Assembly (NCBI GenBank): GCA_950295325.1
Contig: OX485803.1
Span: 51,165,554-51,229,553 of the forward strand
Length of the DNA stretch: 64,000 bases
Reading direction: 5' to 3'
Source: Polytrichum commune
Lineage: Eukaryota > Streptophyta > Polytrichopsida > Polytrichales > Polytrichaceae
A program made the translations under genes and the position numbers. Of the stretch, positions 1-64,000 are shown in pieces (position 1 is the first letter of the stretch; every line of letters starts with the position of its first letter). The notes below the pieces were generated by a model, which saw nothing but the letters and a program-made list of their open reading frames with translations, did not search any database and was not told the DNA's origin.

Positions 1-782
1 TCGGATGATCACAGAACATGATTCATTTTTGGACATGTAGGAGTCCATGTCACTTTCGTGATCATTATTGGATATGGTCGATTTGAATTCTAGTCATCTT
101 GTGTGAAGCAAGGTGGGATCACCACTGGTTCAACCAACTAGGGAGTTTTGAAAGCGGTGGTCATGGTCCAGTGAAAACTTAGGTGAATCACGTTATTAGG
201 GTCAAGGTCCGAAAAAACTTGGGGTCCTCAAAACGCCATTTAGTGGACCTTACTTTATGACTCAGGATTGATCCCAAATTCAACACTAGCTTTTCAAACT
301 TGGAGGAGTCTTTTATGGAGTGGGATCAATTGAGATGTGATGCAAAATTAAAGCAACACAAGCGACACTTCATTCTTTTCACATGACCTTAGTGTCTCCA
401 AAAAATTACTCTTGACCAATTAATATCCCAACTTTATCTCAGTAGAGTACATAATGTGGACTCTTTGATGTTGATTTATAGGATTAAGTTTTTTTTTTTG
501 AAATAAATACATAAATCGAATACGTGTTTTAGGTGAACGACATGGGTTTCATGATAGTCATGTTGGGTATGGTACCCTTCCAATAGGTGTGTGGCTATAG
601 AATCTATCTTATGGTGGCAAAGAACACACTGATTAGTCCTATTAGTGTGGGTTACCGATTGGGGTTATATGTTGCTTTGAAAAAGAAAAAGAAAAGTATT
701 GAGAATGTCATTTTGTACCTTATAAGATATTTCATGTTCCTTGGTGCACATAATACACTGGAAATATTTAAAACATTTTATT
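1..782. other. No gene seen
   Basis: AT-rich sequence with stops in all frames. The longest open frame (587-838) has a lysine run and no family signature. I see no clear repeat ends here. Confidence 0.5.
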
Positions 783-1130
783 TAGTGTCACCAATTCTGT
801 TTTTCTTGCTCAATACTAATTGTCAACTGCCTATGTAGTGTCACCACACTAAATGTCAATCTAACATTACTTGTCATTCCTTGTAAATAAAATTTGGAAA
901 TTATGGATTTACAATTTTGCAATTATTCTCACTTACTAAGTGATTTTTAATCCCAATTTCACTCATCCAAGACAATAAAATTTAAATAAATGTTAGCATG
1001 CCGAATATACCAAAAGTAGATGAGAATTGGATGACAGTGTTCATAAACTTATTCATAAGTGGTGTCATAAGATAAGTTGCCCCAATGACATAGAATACCA
1101 TATGACACTAGATACAATATTTAGTGTGGT
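783..1130 (+). repeat. Dispersed repeat, 'TTTAGTGTCACC' family, copy 1
   Basis: This stretch aligns by eye along most of its length with 60,390-60,735. Shared blocks include TTTAGTGTCACCAATTCT, TTGTCATTCCTTGTAAAT and ACCATATGACACTAG. The second copy sits inside an intron of the NAC gene and shows where the family can insert. Ends are approximate and no coding content is visible. Confidence 0.6.
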
Positions 1131-2001
1131 TGTTTGTGTTTGTAATATGAGTGAAACACATGATAACATGAGTAAAAAGTTATAGCAACATGTAACTCTA
1201 GATTATAATCCACACACTAACACATCTATTTGGTGTAGTGGGAACCACACATAATTCTTGTAGTGCACTAGAATGGATCCATGCCACCCCAACCTTTTGC
1301 AACCATAAACATGACACATCACTTTAATGTGGTCCCCCCTAATCCCTGACCTTTTTGGAATGGTAGGGAATGGTAGGATGATGGCCTCACCAACATCACC
1401 GTGTCATATCTGGTAAGAAGTTTCTCATCATGCATAAAAATCTTGTGACTTGGCAATACATTGATTAACCCAATTAGTAAGGGAGGGCTAATAATGAGTT
1501 TGGGAAATTAGTGAAGGTGATACTAAATTTATTTACGCTATGAAATCCGTGCCAACAAATAGATCTAGGAAGCATTGTTCATCCCAACATTATTTGTAGT
1601 TGCACTATGCTTTGAAAGCACCGGCATTGTTTATCATGTCATTATTCACTTTTACATATAATTATTTTTTCTATCCCTCGACAAACATCTTAGAGCACGC
1701 ACTGATTTACTTTCAGATGTATGGTAAATGAGCATCTATTCATGAATTTAATATCAATCAATAAAATGTTCAACCCTCACTAATTTGGAGACTTCACAAA
1801 ATAGTGGGTGTTTTGGGAATTAGCGTAAAAAAAATAATTAGGATAATTAGTATAAAGCAAAACAAGTCACCTATCCTCAAAAGGATGTCAATATCCATTT
1901 GTAATTTATAGTTTGACATTGAAAATGACACAACCTATCACACAAGTCTTTCCACTTCAAATAGGCTTACCCTACCGCAGAGGGTAGGGTACTTGAAGCT
2001 A
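1131..2001. other. No gene seen; short repeat fragments
   Basis: Non-coding AT-rich DNA. The stretch near 1,570-1,680 (CATTGTTCATCCCAACATT) resembles part of 20,590-20,700, so part of it is repetitive. Confidence 0.45.
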
Positions 2002-2666
2002 TTGTTCTCCCTCTTTAGTATGACACGTTTGCAAAACACAAAAAAGTCATATTATCGAGGTGTCGTCTTCTCATTATTAAAAAAAAATGGCATAAAGTTG
2101 TCGTATTATTGAGGGAATACGAAAACATAAGTAACACGAGCTTAAAAACACATACAACGAGTTTAAGCAATATAGATGGTATGAAATAATAATTTATAAC
2201 CCTAAACAAATACAAATATACTCAAGAACTCTTGAAATAAGAATCCAAAAATCTTTGGTGTTGATTACCGAAGTTAGCAACTGTCATCTTATCCAAATCC
2301 CCTACTAACTTTTGAAAACTAATTATTTTATTAACACTAAAATATAAAGAGTTCCCTAATAAGAAACTAGACAACAATGATGCATGACGTTTAGCATCAA
2401 GATACTGGTGACAATATATCACTTGTGTACAAGGCAACATACTAGGCAGGAGGCCACTCTAACCCTACCATGTTCATTCTACACTTAGTAACCCTAATTA
2501 TCATTAAGTTCCCAATGATAAGTGAAGTTCCCAAGTGAAACTGGATGTATTTTAGATGTAAATAACATAGATGAAAGGAACTTTAGCATTAACTACCTCT
2601 TTAATATGAGAAAAGGGAGATTCTAAATGTCGCATTATCGAGTGTCGTATTAACGAGGTTAGACTA
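2002..2666 (-). mobile_element. Pogo-like (Tc1/mariner) non-autonomous element, copy 1
   Basis: The element is flanked by TA on both sides. Its inverted ends are TTGTTCTCCCTCTTTAGTAT on the left and, read inward from the right, AGTCTAACCTCGTTAATACG. The copy at 33,554-34,783 matches it in opposite orientation with ends beginning CAGTCTAACCTC and CTGTTCTCCCTC. CAGT-type ends with a TA duplication are characteristic of pogo/Tigger-like elements. At 665 bp it has no transposase. It serves as an empty-site reference for the nested insertion in the other copy. Confidence 0.75.
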
Positions 2667-2710
2667 TAATGGACATGCAATCTACTATAACTTTGCTCAA
2701 GTACACTAAA

Positions 2711-3076
2711 CACTCCTAGTAGTGTGGGTGGAAATTTGTGTGGAAATACTTAGTGTGGGCCACAGTAACTTTCTAGTAATAATTAGTTCTTGGAATTACT
2801 GTGGGTCCAAGACTTTGGGTCTACCCCTAAGTCTTTATGAAGACTTCCGACTAACACCTTACATAAAATAAAACATGTCACCACATTAAAAGTAGCACAA
2901 TAACAACAATCACCCACATTGATTTTCTAGAGAAATTAGTGTTGTGGTCTACACTAATTTCTACTAGAAAATCAATGTTGGATGAAAATTAATGTGACCC
3001 AGATTAATTCTCCTTTAAATACCTTGCATGGGCCCTAGAAAATTATTTTGGCCCACATTAATAGGATTTTGTAGTG
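2711..3076 (+). mobile_element. CACTA-like MITE, 'GTGGGCCCACATTAAT' family, copy 1
   Basis: It begins CACTCCTAGTAGTGTGG and ends in TAGTG, so read inward from the right it starts CACTACAAAATCCTATTAA. A second copy lies at 20,101-20,419 and a reversed fragment at 21,583-21,690. The three share the block CCCACATTAATTCTC or a close variant. No coding capacity. The CACTA assignment rests on the termini only. Confidence 0.6.
2917..2977. repeat. Near-perfect 61-bp hairpin inside the MITE
   Basis: The left arm CATTGATTTTCTAG...GAAATTAGTGT pairs with ACACTAATTTC...CTAGAAAATCAATG around an 8-base loop, with only small bulges. The other copies of this MITE do not keep the perfect pairing. Confidence 0.8.
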
Positions 3077-4605
3077 TACATGCAAAGGGGTTTGGTTTCA
3101 TAACACATATCGAGGGGTAATAGTAAAACATTATCCCCCTATAGGTTGGAGGCTAATTCAACCCAATTCAAGTTTACTAAACTTATTACGGGCTTTTGAT
3201 CCAATGATGAATAAATTAGACTCTACAATAGTAATAAGTGCTTTCACCTTCCCCATTCCCAAGTCGCGCCTCCATCCGTAGTTTTATGAACATTCACAAA
3301 GTACGAAGTTTGCACGAGAATGAGTTGGGTCTAAAATTTGGACCCATTCGTTCCAAGGTATATGGCCCTTGCCATTTGTCACACTCAAATTTAGGTGTAT
3401 GATGAAGAAGAGTGACCTCATAAGGGTACATACCTCAGATTTCGTCTAAGGTGGAGGGTGCTAAAACCAACACCCCACTCAAAAGCAACATCTATAAATG
3501 CCTCCCAATTGCCAACACTCTACTACCTTGAACCATTCCTCATGGAAATGAAGTGCATGGGCCCATGGAATGATGGGTTTAGGTGCCATTAGTGGCGTCA
3601 TCTCATATTGGCCTCTACTTACCTTCATAATAGGGTAGGTAGCAGGCTCCACTCTATCTTAGGTCAATTCAAGATGGGTTTAAGGTGACTTGTCAATGCC
3701 TATTCTAGTCATTTAATTCACAAAGCCAAGGAGGTAGACCCACAAAGCATAAAGGAGGTTATGGACACAAAGGGGGTTGGTTGTGGGCATGAAATGGGTC
3801 GGTACCTGGGATGCAAGGTGACGGTTTTGCAACCAAACGGGTTGGGATCATGGAGGTGGCCATGTGGCTTTGCACATTGTTACTAGTTGGGCTTTGATCT
3901 AACTTGGGTCTAGTACCCGACTATGTTGTATCGGTTGCAGGTGGGGGTCCTCATCATATGCAAGGTCGTCATGCACGGGACCTAGGGATTAGTTTAAGGA
4001 AACTAGTGTTTTTGACTTTAAGTATTTATCAAATGTTCAATTCAAACTATAGTAATTTCTTTCTTTCTTTCTTTATATATGGGTTTAACCCAAAGGCTAA
4101 TATGATTTTTTGAATTTTTTTTTAATATCAACCTCATAGCCAAACGTATGTGTAATAGCTTAAAGTGTTGGTTTCAACACCCTCTACCCTAATACATGTC
4201 CATTACTGACACCATTAGCCAAGGATGAAGTTAATCCTCAAAGATTTCAAGATAGCATTGCATGGTTTATGTGACATTTCTTGGATGCTTTACATAGGTG
4301 TCAACACCATTTCCAATAGCTCTGAGACTAGAGCATTATTTAACACACAATGTACAAGGAGATATACAGTATGAATCATTCTATGTTTCTTCTTTATACA
4401 ATCATTGGTCGGTTGAAAGAAATCAAGTAACAGTGGATAAATGAACCTGAGATGTAGTCACTTTTGACACCATCAGATAAGAACTAAAATAAAATTCTTT
4501 GGCAATAATCTCAGAACTCAATTCTCAAAGTTTTTGGGCCCAGTTTTGCATGTATAAAGTCCATGTATACCAAAATCCTTCATTGCCCACGAATGAGAAC
4601 ATGCG
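3077..4605. other. No gene seen
   Basis: No recognisable coding sequence or repeat ends. A TTTC run lies near 4,060. Open frames here are short and without family features. Confidence 0.45.
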
Positions 4606-5148
4606 GGTGGATTCTTCATTAGAAACCTAAATGACATGCATAGGTGACTATGAACCAAAACTTGTATATGAGAATTTTATATATATAATTTTTACTACTA
4701 ACAATGTGCTAGAAAATCAACTCATGTATTTAAATTGGGCATTTCAATTCAATGTGATAAATGCCTCCACTACATATGAAAATATAAATCATGAATAAAT
4801 ATGTCTTTATTGCATATTTGATTCACTTTCACCTTCAAATGAGAAAGTCATTGCACATATTTTCACCCATATGATATAATTCGTAACAATTTGACTTTGA
4901 AACACGCATCATTTGGATGGAAAAAGGTAAAGTATATGAAATTAACACATCTATTGTAAAAGCATTCTCTGAACACCATGGCCCTTTTTTGTACATCTAA
5001 TTTTACTTTAAAAATTTAATAGTGTTTTTAAGTGTGGGTACTACATGAAAACAATAAATATCCCTTACGCACACTATATGCGCTAATGTCTCAAATAACA
5101 CCCCTTTCTACACTCATGTTAGATCACACATGGTATGAAGAGTCCACC
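4606..5148 (+). mobile_element. TIR element, 'GGTGGACTCTTCAT' family, copy A
   Basis: The left end is GGTGGATTCTTCATTAG and the right end is ATGAAGAGTCCACC, an inverted pair. The interior aligns with 23,736-24,571 through shared blocks such as GAAACCTAAATGACATGC, AATGAGAAAGTCATTG and ACACTCATGTTA. At 543 bp it has no coding capacity and is a non-autonomous DNA element of unassigned superfamily. Confidence 0.7.
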
Positions 5149-6599
5149 GTCATGTGAGCTATTTTGTGGGTAGGTATGAGGCACATCATTTTAACAAGGC
5201 AACCCCTTGCCAAAATGAAAGTTGCTTACAATGTAGTATTGCAACAATAAAAACACAACAATTGGGCAATAAGCCCAATTACAATACAATTCCATATAAA
5301 AATGTTTTATTGTACCAAGAAATCACTAAAATAGGTCACGTATGGTAGAACATGAAACCAAATATGAATATCTCATTTGTTATCAGAGTGAAGATTCCCA
5401 ATGTAATTAAATGGTCAAATAGATCTCCCCAATTGTGATTACCATAGTGTAGAGAATGGTTGCCATATTTTTAGCATGTTGTACAAAGTATTTAAAATCG
5501 ATGTATGTTTTGAATGTATGTTCTTATTACCAAAACTAACCACCAACCACTCATGTACGGTTGTTCAATATTTTCAAAAAATTATGAATGGGCCCCTTCC
5601 TTATGGATAATACATGTATTTTCTTTCAACTCCTTTTAAATCATAGCCATCTTTTGCAATCACGGGACACCATGATCAAGGTGACATAAACAAACTCTCA
5701 TACACATGAGTGCATGAACATCAAAGATTGTTTTTCTTTTCTTTTCTTTTTATACCTAGTTGGAAGGTGGTTGTTGTTGTAATGGTTGACCATGATGATA
5801 TAATAAGGGTAGAGTAGTTGGTAAGTCTCTTATGACTACATGCATTAGGCATCATTGCAATCACTTTGAATGTAAACAATTTGGTAAGGTTGTGTTTTTT
5901 GAAGCAAATTTGGTTTTAACCCCTAACTTCCCATGTGACCCAAATCGGGTCGACGGAAGTCTTGGGCAATCTCTAACACCTAAGCATGTCAAGTTTTATC
6001 CAAACATGTGGTCGTAGTATAGCAAGCGTCTTTTTATGTGGGGCCCATCAAGATAGTTGGGATATCATGCTTAGTCTTTTAAATACAAAATTCATCGTAG
6101 AGATCACTTTGTATGGGGAATGGAAGTTTTTTTCCCATTATTGTCAAAGTGCCCGTGGGCGGTCTTGAAAAAACAAAATCTACCTTTATTTTCATAACAA
6201 ATTTTGAACAATCATACAATTTGGCTCAAAATTTGCACCCAATTCACATATGATGCTCGCCTTCTGGATTCGTAATCAATCCTTGCATGATTCGAAGAGG
6301 AAGTGACATCGCTCATTGAGAATTGCTCGACAATCTTTACCACAATATTACGTCTTGGCTTTCTTGTTAAGCTCAATGATAATAGGGCCATTCATTTGGG
6401 GGTTAATGATGAAGTAGTGGTAAGTGGGTAGTAGTTTGTATATGGAGCTCGATAAACCTATAGTCATGGTAAAATCAAATGAGGTACAATCAGAATGACT
6501 AAAGCTAACTCCAATGTCAAAATATCTAACTTTAAGAAATCTACATATTAGTTCAAGGTGTATGAGGTTGGATCACATTCTTGTCACCCATAAGTCGAT
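5149..6599. other. No gene seen
   Basis: AT-rich DNA with a TTTTCTTTTC tract near 5,730. Open frames near 5,832-6,168 are short, overlap each other and have no recognisable domain. Confidence 0.45.
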
Positions 6600-9050
6600 G
6601 ACAAGGCAAAAAACATTGTAAAGACATAATTAGAGAAGATGAGAGCTCAAACCACGCGGAGACTTGCTGCCACCCACAACGAAGAAACCAACAAAGCCAC
6701 CATCGCAACTCCAAACAAATTACCATAAATTGCCAAGAAATAAACACCATTGGAAAATATAGAAACCTCCTAAACACTAAACCAAAACTAATAGACAACA
6801 AACTCCTCAAAAACAATGAGCATGTCTCCATGGATAGTATAAAAACAAGTTAGGAAATATTCGCACAAGCACACAAGCATTGCCAATGCTATTTACAACT
6901 CCCAACAAAAATCATTCCAAAGGCAAGCCCCATCATGTGATGACCCAATAAACATTCCAACTCAATGTCAATGTGTGGTATAAAAATACCCATCACAGCA
7001 CACAACTAGAAAAAGAGGAAGTAACAACTAGAAAATAGCAAACAAACTCACTAGAGAAGTCTTCGACATGAGCCTCAAAAACCTAGCCAAGGAAAAACAC
7101 CTAGACTAGACAACATTTCTAATGAAATCATCAAACCTCCTCCTTACTCAATTCCACAACCTCCTTATTTTTTTTTCCAAAATTGCTAAAAATTCAAATA
7201 GATCCCATCAATTTGGAAACATAGCAGATTAGTCCCGCTATACCAAAAAAAACAAAAAAAACCCTACTCATAAAATCCTACAAGCCCACAACTCTAGCAA
7301 ACAACAATATACGAATTCCACACAAGCACCTAAACATTTATGCTCACTTAGTATAGTGAACAACACAAAATCCTCCACCACCATCAGAAGGCTTTCACCC
7401 ACAAAGAAACATTTCTTGACAAATACAAACCATGATAGTAGCTCTTAAAGATGAAGAACACACAGACCAAGACATCTACACAACCTACACAAACTTCTAC
7501 AAAGCGTTTAGGTCCATAGATCATGTTGGTCTCCTACCCATTATGGAAGATCTAGGCTTCCCATTCAACAACATCAAAAATAGTAGGCAACATGAATGCC
7601 ATCTCCACAACCCTGTTCCACGGTAGCTACTTTGGCAACCCCCCCCCCCCCCCCCCGCCCCCCCCCCCCCCAATACATGTATTCATAAGAACAATACAAA
7701 GGGATACTCTCAACCCATATTTATTTATAATCATTCCGGAACCACTACTAAGATGGCTAGAAAATGGATCCCTTGGTTACTATTTCAACACACCCAAAGC
7801 ACATGCACCTCAACAATATATGTAGATGATCTAGCCCTACTCACTGATGACATCAAGAACCTACAACCCTAGTTACAAAAATTCAAAAATTCTCCAAATG
7901 GGCACACATGGACCTCGACCTTGCCAAATGTACTATCACAGGAAGCTCCACAAAGCCAAATTCAAACCCATAATCTTTAAAGCATACATACAAGCCCAAA
8001 GAATCACATGCAAAGGAAAACAATTCCTAATCTTAACAAAACAAACCATACACCTCCATAGGTATACAACCCGTCTTATCACCAAAATGGCAAATCCAAA
8101 AGACATTACCATAAACAAAGCCAAGGAACAAAATAAACTCCCAAGAGCCTCACGGGCCACTATTCGACAAAAAACAAAAATCTTGAACATTGTCATCACA
8201 CCAAGAATTGCCTACGCATACTATGGAGTGCCATTCTCCAAGCATGACATAAGAAAATTTACACAATTATAAGTAAAGTCACATAATTACATATGTAAAG
8301 TCCCAAACAATACATCTAACATCCTTACTCATTTGGACACCGAAGATTTTGTCATAAACACCACATCTAGCCTTTCTGACTACCTAACATGCACATGCAA
8401 GCAACTCATCTGAATTCTTAATGACCAAGGCCAATTTGTAATGATTTATAAAGGACTCACTAGATACATAGTTACAAAATACAGAGGATCCCTCAACCTC
8501 TCAAAACTTAACAATAACTAAAATAGGTAAACAACTACCAGAGAGACCGAAAACTCTCAAACCATTACTAGGAAACCATGCAAACCACATATGCCCAAAT
8601 AAGACATGTTCTCAAATTTCACTCTTCACATTGCATGGGAAAAAACTTCTTTTGGCCTCACATACACACGAACTATACCCTATGCTCTAGAAACGATAAA
8701 GACACATGGCCACACCTCCTCTCCTTGTGTGAAAAACAAAATCCTCAATGAACTCCAAATAGCAAGACACAATGCCACCATCCACCAATTAACCAACCTA
8801 CTAAAATCATGCTTACACAGACGACACTTCACACTCACCAATGCCAGAATAATAAACAACACACCTTGAGGTAACACCATCCCACCATGGATACTCTATT
8901 GCACATGCAAGACCTAAAAAATGTGCAAGTCTTGCCCAATTACGCCCATCATATACATACAAGGAGCGGCAACAAAACAAACATGCCTAGTTAATACCTC
9001 TCCATACAAATAATCAATTTCACATTTACCATGAAAAATATACCACCAAG
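6600..9050 (+). mobile_element. Degenerate LINE (non-LTR retrotransposon)
   Basis: Reverse-transcriptase blocks appear in order in shifting frames. They are a GLDNISNEIIK-like block near 7,100, a DIYTTYTNFYKAFRSIDHVG block (the FxKAFDSxDH motif) at 7,468-7,530, a TLNPYLFIIIPEPLLRWLE block at 7,703-7,760, and the catalytic YVDDLALLTDD at about 7,816-7,852. A C-terminal region follows at 8,600-8,870 (LNELQIARHNATIHQLTNLL), of a kind common at LINE 3' ends. A poly-C tract at 7,640-7,671 plus many stops and frame changes mean it is dead. It is a different family from the LINEs at 13,650 and 44,190. Both ends are approximate. Confidence 0.8.
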
Positions 9051-11447
9051 CCATCCAAAGAAAAAAAAAAGACAAATACAATACACTTAAAAAAACTCTG
9101 CACACAAGGATAGACAATGAACCCCCTTAAAGTGATTATCGCATGCGTTAGAGGAGCCATCCATACAAACAATCACAAAAAAACTCCATAGTTCACAAAT
9201 ACCCATGGCATCCATCAAAAAGTCAATGGAAAATATACACATGCTAGCCATTAAAGACCTCACATATTTGGTCCTAGAAAACAAAAACTAGACAACAAAC
9301 AAACACCTATACTACCCCCCCCCCCCCCTTCCCCCACCAGGATAAAACCTCCCATGACTTAACCAACAAACAATAAACTAGGGCCCACCTACCGCAAGGT
9401 AGACAATAACCCCTCTCTTGTACCAAAGGGGCTCTTGAACAAGGGAGAGCCAATGGGCTCAACTTCACGTTGGTAATAACACTGACGTTGATTTTCCTTT
9501 CCTTCCGAGGCGTATTTGTTGGATCAATCAAGCTTAGTGATTGGGCCATTGATACAACGGGGTTAAATAAATGCCTACTTGCTATAGGATTATTGGTCAA
9601 TTTATTCCAACTTAATCTTACATATCTAATTATAAATCCCATTTGAAGTATCATGTATGGTAAGAATAGACATTTATGAGATATAAGGGATTTCCATTGC
9701 TTTCACCTTCAATTTATACGGTTGACATGAATCCTTGGCCGATGAATGAAAGGTAGTACCACCCCATAGTTTTCATGTTAGACTTGAAGTTCAGATGGAT
9801 ATTGGAGAATTATGGAATGGGGCTAACAAAAGGCAAAGGAGTGGCTAGGGTGGGGGACCGCATGGTGACCATGCACCGTCCAGTGTAACCGCCCCACCTC
9901 CATGGTCTAAATTTGACACATCAAAGTGTTTGGATTTTGGGATCGGGTGAAACCATATCAAACTTGGCCACCTAGGGTGATATGACTTGAGCAATGGGCA
10001 TCAAATGTGTTAGTGCATGATGGAGCCAATCACCCCCACCCCTATATCCACAATTTTTTACAACAATTTTTTTATGGCGACCAATTTTGATTTGGTGCAA
10101 CTAGATTTATTTTCCCCATTTTATTTGGACTAAAAGGTATGTATTATGCTCATGTGATGTAATCCCTCTCACCAGAACTAAGTTAAGCTCCAAACCCATC
10201 TAGAGGTGGATGAAGGTTTGACCCCAATGTTGTTAGGGTTTGGATTGGGTGACAACGGCAACCAACATGTTGGTCGGGCCCGTCAAATGCTAACTGCAAC
10301 CACCATATGCCCTAGCAAGAGCTTTTGCCGACAACTCAGGGTTGGGGCCTACCTAGTACATCTCGGAAATGGTGTTGGTTGTATTTGTTTGTTATGAAAC
10401 AAACATAAATCGCAAATTGGGATCCAATGAGCTTGCTTTGAAAAATTATTGTTATATTGAATTTAAACAAAGAAGGTAAAAGTAATATCTAGTGTGTGTG
10501 GCCTTTTGTTTCCATAAATGGAAGGTCAACCATCATTTCAACCTTGAAATGGAGGCCCAACCAAGTGAAGACCCAATTCCACACATTTGTTGGCTGCTAT
10601 CTTCGGTAGGCACTAGTGGCATGTAGTGTATCAACTAGAACCACACTTGTCATGGGCCATGTTGTCAGGCCCAAGTCAATAAAATATTGGCAATCTCTTC
10701 AAATAATTAAAATTTTACATTACTCTATTTTTGTATAATGTTGTGAGGGATAAAGGGCATTGAAATGTCTGGTGTTTTTCATCTTCTTCTTTTAGGTTTC
10801 AAATTTATTTCTTTGGGTCAAATATTTATTGTTAAGCTTGAAACATTTTTTCTTGGAATATTTATTTTAATACTTGAGTTTGTGGCTTGTGAGCGGCTGA
10901 ATATGACTTCCCAAATCTAAAATAGGTGGCCAACCATCATTTCAAGCTTGAAATAATAGCATGAAATGATGGCACAACCTAGTGAGGCAACCCCACGAGC
11001 GAGTAACCCCATATAATTGCTATTTGCTAGTGTGTCGGTCATACATGCTTCCGCAACCTGGATGACAACGGCATGTTACCAATCATTAATTGCCAAAGAC
11101 TTGGAAAATTTGAAATTGGTTACCATTTTCAATTGAAAATCAATGCAAGAGAATACAAAAAAGAATTTCAACAATCAACACTTAAATGCTAATTTTATTT
11201 GGTGTATTATTTGGAAAGTTCAAATTTTCTGTTGAGTGCTTTGTTTTGAGCAATTATTTAATGTACATTCTTTAGCTTTGCAATTGCCATGTGCCTAAAC
11301 AAACTGGCCGACATCTATGGCGTGTGTGACTGTGAAAACTCTTCTTCTTCTTCTTTTAATTTTTTTTTAGCTTGGAATGGAGGCTTGAAATGTTGAACGA
11401 GAGCCGCTGAGTGGGGCCACCCATGACTCACGAGGCAAACCTGTTCT
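9051..11447. other. No gene seen; homopolymer and decayed repeats
   Basis: A poly-C run lies at 9,316-9,330. The blocks near 10,500-10,580 and 10,920-10,990 resemble each other (GGCCAACCATCATTTCAA), suggesting an old local duplication. A CTT microsatellite lies at 11,340-11,357. No coding signature is seen. Confidence 0.45.
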
Positions 11448-11954
11448 GGGCGACTTCACACACGAGCCAAGAGCCGTGACCATGAAATTGTGAGAGCCCA
11501 AAACAAAGTGTCTAAATGTTGTCTCAAAACACCTCCAAATTCATGTAGTGTGGTTATGGACCCTCAACTATAGTGTGAAGTCCTATGTGACCGGGGATTC
11601 TCAACCAAATGCTCTTTCAATGAATTTCTACTCATGAGGGTCCTCACACATGATAAAATAGAATATATCAACGGTTTTGAGTGTTCAAAGTGCCATGATC
11701 TCCCAGTTTGGGTTAAGCCTACCCCTAAGAGGTGGTTTTTGAAAACAGTCCAAGTGACCATGAAACATGATCCATTCGATGCCATGTAGGAATGCACGTA
11801 GACTTGACATCCATCTTGCATACACCTACCTGCATAGTTCACCCCTCAAGCATAGTGTGAAGAAGTGAACTTGGACCGGCCCCGCCTGTTCCACCAATGA
11901 GAGTGCTTGAAGTGTAATGGGCGCGGGCTCTCAGTCTCGTGTGTGGAGTGGCCC
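11448..11954 (+). mobile_element. TIR element family A, copy 1
   Basis: The left end reads GGGCGACTTCACACACGAGC and the right end, read inward, GGGCCACTCCACACACGAGA. The whole 507 bp aligns with 21,819-22,302, sharing for example CCATGACCATGAAATT, CATGAAACATGA and CATCCATCTTGCAT. It has no transposase. I could not find a convincing target duplication, so the superfamily is left open. Confidence 0.8.
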
Positions 11955-12497
11955 TAAAGTTACCCCATGAATGTTCAAGTACACAAGCAAGGGCATTAGC
12001 CTAACTTAAGGAGTAGCAGACTAGCAGGCAGTAGTACCTTGCCCGAGTGTTTTTGACTGGAAGCTTGTCTGCCACATGGCCCCTCTCCCTTCCTTCGCCC
12101 TGCCTGCTTTAACTTAACTCACCACATGGTCACACAGCCACCCCCATTTCCCTATGTATATCTGTGTGTGTGTATATATATAATTTCTATCTATCCTGTG
12201 TACGTTCGTTTGTTTCAATATGGGTAATGTACGTTAGATTTTATTAAATTTATTAAAAAAAATTATGTGTATCCGGGTCAAGCATCTCAAGGGAAGTGTG
12301 AACCAAAGGAAATGGCCGTCTGGTACAGTAGTAACAGATGCTCAGGTGACAAAAGCTTAAGGGCCAGGCAGCCAACCGCCACCCTGCATCCTATCCACAC
12401 ACACTGTGTGTACTCCTGCTGCTGCTGGGGCCTCAATATGGGCCCTGGACCCAACTCCAGCAGCCTCCTTCGAAGCTACTGTGCCGCTCAATTAGCA
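11955..12497. other. More GC-rich island without identifiable gene
   Basis: This stretch has more C and G than its surroundings, a GTGTGTGTGTATATATATA tract at about 12,163-12,182, and copies of the motif TTAACTTAA-like. The open frame 12,267-12,512 has no family signature. Confidence 0.35.
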
Positions 12498-12821
12498 CTA
12501 CACAAAATATGATATTTGGTGTTTGATTATATTGAGTGTTGTTACCCCCTACCATGCTCAACACTAATTTTTAATTCTTTGACAATTAGTGTTAGACATA
12601 AACGTGCCGCTACTTTCCCTATTGCCATCTCCCTTATTATATCCTTTTTTTTCACATCCTTACGAACACTAAATTCAAACATGTAACTTTTACATATTAC
12701 TATAGTTGATATTGAGTGTTTGAGTTTACATTGAATGTTACTTATTTTCATAGGGTTATTGATATTTAGTGTATGCGTTCGTATGTAGTGTATCAAACAT
12801 TACATATCATATTTTGTGTAG
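12498..12821 (+). mobile_element. CACTA-like MITE with CTACACAAAATATGATAT ends
   Basis: The left end is CTACACAAAATATGATAT (preceded by CA) and the right end is its exact reverse complement, ATATCATATTTTGTGTAG. The 324-bp interior is rich in TTGAGTGTT/AACACTAA motifs, as in the MITE at 27,196-27,539. Non-coding. Confidence 0.8.
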
Positions 12822-12920
12822 CTTGGGCCCTGCCCACACTGACTCACTGGTGGGCACAACCAAGAAACATTTGAAGCTCTAGTTCGTTGTTTACCAATGA
12901 ACAGGGAGATCATGCCGCTA

Positions 12921-13122
12921 GTCAGAGATGAACCAACTGAGTTTGAGAATTAAACTGTTGAAGTTCAAGACTTCAAGAAATTTGCTGATCGTTTTAAGGG
13001 AATTTATGGAACATACCTCAAATTACTAAAGGAAAACCAAAAGATGCCAACACGTAACCGGTTGGACTTGGAACCACTAGGATCTTGATTGGTTCTTCTC
13101 GAAATCTTCCCCGGAGATTGTT
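12921..13122 (+). repeat. CCGGTT dispersed repeat, copy
   Basis: It shares GAACC..TGAGTTTGAGAA, GAAGTTCAAGACTTC and GTAACCGGTTGGACTTGG-like blocks with 19,341-19,545, 23,230-23,432 and, inverted, 23,030-23,200, 35,560-35,740 and 39,880-40,030. It is a multi-copy family of about 200 bp with no coding content. Confidence 0.7.
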
Positions 13123-13298
13123 TATTACATCCAGTCGTTGACGAAAAGTGACGGAAAAATGTCCCATACTAGTGGGAGCCAGCCGCTAACGATGCCCACC
13201 AATAAGTGTGGGCATGGCTTTAGTCTCGTGTGGAGGGGCACACACATTCGAAAACATCGGTTCCAAAACGGCGTTGGGTAAGCTAAGGTAAAGGAATT

Positions 13299-13375
13299 CC
13301 AACCTTGACATGTGCATGTTGAGGTTGGTAGATGGGCATTATATCTGCCCTAAAACCAAATAATGCCCATCTACC
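13299..13375. repeat. Two adjacent hairpins
   Basis: At 13,299-13,328, CCAACCTTGACATG pairs imperfectly with CATGTTGAGGTTGG. At 13,327-13,375, GGTAGATGGGCATTAT pairs perfectly with ATAATGCCCATCTACC around a loop of about 17 bases. Confidence 0.75.
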
Positions 13376-13649
13376 TTGACATTTTTTTGTGGAGAGCCCC
13401 CCCCCTTTCCATAGATTAATGTTAGTTATGTGCAATTTGATTTTTTTTAAATGTGCAAAATAAGAAATATGGATCCAATTTTAGTCCGAATTGAAGACAC
13501 AAAGGGAGGATGTTCTACAATAAAATGAAATTGATTTTAGAGTCCAGGCAGCCGAAAGGATCTTGGGACTAAAAAGTGCATTATGATGGCGTCAAACTGG
13601 TTAATTCTCTAGAGTGGCGGAGTGCAGTAGCCTCCCTGAGGTAGAGGCT

Positions 13650-15060
13650 AATTTGAACTTGATGGTCCAATTAAAAGAAAGACTTGAGACTCCCTAATAT
13701 TACCTTCTTAAATAGTAATTGAAACTTATCCCTAATGGAGTTATATAGGGGACACTCCAACACATAGTGTGTCTCATTTTCAACTACATTATAAGAGCAA
13801 AAGTGGCATAATCTATTATCTCTAGAGACACGATTAGTTGAGCACTGTTCATTTTCAATGGCAAGTCTATGATTTGAGGTGCAGTTAGCAACAATGATCT
13901 TGTCTTGTGGCGGAGTCAATGCTTGCTTCAAGTACACTTGACATTTGTATTTGAGAAAATCCTTGAGATGGAGGTAATCCAATTTCTTCCCCAAGAGATG
14001 GAAATACTTCTAGTCTTTAGCAAGAAAAGCCTCTTTGATATTATGATATGTGATTTTTTATGTTGTTGGCTTGTCTCCATCATGCTTTCCACGTGGTTAT
14101 AGATAAATGCCACGTGTTAGCCCATTGTTCAGCAAGGTGTTGGGAGAGTGATGCTACTTGACTTACTAACCAAGAGGGGGGGGGGGGGGGGGTTGGTGGG
14201 CAAGCCATTGTTGAGAGCTCATAATTAGCTTAACAACGTATAATTCCATGGGAAGTTCTCCAAATTCAGCCAATAGAATATGAAAGGTTGTCGAAAAATG
14301 CACTTTGATGTGACATCATGTGTATCTTCATGCCCTTCTCGAAAACCATCTAGTGGGAGTTTTTCAAGTCATCTCCTCAAATTTTTGTGCCATATGTGAA
14401 AGTTGGGAGCATCAAAGCCTTGATATAGATGTGATTTGAGTTCCCAATGTGTGACTTCAACTACCACTTCTTTCCTTAAGGTGCCCATCAAGGTCTTCAT
14501 ACCTACAATTCTTCGCCTTTTATTTGATGGTTCAAAGTGGCCATGTGAGTAGAAATCAATCCCAAGCTATTTATATTCATGGGTTACCTCAATTGGTCCT
14601 TGCCTAGGTGAAATGTTGTTTGGTTTAATTTCCTTTTGTTGCGGCTAAAGATCGTGATTTTGGTCTTAGATAAATTGATATCAAGGCTGGAAGAAGTACA
14701 AAACTCAAATAGTCCTTTCATACGTCTTTGTAAGCATGATCTTGATTCTAAGAGCAAAACAACATCATCAACAAAGAGGATAATGGAAACTAGAGTTTTA
14801 AATAAATACGGAGAATCTCAGCCAGTCTCGTCCAAATATGTTCCAAGTTCATCAATGTATAAGCCGAATAGTGTGGGGGAAAGGGGACATTCTTTGCCAT
14901 GTATCCCCGTCGATTCGAATTTTTGCATAGATTGTGGTATTCATTGCTTTTACAACTTGTTGTGAATGTATTGGCATGCCTAATTGCTGGCGGTGTTCCC
15001 AAAGCTTGTCATGTGAAACCATGTTGAAAGCTTTTTTTTGAAATCAACAAAACATTGACA
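13650..15060 (-). mobile_element. Degenerate LINE, minus strand
   Basis: Read on the minus strand, this holds a CPLSPTLFGLYIDEL block (reverse-transcriptase motif before the catalytic site) near 14,860-14,910, then LFVDDVVLLLES at about 14,744-14,779, carrying the catalytic FVDD. A YLGIDFYSHGHFE block follows near 14,550. A C-terminal open frame at 13,671-13,994 has RLCHFCSYNVVENETHYVLE, the C-x2-C...H..C signature seen at the 3' end of many LINEs. Stops, frame changes and a poly-G run at 14,175-14,192 make it inactive. It may extend to about 15,350. Confidence 0.8.
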
Positions 15061-15685
15061 TGCAAGTACTTCTTGTTCAATTAAAATACGTAATGTAAGA
15101 ATGTGGTACAAAATAGATATACCTTCCCTAAAACCTTCTTATTCTCTTGCTCTGATCCCTTTCACATCGACTAATTATTTTCTCTAAAGCGGAGCCATAG
15201 AGCTTGCCAAATCTGTGCCATGCATTATGATCCCGTAATTTCCCAGGGTGCTTCTTTCGCCAAAATGAATACAAAGTAGTTTCATAGGTTGAGTGATAGT
15301 ATGGATCGAATCGAGCAACATTCAAAACCATGTTGCCCAATCCACACTAGACCTTGAAGTAACCCATAGGGTCGATGTGCTATGGGAGAGAGTTTTCTTA
15401 TCTTAACAATTATACACGACATAGCATGTATTGAGTGGGGTCTTTTCTCTTCTCTGTGGGATAATCTTAGCTAGGTGCACTTTGATTCTATTTAAAAATA
15501 AAGTGCAAGATCTTGATTCAATTTCAGCCTATATGGAAACGAGGAAGGGATGACGCTCTACTAGATCTAGAAAGAGGTCAAAGAATCTTAAAAGATTGAG
15601 TAATATTATGGAATATCAAAGCTAATGAACAAAATCCAACAACGTTCAAATCTAGGTTGCCAATTAACATTAGACCTACAACTAA
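15061..15685. other. No gene seen; probable decayed LINE edge
   Basis: Open frame 15,128-15,340 on the minus strand has no family feature I recognise. The stretch TTGATTC..GAGCAAAG recurs near 15,990-16,070, suggesting a locally duplicated repeat. Confidence 0.35.
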
Positions 15686-15843
15686 TAGCCCACCCACACT
15701 TACTGGTGTGGGTTACTGATGAACGGTTCCTACTAGCATGGGCCACTTTTAGAGTTGGTTTAGCCAGTGAGAGCCATTAGATGTAACCAATGCTGATAGG
15801 AACCGTTCACTGGTGACCCACACCTGTAAATGTGGGTGGACTA
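15686..15843. mobile_element. Foldback MITE, copy 1
   Basis: This 158-bp element is nearly all inverted arms. TAGCCCACCCACACTTACTG on the left pairs with a right arm read inward as TAGTCCACCCACATTTACAG, and the pairing continues through GAACGGTTCCTA. It shares its full length with 52,247-52,381. Confidence 0.85.
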
Positions 15844-17719
15844 TAACTAATACGGTCAATGCGCCATGATTAAAAAGTACTTCCATTACAATAATAACAC
15901 TTGACAGAACATTAATAAGTGGGAGAGAACCTCTCTCTATCGTAGGGGATGATCTTAGTTGAGTACACTTTGATTCTAAAGATAAAAATGCAAGATGCAA
16001 AGTTTTGATTCATTGCAGCATGAATGGAAGAGAGGGAAGAGGCTTTACTATATTTATAAAAAAGAGCAAAGAAACATCATAGGTTGAGCAGCAGTTTAGT
16101 AGGCAAAGTTTGACAAAGTTTGTTAAAATTGCAACATTGATTTGGAAAAAACATTTTGAACGTGTTTTTCAAAGTTTGGGTCAATTTTCTTTGTTACATT
16201 GGTTTCTCAGTTAGTGCATGTTACTACTCAGAGTTACGAGGTTCAAGAACATCTTACTCAAGAGTTCAATTTGTACTAACGAAAATCCGATAGGTTGTTC
16301 ATACATTATAGAACGTAATTGACTTTGCTTGGTAAAATATTACAATTTTCATAAAGTACTTATAGCATTGCGTAACTCTGAATAATAACACACACTAATT
16401 GGGGGTATGTAATCAGTGTAGTTGTCACAAGCCATCAAAACCTCAAAGACCATGTAGCATTGCTAGTAGGTCCATGCCACTAAGATGTGGGCTCAAAATC
16501 AACTTTCCGGTTAAATTTAGATACCTACTCTCTACCTCGTCATGGCCAAGAACAAATTGCAAACATGAAGGTGAATGAGGTTTGTGTGTGCCTTATGTGA
16601 TCACTCTTATTGATCGGTTGCCTATATTCGAATGGTACATAGTTTCGAACAGACACCCGAAAAACATGTCTTACAATGTGCTCAAAATATAGACTTCCAT
16701 TTTAAGCTCCACATTGCACACGATTGGGAGGGCTGTTGTTTTCACCGAAAGACAACAAGAATCTTCACTCCGACCTCCTCTAACTTTTACATTTCGACTC
16801 CGCCGCTCCTAAACCTTGAAACGACAATTTGCATGATTTGCAAGTGCTAACCGGATTTGAGACAATTCCCGATTCGATCGAGCCGTCATAAACATCATGT
16901 GTGGAGTTTCAAAGTGCGAACAAGAAGGCAGGCCACGCACCTTTGCTTACTTCGAGAGGGGGGGGGGGGATCCTACCTGAGAGACATGCAGGCTCCTGAG
17001 GGATTGGTCCACTTCAGTAGAATGGCTTTGGATTTCTCAAGTGTGGCTTCGGGTTCGATATGATTCCACAATGTAGAATCACAGATTGCGGTGTAAAAAG
17101 AGAACCAAATTAATATTTTACGAAAAAGTCTCTCCTGTTCATGATCCCGAGTGAGTGAGTGAGTGACGTTTATATGCAGCTCACCTGTCTGTACAGCCCC
17201 AGTCAATCATGGGCTTAGGACCCACCAACTGAGTGGACATATCCTCTTGTCTATCCCCAAACAGTGTCATTCGCACACAGTCACAGAGAACACTGTTTAC
17301 GGCGATTCCTTCGGTAAATAAACGCATTCCTACACAACGACGACGCTTCAATGAGTATGTACTCGGTAGTCTCAAGTCTTTCTTCCAATGAGGCCATCAA
17401 GGTGACATTAGCCTATGTCTCACGAAGGCTAGTGCACTCTGTTGCTTTCCTAATGTATCTTCCTCCTTTTTATCATCATTATGATGTACTCTTAGTGTTA
17501 TGAACATGTTGACTTCCTCGACCACAAAATCAACTTCATTCCATTTTATATTCTAGACTTTGGATACAGTATACTCAAATGTTGTTGACATAAAACCCCC
17601 GTCTAAAGTTCAAAGCCAACAATTTGACTTGAGTATGACTTTGAGCTTCACCTTTTACACATACCTCTCATGTGTCAACAATTACTTCAATTTATTTTAA
17701 TGTGAGGTAGATGTGCTTG
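15844..17719. other. No gene seen; includes a GAGTTAC-family repeat
   Basis: The part at about 16,180-16,390 matches 36,230-36,430 (TTAGTGCATGTTACTACTC, GAACGTAATTGACTTTGCT-like blocks). A poly-G run lies at 16,960-16,969. Open frames near 16,632-17,375 are short and featureless. Confidence 0.45.
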
Positions 17720-18070
17720 ATTCAATATATTGATCTTACATGGACACCTATATTTGAGTGGTGTATGGTTGAGGTGAATATGAGAATGGACGTTGAAGAG
17801 AACATGTGTTGAAAATAGACTGAAATATGTGCAACAAAATTGTTAACTATTCTAGACGTAATAGTCAACATGGCTGGGGAGGCCTATGTGATCATTCAAT
17901 AACTTAGTTAGTTGTCGCTTCGGCAACAAATAGGATGTTCATACAAGCTCTCAGAAATTATGAGGAAAAAGGTCATGGACACGATTTGAATTTGCTAATC
18001 AACTCACACTAATTGGCAATTATAGCCCAACAAGAAGTGGGTGCATAGAGAAAAGTGACCATTTAAGACC
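17720..18070 (+). repeat. Dispersed repeat, 'GGACACCTATATTTGAGTG' family
   Basis: It begins near GGACACCTATATTTGAGTGG and shares AATAGTCAACAT, CACGATTTG and GAAGTGGGTGCA with 63,700-64,000. The first block also occurs at 62,980. Function unknown; it may be part of a larger retrotransposon. Confidence 0.6.
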
Positions 18071-19196
18071 TACTAACCTTATCCAATCCTTGCTTGCAAA
18101 AAGAACTCACTTTCCACACTGGAATGGTCTTTACAACCTGAGGGGATGTGTACAACATGGACCACAAGGTTGTCCCATGTTAGGTGGCCTTTTTCCATGG
18201 TCACACTTCCATGGTCAGATTTATGCAAAATGCAAATTTTAAAGCCTTTGAGCCCCTATCTAGGTATAAACCAAATGTGGATCAAGAGGAGTGACCATGC
18301 ATCGAAAAGTGGATATGCTATCACTTTAAAGATATGCCCAAACAATAAAAATTTGGGATTTTTTTTCCATGTTTTACCTTCTACCCTTCTTCTTCCCTTA
18401 TGAACTACAATAACATTTGGTGTGTGTGTGTGTGTGTGTGTGTAGAGGGAGGGGGGGGGGGGGGTGAATGATCAAAATATTTTAAACGTCATTTCTTTGC
18501 CATGGTCCCGTGACTTATGCAAGCGAGGGAATCTCTTTTGTCTCTCTTATTGCAAAAAACCCGTTGGACCATGACGGTGGATAACGTAAGCTTGAAAAAT
18601 AACTTTTTTGAAGACCTCAAGTTCCATGACCACTCTTACATGTTTCCATGTAAGTGGTCCCGGGACGAGTTCAACGGCCAATCACATATTTTAAAGGAGG
18701 CAAGGGACAACTTCATGGTCCATGATGTAAACAGGCCAGAACTCTTCAGTGCAGCCTAGTAACTGCCACCAGTATTTACCTCAACCTAGCTACCAACAAT
18801 AACATTTTTTACTGATGAGGGGGAAAAGTGAAAAATGTTTTCACCTGCTCCACTTAAGGGCTGACAAACAGGGTCGAATGCCTCAGGTAAAAACGCCTCA
18901 CCTGATTGAAGGTCTGTAAGAATACGGTGGGGTAAGTAACATCTATATGTACAAAGGACACATACGTACTCCATAATGCACCGTATTCTACACTCCCATA
19001 ATAATAATAAGAAGAAAGGAGGAGGATAGGTCCTCGAATACGAATTTATGTATATGGTGTTGGCCATACGGATTTGCATGGCAATCAAGATACTATGGTA
19101 CTCCTCTCTCTTTAATTCATGGCATCTGGCGATAGATTCTAATGTAAGTTCCGGCTAGTAAAACCTTCATAATATGAAGAGTAAAAAAAAACATAT
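18071..19196. other. No gene seen; GT microsatellite
   Basis: A (GT)n tract lies at 18,420-18,443, followed by a poly-G run. The open frame 18,517-18,759 has no recognisable domain. Confidence 0.45.
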
Positions 19197-19545
19197 TTGT
19201 TCAAGGTTACCAATGAACGAGGAGGACTCACTGGATTTGGGCGAACCAACCATACACTCGTTCCTTGTTGGATGAATAAACCTTTGTCTCCAAGGAACCA
19301 GTGTACGGGTGTTTCACAACAGCCGACTGACTGTTGGTTACAGATGAACCGATTGAGTTTGAGAAATAATCGGTCAAAGTTTAATACTTCAGGAAAGGTA
19401 CCACGATTTCTAGAGAATATATACAATATATTGTACATTGTTAATGAAAAACCAAAAGATCACAACATGTAACCGATTGAACTTGGAAACAACTGGGATT
19501 TTGATTGATTCTACCCAAAAATCTTCCCGGATACCGTTCACAACA
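19197..19545 (+). repeat. CCGGTT-family repeat with GAACCAACC side block
   Basis: The left part, 19,230-19,310 (GGGCGAACCAACCATACACT), occurs inverted at 47,120-47,215. The right part, 19,341-19,545, is a copy of the CCGGTT family. The two blocks are adjacent here and separate elsewhere. Confidence 0.65.
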
Positions 19546-20100
19546 CCTACCCAAGGGAAGGGGAGGGTGAAAATGTTGATTGCTATTGTAACGTCTGGCA
19601 ATTACTATTTAAGCTAAGTTAATTTCTAAATTGGGGTTAGGGACTTTGTATTTGTTTACAACATTTATGGTATTTAGTGTCACGTGTGTAATAATACCAT
19701 TGACCCCATTATGATGTTTATGCAATGTTATACTAATGGCCAACAACTTGAACATTAATATAACCTCGTGAAACTTGGCATTAGTGTGCTCACTAATATC
19801 TTGGCATTAGTATGCCTCATAATAATGATATGAGGTCTATGCCTTGGTTACATGGGGGGTCAACAAGATGACCAAAAGTGCAACCACATGGCACTTGATA
19901 TTTTAGTAATCTTAGTAATATCTTCGTCTTGCATACCATAACATAAAACTATCTTTCGTGGGGTAATCCTCGTGGTAGAGATGTGTTAATGAAAAAGAGT
20001 GTTGTGCAAGGTAATTTCTAGATCATACCTATAGTGGGACAGAATGCAATATTAATCAATATCACTAAATATTATAAATAATTATTAAGATTGTAAAATT

Positions 20101-20419
20101 TGGTCCTAGTAGTGGGGGTGGAAAATCAGCGTGGAAACAATTATTTTAAAGTCAAGGTGGAAATAAATTGACTCGAAGACCCTGGTCTTCCGCTATGTCC
20201 TTGTGTAGACTTTGAATCAACACATTGAATATTAGTAATGTGATGAAATCACCACAAAATAAAGGAATCACACACATTGATTTTTTGGAAAAATAATTAA
20301 TATTGTCCATGGACCTTTTCTAATAGAATAGTGTGGCCCACATTAATTCTCATTACAAGAATTAACATGGGCCTAGAAAATTACTGTGGCTCATAGTATT
20401 AGGACTATTCAGTGTAGTG
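20101..20419 (+). mobile_element. CACTA-like MITE, copy 2 of the element at 2,711
   Basis: It aligns with 2,711-3,076 over most of its length and ends GTGTAGTG. Shared blocks include TCCTAGTAGTG, CACATTGATTTT and CCCACATTAATTCTC. Confidence 0.6.
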
Positions 20420-21582
20420 CCTTTCACAACATTCTTCAACCACGTGGTTAGTTCCGTAATCCTAGAATATATCAATTATATTCTATGGCCTCCCCAAAAA
20501 AGTAAGAATATTCATTTACATTCATACAATCAAGCCAACACTTTGGAGATTTGGGTAGAGTTATGCTCCCGACACTATTCATAGGAATCATTGTTCATCC
20601 TGATACTATTCACAAGGTACATTGTTCATTCCAATGTTATTAATTAAATATATTATTCATAGCAACACTCTTATTGAAAATACCGACACTATTCATAATA
20701 TTCTTATTATTTTACACCAACCCCTAACATTACTTAACCCAATACTCTTTAAAGCAAGCCAACTCCCGATACGCTTGCCAACTAGCACAGGTCGCATGCT
20801 CGCATGCATATTGTGTTTGTTGGGTGGGTTCAGACACTACTGCTCCAAATACAATTCGGATGTCCATTATAATGAGTGGCAATACATATTGAATGTTACA
20901 TGCAGAGGTTGCCATGTCATTGTTACATCCACTTGTAACGAGAGGCCATTCCATGGCGTTCGGATACATGCATGCCATCATGGAGGCATCATGGCTCCAC
21001 TCATGGGGTCCCCTCCCATCATTTGTGATGAGGTCACTGTAACATTTCAAATTGTGCTTTCAAAATTCTTGAAATTTTGTCTTCACAAAGGGTTATACCA
21101 ATGTGTTTTTCCAATGGATCTTTTGTGGTTTTATGATGCATAGAATGAAGGCCCAACAATGAAAGATTAGTGCAACTTGCACGTGATGATGGTAGGAATC
21201 TTGCTCTGCTGAGCTATACAAAGCATTTTGTGTATGAAATTGAAAAATAGAACAATGAAATGGCTTGCACTGCACAGACTACAAAGGCGTTTCTTTAAAC
21301 TATATTTGCGGGACATTGTGTAGAGGTGAAAGGCAGTGCAACAACAACAATGAAGGTGTTTAACAAACCTTGCACAAACCACAACAACATAATCTCATAT
21401 TCCGTTCACTTGCTTCCAGATGGAACTTTCACGCACACAAATTTGAACTAGAAGTCTGAGAATCATTGGAAGGGTAGGGGACAAATGCAAAGGTTGAGAA
21501 CATATTGCGTGTCGCATGTGTTCAATGGACAAGAGTGCATGATTTTGGGGCGGGAAAGAGGGATGTATTGAGACCCTTGTAG
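20420..21582. other. No gene seen; one 173-codon open frame of doubtful meaning
   Basis: The open frame 20,622-21,143 is the longest in the desert but shows no domain, and its 5' part overlaps sequence resembling 1,555-1,680. I do not call it a gene. Confidence 0.4.
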
Positions 21583-21690
21583 ATTCTTGTAATGAGAATT
21601 AATGTGGGCCACATCATTTCTATTAGAAAAGTATTGTGGACAATATTATATATTTTCCAAAAAAATTAATGTAGTTCCAAAAAGTACGTG
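21583..21690 (-). repeat. Reversed fragment of the MITE at 20,101
   Basis: TTGTAATGAGAATTAATGTG and GGGCCACA.CATTTCTATTAG are the reverse complement of 20,290-20,370. Confidence 0.6.
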
Positions 21691-21818
21691 ACATTAGTTT
21701 GTATCTCACGGGGGCTACTGCAATCCGCCACTCTAGAGAATTAGCCAGTTTAAAAACCTAGAGATATATTGTTAGTCTCATTGGCCTTTTCGCTTCCTGG
21801 ACTTTAAAAATCAATTTA

Positions 21819-22302
21819 GGGGCACTTCACACATGAGCCAAGAGCCATGACCATGAAATTCTGAGAGCCCAAAAGAAAGTGTCCAAAGGCCATTCCAAGA
21901 CACCTCCAAAACCATGTAATGCGATCACGGATCCTCAAATGTAGTGTGAAGTCATATGTGACTGGGCCCTCAACCAAATGCTATTTTCAATGAATATTTA
22001 TTCATGTGGGTCCTCACGCATGTTAAAATAAAATAAATCAACGGTTGTGAGCGTTCGGAGTGCCATGGTCTCCCGGTTTTGTGTTAGGCCTACCCTCCAA
22101 GTGACCATGAAACATGACCCATTCGATACCCTGTAGGGATCCAGGTAGACTTCACATCCATCTTGCATTCGCCTACTCACTCCGTTGGTCCCTCAAGCGT
22201 AGTGTGAAGCAGCAAACTCGGACTGGCTCTGCCTTTTTCCACCAACGAGAGTGCATGGAGTGTAATGGTCACGGGCTCTCAGTCTCGTGTGTGAAGTGGC
22301 CC
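21819..22302 (+). mobile_element. TIR element family A, copy 2
   Basis: The left end is GGGGCACTTCACACATGAGC and the right end, read inward, GGGCCACTTCACACACGAGA. It aligns with 11,448-11,954 throughout but lacks about 20 bases of the middle. 484 bp, no coding sequence. Confidence 0.8.
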
Positions 22303-22439
22303 TGCATTTCATTGCGTAGTTCCAAAGAGTACGTGACACCAAATACCACCAGCAGTGTACTGTATGTACATGCAAGCAGGTGTTGTGGTAAAGAAGCAAC
22401 AGTAGTGGCTCCCAACTTCCACGTCCTTGGCCCATTCAT

Positions 22440-22985
22440 ATCCGCTCTGCTGGTTCATACTTAAGTTAGCGCCCAACCCACCTGAGAAAATAGAATAGAA
22501 TAAGGGCCCTCACATGGCCCGATGGTGGTGGCTGGAAGAGCAAAGGCCAGGGTCCGGGCCAGGCTCGTGGGACCGAATTCCCAGAAAACTGCCACGACCC
22601 CAATGGCCATCACGACAAAACAAAAACAAACAAGTACCCGTGCCGCTGACAAGTCCCGCTTGCTTATGTGCTCTATCTATATATAAATATATATAGATGC
22701 CTCGCCTGCATGCCATGGCATCTTAAGTTGTTGCTGCTGCTGCCGCCCCCAAACTTAACTTAATTTCTCCCTGCCCAGAGACACGATTCCCTCCATCATC
22801 TCCTAACTTAACTTAAGTTAGTTGTGTTGCAAAGCCACGCCCACCCGTGACATGCAAATCATCACGTCAGCATGAGCCAGCCGCAGCTGCCCGGCCCTCT
22901 ACCTTACGCATGGAAGCTGGAGCTGCCCGCTTCATCACCAAGTTAAGTTATATCCACTTTGTGTTGATAAGTGTGCAGATTCCTG
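22440..22985. other. More GC-rich island with repeated TTAACTTAA motifs
   Basis: The motif CTTAACTT/AAGTTAAG occurs at least five times (near 22,460, 22,720, 22,755, 22,805, 22,940). CATGCATG-like and ATGCAAAT motifs are also present, next to short CTG/CCG repeats. No exon can be identified. It could be a promoter region of an unrecognised transcript, but the sequence does not prove this. Confidence 0.3.
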
Positions 22986-23002
22986 AGTGCCAGCTCGACC
23001 AT

Positions 23003-23440
23003 TGAACGGGAAGAATCAGTGATCGGTTGATTGTTGGGCATAATCGGTTGAGATCCTAGTGTTTGCTAGTCCAACCCGTTACTTGTTGACATCCTCCGGT
23101 TTTTCCTTTATTGAATTGGGTATATTCCATGAATATCTCTAGAATGATTGGTAATTTTCCTGCAGTCTTGAACTTCAACCGGTTATCTCTCAACTGATCA
23201 TTGGGAAGAATCGACTGCTAAGTTAGTTGTTGCAGATGAACTGGTGGCGTTTGAGAAATTAGCGGCTGACGTTCAAGACATGAGGGGAAATTTGCCAATC
23301 ATTTTCTGGGAATCTGTGGAATATACCTCCAATTATTGAAGAAGGTCCGGGAGATATCCACATGGAACCGGTGGCACTTGGGAACACGAGGATCTTCAGA
23401 CCGATTCGGCCCAAAAATCTCCCCGGAAACTGAGCTGAAG
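23003..23440. repeat. Inverted pair of CCGGTT repeats
   Basis: The left arm (23,030-23,200: AATCGGTTGAGATCCTAGTG ... CTTGAACTTCAACCGGTTA) is the inverted form of the right arm (23,230-23,432: GATGAACTGG ... AATCTCCCCGGAAAC). About 30 bases separate them, so the single strand could fold into a stem of about 200 bp with mismatches. Confidence 0.7.
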
Positions 23441-23735
23441 AGTGCGAGTTCAGCTGTGATCGACTTTCTCTTCTTTTGTGCCTTTCACCTGGCCAGAGGG
23501 GACTCAGGGCATATGAGTATATCTCTCAATCAATTTATGGTGTATGAAAGCTATGAAATAGTATGCAACCTCAAGGTTACTTTGTTAAATGGAATGGACG
23601 CAAATTAGTTGTAAAGGTTTTGATTTAATCTTGTTCAAGTCATTTGAGATGGATTGGCCATAAACTGTAAATGTGATCAATGGAAAGCCATCTCTTTTTG
23701 AGTGGAGTAACCCCCCCCCCCCTCCTCATCTTCCG

Positions 23736-24571
23736 GGGGGTGGACTCTTCATTGGAAACCTAAATGACGTGCGTGGGTCAACCCCCTATATACAAGAAGT
23801 TTATAGAGAAATCCAAATGTATACGTACTAACGGCATGCTAGAAAATGGATCATGTAGTTATACTAAGCTTTTCATCTTAATGTGATGAATGACTCCACT
23901 ACATATACAGAATAAAAATCATGAATAAAATAAACCTTTAGTACATATAAAATTCACTCTCACTTTCCAATGAGAAAGTCATTGAACTTCTTTTTTTCAT
24001 TCATAGAATGTAACTCAACGATTCTATCAAACAAACAAAGACAAAGCACAATAAGTTGATCACAATCCATAGAGAAAAGAGAAAAAAAATAAAGAAAAAA
24101 AACTTCAAGGAAGTCCATGAGCATTCTGTAGTGTAAATAGCGATTGTGTGTCACTGCAGCTCGAGTACCAACCACCACTAACAAACAACACTAAAACATA
24201 GCAAGTCACACATAAACAACACACCTTGACAACAAGAACCTCTAGTTTGTGTATACTAGAAACCTACAACCCAAATGCAAACCCTAATAAGAACATACAT
24301 GGTAGTCATTGAGGACTATGACCAAATGACAACAATGGATAAATATATGAATTGGATTAAACTAACACATCTATTGTCAAATTTTCATCAAACCTTAGGG
24401 CCCCCTTTCGTACATCTACCTTTACTTTTAAAATATTAATAGCCTTTCTTGATGTACGCATTAGAGAAAATTAATACCTCTCCATTTTGTATACTATGTA
24501 CGCTAATGCCCCAAATAATACCCCTTCTTACACTCATGTTACTTCGTACGTGGTATGAAGAGTCCACCCCC
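23736..24571 (+). mobile_element. TIR element, 'GGTGGACTCTTCAT' family, copy B
   Basis: The ends GGGGGTGGACTCTTCAT and ATGAAGAGTCCACCCCC are a perfect 17-bp inverted pair. The interior matches 4,606-5,148 at both sides but holds roughly 290 bp more in the middle. An adjacent poly-C tract at 23,711-23,722 makes the exact left boundary uncertain. Confidence 0.8.
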
Positions 24572-27195
24572 AAGATGCCCCCAAATAAATAAAATGAATA
24601 TAGTCCTCCCCGAGGATGCTCCAATATGTTCCAAAGATATTCATAGTGAGCCCATTTGGACCTAGACTCTAACCCTTGGCCATAGCACAAATCACCATAA
24701 AAAGCTTTTTCGATGTAAGGTAGATGAGGCGAATTTAATTAGCTTCCTTAATTGGACACCTATTTTTGGCTCCTAATCAATGGTCAGTCACTCTAATTTT
24801 GGTGGGTGAGTGATACATGATGATTAAACTGCCATCTTAATGATATATGGTTAGTCACTTTTGCAAAAATCAAACTACACCCAACATTCTCAATGATTAG
24901 GAGTGCTATCCACCGAGCTATGACACGCTTGATTTTTGTGGGCAAGGCGGGCAAATTAGGAGGCAACATATGGTTGCGAGGTGCCGGCCAACTTGTATTG
25001 TGGGTATCCTATATTAAAAAACCAATTCGGCAACATTTTATCTTACATGTCACCACTTTAGAGACATGACATATCCAATATTGACATTAAACTTGGCTTC
25101 ATTGGCAAATGAGCCATGTAGAATCTGCCAACGATGTCGTCCACTTACACAACATTGAACGATAAAAGAATTCCAAGCTCTAGATTAGGAAGCAAAGATT
25201 TTTTTTATTCCGGAGCCTACATCAACACCTTCCTGAACTCTAATTTCAATGATTTCAAATTCTTTAATCCATATTTACAATTGCTAACATGCTCAAGCTT
25301 CTAGAGTATTGTTACATGCTTTGGGCACGTTGGTGGTATTGAAAGGTTTGTTAAGTAGCTTTGAGGTTTCTCTAGTTCATGATTAAGCTCGTGAGGGATG
25401 TATATTTAGTAGCTTTGAGTTTTCTATGTTCATGATTAAGCCAGTGAGGGTGGTAAGTGCCATGGAGTGAAGGTGTTTTTTGTAAGGTCTGGATGTTGGT
25501 AGTGGGGAGCTTGAGTTGTTCCGATCATTGTTTGTAGATTGTGTGAACACACTATGCCTTGTTGAGGCAAACTTGAGAGGATAGTGCAAAGAAGGATTTG
25601 ATCACATGGAGAAGGTAGGGAAGCGAAATGAATAGTCTTGTTGAAACCAACTAATTAAAGTTGATGGAAGGTTGGGTAATATGGACCAGTAGGGTAGTAG
25701 AATAAGATCCCACCCCATTGGTTGGAGAACCATACATGGTCGCATGTGCCAGTTGTTGAGTGAGACATAGTGCGAGGGATCAAAGATCTTACCATAGCAA
25801 GAGCATGATTCCCAACAATCGCGACTAGCAAGTGCTACTGAGGCCATGTGCCACAACCTGGAAAGGTCTTTTGGTTCGAGAATGAGTCCCTCGGAAGTCC
25901 CACCTAGAGGCAACTCTAGAAATAAATACCACAAAATGTTGGAACTAGGGGGTATGGGAAGAATTACTAGATAATAACCCATGCAAATGATGAACTTTGA
26001 GTTGCATGGAATTTTTATAAAGAATTTTTTTGGGTGCATCATGAGGTTGTAGTTTCTAATCAAAGAAGTTTCCTCCTACTTCATGCATGAAATGACCTTA
26101 TCATGTCTTAGTTCATTGTTAAGGTAAATCAACCAATGTGTGAGAGCATTGAATTTCGACTTAGGCCCCAAGAATCATGTAATGACCACATAATCCTTTA
26201 GGAAATTTTTTATGCGCGAAGTAAGTGATGGTCTAGGTTCCGTACTTATGCCCTTGGCTTGAGCTAGTACCCACTAGTGCTTCTTTTAAAGCCTTTTAGT
26301 AGCTCTACACCTAGGGTGTGGCCCATAGAGGGTTCATTTTAGCTTGCAAAGCTCGTGCAACGTTGTAAGCGGTGCTTGAAACATTAGGCATAAGTTTGTC
26401 ATTGTCAACCCCATGTAGTCGACTAAGCAATTTCCATGGCAATCATTCCCTTGTTTCCGAAGACATTGGGACTAACCCATTGCAATTGTCACCAAGTGCA
26501 CACCATCTATGCAATAGACCCACCTTTCACAACCATACCTTCGTCAATTCGGTCACCCACGATCATATTTATTGGCGACAATTTGCCATCCCGGTCATCA
26601 TCATTTTGGTCAGGTGGTGATTCTTAGTCTTCAAACATTCTCACTGCTTTGTGCACGGTGAAGATGCCTCTACTCACATAGGGAGCATTGATACATTATG
26701 AACTCTAAAACTTGAGAGGAACCTCATAAAACATTAGATTGGACACAACGTAGAAGAAGAAGAAGAGGAAGAGGAAGAAGAAGCCATGAAACTTTCCAAA
26801 AGGGCTAGCAACAAACCCTATTGGGACCAATTGAAATAGTAGCTCTTGCTCAATTTTCTATCATCCCATGAAGGCTTTCCCATAAATAGTTCAAGGTTTC
26901 TAATTTTGATAAATTAATTGACAATTTTGATACATTCTAGAAATTGACATTGCTTGTGGCGTCCATGACTGTGTTGGCAAAAATACTTTAATGTATTGTG
27001 TGTTGTAGTCAAATTTCTTTCTATTTATGAAAAAAGCCTAAAATTCACCGATGAGGAAAATTTTGAGGCCAAATAGTTATTCTAAAAGCACTTGGGAACC
27101 GGTTGTGTGCCACCTTATGAATTTTTTGTTCGCATATTATAGAAATGTCCTCGATTAAGATCACCCCAAAACATATAAATTACCCCCTTATATCA
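24572..27195. other. No gene seen
   Basis: The stretch GGTAGATGAGGCG...TTGGACACCTATTTTTGG (24,715-24,775) is a fragment of the 'GGACACCTATATTTGAGTG' family. A GAA/GAG tract lies at 26,755-26,783. The minus-strand open frame 25,602-26,063 (153 codons) has no recognisable domain. Confidence 0.45.
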
Positions 27196-27539
27196 CTACA
27201 CTAAATAGGTAGATTAGTGTTGGAAACACTAATAGTCGACGAAAACGCTAAATGTAAATTGTCTCTATAGTGTTAGAACACTAAATGTCAACTCTAACAC
27301 TATTTGTACCAAGTAGTAACTTTAAATATTTACATGAGCGCATTTAGTGTTAGATGATATTTTGTAAATCTTGGAATGAAGAATTGAAGGAAGAAGAATA
27401 TGGGAACCTCGTAAAAGGTATAATTTGTTCAAACCCTATTCAAACACTAATTGTAATATCAATTGAAAATTAGTGTTTTAGGTAACTATTGCATCTAACA
27501 CTAATCTTCATCTAACACTAATCTACCTATTTAGTGTAG
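27196..27539 (+). mobile_element. CACTA-like MITE with CTACACTAAATAGGTAGATT ends
   Basis: The left end is CTACACTAAATAGGTAGATT (preceded by CA) and the right end is AATCTACCTATTTAGTGTAG, a perfect 20-bp inverted pair that continues into ATTAGTGTT. 344 bp, AT-rich, non-coding, with internal AACACTAA motifs as in 12,498-12,821. Confidence 0.85.
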
Positions 27540-27688
27540 CAAAAATAGTCCAATTTCTTTTCTTCTATTAATCATCTCAACCCCTGAATATAAAATTTAG
27601 TGGCCATATGAGCTACTTTCAAAAGATTAAAAAAGAAAAAGAAAAAGAAATAAAACAGTAGAAATTCATTGAAATAGCATTTGGTTGA

Positions 27689-27839
27689 GGGCCCGATCAC
27701 ACATGACTTCACCCTACACTTGAGGGCCCATGACCACACTGCATGATTTTGGAAGTGTCTTGAGACAGCCTTTGGACACCTTCTTTTGGGCTCTCACAAT
27801 TTCATGGTCATGGCTCTTGGCTCATGTGTGAAATGGCCC
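27689..27839 (-). mobile_element. TIR element family A, short 151-bp copy
   Basis: The right half is the inverted left end of family A (GGCTCATGTGTGAAATGGCCC on the plus strand). The left end GGGCCCGATCACACATGAC is its partner. It is an internally deleted form of the 480-510-bp elements at 11,448 and 21,819. Confidence 0.75.
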
Positions 27840-28104
27840 ATATTAGTCCAACTTTGGGATCCCGACAACTTTTGGCACGCAGCCTTCTTTGAAAAAAGTT
27901 ATGATAATTAAACAAATCATAGTGACTGGGTGGACATGTCCATGTTAAACTGCACAGATGAAACAACCTCATCCTTCGATCCAACCCTTCCTATGTATAT
28001 ATCAAGGGGAGTACTACATCGTGTCTTAAGTGGACACTTTTCTAAGATTGAAGCCTTCTTGTGGAAGATCTTCAACACTCATGATTCTGAGGTACTTGCT
28101 TATA

Positions 28105-28540
28105 TGTGTGGAGGAGGCATCCAAAATCTAATACCAATTTGGAGTTCATGAGGATTTGCTATCAATCTTCAAACACAAGATTCTTTTGCTCTTAAATTAA
28201 CCATGTACTAGACTATGGAAAACACTTTTGTTGTTTATAGTACATTCTCTCCCACCTCCATGTTGAGTCACCATGTTGTGTATTTTTTGTGCTCCTTCAC
28301 CCCAAATGAATCATATGAGAAACTTGTGGAATTGGTAGGTGCATCCACTTTCAAATCGTGTTATGAACCTCCATCAAATTAGTTGCATGGTAGAGCTAAT
28401 TTGGTCACATTCTAGGTTAAATACAATTTCAGAAGGTGACCATCCAATTCACGATGTTGATCAACACAATTCACCCTTCAAGTAAGCATTCCATAATTGG
28501 AGGTGTTGGAATTAGACACATCTACATTAAGGAGAGAGAG
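28105..28540 (+). repeat. Dispersed repeat R, copy 1
   Basis: It aligns with 53,265-53,680, just upstream of the ASC-1/AlkB gene. Shared blocks include CATATGAGAAACTTGTG, GGTGCATCCACTTTCAAA, GTCAC.CTCTAGGTT.AT and ATTGGAGGTGTTG. It could be a piece of a retrotransposon, but no protein signature survives. Confidence 0.65.
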
Positions 28541-29355
28541 AGAAATTATCGAATATGAGTGTCCCTTTCATTCATCCAACAGATTGCCCCTACAATACTA
28601 TGTATCCCATAAGCAATTCCGTTTTTGGTTGGTTTAGCAAAGACCCCAAATTAGTGTAGTCCAAGTGATTTAAGCTAAATTAGCCACAACCCTATAGGGG
28701 GTCAAATTTTAATGTTGAATGCATGAGAGATACACTCGTATGTGATTATTCCCTCTCGTTGCACCTAATCGCCATTGAATTCATCCCACATTAGTGTACT
28801 TAGTTTTGACAAACAACAACAACATTGAGCCTTGATAGAGTTGTAACTACAAAAAATATTTTAAAAAATGTCAATTGGCTGATGTACGGATGGTCCATTA
28901 GCCATCTCTATAGGGATATATAAGAAGGGGACGGGGTAATGCCTTTATTTCAATAGGTGGACCCTAACAAAACTGGTCAAGTGGGATGGGGATTGTCGTT
29001 TCTCAAGTTTGCGTTTATTGAGAGCAATGTATGTTAGGTATGTGATGGTATGCATTAAGAGAGATATTTTCCACGAGGTATTTTGATGGGGGGTGTCTAT
29101 GTCAAGGAGATGTGTGATTGTTCAATTGTGGATGGTTCCTCGAGTACCCGCAGTAATTATTATGGGGGGGGGGGGGGGTGTTCCATCCTAGTTGTTGTAG
29201 TTGTGGGATGAAGATGTCGTATTCTTCATGTTTGCGAGTGGCGGCAACCTCCGAGAATCCGTCGTTAATGTATGTAAACTCAATGAATTGCATAGTTAAT
29301 CATAATGCACAATGTACAATGCAATTACAACTTCTTATTCACGTACCAACTCAAT
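28541..29355. other. No gene seen
   Basis: A GAGAGAGA tract lies near 28,532 and a poly-G run at 29,165-29,178. No coding signature. Confidence 0.45.
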
Positions 29356-29832
29356 TAAGGTAGAAATACCATAACCCGTTAACCACCCTCTAGCCGTCAT
29401 AATGGTGAAGTGCCATTGCTAAAACCGATCATGGCTCGGCGGCAACTTCAATGTGTGTACACTTAGTGTAGCCAATGGGAGTCAAGTGTTATGTATGGAA
29501 ATGCAAATCACCATGTTCGGTGTAGGGAGAATCTATTGAATGAGTAGGGGTTTGGACAACTTTACACTTTGAAAAATTATAATATTTTCTTGTATAGGGC
29601 AGAACAAATCACCATGTTCAGTGTAGGGAGAATCTAATGAACGAGTAGGGGTTTGGACAACTTTCCACTTTGAAAAATTGTAATATTTTCTTGTATAGGG
29701 CAGAAAAATATGAAGCAACTTGCATTCTTCACGAATCCTTCTCGTCTATCTTGGAAAATTATCTCATGATCGTCGAACAAGATCTTCAATGCGAATCACC
29801 TTATTTTCACGAGTTATGGTAATTCTACCTTA
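29356..29832 (+). mobile_element. TIR MITE, 'TAAGGTAGAAATACCATAA' family, copy 1
   Basis: The left end is TAAGGTAGAAATACCATAAC and the right end CGAGTTATGGTAATTCTACCTTA. The copy at 32,187-32,633 shares its ends and interior. Inside, a unit of about 100 bp is present twice in tandem (about 29,505-29,604 and 29,605-29,704), while the other copy has it once. Confidence 0.8.
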
Positions 29833-32186
29833 GTGCTCCTAACTTCTTCTAAACCCGCTGGTACATTCTACGTGGGGAGGAAAACCAAATCCAAATTCCC
29901 ATAATGCATCGACCCACCAGTGCCCCCCACCAGGCTAAGTTATATAAAATTATGGCCTCATCATTTGCCCATTCTTGGAGCTTCCCTGCACCATTCTGCC
30001 TCCCCCCGCCCCATTCAATGCTGGCGTTCGCTGTCGTCGACTTCCAAAGACTTTGCACTGACAGTACGCGGGCGCCTCGTCCTCTAACCTACATACAGTT
30101 TGGGTACAGAGTTATGGCAAGAAACATGAGGTTTTAAGGCCAAAAACCAGTGGAAATCATTGCTGTAGTTTATCGCTCAATCGGAGTGGAAGGAATGACC
30201 GAGTTGTCAGTCAAAACCTGACCAAACTCAATAATAACAATAATTAAAAAAAATCATCGATCGGCAAGCTGACTCATCAGCAGGCCGCCCGCCCGCCCGC
30301 CCACTGACTACTCCCGAGATATAAACCCCCTCCCCTCGAGCTCAGGCCAATATACTTGTACAAATGTCTGCCCAAAGGTAGCCATCAAACACTGGGCCCC
30401 AGTCAAGCCATAAGACAAACTCCCCTCTGGGTGTCATTCATTGCCTATTGTAGGGCCACTTGCACTCGCATTGGAGTGGACTGCGCGTAACTTAGTAACG
30501 TTTCGATATACATACAAACAAACAAACAAACAAACACACTCCCTACAATTCATCCTCATTTACATGTTGATTCACGCAGATGGAAGCCTTGGTGGGTCGT
30601 CCATATATATTGACTCCATCTGTCTATATTTAGACACACAACGGAGGCTCATGTGGACCCTTATAGATATGCACGGCTTTGATTAGAAATGGTCGCGACC
30701 CTATGCTTCTTCAAGCTTATCCGACTTCAAGTTGGCACCAATCGCTTGTGGGGTTTCATTTCCCAACACACAACTTACCATCCTCCTTGTACACATGCCC
30801 GATGATAGGTTGGGTGTTGGTGTGTGAAATCACACATGTTTATGTATATCTTGCAACACAACCCTCTTGTAGGTTTGTTGTGGGTTTATCCCATTTTTTA
30901 ATGTTCGCTAGATTAGTTTGGGTTCTTTGACCGAAATTTAGTTTGGTTTTAGATGGGAATTCTTCGTGTTTCTACATAGCAGCCAACATTTTCACTCTCC
31001 TTGTTGGTAGGAGTTATGAATATTCACCCATGACTCATTACGTTGGCTCATGGTATTTAGTGTCACCAACTATTTGGAGTTACGCAACGCGATTGATATT
31101 TACGATAGATTCATTATTTACCCATAAAAGGCCAAAATTGGGTGATTGGACAATACAAATCAATAAGATTTTTACTTGCATTATCAATAAAACGTTGGAG
31201 CATTGCATAACTCCATATAGTTAGCGACGATAAAATCCATAAAATGGTGTAGTTTAGCCAAACTTCACTTTGAGAAGTTTCAAAGCAAAGAATTTAGTTC
31301 CTCCAACAAGACTCATCACACAAGGATGGCAACTATCCGATTTTAATTGCACCTTCGATAGATCAAATGACTACTAGTTCAATAGACTACATAATTATTG
31401 AGAAGAGAGTAGATGACAAGTTGTGATAACATCAATGTATCTATAATATAAGCCATTTATGGGGCATAATTGGTTTGCTCGAGGACATAAACTAAATGTT
31501 ACAGTAGGGATGTACTTTGCATGCATAGAAAACCAAATGGAGACTACTTGATGCTTATGGACTCGGAGTTGTATGAATAGGTACGTGCTCTTTGTGATTG
31601 GGTTTATGGGAAGCTTAGCCAATGGGAAGAGAGAGATTGGGGTGAGGGGGGGGGGTAACTGCATTTTGATTTAAGTGGTGACTTATTTAGAGTAGTAATA
31701 GTATGCTTAGCATTGAGCCTGCATTGAATAAATCATTTTCTATCCTTTAATGCAAACACATGCTATGTAAAGATGATACGCACCACCAAAATTGCCTTCA
31801 AGAAACACCCCCCTTGCTTTGAACAATGAGTTCTCCTTCACATCTTGATTTTTTTCCACAAAATAAATCTACATTGGAGAGCATCTTAAGCTCTATCCAT
31901 ACACATTAATATCGCCTCCTAATGCTTAGCCATTTTGGGGCAATGACTATTTAGAAACCAATTGACCTTCAAGTCGGATGTTTCCTCCCTTGATTCCTGA
32001 AATTAGGAAGTGAGATAAAAGCTCTTTGGGTCGTAACATTACTCAAGAAGTTGAGCTTTCTATGCGAGACCCTAAATACAAGAAGAAATCTCACTCCGTT
32101 TATTGGGAGAAAATATTATTAATGGGCTTCTTTTAGCCCGAGAGATGTAGCACAAATGATGGAGGTGGTAGCCCCATACAAGCATG
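29833..32186. other. No gene identified; GC-rich island and a GAGTTAC repeat
   Basis: The part 29,880-30,440 is C-rich, with (CCGC)n at 30,286-30,302, a GAGATATAAACCCCCTCC stretch that resembles a TATA region, and (CAAA)n at 30,508-30,533. A copy of the GAGTTAC family lies at about 31,048-31,225 (TTTGGAGTTACGCAACGCGA...ATTGCATAACTCCATATAG). None of the open frames has a family signature. Confidence 0.4.
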
Positions 32187-32633
32187 TAAGGTAGAAATAC
32201 CATAAACCGCGAACTACCCTCAACCTGTGCATTAGACTTCCGTCCAAATAATGAAGTGCCATTTCTGAAACCAATAATTGCGAGGTTGGCAGGTTGAAAT
32301 GCATGTACAGTCAATTTAGTAAAATTTAGGCATGTTTGAGTATCATCAATCACAGTTTAATGTACTCGTGAGTTAATTGGTTTAGGTGATGTTATGTGGG
32401 GAAATGAGCATTACCGTGTTCGGTTTAAGGAGAATCTAATGAACGAGTAGGGGGTTTGACAAACTTTCCACTTTGAAAAATTGAAAATTTCTTTCATAGG
32501 AAATATAGATATGAAACAACTTGCACTTTTCATAAATCCTTCTCTTCTATCTTGAAAAGATATTTCATGATTTTAAGACCATATCGTCAATGCAAATCAC
32601 CTTATTTTCACGGTTTATGGTATCTCTACCTTA
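32187..32633 (+). mobile_element. TIR MITE, 'TAAGGTAGAAATACCATAA' family, copy 2
   Basis: TAAGGTAGAAATACCATAAA on the left pairs with TTTATGGTATCTCTACCTTA on the right. 447 bp, non-coding. It carries a single copy of the unit that is duplicated in 29,356-29,832. Confidence 0.85.
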
Positions 32634-33130
32634 AATGTGGTAATTCAACAACCAATCGGCAGGTGTAGGCATTGAATAAACAAACGAGCAATAGCTGGAG
32701 CCATTAGGTTGGCCCATGCCAACCATTCTCTAGCCATGAATAGTAACCATGTAGACCAGTTGCCAAGGATGGCAAGGTAAAGCAAGGAGACTAGTTGATG
32801 CTTCCTAGAGTATGCATATATGAAGCCATCCCAATAGGTTGCGGTCGCTATGTCATGGTGTGGAATGGAACTCATCTTTTCTACTATCCAATCATGGAAT
32901 GGGAGCTTCCCTACATAGTTGACTAATGTTACAGTTCATATTTCCAATAGCTTCCATTTGACATCTCACTCACAACTAGAAGTGGAAAAAAAAAATGAGA
33001 ATACAGTGAGTGGTTGAAGCCGATTTAAAAAGAGCCGTGTTGTCAACAAAACTTGCCCGAGAGCTTGCCAACAAAAAATATGCCACCTCACCTTATAAAT
33101 ACTTATATGACTTGGGCCTCGGGGGTAAGT

Positions 33131-33430
33131 TAAGTACCATAAGGTATGTGGGCGTTATTTGGTTTCATTGTGATGTTCTCCAACTTCTATCGACTAGATT
33201 CACACAACAAAACTCGTGTTGCATTAGCAAATCTACAACGAAACATATGCGAACACTGGCGTTGAAAGAAAAAACCGTACGTTTGTTGATTTCTTAACTA
33301 AATACATAAAGTCCTCCCGATTATGTTCACTATTGAGTCTGCAGTAGTTATTAACATTCAAAGACATAATCCAATTCCTTTCAAACATGTGTCTTTATGA
33401 TGTTTGTTCTTTAAGACTTTAATCCTCACC
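33131..33430 (+). repeat. Dispersed repeat, 'ATAAGGTATGTGG' family
   Basis: The left part, CATAAGGTATGTGGGCGTTATTTGG, and the right part, AATCCAATTCCTTTCAAACA...CCTCACCAAACCACAT, match 47,630-47,955 in inverse orientation. A shorter relative lies inverted at about 49,540-49,680. Non-coding. Confidence 0.65.
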
Positions 33431-33553
33431 AAACCACATACCAACCGATCTAATATTATAGGGATCCGATTAAGAAATCGAGCCACTCAAGACCCATTTG
33501 CCTTAACAACGGGAGCAGAGTTGAATAAACCTATAGGTAGGGTACCCATGATA

Positions 33554-34783
33554 CAGTCTAACCTCATTAATACGACACCCTCGATATTAAGACACATTTT
33601 TGCGCGACCAAACTTTTTAGTTCAAAACTCCCTCATTTATACGACTACAACACTTGATAATGCGACATTTAAAATCTCCATTTTGTCATATTAAAGAGGT
33701 AGTTCAAGCTAAAATTCCTTTCATCTACGTTATGTACGTCTAAAATACATCGATTTTCACCTAGGAATTACTTGAGAACTTCACTTACCATTGGGAACTT
33801 AATAAGAACTAGGGTTACTACAATGTTCTCATGCTTAAGCACGCACCCGTTTAAGTACGCATCCCGGTTAAGTGTGCAATTTTTTTTTGGACAAAAGTTT
33901 ATACTTTATTGTTTGAACATGTCATGTAGAGTCATTTGCCGCGAATGCAAGAATTTTATACGCTTGGCATTCGATGCTAGTTTGTTAACATCTTGTTGAA
34001 ATGTCTCAAACGATTGTTGCAATACATTTGTACAACATCCGTTTGAACATCGGAGCAAAGTAACTGATCATCGATGCCGAGGACAATTTTGGGTAGAGCT
34101 TCAATGCCTTTGAAGTCGGTAGCACTTTCAGATTCAACAATGATTTCACATCGTTGGGCTTCAGTCAAGCAGGTTGCCTTAGATTTCATCCGTATCCCGT
34201 CGCAATTCATCGAATCAGAGGGTCTACAAAGCGATATGAGTAAAGTATGCACCTACTAACTAAGTGCGCACCAATGGCTCCAGTTCAAAGTGCATACTTA
34301 AGCGGGAGATTACTATAGTGCAGAATGGACACGGTTAGGGCTAGAGTGACATCCTGCCTAGTATGTTGCTAAATGTCGTGCATCATTGTTGTGTAGTTTC
34401 TTATTAGAGAACTCTTCATATTTTGGTGTTCATGAAATTATTAGTTTTCATAAGTTAATAGGAGATTTAGATAAGACGACAGTTGCTAACTTGGGTAGGC
34501 AACACCTGAGATCTTTGGACTCCTATTTCAAGAGTTCTTGAGAACATTTGTATTTGTTTCGAGTTATAAGTTATTATTCCATACCATCTATATTGCTTAA
34601 ACTCGTAGTCTATATTTTTATACTCATATTACTTACGTTTTCATATTCCCTCAATCATACGACAACTTCACCCCATTTGTTATATTGATGAGAAGATGAC
34701 ACCTCGATAATACAACTGTGTTTTTTTTTTTTTTTTTTTTGGTGTGTGTTTCCCAAACGTGTCATACTAAAGAGGGAGAACAG
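33554..34783 (+). mobile_element. Pogo-like element, copy 2, hosting a nested element
   Basis: Flanked by TA on both sides (33,552-33,553 and 34,784-34,785). The ends are CAGTCTAACCTCATTAATAC on the left and, read inward from the right, CTGTTCTCCCTCTTTAGTAT. Outside the nested insertion it aligns, in inverse orientation, with 2,002-2,666. A poly-T tract at 34,722-34,740 lies near the right end. No transposase of its own is visible. Confidence 0.8.
33821..34315 (-). mobile_element. Nested pogo-like element
   Basis: Compared with the empty copy at 2,002-2,666, the host reads GGGTTACTA before and TAGTGCAGAATGG after a 495-bp insert, with a duplicated TA. The insert's ends are CAATGTTCTCATGCTTAAGC and, read inward from the right, TAGTAATCTCCCGCTTAAGT, sharing TCTC..GCTTAAG. 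Its minus-strand open frame, 33,977-34,252, contains LTEAQRCEII, which resembles the start of the CENP-B-type DNA-binding domain of pogo transposases. The rest of that frame is not recognisable. Confidence 0.7.
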
Positions 34784-35544
34784 TACCACCATTCCCAAAT
34801 TCCCTTCCTTCAAATGTGTGAGGCAGCCTGGTGAACGTACAGAGCCGCTCACTTGCTAGGTGACTCGTGGTCGCACGGAGAGTGATAATTAAGCTTATCC
34901 TTCCATATACACATTGGCCGCCGGAGGAGTCCGGTCAAAGGGAGGGCGAGGGCGAGGGTGAGGGGGCCGTAGCTAGCTAGCTAGGCAGGCAGCCAGCCAG
35001 CCAGGGTGTGTAGGTGAGGCAGGGGAGGGAATTAGAGTAGTGGTTCCAGGGCAGGGCAGGGCAGGGCAATGACACAAGCTTCCAAGAAGGGATGGGAAAT
35101 AGCTGCTGCTGTGGCAGGGAGAGGGAGAGTGATGGGAGGGTCATCCTGTGGCGCCCATTGGTGGCCCTCCGAATCCTCATCATTAGCTACCCCCCCCCTC
35201 CCATGCCATTGCGGTTGGAAACCCGGCACCGTTTCCACCCCCACAGGTACACGGCCCCTCCCAATATTTAAAGGCGGGCGGTCACATGACCCCCCTCCCC
35301 AGGCGCCCCACGCACATGTTGCGGGTACATCTGTTGAGTATTTGAGCCTGCCTGACATCATGCTCCAACGCCACCACCGTACTTGCTTGCTTGCCTAATT
35401 TACTCACCCATAGTGCTCGATTGATTGTATGATGACCGGCCACATGACCGCCAAGGCGAGGCTTGGCTTGGCTTCACTACCCTACCTCCTGCATAGCAGA
35501 GCATAGCAGAGGGGAGCGCAGCATGTAAGTATGACTGCGGATAC
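34784..35544. other. GC-rich, low-complexity island without identifiable gene
   Basis: Successive short tandem motifs occur here: GGGCGAGGGCGAGGG near 34,940, CTAGCTAGCTAGGCAGGCAG near 34,973, CCAGCCAGCCAGC near 34,992 and GGGCAGGGCAGGGCA near 35,051. The open frames across 35,032-35,398 run through these repeats on both strands, so I do not treat them as genes. Confidence 0.4.
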
Positions 35545-35740
35545 CCGCTCCAGTGATCAGTTGAGATCCTAGAGTTTGCAAGTCCAACCGGTTACATGTT
35601 GGCAGGCATCCTTCCGTTTTCCTTTACGAAACTGGGGAATATTCTATGAATTCCTCTAAACTGATCGGTGAGTCTCCTGCAGTCTTGAACTTCGACCGGT
35701 TGGTTATTTCTCAAACTCAACCGGTTCATCTGTAGCTACC
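35545..35740 (-). repeat. CCGGTT-family repeat, inverted copy
   Basis: GATCAGTTGAGATCCTAGAG, CCAACCGGTTACATGTTGG and CTTGAACTTCGACCGGTTGG match the left arm of 23,003-23,440. Confidence 0.7.
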
Positions 35741-36722
35741 TGCCGGGTCTCCCAGATTGTACACCCGCTCGACAAAATGTGCTGTTTCATGTCATGTGGT
35801 AGTTGATGCCACTTTTTGGATGACGGTTCATATGAATAAGTGAACGCATATGTTGTCATGGATGATGGATTAGTTCGTCCATTGGCCAAAACCCTACCTT
35901 CTCTTGTGATCAACTTGTGATGGAATATTGTCATGGGTGATTGAAATCTGGATGAAGAATCGCTTGGCAAGTGACAGTTGTTGCCACGCTGTGAATCTAT
36001 AATTCCCCCACTGCCTGCCCCCAAAAAACATAAATATAAAAATAAAAACTACAAGGAACGACGAATAATGTTGGGTTAACATGTGGTGTCGGTGACACTA
36101 TGCCGTGGTTTACAATTGGTATTTGTGTCAGGTCCACCTCCAAGAGAGTAACATGATTTAGGATGGTTTACCGAGTATAAGTTGTTATTACTAAGTTATG
36201 ATCAACTTTTTCGTCGTCGGTTACTATACTAATTGTCCCAATAAGTGCATGTTACTATTCGTTGGGGCCACGCAATAACTTAATGTCTTACGGAAGAGTT
36301 CAACTTTTACTAACAGAATCTCAATAGGTTGTTCAAACATCATAGAACATAAATGACTTTGCTCAGTAAAATAAAACACATTCTCATTAAACAGTTACAG
36401 CACTGTGCGTGTAACTCCAAATAGTATCAATTTCCTCAAACTTGACCGGTTCATCTGTAACGGGCGGTTGGTTTATTACCCATTCATTACCCCCCGAGTC
36501 GAGTCACCTGCACCACCAACAACGATCCGCTTCTGTGGGGCCCTGCCTAACAAACTGAGCACAGCTATAACATTCATGAAAGATGGTCTTCGATCGATCC
36601 TTCCCATGATGCTCTAGACTCCCAGTTTCTGGGTTAACAACTTGGTAATGATACCCCACTTGACGCACCCACGTGTTCCATTTAATGCTCCCTGCCGACT
36701 TTTGTCACTTTTGCCTCTCCAA
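35741..36722. other. No gene seen; GAGTTAC-family repeat
   Basis: 36,180-36,430 aligns with 16,110-16,390 (TTAGTGCATGTTACTA-like, AGAACATAAATGACTTTGCT). A short CCGGTT fragment follows at 36,430-36,470. Confidence 0.45.
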
Positions 36723-36885
36723 CACCCCCTACAAGCATATATATGAGCTCTAGGCAACCGACTATATGTCATGGGAAACTTGACCCTTGTAACAGGAAAA
36801 AAAATTGCAAATCCAGCACGCTGGTAGATTTGCATTGTACCTTCATCGAGGTGGATGATCGTATAGGACTTGTTATGCTACACTG
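36723..36885 (+). mobile_element. CACTA-type MITE, diverged copy
   Basis: It shares CTACAAGCATAT, TGAG.TCTAGGCAA, TTGCAAATC.AGCA, GGTAGATTTGCATTG and ATAGGACTTGTT with 38,311-38,463. Its termini are too eroded to read a target duplication. Confidence 0.6.
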
Positions 36886-38310
36886 TTCGATCTAATTGGT
36901 GTGGAGTACCATCACATCACATTTTACCGAGAGGATAATTTTTTTACCCAAACAACACCAAAGAATATGATATAACTTAGTAAGAAAAACGATGACGTTG
37001 GTAAGAAAAAGGCATAGCAACATGTAATTCGACAAAATAGTGTAGTGGAGTGGTGACAGCAGCCTTTTCTGCTACCGTACCCGGTGTGGAATATTGCCAG
37101 ATTAATTACCAGGCAAGTAAATAAGTGAGAGTCATTCGAGGTGACTTTGAGCTCCGTTCCCAATCGACCAATTACAAACTCTGAACCACCCCACCCCTGC
37201 AACACATCAGGCGCTCCTCACTGGCCTGGTTTTCAAGTTGTAATATATAGTATACTGGTCCGTGTATATGTATTTCGGTCTTAATAATATTCCAGAAGGT
37301 CGAGTCAGATTGCGTTTCAGCCAATACTGGTAAGGAGGTTACTCTGCCTTCCACTGCAAGGTCGGCACGAAGAAACAGCAGCAGCAGCAGCGGCGGTACC
37401 TGATTATAAAATTCGTGTCAGCCTTCCACCTACACTGGATAGGATCATTAAGTGTGACTACCAGTAATTTCTCTATAAATATCCACAGTGTTTACTTTTA
37501 CAGTGATAGGAACAGCAACTCTGGACCCAAACTTACTAGAATAAATGAATTATTGCATTAAAGAAGTAAGAAGACACACTACGTGCCTTTACATGTCTCC
37601 ACGTGTCAAAACACCCAAAAAATGTTTATATCTTAGTGCTTTGGAGCCACAAGTTAGTGCGGTAAGTCGCTCTGTTCAAAAGGTCATACTAATGGCTCTG
37701 TTTGGTGTAGTGGAAGGTACAACGTCTTCTTTCATAAGTGTTGGAAATGCAATCTAATAAGGGCTACTTTACATTATGGCCAAGGGTCGTGACTATGAGG
37801 GCCCTTGAAAGTCATCCAAAGGCCGTTCCGTGTTAAATTTTGTGTGGTAAAGAGCCTTCGAGTGCAGTGTAAGGACATATTTGATAGACTCTCGAGCGAA
37901 TGAGATCTCATTAACACTCTATTCTTCACATGGTTTTCCCACACAAGAGGTTCATCATGGCCGGAAGATATTGGGAAGAAGCCAATACATTTTGATGTTT
38001 TCGGGTGTGTGCACCAATGTCACCGCTCGTTTAAAGCAAACCCATGAACACTTTATGATATGTCCATATTGGATGAGCTATGTATAAGAGATTTGGCCAT
38101 GCAAACTCTTGGCAAGTTGTGTTTTGCTGCTAAGATTGAGGATGTGTCTCAATATCTCGATATATATACATATACATATATATATATTTGAAAATATTCT
38201 AACAAGAGGTGCCAAGGACTTGCAAATTTGGCTAACATTGTGGAAACATGAGGCAACCGTTTGCTCCATAATGTGAAGACATGTTGGTTTTCAAAGCTTG
38301 CATTTGTCAT
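36886..38310. other. No gene seen
   Basis: A CAG/CGG tract lies at 37,377-37,395. The block ATATTCCAGAAGGTC...TTACTC (37,286-37,350) recurs at 39,065-39,125. A diverged family A fragment lies near 37,760-37,890. A TATATACATATACATATATA tract lies near 38,160. Confidence 0.4.
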
Positions 38311-38463
38311 CACTACAAGCATATGAGTCCTAGGCAAATGACCCAACATCACTAGAATCTTGTCCTATGTAACTAGAAGATTTGCAAATCTAGCATAGTG
38401 GTAGATTTACATTGATCTTTCATCAATGTGAGATGATTGCGTAGGACTCATTTGTTGGTAGTG
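38311..38463 (+). mobile_element. CACTA-type MITE with CAT target duplication
   Basis: The left end CACTACAAGCATATGAGTCC and the right end, read inward, CACTACCAACAAATGAGTCC are matching inverted ends that begin with CACTA. The 3-bp sequence CAT precedes (38,308-38,310) and follows (38,464-38,466), as expected for CACTA (En/Spm) transposition. 153 bp, non-coding. Related copies lie at 36,723-36,885 and 42,918-43,048. Confidence 0.9.
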
Positions 38464-39879
38464 CATCCAAGTTCTTGCTGAGTTTAGTTGGGTGTCAAGC
38501 ACGCCAATCATCGCTTACTAGAATTGCCATATTTTCACAAAGCAGCATAAACCATGTGGCCTATTCATGTTGACACTACATGATGGATTTACCATCTATT
38601 AGCCACACACAACCTAAAAACATCAATATATTCACACACTGCTCTAGCATACCATTACTCAACTTCTCGTTGTTGCTCCATTTCTAAATGGGGAGTGCAA
38701 AGTGAGAGATTGTCAAAGGTTGAATATTCCGGAGTTGCCACATTGTTTAGTGTACTTTATAAAATTCAAACAAGATGGAGCCAACGTATTGCCTGTAAGT
38801 CAGTCAGAGCCACGACGAACATGCCTACCACAACACATCTGTTCAACTAGCTATTTCGGTAAAATGGCAAGTCAACAATACTCGGACTGAAATTTGTTCA
38901 AGTTGTAAGGAAGGCCCATAACAAATGGTACACAGTGCCTGGTGAATTCCTAGCCTCATGATGCATCCGCCAACAACTAAGTCATGTATGTTACGAGTAT
39001 AGAGGTCCCCCCAAGACGCGATATCAGACTGGCCGGCCTATTTTTATGTTGTTAACGTTGTTGATATTCCAGAAGGTCAGATTGCACTTCCAGCACTGGT
39101 AAAGAAGTTACTCGATCTTCCACTAGAATGCAGACGCGTGTCAGAAGGCAGCACGCTGGCAGTGGGTACTAACTGAAATAATTTACCCAGCAGATGACAG
39201 TCTGCAGATCATGCAAGTAGAGTCTGGTCATGTGACGCAAAGTCCAGGGTCTTATCCACGAGTCCGACATCGTTCCAGTACGACGAACTTAAATACATCA
39301 GGTTTCATTTGAATGATCCATAGTTGCCCATGCTACCATCATCAGCGAGGCGTTTCGTTTCATCAAAATCCGAGCTCGCACCATCATTCGCATGTGCCGG
39401 ATCAAGCCTGTAAGTTATAATCATGCTCCTCGTTCAAACCGTTTTTTTCCCTTCTCGATCGAGTTGCACTGATCACTCGAACCTTAAGCACTTTCCTGTA
39501 GGTACTTATAACTCCACCCTCTCGAAACAATTCCGGCTGCAGCAGGTGGATGTTTATCATCAACAACAACAATGGTGCTCTGCAATGCGAGAGGAGCTGG
39601 CCCATTGTACACGACACTTTGTCCACACAATTGAGGGTCTAGACTTTGTAACTTGCGGAGGACAAATTATCACACACATGAGCGCCATGCACATGATCAT
39701 CATCATCCCCCAAAGAATATTGCCACCAGTACTCCTTCGTTGGTAATTCAAGAAAGGTCCTTACAACACGTGGTTGCGCAATCCACTGCCGAATTTAATA
39801 CACCAAGGGCTCGAAAGGACCAGGTGTATTCACATCCCAATTTTCCAGCCCGTGTCGTCCGGAGAGAGAGAGATTTTTG
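38464..39879. other. No gene identified
   Basis: Mixed composition. 39,000-39,420 is more GC-rich than its surroundings. Open frames at 39,402-39,886 overlap on both strands and have no family features. Confidence 0.4.
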
Positions 39880-40040
39880 GGCATAATCGGTCAAAATCCG
39901 AGTGTCTCCAGATCCAACCAGTTACATGTTGTGATCTTCGGATCTTCTGCAATGATACCAGGTATATTCCATATATTCTCCTAAAAGGATCGGTAATTTT
40001 GCCTGAAGTCTCAAACTTCAACTGGTTATTTCTCACCTCA
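39880..40040 (-). repeat. CCGGTT-family repeat, inverted copy
   Basis: GGCATAATCGGTCAAAATCC, CCAACCAGTTACATGTTG, GGTATATTCCATATATTCTC and CAAACTTCAACTGGTTATTT match the left arm of 23,003-23,440. Confidence 0.7.
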
Positions 40041-40920
40041 TGTAACTAGCGGCCCACTCTCCCCATTCAATGTTTCCAGCCAGATTGTGATGGCCACAGA
40101 TTGTCAAGGTTTGTGTGTGTTTAGTGCCTAAAAACTGCGGCGGCCATGTGAACACAGCACACAAAATTGCGGCTGCTATGATGGCCTCTTCAGAGTACCT
40201 GAAAATTTGTGTACTAGGGCCACCCATGCTTTGCTGATTACAGGTTTTATCAGCCACCGTCAGCCACTTCCAGCATTTCCCCTGAAGGAATCATCTGACC
40301 TTGGTGATTTAATCATTGAATCAAATTAGGGCTTGAATTACTTCTGGCAGAAGGTAGGGCTCTTACCGAAAGGTAGGCAATGCATCCTGTCATATATCAA
40401 AGGAAATCATCTTCTGAATAACCGGGGGCTAACCGGCTCCAATTCATGTTGGTGACAAACACCAATGTCATTTTTAATTTGCAAGGCTGTAAGCTCACAA
40501 AGGGCAGTGGTTTTTTTTGTGTTTTGTGTTTTTTCTTTTTTTGTATGCCCCACTATATATGCATGCACAAAATTGAAAAGAACTAGGGAATAGCAAGTAC
40601 TTAGGGATGTGAATACAGTGGGATTTATGATCTGTGATACTCATATGATATGCGAATATTAAAAGTTGTTTGTGGCTTGAATGTAGGGCATGCAGTAATA
40701 AGGGATGTTGTTGCAATCGCCCCTTGTAGTAGGCATTGTTTACATAGGAATGCATTGGTCCAAGTGGCCTCTCACGAAATGTACTAGGATTTATGCAATC
40801 TAAAATAGCATAATGCAGTGACATCCATGCAATCCACAGGATAAAATGCCCCAACAAATCACCATGATACCTTTAAATGCATTATGTTGAGTAAGGGCTC
40901 CGATGTTAAGTGCACCGTTT
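40041..40920. other. No gene seen
   Basis: The minus-strand open frame 40,495-40,857 (120 codons) shows no domain and covers a T-rich tract. No repeat ends were resolved. Confidence 0.4.
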
Positions 40921-41112
40921 ATGGTATTTGGCATCACTTGCTATTTGGAGTTACATAGTGCTACAACGTTTTACTATGGTCAACAAAGGTCGAATTGGTT
41001 GTTTGGGCACTATAGAACATTAACATCTTTACTTGGTAAAAATCTACATTAACAATAAAATGTTATATCATTGTGTAACTCCAACCAATAAATGACACTA
41101 AATATTGTGTAC
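40921..41112. mobile_element. TIR MITE, GAGTTAC family
   Basis: The left part (GGTATTTGGCATCACTTGCT, then TTGGAGTTACATAGTG) is mirrored on the right by CATTGTGTAACTCCAACC and ATGACACTAAATATTG. The same inverted layout occurs at 31,048-31,225, and related blocks at 16,180-16,390 and 36,230-36,430. Confidence 0.65.
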
Positions 41113-42344
41113 AGTGTGGCACGGGTCTCGTCAATTTTGCCTTTAATCAATATCATAGATGTACCACTAGTATGTCACAAAATATATGTTTTCTTTGGTT
41201 AGAAAACCCCATTGAATGGTAATAGTAGCATATGGGCGAAGAGGCTCTTCATTCACATTTGCTTCCTCAGGAAGCCATTGTTTCTTTCTTTCTTTCTTTC
41301 TTCTTGGTCATAGTTGTGGTTATGTAATTATACACCCCGATGGCAAAAACAAGGCCATCTACAAAGTAGTTTTGATGTCCTTAAGAAGTCCTTCAAGTAG
41401 ATTTTTTTGGGGGATCAATGTAATACATGAACTTGGACCTATACCGTCCCGTGTATTGCATGCCCCGTGGTTCACCTCATTGTTTCATAAACAATGAACA
41501 GTGGTAAGAAACAATGAGGTGACGACCTCACATGTGATTGTATTAAGTTAGTTTTGTTGTGTATGTAATATATTTTGTCACCATCTTTACATACTACCAT
41601 ATTTCTATTTACTTCTTGTGACATGTTGTGTTAATAAAGTTGGAGTTCATATACAAAGTAGCACATAATTTATGAGCACTTTCTTTAATTAAAACCTCAA
41701 AAACATAGAATGTAAATTTCATTGGATCAAAAGCATGAATGCAACTTCTAATTGTACAAATGGTGAGCATGTGTTTGTAGGTTGCCAATATTAATCATTT
41801 CTATATTTGCACACAAGGCTTTAGAACTAATAAGCCTTTCCTTCTCAAACCATCTTCACATTTTAGTAAAAGCATCTTGGAATTATTTTAAACAAAGTTT
41901 TCCTCATGTCGGGGATTAATTTGCACCCTCCAACACAATTGTTTGTATGAGACCACAAGTATGATGTCAACTTATTTGATTCATGATTCATTTGCCTTGC
42001 AAGTGTTGTGGATTTCATTATCTACTAAGTCATCCTAGACTTTGTTGGTGTTACACCTATGGTATATCTCATTGTGGGGTCATTGGGTCAATTGGGTCAA
42101 TTGGTCATCCTAAAAACTTGTAGCATCAAATTACTCAAATTATAATTGTGAGATGAACTAATGCCCATAATGGACAATGAATTATGATGCTCACAACTCA
42201 TTGTTTGGATGGGAAACAACAACCACTAGGCACATGCATCCATAGTAACCAAATTATGTTCCCTTTTACATCACAACTTTCATAACATGTGCTTGTAAAA
42301 ATAATGTAAAGACTTCACGAACTCAAAAGTATGAAGTATGACAA
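41113..42344. other. No gene seen; one perfect hairpin
   Basis: A TTTC microsatellite lies at 41,281-41,302. At 41,472-41,522, TCACCTCATTGTTTC pairs perfectly with GAAACAATGAGGTGA around a 21-base loop. Nothing coding is recognised. Confidence 0.45.
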
Positions 42345-42700
42345 GTTTCGATGTTGCCACCGGTGCAACTCATGATGTTGCTTCGTCTTCGAGTTGGTCG
42401 AAGTCCAAATTGTAATCCCAAAATATGCGTCACACAAATCAATAGTTTCAAAGACTATTATTGCTTACTTTGAAAGATGAAGACCTTAAATGGACGTGGA
42501 CAAGTTGACCTACACCTATCGCCTCCAAGGGCAAGCCCTTAGGTTCCCACATGGTTGGTTGAAAATAATCGGTTCACCATGATACTCATATGATCAGGTG
42601 GACCATAAGTGGTAAGTTGCACTAGAAATCAAGTGCTAGGAATCCAAGTGTTTGATCCCAAGTCACCCGTCTTAAACTCAATTGCATTGGCATATATGGA
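42345..42700 (+). repeat. Dispersed repeat Q, uninterrupted copy
   Basis: It aligns with 60,255-60,930 in the NAC gene: TGTTGCCACCGGTG, GATGTTGCTTCGTCTTC, GGCAAGCCC.TAGGTTC.CACATGG and GTGGACCATA. The NAC-intron copy is split by a 370-bp insertion, while this copy is continuous at the corresponding point near 42,450-42,475. Confidence 0.7.
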
Positions 42701-42917
42701 ATTTCATGAATTGTGGATATTCTATTCATGTTCTCCAAATTGGCATTCACCATGTGAATCCTTTCAAGTACCCAAATAGTGATGCACTCTTTGAGAGCTT
42801 GAAGCGCATTATTACGTGAAGGCCCATTCATGTGTAGTTTTGTAGGGTTTTTAATTGCATACTTCCTCCCCGTGGGGTCTAGATATAGCACTTTAGATTA
42901 TGGTGTCTTGATTCTAA

Positions 42918-43048
42918 CACTACAAGCATATGAGTCCTAGGCAACTCATCTTGCATCAGTAAAAATCGCCCTAAGTCATAGAACAGTATAAAAATCTACC
43001 ATCGCACCAACGCATGACATGTTGGCTACGTCTCATATGCTCGGAGTG
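42918..43048 (+). mobile_element. CACTA-type MITE, third copy
   Basis: The left end CACTACAAGCATATGAGTCC and the right end, read inward, CACTCCGAGCATATGAGACG form inverted ends. The flanks are TAA on the left and CAA on the right, compatible with a mutated 3-bp duplication. The interior shares only the ends with 38,311-38,463. Confidence 0.75.
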
Positions 43049-44189
43049 CAAATTTGAAGATGTTATGGCAAATCTGAAATGTCCATGTAGTTAAGCTAAT
43101 TGGTGCAACCTCTTCCATCAACCAGTGACCTCAAAAAACTATAAGATAGACAGGTATCTTGGAGAAGTTTCTTAAAATAGGGTTTACCTTTTGATGCTTA
43201 GCATGTGCATCCAAGAAGTGCAAGGTGAAAGTTTTAATAAAGTTATGGAATTGGTATTCACGTGAGGAAGAGTGTTCACTCTTGGCTTTTTGTAGATTCT
43301 TCTCTTTGAGCATAGAGGGCTACTCCATTTGTCAAGTTCAAAACCAAGTGCGATAAACATAAAAATGATGCTTCTAAGATGTATCACCAAAATGGACCAA
43401 ATTTCTATCATTGGTTTTCCACGAGTAGATGCACATGGACAAGTTATATATATATATATATATAGCTTCAAGTCCATTACATAGAAAAACACAATAACCA
43501 AATTTGATGATTTCTTCTTTGTATAAAACATACCGTTTCTAACTAGAATGATGTAGAATTCAAATAAAACATTCAAGACGGCGTGTAATATATTACACGT
43601 GTAATATATAACGTCATTCAAGATGGTGTTAAAATATATATAACACGCCGTCTTGGGTTTTCAAAGGCAACTTGGAGCTTTTTAACTTATGTACATATTT
43701 GACAAATGCCCCTATCCAATCCTTTGACAACTTGACCCCCTAGGCATGTACTTGAATTCAATTGACGGTTGCACTTGCCACTCCCTACATGGTAGCAATG
43801 TGCAATGGGCCACTTTCCCTACGAACTTGGGGCCTAATAAGTTAAAATAGGTGGGGTGCGGGATCTATCATGTCACATGCATGGGAACTACTAAAGTTAC
43901 GGGCCTCAACCAATCACCTTTGGAACACATATAGTGCCAAGGGAGGAGGCGCAATCTAGGGGGAGGGGGGCTAAGTTAGTGGCAAATTGTTGGGCCGAAA
44001 TCCTAGAAAACTTCCTTGAACCCCCCGGGCCAACATTGTGGCCGCCTCCACTTTGTTGAAGTTAGTCTTCGTATAGTAGAGGCGCTTATTCTCAATTAGG
44101 ATCCCATCGACAATCTATATGATATTGATCAAGCCAGAACTAAGTGTCATGACACATGTCCTAGTTTTGAGTGGTAAAGTGAGGAGGAA
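43049..44189. other. No gene seen; TA tract and a hairpin
   Basis: A (TA)n tract lies at 43,445-43,464. At 43,574-43,657, CAAGACGGCGTGT pairs with ACACGCCGTCTTG; inside it, ATTCAAGATGGTGTTA repeats the left arm imperfectly. The open frame 43,184-43,621 crosses these repeats and is not a credible gene. Confidence 0.5.
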
Positions 44190-47050
44190 TGAGTGTTTAA
44201 AATGAGCAGTTATGGTAGACTCCAACCATTGGTAATATGTTTGGGGCAACTGTTGGCTTCAAAACATTACAGTATTTTCAATTTAAGGAAGAAAAGAAAA
44301 TCACCAGAAATTTGTAGTCCTCATGATTTTTATCTTCCTACATGGGAAAAAGTTGCACCGCCTTATGTTTCTCCAAACCTCGCGCAAAATCTTTTAAGTG
44401 CTTGGTTATGGGCGACTCTACTCTAATGAGGTTCAAGATAGCAGGCTAGGAGCTAGAAGAGGTGGCATCGCCATGTGTTTCCATCCTATACTACATTTGT
44501 TAATTTATGATCAAAGTTCTCTAGCTGATAATAGAGCCCAATGGGTTAGGTTCAAAGGGTTAAAAGGTGTGATATTGGGGTTCTTAAGGTCTATGCTTCA
44601 AATATGATTGGGGAGAGGTGTGCCATGTGGAATGATCACGACTGGTGATTTTAATATGAATGAGAGCCCTTTGGATAGGTCCACATTGCCATAAAGCCGG
44701 CTAATGAGTTCAAAGGAAAAATTGACTTGGCTTGATATTAAAAGTAAATTTAACATTGAAGATTACTTTAGTAGACGCAATGGTCCAATCTATTCATGGG
44801 ACAATTTACAAGATGACGGTATTCGGGTGCTTGCTAGATTACATAGATTCTATTTTTCCCAATTCGGACCAAAATCATTATTCTCATATTGTGCATTATA
44901 AGATCTTTGGTGATTCATCGTTTTCTAAGCATCATCTGGTTTCTCTTCTCATTAACCTTAGTAATAGCCCTTTGGGTGGGTCCTCTTGGAATGCTAATGC
45001 AAGTTTTCTCCAAGATGTGAAAGACCCTATTAAGGCCTTAAGGGAAGCGGCTCCTTCCCTTATGTCGTTCTTATCAAACTTAGGAAAATAATAAAATATC
45101 ACTAACAATTTTGTATTGCTAGAGCAACTACGGATAGATTGGAGGAGGCTCACCTTAGAACATCTCTTGAATTGTGGCAAGTTTTACTTCATTCAGATCC
45201 ACAAAATAAAGCTACTAAATCCACCAATAAGGAGCTAAGGTCTCAACTACAATGACTAGTGGATAGGAAAGAAGATAGGTGTAGGATTCCGTCGAGAACC
45301 AAATAGTTGAAGTCCAGGGACAAAATGAATAAGTATTTCTTTTCCTCAGTCAAGGAGTGTCCAATGGGAGGTCTCATTCCAAAATTTATACAATGAAGAT
45401 GACACAATTGTATCCTTGAGTGCGAATCTTGCTTAGGTGTGTAATATCTTCTACTCCAAGTTATACGCTAGTTTAGTTCCAGATGAGCAAAAAGAGGGTT
45501 GTTGTGTGGAGCTATTGAGACATATACTATGTAAGTTTTCTCTTGTAGCTTAGAAAGTGTTGAAAGCCCCGATCACGGAAGAGGAACTCTCTAGTGAACT
45601 CACTAGTGCAATTCAAACACTTGCGAAAGGAAAGAATCTAGGACCAGATGGCCTCACGGCATAATTCCTCAAAAATATACAGGAGTTCATGAGTGTTGAT
45701 TTCACAATGTTGGTGAATGAAGCTTTTGTTTGTAGCCGATTCCCGAATGGAGTCGCTGGTGGGCTCATTGGCCTCTTGTTTTAAGAAGGGGACATGTTGA
45801 AATTGATAAATTGGAGGCCCATCACTCTCCTAAACACTACATACAAGATTTTTACTAAAGCTCTACAATGGCGCCTTCAACCTTTGTTGGAGGAGGTAAT
45901 AGACAACGACCAAACTTGCCTTCCTTCCCCTCAAATTCATTTTGGATAACATTCTTCTCACATAGGAATCAATTCAATGGGCTAAAGAGTCACACCAAGA
46001 TTCTATCTTCCTCAAGCTTGGCTTTAGCAATGCTTATGATAGAATTGATTGAAATTTCATGTTTAATGTTATGGTGAATTTCGGGATGCCAAACTCCTTC
46101 ATCAATATGATTAGATTGTTATTCTAAGATGAAATTGTTTTAGTTAACATCAACAAGCAAGGTACAAAACCTTTTGATCTTCATAGAGGAGTCCCGTGGT
46201 TGTCCCCTAGCTCCTTATTTGTTCATAATTTCGAGCTAGCCTCGGGTTTGGAGACTAATTGGCAAAAAAAATGGCATATTGGTGCAGTTGAGGGACACAA
46301 TCGGGTTTGGTGAACAAATTGCAATGGAAATGGGCTTCCAATGGAGACATGTCTAAGTTACTTGGCACTCCTTTTGGCCTTCATTTGGAGATTTAGGATG
46401 TGGATTAATTCCTTGTGGACACGATCAAGGCAAAACTTCTAATATTGGGTTTTAAATTTCTAATATTGAATAATCAAGGTTTGGCGTCACATTGCTCAGG
46501 CTTGGAAGGTGATGGCATGATCGGCTAATTTCGGCCTTTTTCGCGAGGGGATGCATATTCAACATGGCATTCAATCTACTTCACATGAATGGGTATGAAC
46601 CCAAAGGATGAGTTGCCCAAAGTGGTGGTTTATGTTGGTTACCTTTAGGTGTTTAGATTTGGCCTAGGAGAAATTACTGCAAAATTTATGGGTACCTTCC
46701 CTAAATCCACTATGGGGTCGCAATACTAAACTCTCACCAAGGTGAACCCAAATGCAAGGAATGAAGAGCCCCCACGGCCTTCTTAGGGTGGATGTCGAGG
46801 GTTTGGGTGGACATATTGACACGAGGTAGCTCTCAAATTATTTCACCTTGTTCTTTGGAAAATTGGATGAACTCTTCTTTGACCTAGTGCGTTGGTGGTG
46901 GCCCGAAATTACACCTTTTTCTAGTATACTTGGCCAAGTTGGGTAAGAAGTGGATTACTACCCAAGAGGCTTTTAAGAAGTCGATCCTTGATAAGTGGTG
47001 GAATTAAATTTCCCCCCTTCATTTCTCCTAGATGGAACATCATTTGGCAA
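44190..47050 (+). mobile_element. Degenerate L1-like LINE
   Basis: Endonuclease and reverse-transcriptase blocks occur in the L1 order, with stops and frame changes. They are GARRGGIAMCFHPILHLLIY (44,449-44,510), TTGDFNMNESPLDR (44,640-44,682), a WDNLQDDGIRVLARLHRFYF endonuclease block (44,797-44,858), HYKIFGDSSFSKHHLVSLLI (about 44,894-44,955, SDH altered to SKH) and KGKNLGPDGLTA (45,630-45,660). Next come LKLINWRPITLLNTTYKIF (about 45,798-45,854), LKLGFSNAYDRID (46,011-46,050) and a GCPLAPYLF-like block near 46,200. The catalytic F/YxDD motif, which should follow, is missing. The 3' part to about 47,050 keeps reverse-transcriptase tail features only weakly. Confidence 0.85.
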
Positions 47051-47119
47051 AAACACAAGGCACATAAGGACAATTGACCAACATTGGGTTGTAGTAATGT
47101 TCTATTGTTGTTGGGTGGA

Positions 47120-47215
47120 AAGGCCGGGGCGAACCAACCTGTACACTGGTTCCTTGGAGGCAAGGGTTTAGGCATCCAACAAGGAACGAGTGTATGGGTT
47201 AGTTCGCCCAAATCG
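47120..47215 (-). repeat. GAACCAACC block, inverted copy
   Basis: GGCGAACCAACCTGTACACTGG...CAACAAGGAACGAGTGTATG is the inverted form of 19,230-19,310, and it is itself partly palindromic (GGCGAACCAACC ... GGTTAGTTCGCC). Confidence 0.65.
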
Positions 47216-47629
47216 TGTGGGAATTTGCGGGTATAACTAAGAACGATTATTTACATGCCCCATGAAAAAATGTCCTATTTTGGACACTTCCAACTCTACA
47301 AAATTTTCTAGGTGTTGGTGATATATGGCACAAGAATTGTCTCATCCAATCAAGAATCAAGAATCACCATAGATTTTAATTCTGAGTTCAAGAATCGCAA
47401 TAAAGATTCTAAGTTACAGAGATTAAAGTGAAGAATCTTTTATTCTCAAATAGATCTTTCCAAATGTGTCCGCTATTGAACCTAAAATGATGTCTATAAT
47501 TTGAGCGCATAGTCCAATCTCATTGGAACACACCTTTTTTTAGTGTCCAATCTTCACGATGAGCCCTGCCATAAGGTGGGTGGGTCTTAAGTGGCTCGTT
47601 TTCTTAATCGGACCCCTAGATTTGGTTGA

Positions 47630-47955
47630 TGTGGTTCGGTGAGGATCAAAAGTAAACATCATAAAGACACGTGTTTAAAAGAGATTGGATTGCATCTTCA
47701 AATATTAATAACTACTCTACACTCAATAGTGAGCACAATTGGGAGGACTTGTGTATCTAGTTTAAACATCAACAAACATGCACTTCCGATAACCATAACT
47801 AAATTAAGGGAGGTCCGATTTTCAATCCGAGTTTTACAAATGTCTCATCGTAGATTTTCTAATGCTACACGAGTTTTGTTTTGTAAATCCAATTGTTGGA
47901 AGTTGAAGAACATGAAAAATGAACCAAATAACATCCACATACCTTATGCCACTAA
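47630..47955 (-). repeat. Dispersed repeat, 'ATAAGGTATGTGG' family, inverted copy
   Basis: It matches 33,131-33,430 in reverse orientation, ending AACATCCACATACCTTATG. The open frames here are by-products of the repeat. Confidence 0.65.
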
Positions 47956-48100
47956 AACATATGCTTTCACTTATGAAGAGTGGCCACACTAGGCCCGCAC
48001 ACCTTAATTTATCCAAATTTATCTATTTGCTTAAGACTCACTCGCTCATGAAAGTAATCTTTACAATATCCTATCCCACTCAACAAATTTTGTGGCAATC

Positions 48101-48629
48101 AGGGCCGCTTCACACTATGGCCGAAGGTCGAGAGGCCGTTGATTTCCACCAATCAGATTGCAAGAAACCAAGAATTATGCATCTCGACCCTTCACACTGG
48201 AGGCCAAAGTCCAAAGGTTGTCGCTCTCCAAGATGCCTACGTGGCAATACTTTAATTTATTTTTATTTTTATCAAGGCAACATACTCTTGAAAGAAGTTT
48301 GGGTTGGATAGGAATGGAAACCCAAACTTAAGTCGACAGACCGTCGATTTTTTTCATTAAAAAATTAAAAAATTAAAATAACTGACAAGATCTTGACCAT
48401 TAGATTGGAGGGGTTGTTTTGAGCTATGAATGCAATGGGATGCTCCTTCTTCCTTTGGACTTTGGACTTAGCCTTTGGAGGCTTCACACTATGCCTAGCC
48501 AAAGGTTCCAATTCCTATATTTTTTTTTTGGCTATGCATTTTCAGCCCATTTCTTTGGACTCTCAACAAAGTTTGGCCATTCAATCCCACGGCCTCTCGA
48601 CTTGGACGGCCATAGTGTGAAGCAGCCCT
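48101..48629. mobile_element. TIR element, 'AGGGCCGCTTCACACTATGG' family
   Basis: The left end is AGGGCCGCTTCACACTATGG and the right end, read inward, AGGGCTGCTTCACACTATGG. Both continue through CGAGAGGCCG within about 40 bases. An extra internal GGCTTCACACTATGCCTAGC near 48,480 looks like a third end, so this may be one element inside another. The CTTCACAC core resembles family A (11,448). Confidence 0.8.
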
Positions 48630-50197
48630 AACTGTAGCAACCTTTCTGGGGGTAAATTGTGATAGGTGGAGGCCTACTTTGTATATATAGAAGTTGGTGG
48701 AAATGACATTATTAGGCAATTTGGATGAGCCCCGAATGAATCATCATGTCACCACCATGTGAACGACGAATATACCTAGACTGATGCGAGAACTGCCGGA
48801 ATTGCCTTTGTTGACCTGCAACAACTCTAACTTAATAATGCCATGACAAAGCATTCCAATTCCCTTGGAAATCTCGGATTCTTTTCCCCGCAGATTCGTT
48901 TCGCGTCATGGAAATCCGGCCTGCATCTTCTATACAAGACAGCATAAAGCACAAAATATATATGCTCTTTATATATGGCCACGTGACTGACCGCTGTGCT
49001 CACATTACTATTACTCCCATGAGGTACCAAGGTGCTTGGAATCTTACGGTGGTGGGCACTTCCAACTCCACACACAAATTTGGTTGTTGGGCCGTGCAAG
49101 ATCTTTTATGCAAGGAGCCTTGATATGGGTTGTAGCAAGGCGTTCTTGTGTTGCTTGTCGACCTGCATGAGTGACGAGGTAGCTAGGGAGCATGCAAAAC
49201 TTTGCGAGAATTTTGCTACATCTCACAGCATGGCTACACGTGTACAATATCGGGTGTAACATTGACCGTATCACGAGGACAGTGTGCTACTATCTATATT
49301 TATTGTGCTCGTGTCCAATGAGGACGACACACTTCACCATGATTCGAAATGTCCAATGCTACATGTCGGTAATGGTCGCACGCATACATTGAGCAATGGT
49401 TGACATGTGTCATTTCAAGTTTCAAAATTGGAGCTGAGATGCTAAAACTACATGAAGTCAAAGTGAATATTTCCATTTTTGTGTTTAAAGTGATCACATA
49501 GGGCCTTCCGAATGCGCTAGTTTTCATTGAACCTATAATGATCAACGTATGTTGAGCGCATAAATTAATATTATTTGGATACGTGTCTTTTGATGTCCAT
49601 CTTTGCCTTTGCCATATAGGGTAGCACTCAAATGTGGGTGTCCAATTAAGGAGATCAACCCGTAATGCACATACCTTATGTCAAACATGCAAAACATTCA
49701 ACCGATGCCACATTGTAGTGGTGACTTTCCTCTACTTGTCCATTGCTTTCCAATTCAGAGGTGTATTAACAAAGACTTCTCTGACATTAGCCTACAAATC
49801 TTGACAATTCATAATTCATGTACAAGGTTGCCATGTGTTTGGTTAGGCACATGTCAACCTTGTTAAGTTACATGACAAACACATCTCATTTGGCCTCATT
49901 GTTTATTTAGCTAGGATCATCATTATGATATATGGGGGATTGAAGAGGACACTTAAACAATATGGATTATACCTAGATAATGATAAAGTATAATTAAACT
50001 CATGGATACAATTACCTTGGGAATTCACTTCTATTCACATAGATACTTTGAGCTAATAAGGAAGAGATGTTGCCTCCCAACTCCCTCCTCATGTTTGTTG
50101 ACCCAAATTAAGCAAGCTACTAGTATCACCACAAATCCAAGGATACTTCTAGCTATAACATGCTATGGCTTCTACATATTTATAACCATGTATGTAC
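48630..50197. other. No gene seen; repeat fragment near the right end
   Basis: 49,540-49,680 carries an inverted fragment of the 'ATAAGGTATGTGG / GGACACC' repeats. The remaining open frames overlap on both strands and lack features. Confidence 0.45.
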
Positions 50198-51057
50198 CAG
50201 TGTTGAACAGGTATCTGTCCCGCACACGGGTCTGTAAAAGGGTATGTACATTGGTTTGTGATACCAGCTTGAACTACCAAGCAATGCGCAAATACCAGGT
50301 TCATACCCGGGCCCTGGACTCATTGCCAACCCTAAACCTGGTCACTAACCCGTACCTTGCTCAATGATGAGCTTGGAAACCCTTAAACATGCACGTCTTT
50401 GTTCATTATGCCTGCTTCCGGCGATGTACGGGTTTGTTGTGTGCACAGCGTACTACAGGTAGTGGAACTTTGTTGTTGGGGTTAAGCTAGCAACGTTGAT
50501 TAATGTGGGAGAGAGGGTGTTGCACCTTCAAGAAGAGGTAATTCCGTTTTGTCTTTGCTTGAAGCACCAACTTCATATAACAACTAGGGTTTGTGTTTGC
50601 TAAACAAGTTTAGTGATTCTGGGTTAGGATTTAGGAGATTGCTTAGGGTGTTTAGGGGAGTGAGATTTGTCGCCATGGAGTCAATACTTAGTCAAGCATG
50701 ACAATTTGATAAATTCAAATCATGATTCAATTTGATCAGTTTGCTCAAGTTCATGCTTCATCTGTTTTGGATTTTTTATTTTATTTTAAATTAAATTATT
50801 AATTAATTAAATTCTCTCTTAAAAACCTTAAAATGACATACCATACCCTTGCACTGGGCACCCTGGTATATGAAAAAAAATCACACCATAACACGTACCC
50901 TAAAATTCAAGAAATTTTACAAGACCACATACACATACCCTACCTTGAAAATACAAAACCTTTGTAATATCAATACCTCGATGTTCTACATTTCCAAGAA
51001 ATTTTCAAAAACCAGGCCTCCCCTATATGCACTTTACAACATACCCGTTCAACACTG
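50198..51057. mobile_element. hAT-type non-autonomous element, 860 bp
   Basis: The left end CAGTGTTGAACAGGTAT and the right end, read inward, CAGTGTTGAACGGGTAT are inverted repeats with one mismatch. An exact 8-bp target duplication GTATGTAC flanks it (50,190-50,197 and 51,058-51,065). Ends starting CAGTGTTG with an 8-bp duplication are diagnostic of hAT elements. No transposase frame is present. The ends resemble those of the 355-bp element at 54,480, so both may use the same transposase. Confidence 0.92.
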
Positions 51058-52246
51058 GTATGTACTGAAAAAGGAAATGTACATGTCTCACTAGGTCACT
51101 AAGTACTTACAGAATGAAATTTACATGCCCCACCGGTCATTTTTGGATATCCCCCATCTCAAATTGAGATCCAAATGAGGGAATAGTATGGGATTTGAAC
51201 TGCTCTCATCCGTTCCACTCTAATAATATCAACACACTACTTCATCCGAGTTTTTTGAACCTGAACATGCTAGTGCGATGCTTTGTTGTGAGAGTAAATA
51301 GAGTACATTCTAAATAGAATCTCGCTTAGGCTTGGCCCCACCCAACATACATATTCAACTGAATAATGTCATGTAAGTGACCCTATGACATTGACGCCAC
51401 ATTTTAACCCATAAAGCTTTTGACTTCTTGGACTCCAAAAGGACTTCTCATTCATCTAATTAAACTTGTAAATCAAAGTCATACTAAAACTTTGAATAGT
51501 AGAATACTAGACTCATAATCATCAATTGTGTGGCCCAAATTAACTACAAATCCATGAACAATTTTGGGTAGTGGTAATCACCAATTGTCACTCCAATTTG
51601 GAATGCATTGCGCATTGTGGCTCATACTTTTTGTTTAGATGGAAAACTAATGTGAAATGCAAATAGAATTTTACTGATAAAAGTTCTAATCATTGAGTTC
51701 GGAATTTGCGTGGCAAATTTGACATGGTAAGGTAAGTAGGTCTTAGACGAAGATTTTTAGCTCTGTACCCACTTCTCGGAGGATACGAACACACAATTGG
51801 TGTGAGATGAGTAGCCATTTCCATCATATTGCTTAGAGCTTACATGAATGAAGTCTTTTTCATTGTCAAAGTGAAGTGTCTTTTGCATATTAGATGATCA
51901 GATAGGTTTATTTGATTATGTTGTTGAATCTAGAAGAATAAACAACGCAGTCCAATCTTTTTGAAACATACTGTAATACCTTTACCACTTTGGCACAAAT
52001 TTAACATTTTTAGAAAACCAATGTTTTTGGAATTTTTATTTTAAGAATCTCAAAAATTAATATGGGAAAAAAATGATTTTTTCCTTCAAACCCATGATTG
52101 TTGAATATACAATAATTATTCGCCTATAAAAAGTGGAAGTGGTAAAGGTACTATAGTATGTCTTCTTGTTGGCCATTCTTAGATCAACACCTAATCAAAC
52201 ACCACTAAAATACAATCGGCATTTTGAACAATGCCCGCTTGCTATA
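51058..52246. other. No gene seen
   Basis: AT-rich DNA without coding signature or resolved repeat ends. Confidence 0.45.
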
Positions 52247-52381
52247 TAGCCCACCCACACTTATTAGTGCGGGCCACCAGTGAACGGTTCCTACCAGCAC
52301 TAGCTAAACCAACTCTAAAAGTGGCCCCTGTTGATAGAAACCGGTCACTGGTGACCTGCACTAGTAAGTGTGGGTGGGCTA
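52247..52381. mobile_element. Foldback MITE, copy 2
   Basis: TAGCCCACCCACACTTATTA on the left pairs with TAGCCCACCCACACTTACTA read inward from the right. 135 bp, nearly all stem. It corresponds to 15,686-15,843 in inverse orientation. Confidence 0.88.
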
Positions 52382-52521
52382 TTAATTAACGCACACTCTG
52401 GTGGTATTTAGTGTACCTAGTAAAATAAGTTGGTTTGATTTGGCAGTTTCAAATATGAAGGCAGAGAGGTGTGTCCTGTGATGGGACAAATCAAGTCAGT
52501 GTGTGTGTGACACAGCGGCAG

Positions 52522-52645
52522 TGACGTGGTGGAGCAGACTGGTGACGTGGATTTCCCTCAAGCTGTGCTGGCTGGCACATCAGAACTCATCACACAGCCA
52601 GGTCACCATTTACCCAGCAATCATCAGTTCAACCAGGTGACGTGT
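52522..52645 (+). promoter_or_regulatory. Three TGACGTG motifs upstream of the ASC-1/AlkB gene
   Basis: TGACGTGG occurs at 52,522-52,529 and 52,543-52,550, and TGACGTGT at 52,638-52,645. TGACGT(G) is the core bound by plant bZIP factors of the TGA/ABRE-binding type. The cluster lies about 1.1 kb upstream of the start codon. That would put it at a promoter if a 5' UTR intron runs from about 52,827 (AAG|GTATGC) to 53,685 (AACAG). That intron is an inference. Confidence 0.4.
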
Positions 52646-53264
52646 CCACAAAGTGCTGAGTTGGCACGCAATGCAATGCGGGCGTTGTGATGGTTTGCAA
52701 TACAAGAGTTGTCGCAACTTAGCGGCAAGACGAGCGAGCAATGCACTTCCTGGGAGTGGCTGTTATTTCTGTTCTTCATCTTCGGAATCAGGTGCGAGAA
52801 GTTGAATCTCAAATCTTCGCAGCAAGGTATGCAAGATTGCAAGTCGTTCGATTCTCATCGGTGCAAATTGACAAGTGTTTTTCCTTGGGATGCAAATTAG
52901 GTCACCGCAGTGGAGGTGCTTGATTAGGGTTCCGGTTCGGAGATGTTATCGTGTCTCTAATATCTCAACGTGAAGGATGCATTCTACAAGTGATTTGACT
53001 AATTTAAATGTTTAGCAAGCAAATTTACGAAGGTTTTTCCAATTCTCCAGTAGAAAATTAGGTCAGAGAACTTCATTGTGTGACTGACATTGAGGTACAT
53101 TGGTTAGGGTTAGGGTTCAGATTGTCCTCGTGTCGCTAATGAGACTATACCGATCGAACTCAGAATGAAGCTCTTGGAGGCTACTGTGTTTCTGTAGCGA
53201 ATTAGGTCATTGAATAGAAAGAACTCGTCTATAGATTGTGCACATTTGGTTCATATATAGCGTG

Positions 53265-53680
53265 GGAGGGAGATAGCAAAAATCCAATACCAACCTGGAG
53301 GGCGTGGAAATTCGCTATGAATTTGTGAACATGAGATTCTTCTGCCCATAATTAGCTATGTAGCCCATGGAAAATGCTTTCATTGCTTAAAGCACACTCT
53401 CTACCACTTTTATGTTGAGCCACATGTCGTGCATTTTGGGCGCTCATTCACCCCAAGTAGTCCATATGAGAAACTTGTGCAATTGGTGGGTGCATCCACT
53501 TTCAAACTGTGTTACATGCCTTCATGAATTTAGTTGAATGGCTGAGCTAATCTGGTCACGCTCTAGGTTGATTACGGATATTAGAAGTGGAGCAACCACT
53601 TTATGATGTTGATCTCCAATTGACAATCTTGAAGTAGGTGTTCTACTATTGGAGGTGTTGAATTACGACATGTCTACCTG
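53265..53680 (+). repeat. Dispersed repeat R, copy 2, just upstream of a start codon
   Basis: It aligns with 28,105-28,540. It ends 37 bases before the ATG of the ASC-1/AlkB gene, so it must lie in that gene's promoter, 5' UTR or a 5' UTR intron. Confidence 0.65.
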
Positions 53681-53717
53681 AACAGGTAACTGGAAGCTCT
53701 GAGGGTTTTAAGTAGCC

Positions 53718-56700
53718 ATGGCTATGTCAGCGGCGGCACAATGGCTGCAGCAAGCTCTACTAGATCTCTGTTCTGATTCGCATGCCGCCCTCCAGCTTGA
53801 CCCTGAGGTAGTAAGCAGCCTAGTTTCCTATTGCGAAATTGCACCACCGGATGATGCGCAGCAATATCTCTTTGTAAGTCATTTCCCCTTTTATGATGGT
53901 TGTAACTTTTAGAACATTTGTAGTGAGTTTGCATGGCCATCATTTTCATGAGAACCATAGGGTTCCTCACAACATGTATCTAAAAATGATTGTAGGTTTC
54001 TCATATCATTTCTATCTATCTTTAAGATCACAATGATGTGTACAAGTTTGTTCACTTCAGCTCTTTTTGGACATTAGGGTGCGCTTGGCCAGGATTGGTC
54101 AAACTGGCCTTACTTACTGTTGACTTTGGATGTTATTGATTGGCCCCATTTCTAAGATCCTGATGAGATTGTTCTGCACATAGTTGCTCCCTCAACATAG
54201 TGCTTGTCAAGAAGAAATTTTCTCTCGAAGCATGTTCTTGGTTCATAAACTCACGAGTTCCTCATATAAATTCTCAGCTACTGTGTCTAGTCTTCATAGG
54301 TGAAGTGCTTTACCTTGTCGCATTTAACTGTCTATGTCTTTATATTCTGCTGGAAGCTTATTCTCTTGCCCATGATGCTTGAAGGTGTGGCAACTGAAAA
54401 TCTTTGAGACACTCAATTCTGATGAGATCTTCATTGAAATATCTGGAGGAACAAGCAAATGAGAAATGTAGGTAATAACCAATGTTGGACCGGTATATAG
54501 GTGAATGCATGGTATCAATAATCAACGTCAACAATGCTGTCAAAGAACCTACCATGGGTATCAAAATTGTTATACCAATCAAATATTGATATTTGGTGGG
54601 TATGTCAAAGGTGAGAGAATCTTTGTATACCCGAGGTATTATTTGGGTCAATACCATTCTAAACCAAGGGTGTTTTTGCCTAGATATGAAAGTTCTTGCA
54701 TGGTATACAAACCCAAATGATATCAAACCAAAAATACCATCAAATACCCATACCTTACTAGTATCAAAAGTGTGAAACCCTCAGTATAGATACCCAAATG
54801 GTACAAAAAAGAAGACGATACCAGTCCAACACTGGTAATAACCTGTATAGTAGTATCAAGTATGATGGACATGCTGCTTGAAGTAAGGTAGGCATACATG
54901 GGCAGGGTTTAAAAGTGAATATCGACTGTTTGTTGAAGTACCATTTGCCAGTTTTCATTGTATAACACATGCAGAGTGCTATGATCTGCAGAGCATTGTT
55001 GGTGAGGAGCAAAGTAAGCATATTGTAACTGAATACCTTCAAAGAAGAGGTGATGGGTTGCCTAATGACTTGTTTACATTTCAAGACCGTGAAGTGGAGG
55101 CTCAGGGAGAGATGGGCTTGCATGCCTATGTGAAACCAAGAGAGGATGAGATATGGTCAGCTGGGAGAAAAGCCCCTAAACCTGTGAAGCAGAAGACAAG
55201 CAATCAAGATGTTCAGGGAAGCGTGTCTTTGAGCACACAACGTAAGCCTCATTGATACAGCCCTAGTTATTGCAGAACTTCAAGTTCCAACTTGTACGTA
55301 TAGAGGGACTCGAACCCCCACAAACATTATGGTTACCAGAACCTAAACCTGGCATGTCTACCAATTAATAGTGAGAAGTTGCATATGTGATCAAACACAC
55401 AGAAGTGGATGATGGTGCACTAATGTGCTTGAACGGTTTGTAATGTGCAAGAGCTCCTCTAGTTAACTTGAACAAGCATAAGATCAATTTGACAACCCTA
55501 GGTGAAAGTTAGCCATGCTTTTCACAGTTTCACTTTTACATAGCATTTTGGAACTGATAGTTGGGATTTTTAAGACATCCTGGTGGTTCAAGATTTTACA
55601 CCAGGATTCCCTGGTAATTTTACATCCAGGTAGTTAAAATTCCCTGCAAGTGAAAGGGAAGTATTGGAAATTGGTGTCATCTGCAATGAGTTGGCAGCTT
55701 TGAGTACAACAAATTTCCCTTATTCTGAGTTTCAAAGTATGTGTGTGTTCCTTCTACTGGATATAAAATTATCTCAATTTTAATAGGAATGTCCAGGTTC
55801 TGTCATTTTTGGGTGGAGATTCTGTTGTATATGACATCTTTCTACTTCTTGTTACATGTTGTTTGTATTGATCTTTAGTTTGCTGCAATGTTTGTATCTG
55901 GCAGCTACAAAAGCAGGACTGCCAAACTCAAATAGGCCAGGGAAGACGAAGGGGCGGAAAGGTGGCAAAGGGATTTCTCTAGCTGAGGCAGCTGAAGGTC
56001 TGGCGTTATTCCCCCGAGGAGGACCCTGCAACTGCCAAGCTAGCAGGCACAAGCTTGTTAACAACTGCCTTGGGTGTGGAAAAATTGTATGTGAGCAAGA
56101 AGGAGAGGGCCCCTGCAAATTCTGTGGGGCGCTAGTTTTGAAAGAAGGAAGTGATTATGCAGGTCTGGAAGGAATCAGTATTCCTCCTGCAAATGAAGCT
56201 GAGGCAGCTGCTCAGGCTTTTAAGGACCGGTTAGTGGAATTTGATCGGTCAGCTGCACAACGTACTACAGTCATTGATGATCAAAGCGATTATTTTGAAA
56301 TTGATGGAAATGCATGGCTCTCTGACAAGGTGCGGTATCACATTGGTGGGCCTCTCATACCAAGTTCGGAGAATGTCTATCTAGGAATCTTTCTCATTGT
56401 AAAGTTCTGTTGCGCTTTTGTCCAGTATAGCACTTGCATGGTCCTATCATTCACAACCTAATTTTTGAAATGGATTCTCACAGCTTAAGAATTGTTAAAT
56501 TTTCTATTGTGCTATAAGCAAGTAGTAGGCGTGGTCTGGATTATGTGCAGGAAAAGCAATTGCTGCGTAAACGGCAGGAGGAGGAAGAGCGGGCAGAAGA
56601 AGAAAGGAGAAAACGTGTGGTTGTCACCATTGATCTTCTTGGCCGCAAGGTATTGGAAGGTGTCTTTTCCCCTGGTGGTTAGATTTTTGGCCATTTCCAG

Positions 56701-58750
56701 CGAGATTTTTGATGTGAGGTCCTATTTCTTTGTGCTGCATGTACCAAGATTAAATGTCCATAATGTTGAATATGTTTTTCTTTGGTAAAATTGAAGTTCT
56801 TATGCTGTTGTGTACAAGGTTTCAGTACATGCCTTTGTTCTTCTGTTTCTCACTGTTGGAACCTGCTGGAGTGGGTGAAGATATAATTCCTTCAAAATTG
56901 GTGATATATGATCACAATTGCAAGGACAACACATGCCAGCAAACCTTTCTCCCACTAATTCTCTGGTGTGGGTGCTTTGCCAGGTTGTTATGGCTGATAA
57001 AGGGAACGGAAAAGAGAATGTTCCCCATGAGAACCTTATGTTGGCAGGAGATCCTTTGGAAGATTCTGGAGGTTCTGTTTATCGAATTAAGCCTAACCCC
57101 TTTGTCTCAAACACTCCTATCTATGTGGGACCTAAGGGGCCAACGAGCACCAAAAACACTAAGAATATCATTAACCATCTTCAAGGCATGATTCTAGACA
57201 AAACAGGGCGAGTGCAGCATGATGATCCAGTAATTGAAGCTGTGATAGGCCAGCAATTGGGGGACCTTCATGTTGATGGTGATGATAGAGATTTAAAGAC
57301 AGGTTGGCAGGGACCTATGGTCAGGGCGAGGGGACACTCAATGGATGATGAACCAGAGTGTATTTCTGATATGTCTAATTCAAATATCAGTGCATCAAAG
57401 CATCAAAGTCAGAGACAGGGAGCTGGGGTGATGAAATCCTCCAGTAAGTCAGGCTCTAAAGCGGAAGATGCAACTGTAGCAATGGCAAATTTTTTTGACA
57501 TCTGTCCTCCAGGGAATCCTCGTGAAGATGGGAAGAAAGCGATAGTCCTTGCACCCTCTCTTTTGACCCAAAAGCTTGCTGAACGTGCAGAGACATCTGC
57601 TTATGCATCTATATGGAGTGACACTTTATTGATGCCGGGTATGGTATTGCTCAAAGGCTGGCTGTCTATGGATGATCAGGTGCTTGCACTTTTCTCATTT
57701 CAATCTTCTGGTTGAGCTGATACTTTTTGCCTGATAAATGCCTCTTGAACCTCCAGGAGCTTGTTTCATGGATTCTACTTGGCTACCTCAAATTGTAACT
57801 AGGGAAGTCCTCTGATACTTGAGACAATAAACATAACTTCATGCAAATTTAAGAGTACTAGTTTATTCATCTTGGAAAATCATTCTCCAATAAATTTTCT
57901 TGATGCAGGTGGAGATTGTTCGGGAATGTCGATCGCTCGGCACAGGTGTTGGGGGCTTTTATCAACCCACTTTTGGAGATGGCAAGCACCTGCACCTGCA
58001 GATGATGTGTCTTGGAAATAAACACTGGGAACCTACCACTGGTTCTTATATATCTAGCCGATCATATTATGACAATGCCAATCCACCCCCCATACCTTCT
58101 AAGTTTTCAGCTATGGTAAAGGCCTCACTTCAAAAAGCACAGAACCTGGCTCTCAAGGCTGGAGGGTGCAAGCTTGGTCGTACAACTGTGGACGGGGAGC
58201 TGCCAGACTTGGACCCAAATGTCTGTATTGTTAACTTCTATGAGCAAAGCGGATCACTTGGCATGCATCAGGTACTTGCATATCAGACATGACACAATTG
58301 ATTAATTTGTGTACATGAACATAAATGAGGAAAATGGAGCACTTGAATATAGGATCTATTTTGGTTAAGCAAACATACAAGCAGTGAATTTTGTGTCCAA
58401 CAGCCATTTGTGTTAGTCATACCCAATTTTAACCATTTGAACTCATGGGGCTTTTTTGGCATTTGTTTCCTCAGGACAAAGATGAGAGCTCAGATAGCCT
58501 GAAGCGAGGGATCCCTGTAGTGTCATTTTCAATTGGTGATTCTGCAGAGTTTTGCTATGGCAAAGAGAGAGACCTTGAGAAATCTGAGAAGGTGCTGCTT
58601 GAGTCAGGGGATATTCTTGTCTTTGGTGGGCCTGCACGCATGATCTTCCATTCTGTCACATCCATAATTCCAAAGTCTGCCCCAAAGGAGCTCATTGACA
58701 GGACGAATTTGCGGCCAGGCAGGTTGAATCTCACCTTCAGGGCGCTATGA
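53718..58750 (+). CDS. ASC-1/TRIP4 zinc finger fused to AlkB dioxygenase
   Basis: Seven-exon model: 53,718-53,873, 54,992-55,241, 55,905-56,329, 56,551-56,649, 56,984-57,679, 57,909-58,271 and 58,475-58,750. Every junction is GT-AG and the phases fit, giving 754 residues. The start is fixed by an in-frame TAA 9 bases upstream and a CCATGGC context. In order: a TRIP4 N-terminal region with EYLQRRG (66-72); a C2HC5 zinc finger (C177, C179, H184, C190, C193, C198, C206, C209); a charged helix, then VVVTIDLLGRK (300-310); the TRIP4 tail motifs IKPNP and GRVQHD (345-390). A Ser-rich linker leads to a plant-type AlkB domain (about 475-754) with FDIC, GFYQP, iron ligands H662, D664 and H722, and 2-oxoglutarate-binding R746 with R752. 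TRIP4 belongs to the ASCC coactivator/helicase complex; AlkB enzymes oxidatively demethylate nucleic acids. The whole is probably a nuclear repair or RNA/DNA demethylation factor (inferred). No ASCH domain is present. The exon 3 donor (GTGCGG) is the weakest site. Confidence 0.9.
54480..54834. mobile_element. hAT-type MITE in intron 1 of the ASC-1/AlkB gene
   Basis: The left end CAATGTTGGACCGGTAT and the right end, read inward, CAGTGTTGGACTGGTAT form the inverted ends. A perfect 8-bp duplication GTAATAAC occurs at 54,472-54,479 and 54,835-54,842. 355 bp, non-coding. The antisense open frame 54,358-54,726 is an artefact of it. Confidence 0.92.
55298..55376 (-). pseudogene. Organelle-type tRNA-Leu(UAG) relic in intron 2
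   Basis: On the minus strand the sequence holds AATTGGTAGACATGCC (D-arm of bacterial/organelle tRNA-Leu), then an anticodon arm CCAGG-TTTAGGT-TCTGG with anticodon TAG, a long variable region, and a T-arm GGGGGTTCGAGTCCCTC. The GGTAGAC D-loop distinguishes it from nuclear tRNA-Leu. The 5' acceptor side does not pair with the 3' side, so it is decayed. It was probably copied from mitochondrial or chloroplast DNA, and I cannot decide which. It lies between exons 2 and 3 of the ASC-1/AlkB gene, on the opposite strand. Confidence 0.7.
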
Positions 58751-59734
58751 CAAGCAATTCCGGAAGAATCACTGTGGGGGACCTCTTTCTAAATGTGGAA
58801 GGGACAAAATGAGTCCACAAGTTTGTGATATATATGTGATCCAATACTCTGGACTTCTGTTGCAGTTTGTCATTGCTAGGCGTTGAATGGAACATCCTCA
58901 GTGAAAACAATTTTGATATTCATAGGCTGAGCCAGGCCTCTGTACATTATAGGCACATTGTAATCTCTGGACCAGTTGGAAAGTGATATTCATTCATGTT
59001 GATATTTTTCAGCGTTTGGAATTAGAAGTGTCTTGAACATATTTTTGTGATATGGTGCTCTCACCCACCTTGGTGATTGATATATCAATGAATGTGATCA
59101 TGCCATACCATGTACCAGGGAGCAGGGCTATAGGCAATGTCAAACTGCTATAATCAACAAACAACAGCCTGTCTATTGATGTTAATGGTATTTGATGGTC
59201 AAATAGGAATATACTACAATAGTTTGTCATTCCTAATGAGTACCACCTTTCAAGCTACAATGCAGGATTGTGGCATGCCAACTTCACGACATGGAAAGGA
59301 TCGGCATGTTTCTAAGGACTGTTTCTTTTATGCTCACAGAAAAAAACTTGATTTCCAAGTTAATACTTCAATGTGATAGGGTTACACAAAATTGTCTGGG
59401 AGAACCAAACTCTATTACCATGCTCCCTGTCAAGTAGTTGAGCATGTGTATTTGGTAGGCACAGATCTCGGACAGCAACTGATGACTCGCTTCCAAGAAC
59501 TGGCATATGCTGCTGATTCAAGTCGAGCGTTATATACTAGCAGCCACGGTATGTCAATAGACTTTGACCTACCTATGTTTGTATTTCTGTTACTTGTAAC
59601 TACCCCAGAAGTCAGTGTAGAAGTCCTTGATGTGCAGATCGGAATCCTTATACCATTATGCAAGGAGCACCCTGTTGCCCACAACAATACATGATCACAA
59701 TTTTGGAGAGTTTGCAGGATTGAGTGGCAATCTG
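58751..59734. other. Intergenic gap between convergent genes
   Basis: These 984 bases between the two stop codons must hold both 3' UTRs and polyadenylation sites. The plus-strand open frame 59,392-59,694 has no family feature and probably lies in the antisense of the NAC 3' UTR. Confidence 0.6.
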
Positions 59735-62700
59735 TTATGATGAGCTCTGTCGAACGTCGTAGGGTATCATTGCACCTAGGTAGCCGAGAATCTCAACATT
59801 TGATTGCTTGCTTGGGGGAATTAACACATGATGAGATTCCATTGCTGCCCTTGAGCTTTCGCCCACCATTTGAATGGGTGCTGGGGATACTCCACTATTA
59901 GCTGCTATGAGGCCCTGGAAGTGCCGATTGAACGTGTGCTGGAGCCTGATTTGCTGGTGATCATTTATGCTGTTGCTGCCATGGTCTGCTGGAAGAACAG
60001 GTCTCCAGCCCAGGTTTGGCTCATGGGTAGGTGGTGGACCTTGCTGGTGGCTTGCCCGGGCTTCTTCTGAGAGGAACTCTTCCCAAAAGCTTGGGTCTGA
60101 GTCTAGAAGCCCACAGACAGGACCTAAACCCGGGAGCACAAGACTGGGTTCATGGATCTCCGGTAAGGATGCCAGCACCTGCATGAGAATATACAACTAG
60201 AAGCATTAATTCTCTTTCCTATAGATTTTTCTTTTTCTAAATTAGAAGGAGAGATGACTCTGATGTTGCCACTGGAGTGAATTATGGTGTTGCTTCATCT
60301 TCAAGTTGGTCTAAGTCTATATGTACTCCCAAAATGGGCATCACAAGAATTAGAGGGTCCTCCAAAGGCTACTACACTAACTATGATATTTTAGTGTCAC
60401 CGATTCTAATTGTCTTGCTGAATATTAATTGTAAACCGTGATATAATGTCACCAACACTAAATGTTAACCCAACATTATTTGTCATCCCTTGTAAATGTT
60501 TTGGGACATTATAGATTTACAGTGTTGTAATTACTGTCACTTTCATCCAAATTTTAATCATCCATGACAATATTTCATCACAATTGGCTGATAAGAGAAG
60601 GTAGGGTGTTGGCCAATGAATGAACTCATCCAAGATCCATGACAGTATTTGTGAACTTATTCATAAGAAGTGTCATCTGCTAAGTTACGATAGTGACATC
60701 AAATACCATATGACACTAGTGTCATATTAAGTGCAGCTCCTTTCAAAGGGTGAACATTTCCAATGGGCGTGGACAAGCTGGCTTGCACCTATCTCCTCAA
60801 AGAGCAAGCCCCTAAATTCTCACATGGTTGGTTGGTTCACCTAGATAGCCCCACTATGATTGGGTGGACCATAGCTGTTAGGGTGCATCAGAAATCCAAA
60901 TCCTAGGAAGGTCACCCATCTTAGTACTATTTTGACCTTAGACAGCTTAACCTCGGAGTTCCCATGGGATGTGGGTGAAGGCCTTGCTTGATGCTTCTAA
61001 GATCTTTCACAAAGCGCCTAAGAAAGAAGACATTGAGAGGAATTTATCATTGGTACCTTTTGTGTTTGAATTAAAAGACGTTTTCACATTTATATACCAA
61101 TGTTTTGAGAATGATTATAACCACTTTTCCTAAACCGGGTCACCATCCAGATCCCCTAGTATTTTCTACTTAATTTTGTTTTTGGTGGGTCTTAACCACC
61201 TAATAATACAAAAGCAGGTCCAAAATAAGGCTTCTTAAAAATGTTTTACCAGCTCCAAACACTGTTTTCAAGACGATATGACGCCTGCGGGCGCTCGAGA
61301 TAGTTGCTGGGCATTAACCATAGTTTCAAATCCTATCTTCTTGAATTGTGCTAAGTAGAGATGTATTTTCTCAGGTTAGGAACAGATTTGAGACATGGAA
61401 TCAGTGAAACAGAAGCATTGAGCACACCCCTCAGATTGGATCACGTAAATCATAGCAAGTGGCTAAAACTCACCTCCTCAACGCAGGAGCTGTTGTGCTC
61501 CTTGCCAATCCTTTGTGCACTGGTGTTCTTTTTGAATATTCGACAAAGCACCCAGTCATCTAGCTGCGATGCACAAGCCAGCTCAAGGTTAATTAGTCTT
61601 GCAATCTACAGTTCAGAGCAAAGTCTGTGAACAGACAGGAGAGATGACACCTGGTTTGACTTGAATGATCTGTTGACACAACAGTGATCTTTCCTCATGT
61701 ACAGTAGTGCTGCATGTCAGTGTACCATGAATACTACGATGAGACATGACTTGGAGTTGCAAGTTCATTGCATGAATAGGTGGGAGTTGAAGTTAAATGC
61801 CGAAGATGCCTTTTGTTATGAGGACATTCTTGACAACTTTGACGCTCTATGGGATCAGGCCAACAACTTGTTCTTGTCTGATCCAACTCCAAGATTACTT
61901 GGAACGTCACCAAGTCGCCTTTTGTTTTGCTAGCTTACTTGAGCCCCCTCTCCTCTCTCTATTTTGGTTGCCAGTGGCCTTGTATCATTTTTGACGGTGA
62001 TTTTTTTTTTTTTGAAATTTTCCCTCCAAATTGACCATCATAACATTCTTTTGCTTCCTCTCTAGTGACCCATTTTATTGTATGAGCTAATAATACCAGC
62101 ACGTCATTAATCAATGGATTATTCTTGAATCTAGACGCTCGGAGACTAAGCAAGTCTATTTTCTCAAAAATTCACAAAGTCAAGTTACGCCACTTGTACC
62201 TACTCCAATCTACACCAGGCTGCATGCGTCCTTAGAACCCACATTCTGACCAAAGATTGAATGAACATATTAAAGTTTCGTGCATCTTTTTTCCTCACCA
62301 AGAAGGACCTGTTTGATGACATTGGTGAGGAAATGTTATGGACTATGTAACTGATGAGAGCAGAGTCGACCACAAGCTACGATAGCAATGAGACATTCAT
62401 CCACTCGAGCCACATGTAAGACATAACCAATCTACTCTTGGACAAAAACTAAAAATTCTGGATGAAATGTTTTATATGTGGACCAAAAAACACAAGAAAG
62501 TCGTTGAAAGTGTTGGCTACTATTATAGAGGTGGGAGATTTGTGACGAAATGTGTTTCTTCTTTCGTTCATTCTTTTTTTTTTTTTGAAGGGAGAGGTTG
62601 TCCTACTCACTCTCAATGAGCCTCGCCGCCTTTGCACTTGTGTATTGGAGGAGCAAATGCCATCGGCCAAGCGATACTCATGCATCACCCAACTTGTCTT

Positions 62701-62912
62701 CACACCCTTGGGGGCGCGGCCCTTGTAGAAGACGAGGGCTTTCTTCACACCAATCTTGTGCATTGTCCCATGTGACGTGTGCACTGGTCGGTCAGTGCCT
62801 GTCGCCTTCCAATACCCGGATGCAGCTGCTCGGTTAGGCCTAGCTCCATTGGGGTATTTTCTGTCCCGGGGGCTGAAGAAATACCATTCACCTTCTCCAA
62901 AAATGGCCTTCC
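59735..62912 (-). CDS. NAC-domain transcription factor, 5' exon missing
   Basis: Exons read on the minus strand are 62,912-62,611, 61,563-61,474 and 60,178-59,735, giving 277 complete residues plus a split codon. Donors GTGAGT at both internal ends, TTGCAG, CGCAG and TGCAG acceptors, and matching phases (1, 0, 0) support the model; the first two introns sit where plant NAC genes usually have them. Exon 2 encodes NAC subdomains C-D, with [27 protein letters not shown] and a [14 protein letters not shown] stretch ending WVMHEYRL. Exon 3 encodes subdomain [13 protein letters not shown]. Exon 4 is the variable C-terminal regulatory region, with an acidic-aromatic [16 protein letters not shown] proteins bind CGTG/CACG-core DNA as dimers in the nucleus. 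[17 protein letters not shown] is typical of ATAF/NAP-like NACs. Exon 1 (subdomains A-B) is not found up to 64,000, so the gene either continues outside or has lost it. Confidence 0.88.
60255..60930 (+). repeat. Dispersed repeat Q in NAC intron 3, split by an insertion
   Basis: The outer parts (60,255-60,370 and 60,740-60,930) match 42,345-42,700, which is uninterrupted. They lie within the intron between NAC exons 3 and 4. Confidence 0.7.
60372..60739 (+). mobile_element. Insertion in repeat Q, 'TTTAGTGTCACC' family copy 2
   Basis: It aligns with 783-1,130 (TTTAGTGTCACCGATTCT, TTGTCATCCCTTGTAAAT, AATACCATATGACACTAG). Comparison with the empty copy of Q places its edges to within a few bases. 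Left CTACACTAACTATGATATT and right, read inward, CTGCACTTAATATGACACT are weak inverted ends. Confidence 0.7.
61564..62610 (-). other. NAC intron 2
   Basis: This 1,047-bp intron holds T-rich tracts at 61,999-62,011 and 62,576-62,586. The open frame 61,697-61,933 on the plus strand has no recognisable domain. Confidence 0.6.
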
Positions 62913-62929
62913 CTGCAACACAATGTTCA

Positions 62930-63200
62930 GATAGGTAAGGTAGGTATGGGGGTCTTATGTGGTCACTCTTCTCAAACGGACACCTATATTTGAGTGGTAT
63001 ATGGCAAGGCTTGTAGTCATGAACAGACACCTAAATAGCATTACGTGTTACGATATAATTTGACCATGTGCACAAAAATATAGACATCATTCTAGGTTCT
63101 ATAGGGAACATCACAATTGAGAGGGCCTACGTGATCACTTAAAGGGAAAGACAATCTTCACTTGGGGCTCTTTATTTCTTTTACATATCTCTACTTAGAT
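62930..63200 (+). repeat. 'GGACACCTATATTTGAGTG' repeat in NAC intron 1, copy 1
   Basis: GGTAAGGTAGGTATGGGGGTCTTATGTGG leads into CGGACACCTATATTTGAGTGGTATATGGC. The same order of blocks recurs at 63,661-64,000 and at 17,720. Confidence 0.6.
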
Positions 63201-63660
63201 TTAAAAATAAATGAGATGACTATCTTCGTCGATTGCAATTGCAAACCAAAATGAGACAATTCCTGAGCCAACCCGATCCGTACGTCCTTTTGAGCTCTGT
63301 ACAACATGAGTGGATAGGAAATGCACTTGTCAAGTTAATTGTCCTTAGGGGAGATTTCAAATGCCACTTTGGAATTTGACGAGGGGCTATGGAATTTCTG
63401 GATCATCTCAAAATCCTCCAGCAGCTTGATGAGCTCGCTCTCCATTGGCATGCTGATGGGTGCCAATGCGATACTCATACTGCTAAAAAAGGCGTGCGTG
63501 CTACTAATTGGGGTACATACTCGAGAAAAGCTGTGGCCTTGCTCATAAATAAGTCTTCCAATGTTGATGAATGTGCCCTTTGGAAGAAGCAGCATCTAAA
63601 GAACTTATGAGCCGTCTGTTGTGGAGGAGAAGGACGACCCATATCCTGATCCATCATGCT
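63201..63660. other. No gene seen between two repeat copies
   Basis: No NAC subdomain A/B signature occurs on either strand. Open frames at 63,335-63,657 overlap on both strands and are not recognised. Confidence 0.45.
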
Positions 63661-64000
63661 ATGTAAGGTATGTGGGCCTTACTCGGTTGCTTTTCTTAGT
63701 AGGACACCTATATTTGAGTGATATGTGGTTAGGTGTAGATCCAAGAACAAATACCGAAAAGAAATGAATAAAAAAGAGATTGGAGTACGTGCTCAAAAGT
63801 TGTTAACCAATCGAGGTTCAATAGTCAACATAATCCTGGGGCACCTATAGGAACATTTAGCGCGCTCGAGGAATAAGAGATTATCATGAGCTCCAAAAAT
63901 CATGACGAAACCAGCTACGGCCACGATTTGGATTTGTCAATCATCTCGCACGAATGCCATAGTTCATGTCCCAAGAGAAGTGGGTGCAGAGCTAAAAGTG
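63661..64000 (+). repeat. 'GGACACCTATATTTGAGTG' repeat, copy 2, cut by the window end
   Basis: It shares AAGGTATGTGGGCCTTA, GGACACCTATATTTGAGTG, AATAGTCAACAT, CCACGATTTG and GAAGTGGGTGCA with 17,720-18,070. Confidence 0.6.

Follow-up and report, generated by a model that had tools for sequence, protein, structure and literature searches.

The locus described here raises the question of whether a single gene of the moss Polytrichum commune encodes both a TRIP4-type protein and an AlkB demethylase, and what such a fused protein would do. TRIP4 is a subunit of ASCC, a complex with two activities, the unwinding of nucleic acid and the splitting of stalled ribosomes. The window, meaning the whole stretch of 64,000 nucleotides that was analysed, contains seven exons on the plus strand which, when joined, give a single predicted protein of 759 amino acids; all six predicted introns are of the GT-AG type, the 759 codons are free of stops, and an in-frame TAA lies upstream at 53709-53711, as read from the window sequence. 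The features of the gene are as follows (window coordinates).

53718..58750, plus strand: fused gene, complete coding span; 7 exons, 759 aa
53718..53873, plus strand: exon 1, aa 1-52; N-terminal region, matching neither a Pfam family nor (pairwise) TRIP4 significantly
54977..55241, plus strand: exon 2, aa 53-140 and base 1 of codon 141
55905..56329, plus strand: exon 3, up to aa 282; zinc finger and start of TRIP4_3rd
56024..56146, plus strand: zf-C2HC5 match (Pfam; genome coordinates converted to the window), with ligands C182-C214 within aa 181-220
56551..56649, plus strand: exon 4, aa 283-315; the greater part of TRIP4_3rd
56984..57679, plus strand: exon 5, aa 316-547; end of TRIP4_3rd, linker and start of AlkB, joining both halves
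57909..58271, plus strand: exon 6, aa 548-668; core of the AlkB domain, including W587, Y594 and H667 (an iron ligand)
58475..58750, plus strand: exon 7, aa 669-759 plus the TGA stop; carries D669 and H727 (iron ligands) and the two arginines R751 and R757

A NAC exon lies next to the fused gene, in keeping with a land plant, and no Rfam family reaches its gathering score within the window.

At a threshold of E <= 0.001 the spliced protein matches three Pfam families, each above its own cut-off: zf-C2HC5 (PF06221) at residues 181-220 (5.5e-12, 45.9 bits against a cut-off of 25.8), TRIP4_3rd (PF23134) C-terminal to the finger at residues 266-318 (3.9e-20, 72.4 bits against 27.7), and 2OG-FeII_Oxy_2 at residues 534-757 (3.3e-44). 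The introns and these families bear out the preliminary description of a seven-exon gene for a TRIP4-type C2HC5 finger with eight ligands and a complete AlkB domain, and the one-gene model, with its predicted splicing, is confirmed. The zinc ligands C182, C184, H189, C195, C198, C203, C211 and C214 (eight of eight) align with human TRIP4, and the finger together with TRIP4_3rd scores 324 against the human protein, a value reached by 0 of 1,000 shuffles (31.3 +/- 5.2). Human TRIP4 (ASC-1; 8alz chain A) has the same order, an eight-ligand C2HC5 followed by TRIP4_3rd, but carries a C-terminal ASCH domain where the plant protein has its AlkB domain. ASCH is absent from the 759-residue protein at the above threshold, and the score of the AlkB half against the TRIP4 ASCH was reached by 110 of 1,000 shuffles. 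The two proteins also differ in that neither the N-terminus nor the lasso of TRIP4 is recognisable in the plant protein by pairwise tests, the scores being reached by 194 of 1,000 shuffles for the N-terminus and 563 of 1,000 for the linker against the lasso region (neither significant). Residues 1-173 have CRR7 as their sole Pfam match at E <= 10 (0.11, below the cut-off). A lasso-like stretch of the linker noticed by eye (KPNP...P.YV against VNPN...P.WV) fails to beat shuffles and was therefore left out as proof of one gene.

The iron triad H667, D669 and H727 and the 2-oxoglutarate arginines R751 and R757 are all present in the AlkB half; the preliminary description had picked out these residues but numbered them five too low (H662, D664, H722, R746, R752). 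Rice 5xeg is the strongest of the PDB matches noted (7.8e-75), with 56% identity over 228 residues and the catalytic residues in common, although the solved chain is of 231 aa and comprises the AlkB domain alone (the full rice protein may also carry a finger). E. coli AlkB matches at 2e-13 and human ALKBH1 at 9.1e-8, so that animal ALKBH1, being weaker than both E. coli AlkB and rice 5xeg, is rejected as the closest relative. ALKBH3 structures exist in the PDB. The name is absent from the 25 PDB sequences matching the AlkB domain at E <= 1, and an ALKBH3-like identity is thus rejected. A scan of prokaryote genomes turned 542 pattern stretches into 499 relatives of the AlkB half; the best 80 of these 499 are 79 actinobacteria by title and one Thermomicrobiales, a share biased by the dependence of the scan on exact seed patterns of eight residues (GMHQDKDE, for example). 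BLAST of 83 sequences (these 80, the plant protein, rice and E. coli) places the AlkB half closer to actinobacterial AlkB than to E. coli AlkB among the matches listed, for example L025 and L026 (33.8% and 37.7% identity over ~230 residues), which share the HQDKDE motif but are bacterial proteins. Across an alignment of ten sequences (the plant protein, rice 5xeg, E. coli AlkB and seven of the 80 kept bacterial relatives), all ten have HQDKDE, the second histidine, the two arginines and W587, and nine have Y594. Viral contigs gave one relative of the AlkB half, at 30% identity. For the TRIP4 half, relatives numbered 0 among 13 pattern stretches in viral contigs and 0 among 101 in prokaryote genomes.

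The two halves are bridged by a single exon of 696 nt, exon 5. Not one of 51,304 sliding windows of this length (plus strand, first 52 kb) is free of stops, nor is any of 20,000 shuffles of the exon itself, and the codon score of the linker exceeds that of every background window (7,286 tested); the open frame of exon 5 is more than chance. The exon 5 piece has no Pfam match and a 111-aa piece across the junction no PDB match, both at E <= 10. Two products, from two genes or as isoforms, would consist of a TRIP4-like protein that stops past the end of exon 4 and an AlkB protein starting at Met318. Such an arrangement is favoured by a stop that read-through of exon 4 meets at 56680-56682, by the position of Met318 (56990) two codons into exon 5, in surroundings that we take to be a good plant start context, by one ATTAAA in intron 4 at 56749, and by pairwise comparison with shuffles, which finds no significant TRIP4 similarity beyond residue 320. 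However, just ~307 bases separate that stop from that start, intron 4 has no AATAAA, TATAAA or TATATA, the introns have canonical ends and keep the reading frame, and exon 5 is coding along its whole length. From Ginkgo, too, a gene model with a comparable fusion is reported (PMC13296198). We consider two products quite improbable. It is scarcely credible that an assembly or gene-model artefact has united two unrelated loci. A single genome was examined, and automatic gene models could lie behind what is reported for moss and ginkgo, but one contig carries the seven exons one after another on the same strand within 5 kb, the exon that bridges the halves is open in one frame from end to end, and similar layouts come from two other plants (PMC13296198, PMC6576107).

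The preliminary description knew of no plant protein with this layout, but the same two reports already mention, as a side remark, an AlkB protein that has a zinc finger. Ginkgo GbALKBH1B resembles the moss protein in combining AlkB and zf-C2HC5 in one gene model, of 665 aa, and differs in that the finger is given as an extra domain in a family survey; the protein is nuclear by prediction and regarded as an m6A eraser (PMC13296198). A Physcomitrella AlkBH protein likewise has one zinc finger motif, of a type unstated in the part of the source available to us, and in contrast a transcription-factor role is suggested for it by the authors (PMC6576107). Neither TRIP4 nor ASCC is named in the available parts of these reports, and our literature search found no link between the plant AlkB-finger layout and TRIP4 or ASCC.

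Is there a complex for the fused protein to join? By profile search of the 408-Mb genome, the one zf-C2HC5 match is the fused gene and both TRIP4_3rd matches lie within it; an exon-by-exon search for ASCH gave no match at E <= 0.001, which does not prove absence. Elsewhere in the same genome we found genes resembling ASCC3 and ASCC2, together with a candidate for ASCC1. A fragment of the ASCC3-like C-terminal cassette matches ASCC3 at 1.2e-24, yeast SLH1 at 1.3e-22 and the best Brr2-type protein at 1.8e-14, and a second fragment is best to ASCC3 by a narrow margin (1.8e-20 vs 6.1e-19). The ASCC2-like CUE protein matches 2di0 (6.1e-14), and the ASCC1 candidate is based on AKAP7_NLS matches in two exons. 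The whole fused protein finds its own seven exons and one C-terminal match, at C6:8135321, which was considered as a second copy and reads as a different AlkB gene. AlkB matches in the genome number eight, two being the fused gene; five of the other six loci align weakly to its AlkB half by tblastn (27-112 positions, 30-46% identity), and the sixth, L006, gives no alignment at E <= 1.

In the available account of the human complex, the TRIP4 zinc finger is the main dock on ASCC3, and the contact residues L174, L180 and I190 align with Q185, L191 and I201 of the plant protein, so that two of the three named hydrophobic contacts are kept and L174 is replaced by Q185 (PMC10076317). The suggestion that the ASCC of this plant has its own demethylase stands as a prediction. 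A direct 'Rosetta stone' for ALKBH3 does not: the AlkB half is not ALKBH3-like, and human TRIP4 and ALKBH3 are mutually exclusive on ASCC3 (PMC10076317). Human ALKBH3 is comparable in being a member of the AlkB family that is linked in repair with the ASCC3 helicase (PMC10076317, PMC8254245), and in human cells ASCC3 deficiency slows the removal of m1A and m3C from mRNA (PMC8254245); unlike the plant domain, it is a separate protein and TRIP4's competitor (PMC10076317). A real fused gene could instead act outside ASCC repair, as a nuclear 6mA/m6A demethylase whose finger binds nucleic acid or protein otherwise, in keeping with the 'transcription factor' remark of a 2019 review. The loss of L174, the predicted nuclear location and presumed m6A activity of GbALKBH1B, and the finding that human TRIP4 is dispensable for ASCC3-dependent alkylation repair (PMC10076317) favour this reading, as does rice ALKBH1, a nuclear 6mA demethylase on single-stranded DNA in whose available account ASCC is unmentioned (PMC10469495; 5xeg may be another gene). 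We nevertheless regard it as rather unlikely, the eight ligands, two of the three contacts and TRIP4_3rd all being kept in a genome with ASCC3-like and ASCC2-like genes and no other TRIP4-type gene found.

The gene is thus probably that of a TRIP4-type ASCC subunit with a bacterial-type AlkB domain at the ASCH position, its finger docking on ASCC3 and its demethylase acting on freed strands. From the observed gene model, domains, catalytic residues, sole C2HC5 and TRIP4_3rd, and ASCC3-like and ASCC2-like genes, we infer how the finger docks, where the linker runs and where AlkB is placed. Plant ASCC3 would receive the C2HC5 finger on its C-terminal cassette, with the linker spanning the surface occupied by the lasso in the human complex and the AlkB domain lying near the nucleic-acid exit. 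There it could remove alkyl lesions, most likely of the 1-methyladenine or 3-methylcytosine type, either from single strands unwound by ASCC3 or from mRNA released as ASCC splits collided ribosomes. The ratio of demethylase to finger would be fixed at one-to-one, whereas human ALKBH3 competes with TRIP4 for ASCC3. Because of that mutual exclusion, the sharing of lesion repair and ribosome rescue is unsettled, and the plant fusion would couple parts kept apart in humans.

More tentatively, and with rather less confidence, it is conceivable that by placing a bacterial-type AlkB at the ASCH site of TRIP4, plants let ASCC repair the nucleic acid that it has itself unwound or freed from ribosomes, in a second, independent link between ASCC and a demethylase (ALKBH3 being that of animals) without competition between TRIP4 and ALKBH3. 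The fused protein gives a concrete reason for asking whether alkylated mRNA or DNA is a repair substrate of plant ASCC, and raises the question of whether the zinc fingers of the AlkBH proteins from moss and ginkgo serve for docking on ASCC3 or are transcription-factor fingers. If the reading is true, having both parts on one chain would provide a fixed, purifiable form of the ASCC-AlkB partnership, and in some plants a repair enzyme may be wired directly into ASCC.

The fused gene lies at 53718-58750 on the forward strand, where the preliminary description had placed it. When its seven exons are joined and translated (all introns are GT-AG; introns 1, 3, 4, 5 and 6 are in phase 0 and intron 2 is in phase 1), they give one stop-free predicted protein of 759 residues, with an in-frame TAA (53709-53711) upstream of the first ATG and the TGA at 58748-58750. 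Pfam calls on this protein at E ≤ 0.001 returned three families, each over its cut-off:

Residues 181-220, zf-C2HC5, first domain
Residues 266-318, TRIP4_3rd, second domain
Residues 534-757, 2OG-FeII_Oxy_2, third domain

With these three domains in a single 759-residue frame, the union of a TRIP4-type half and an AlkB dioxygenase in one gene model is confirmed. All five AlkB catalytic residues listed earlier are present, with the numbering corrected upwards by five (H667, D669, H727, R751 and R757).

The junction of the two halves is covered by exon 5, a 696-nt open stretch that starts in the final residues of TRIP4_3rd and ends within the AlkB domain. Of 51,304 sliding 696-nt windows (+ strand, first 52 kb of the window), none was stop-free in the tested frame, nor was any of 20,000 shuffles of exon 5, and the linker codon score, trained on the remainder of the fused gene, exceeded all 7,286 background windows. 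Met318, however, is only two codons inside exon 5, and the exon 4 reading frame continued past the exon reaches a stop at 56680-56682, so the locus may also yield a separate TRIP4-only product and an AlkB-only product. Two whole genes would have to fit a stop-to-start gap of only about 307 bases, and intron 4 has no AATAAA, a single ATTAAA being present.

In a PDB search at E ≤ 1, the fused protein matched 25 sequences, the best-matching entry named being the rice AlkB-type oxygenase 5xeg (7.8e-75), followed by human TRIP4 (8alz, 1.4e-31), E. coli AlkB (2e-13), yeast RQT4 (5.1e-10) and human ALKBH1 (9.1e-8); two cytochrome sequences (0.089 and 0.54) were dismissed as noise. No chain named ALKBH3 was among the 25, and by this search the AlkB half is not ALKBH3-like. 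The AlkB half is 56% identical to 5xeg over 228 residues, 37.7% and 33.8% to two actinobacterial AlkBs (L026 and L025) and 25.9% to E. coli AlkB. All ten aligned sequences share W587, the HQDKDE motif, both arginines and the second histidine; nine share Y594, the exception being L025. W587 and Y594 align opposite AlkB W69 and Y76, the residues holding the damaged base; this points to a repair-type active site. Among prokaryote relatives (best 80 of 499 kept), 79 of 80 are actinobacterial, a dominance that is only suggestive because the genome scan was seeded with exact eight-residue patterns.

Pairwise alignment with human TRIP4 scored 324 at about residues 166-320 (reached by none of 1,000 shuffles). 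The human N-terminus and lasso were not recognised by the same method (scores reached by 194 and 563 of 1,000 shuffles), and TRIP4 similarity is therefore shown only for about residues 166-320. All eight zinc ligands are retained, as are two of the three hydrophobic ASCC3-contact residues named for human TRIP4 in PMC10076317 (L191 and I201), L174 being replaced by Q185. Whereas human TRIP4 carries an ASCH domain, the plant protein has a demethylase-type AlkB domain in that place.

Few other recognisable genes occur in the window, although genes made of short exons would escape an open-frame count. There are 14 open frames of at least 130 aa, four within the fused gene's exon region; of six others tested in Pfam, one matched, a NAC-family exon (NAM, PF02365, 2.1e-27) at 62452-63030 on the - strand, in convergent orientation to the fused gene. 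No Pfam family matched the open frame at 59738-60196, possibly the C-terminal exon of the NAC gene, which would then extend to 59738. Within intron 1 of the fused gene, at 54470-54860, lies a roughly 370-base dispersed repeat, probably a short transposon-derived element; with 40 of 3,107 first-look candidates scored, it has, besides itself, at least 39 long matches (80-86% identity, seven contigs) plus three partial ones, and no ungapped inverted repeat of at least 15 bases was found in it.

The genome (407.8 Mb, 64 contigs, the window being in contig C1) was searched for domains exon by exon, so that zero matches fall short of proof of absence. The fused gene is the only match to C2HC5 and to TRIP4_3rd, and ASCH has no match at E ≤ 0.001. 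AlkB exons matched eight times, two of them in the fused gene and the other six distant. A second, divergent AlkB-type gene (L007 1-1700, contig C6 around 8135321) has a last exon 46% identical to the fused gene's AlkB over 56 positions. Judged by sequence matches, other ASCC parts are present. A C-terminal-cassette fragment of a tandem-helicase locus on C2 matches human ASCC3 (1.2e-24) and yeast SLH1 (1.3e-22) ahead of the best Brr2 type (1.8e-14), and ASCC3 is also best, narrowly, for a second fragment (1.8e-20 vs 6.1e-19). A CUE protein matches human ASCC2 (2di0, 6.1e-14):

L105 433-1839, - strand, ASCC2-like CUE protein, contig C1 around 50.84 Mb

This locus is ~0.38 Mb from the fused gene on the same contig. 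ASCC1 has a candidate on C3, the evidence being two AKAP7_NLS exon matches only. Two more Sec63-type helicase loci (C6:14366819-14371284 and C2:66155293-66155442) are perhaps Brr2-like and MER3-like.

In the simplest reading, the finger would set the AlkB domain at the ASCC3 motor exit, and single strands, unwound or ribosome-freed, would then run past the repair site. A plausible substrate is mRNA, since m1A and m3C are reported to be cleared from it more slowly in ASCC3-deficient human cells (PMC8254245). Human TRIP4 is described as dispensable for alkylation repair (PMC10076317), which counts against a simple transfer of the human picture to the plant; unlike in the human case, the plant AlkB belongs to the TRIP4-type chain itself. 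The earlier interpretation is supported in part: its prediction of an ASCC carrying its own demethylase stands alongside the fusion, but its analogy to ALKBH3 fails at the sequence level.

In Arabidopsis, AT3G47610 is a TRIP4 homologue. Two reviews describe salt-related phenotypes and alternative use of poly(A) for this gene (PMC10003127, PMC10536700). Rice ALKBH1 (LOC_Os03g60190) is reported as a nuclear protein that demethylates 6mA in single-stranded DNA (PMC10469495). The layout is already in print: zf-C2HC5 is given as an extra domain of Ginkgo GbALKBH1B, a 665-aa gene model (PMC13296198, 2026), and one zinc finger motif is recorded among Physcomitrella AlkBH proteins, with a suggested transcription-factor role (PMC6576107, 2019). 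The passages on these proteins mention neither TRIP4 nor ASCC, and no paper tying the AlkB/zinc-finger layout to either was among the matches listed, a scope outside which most subscription journals fall, so that one may exist. Earlier accounts record the architecture, and its meaning was apparently not drawn out there.
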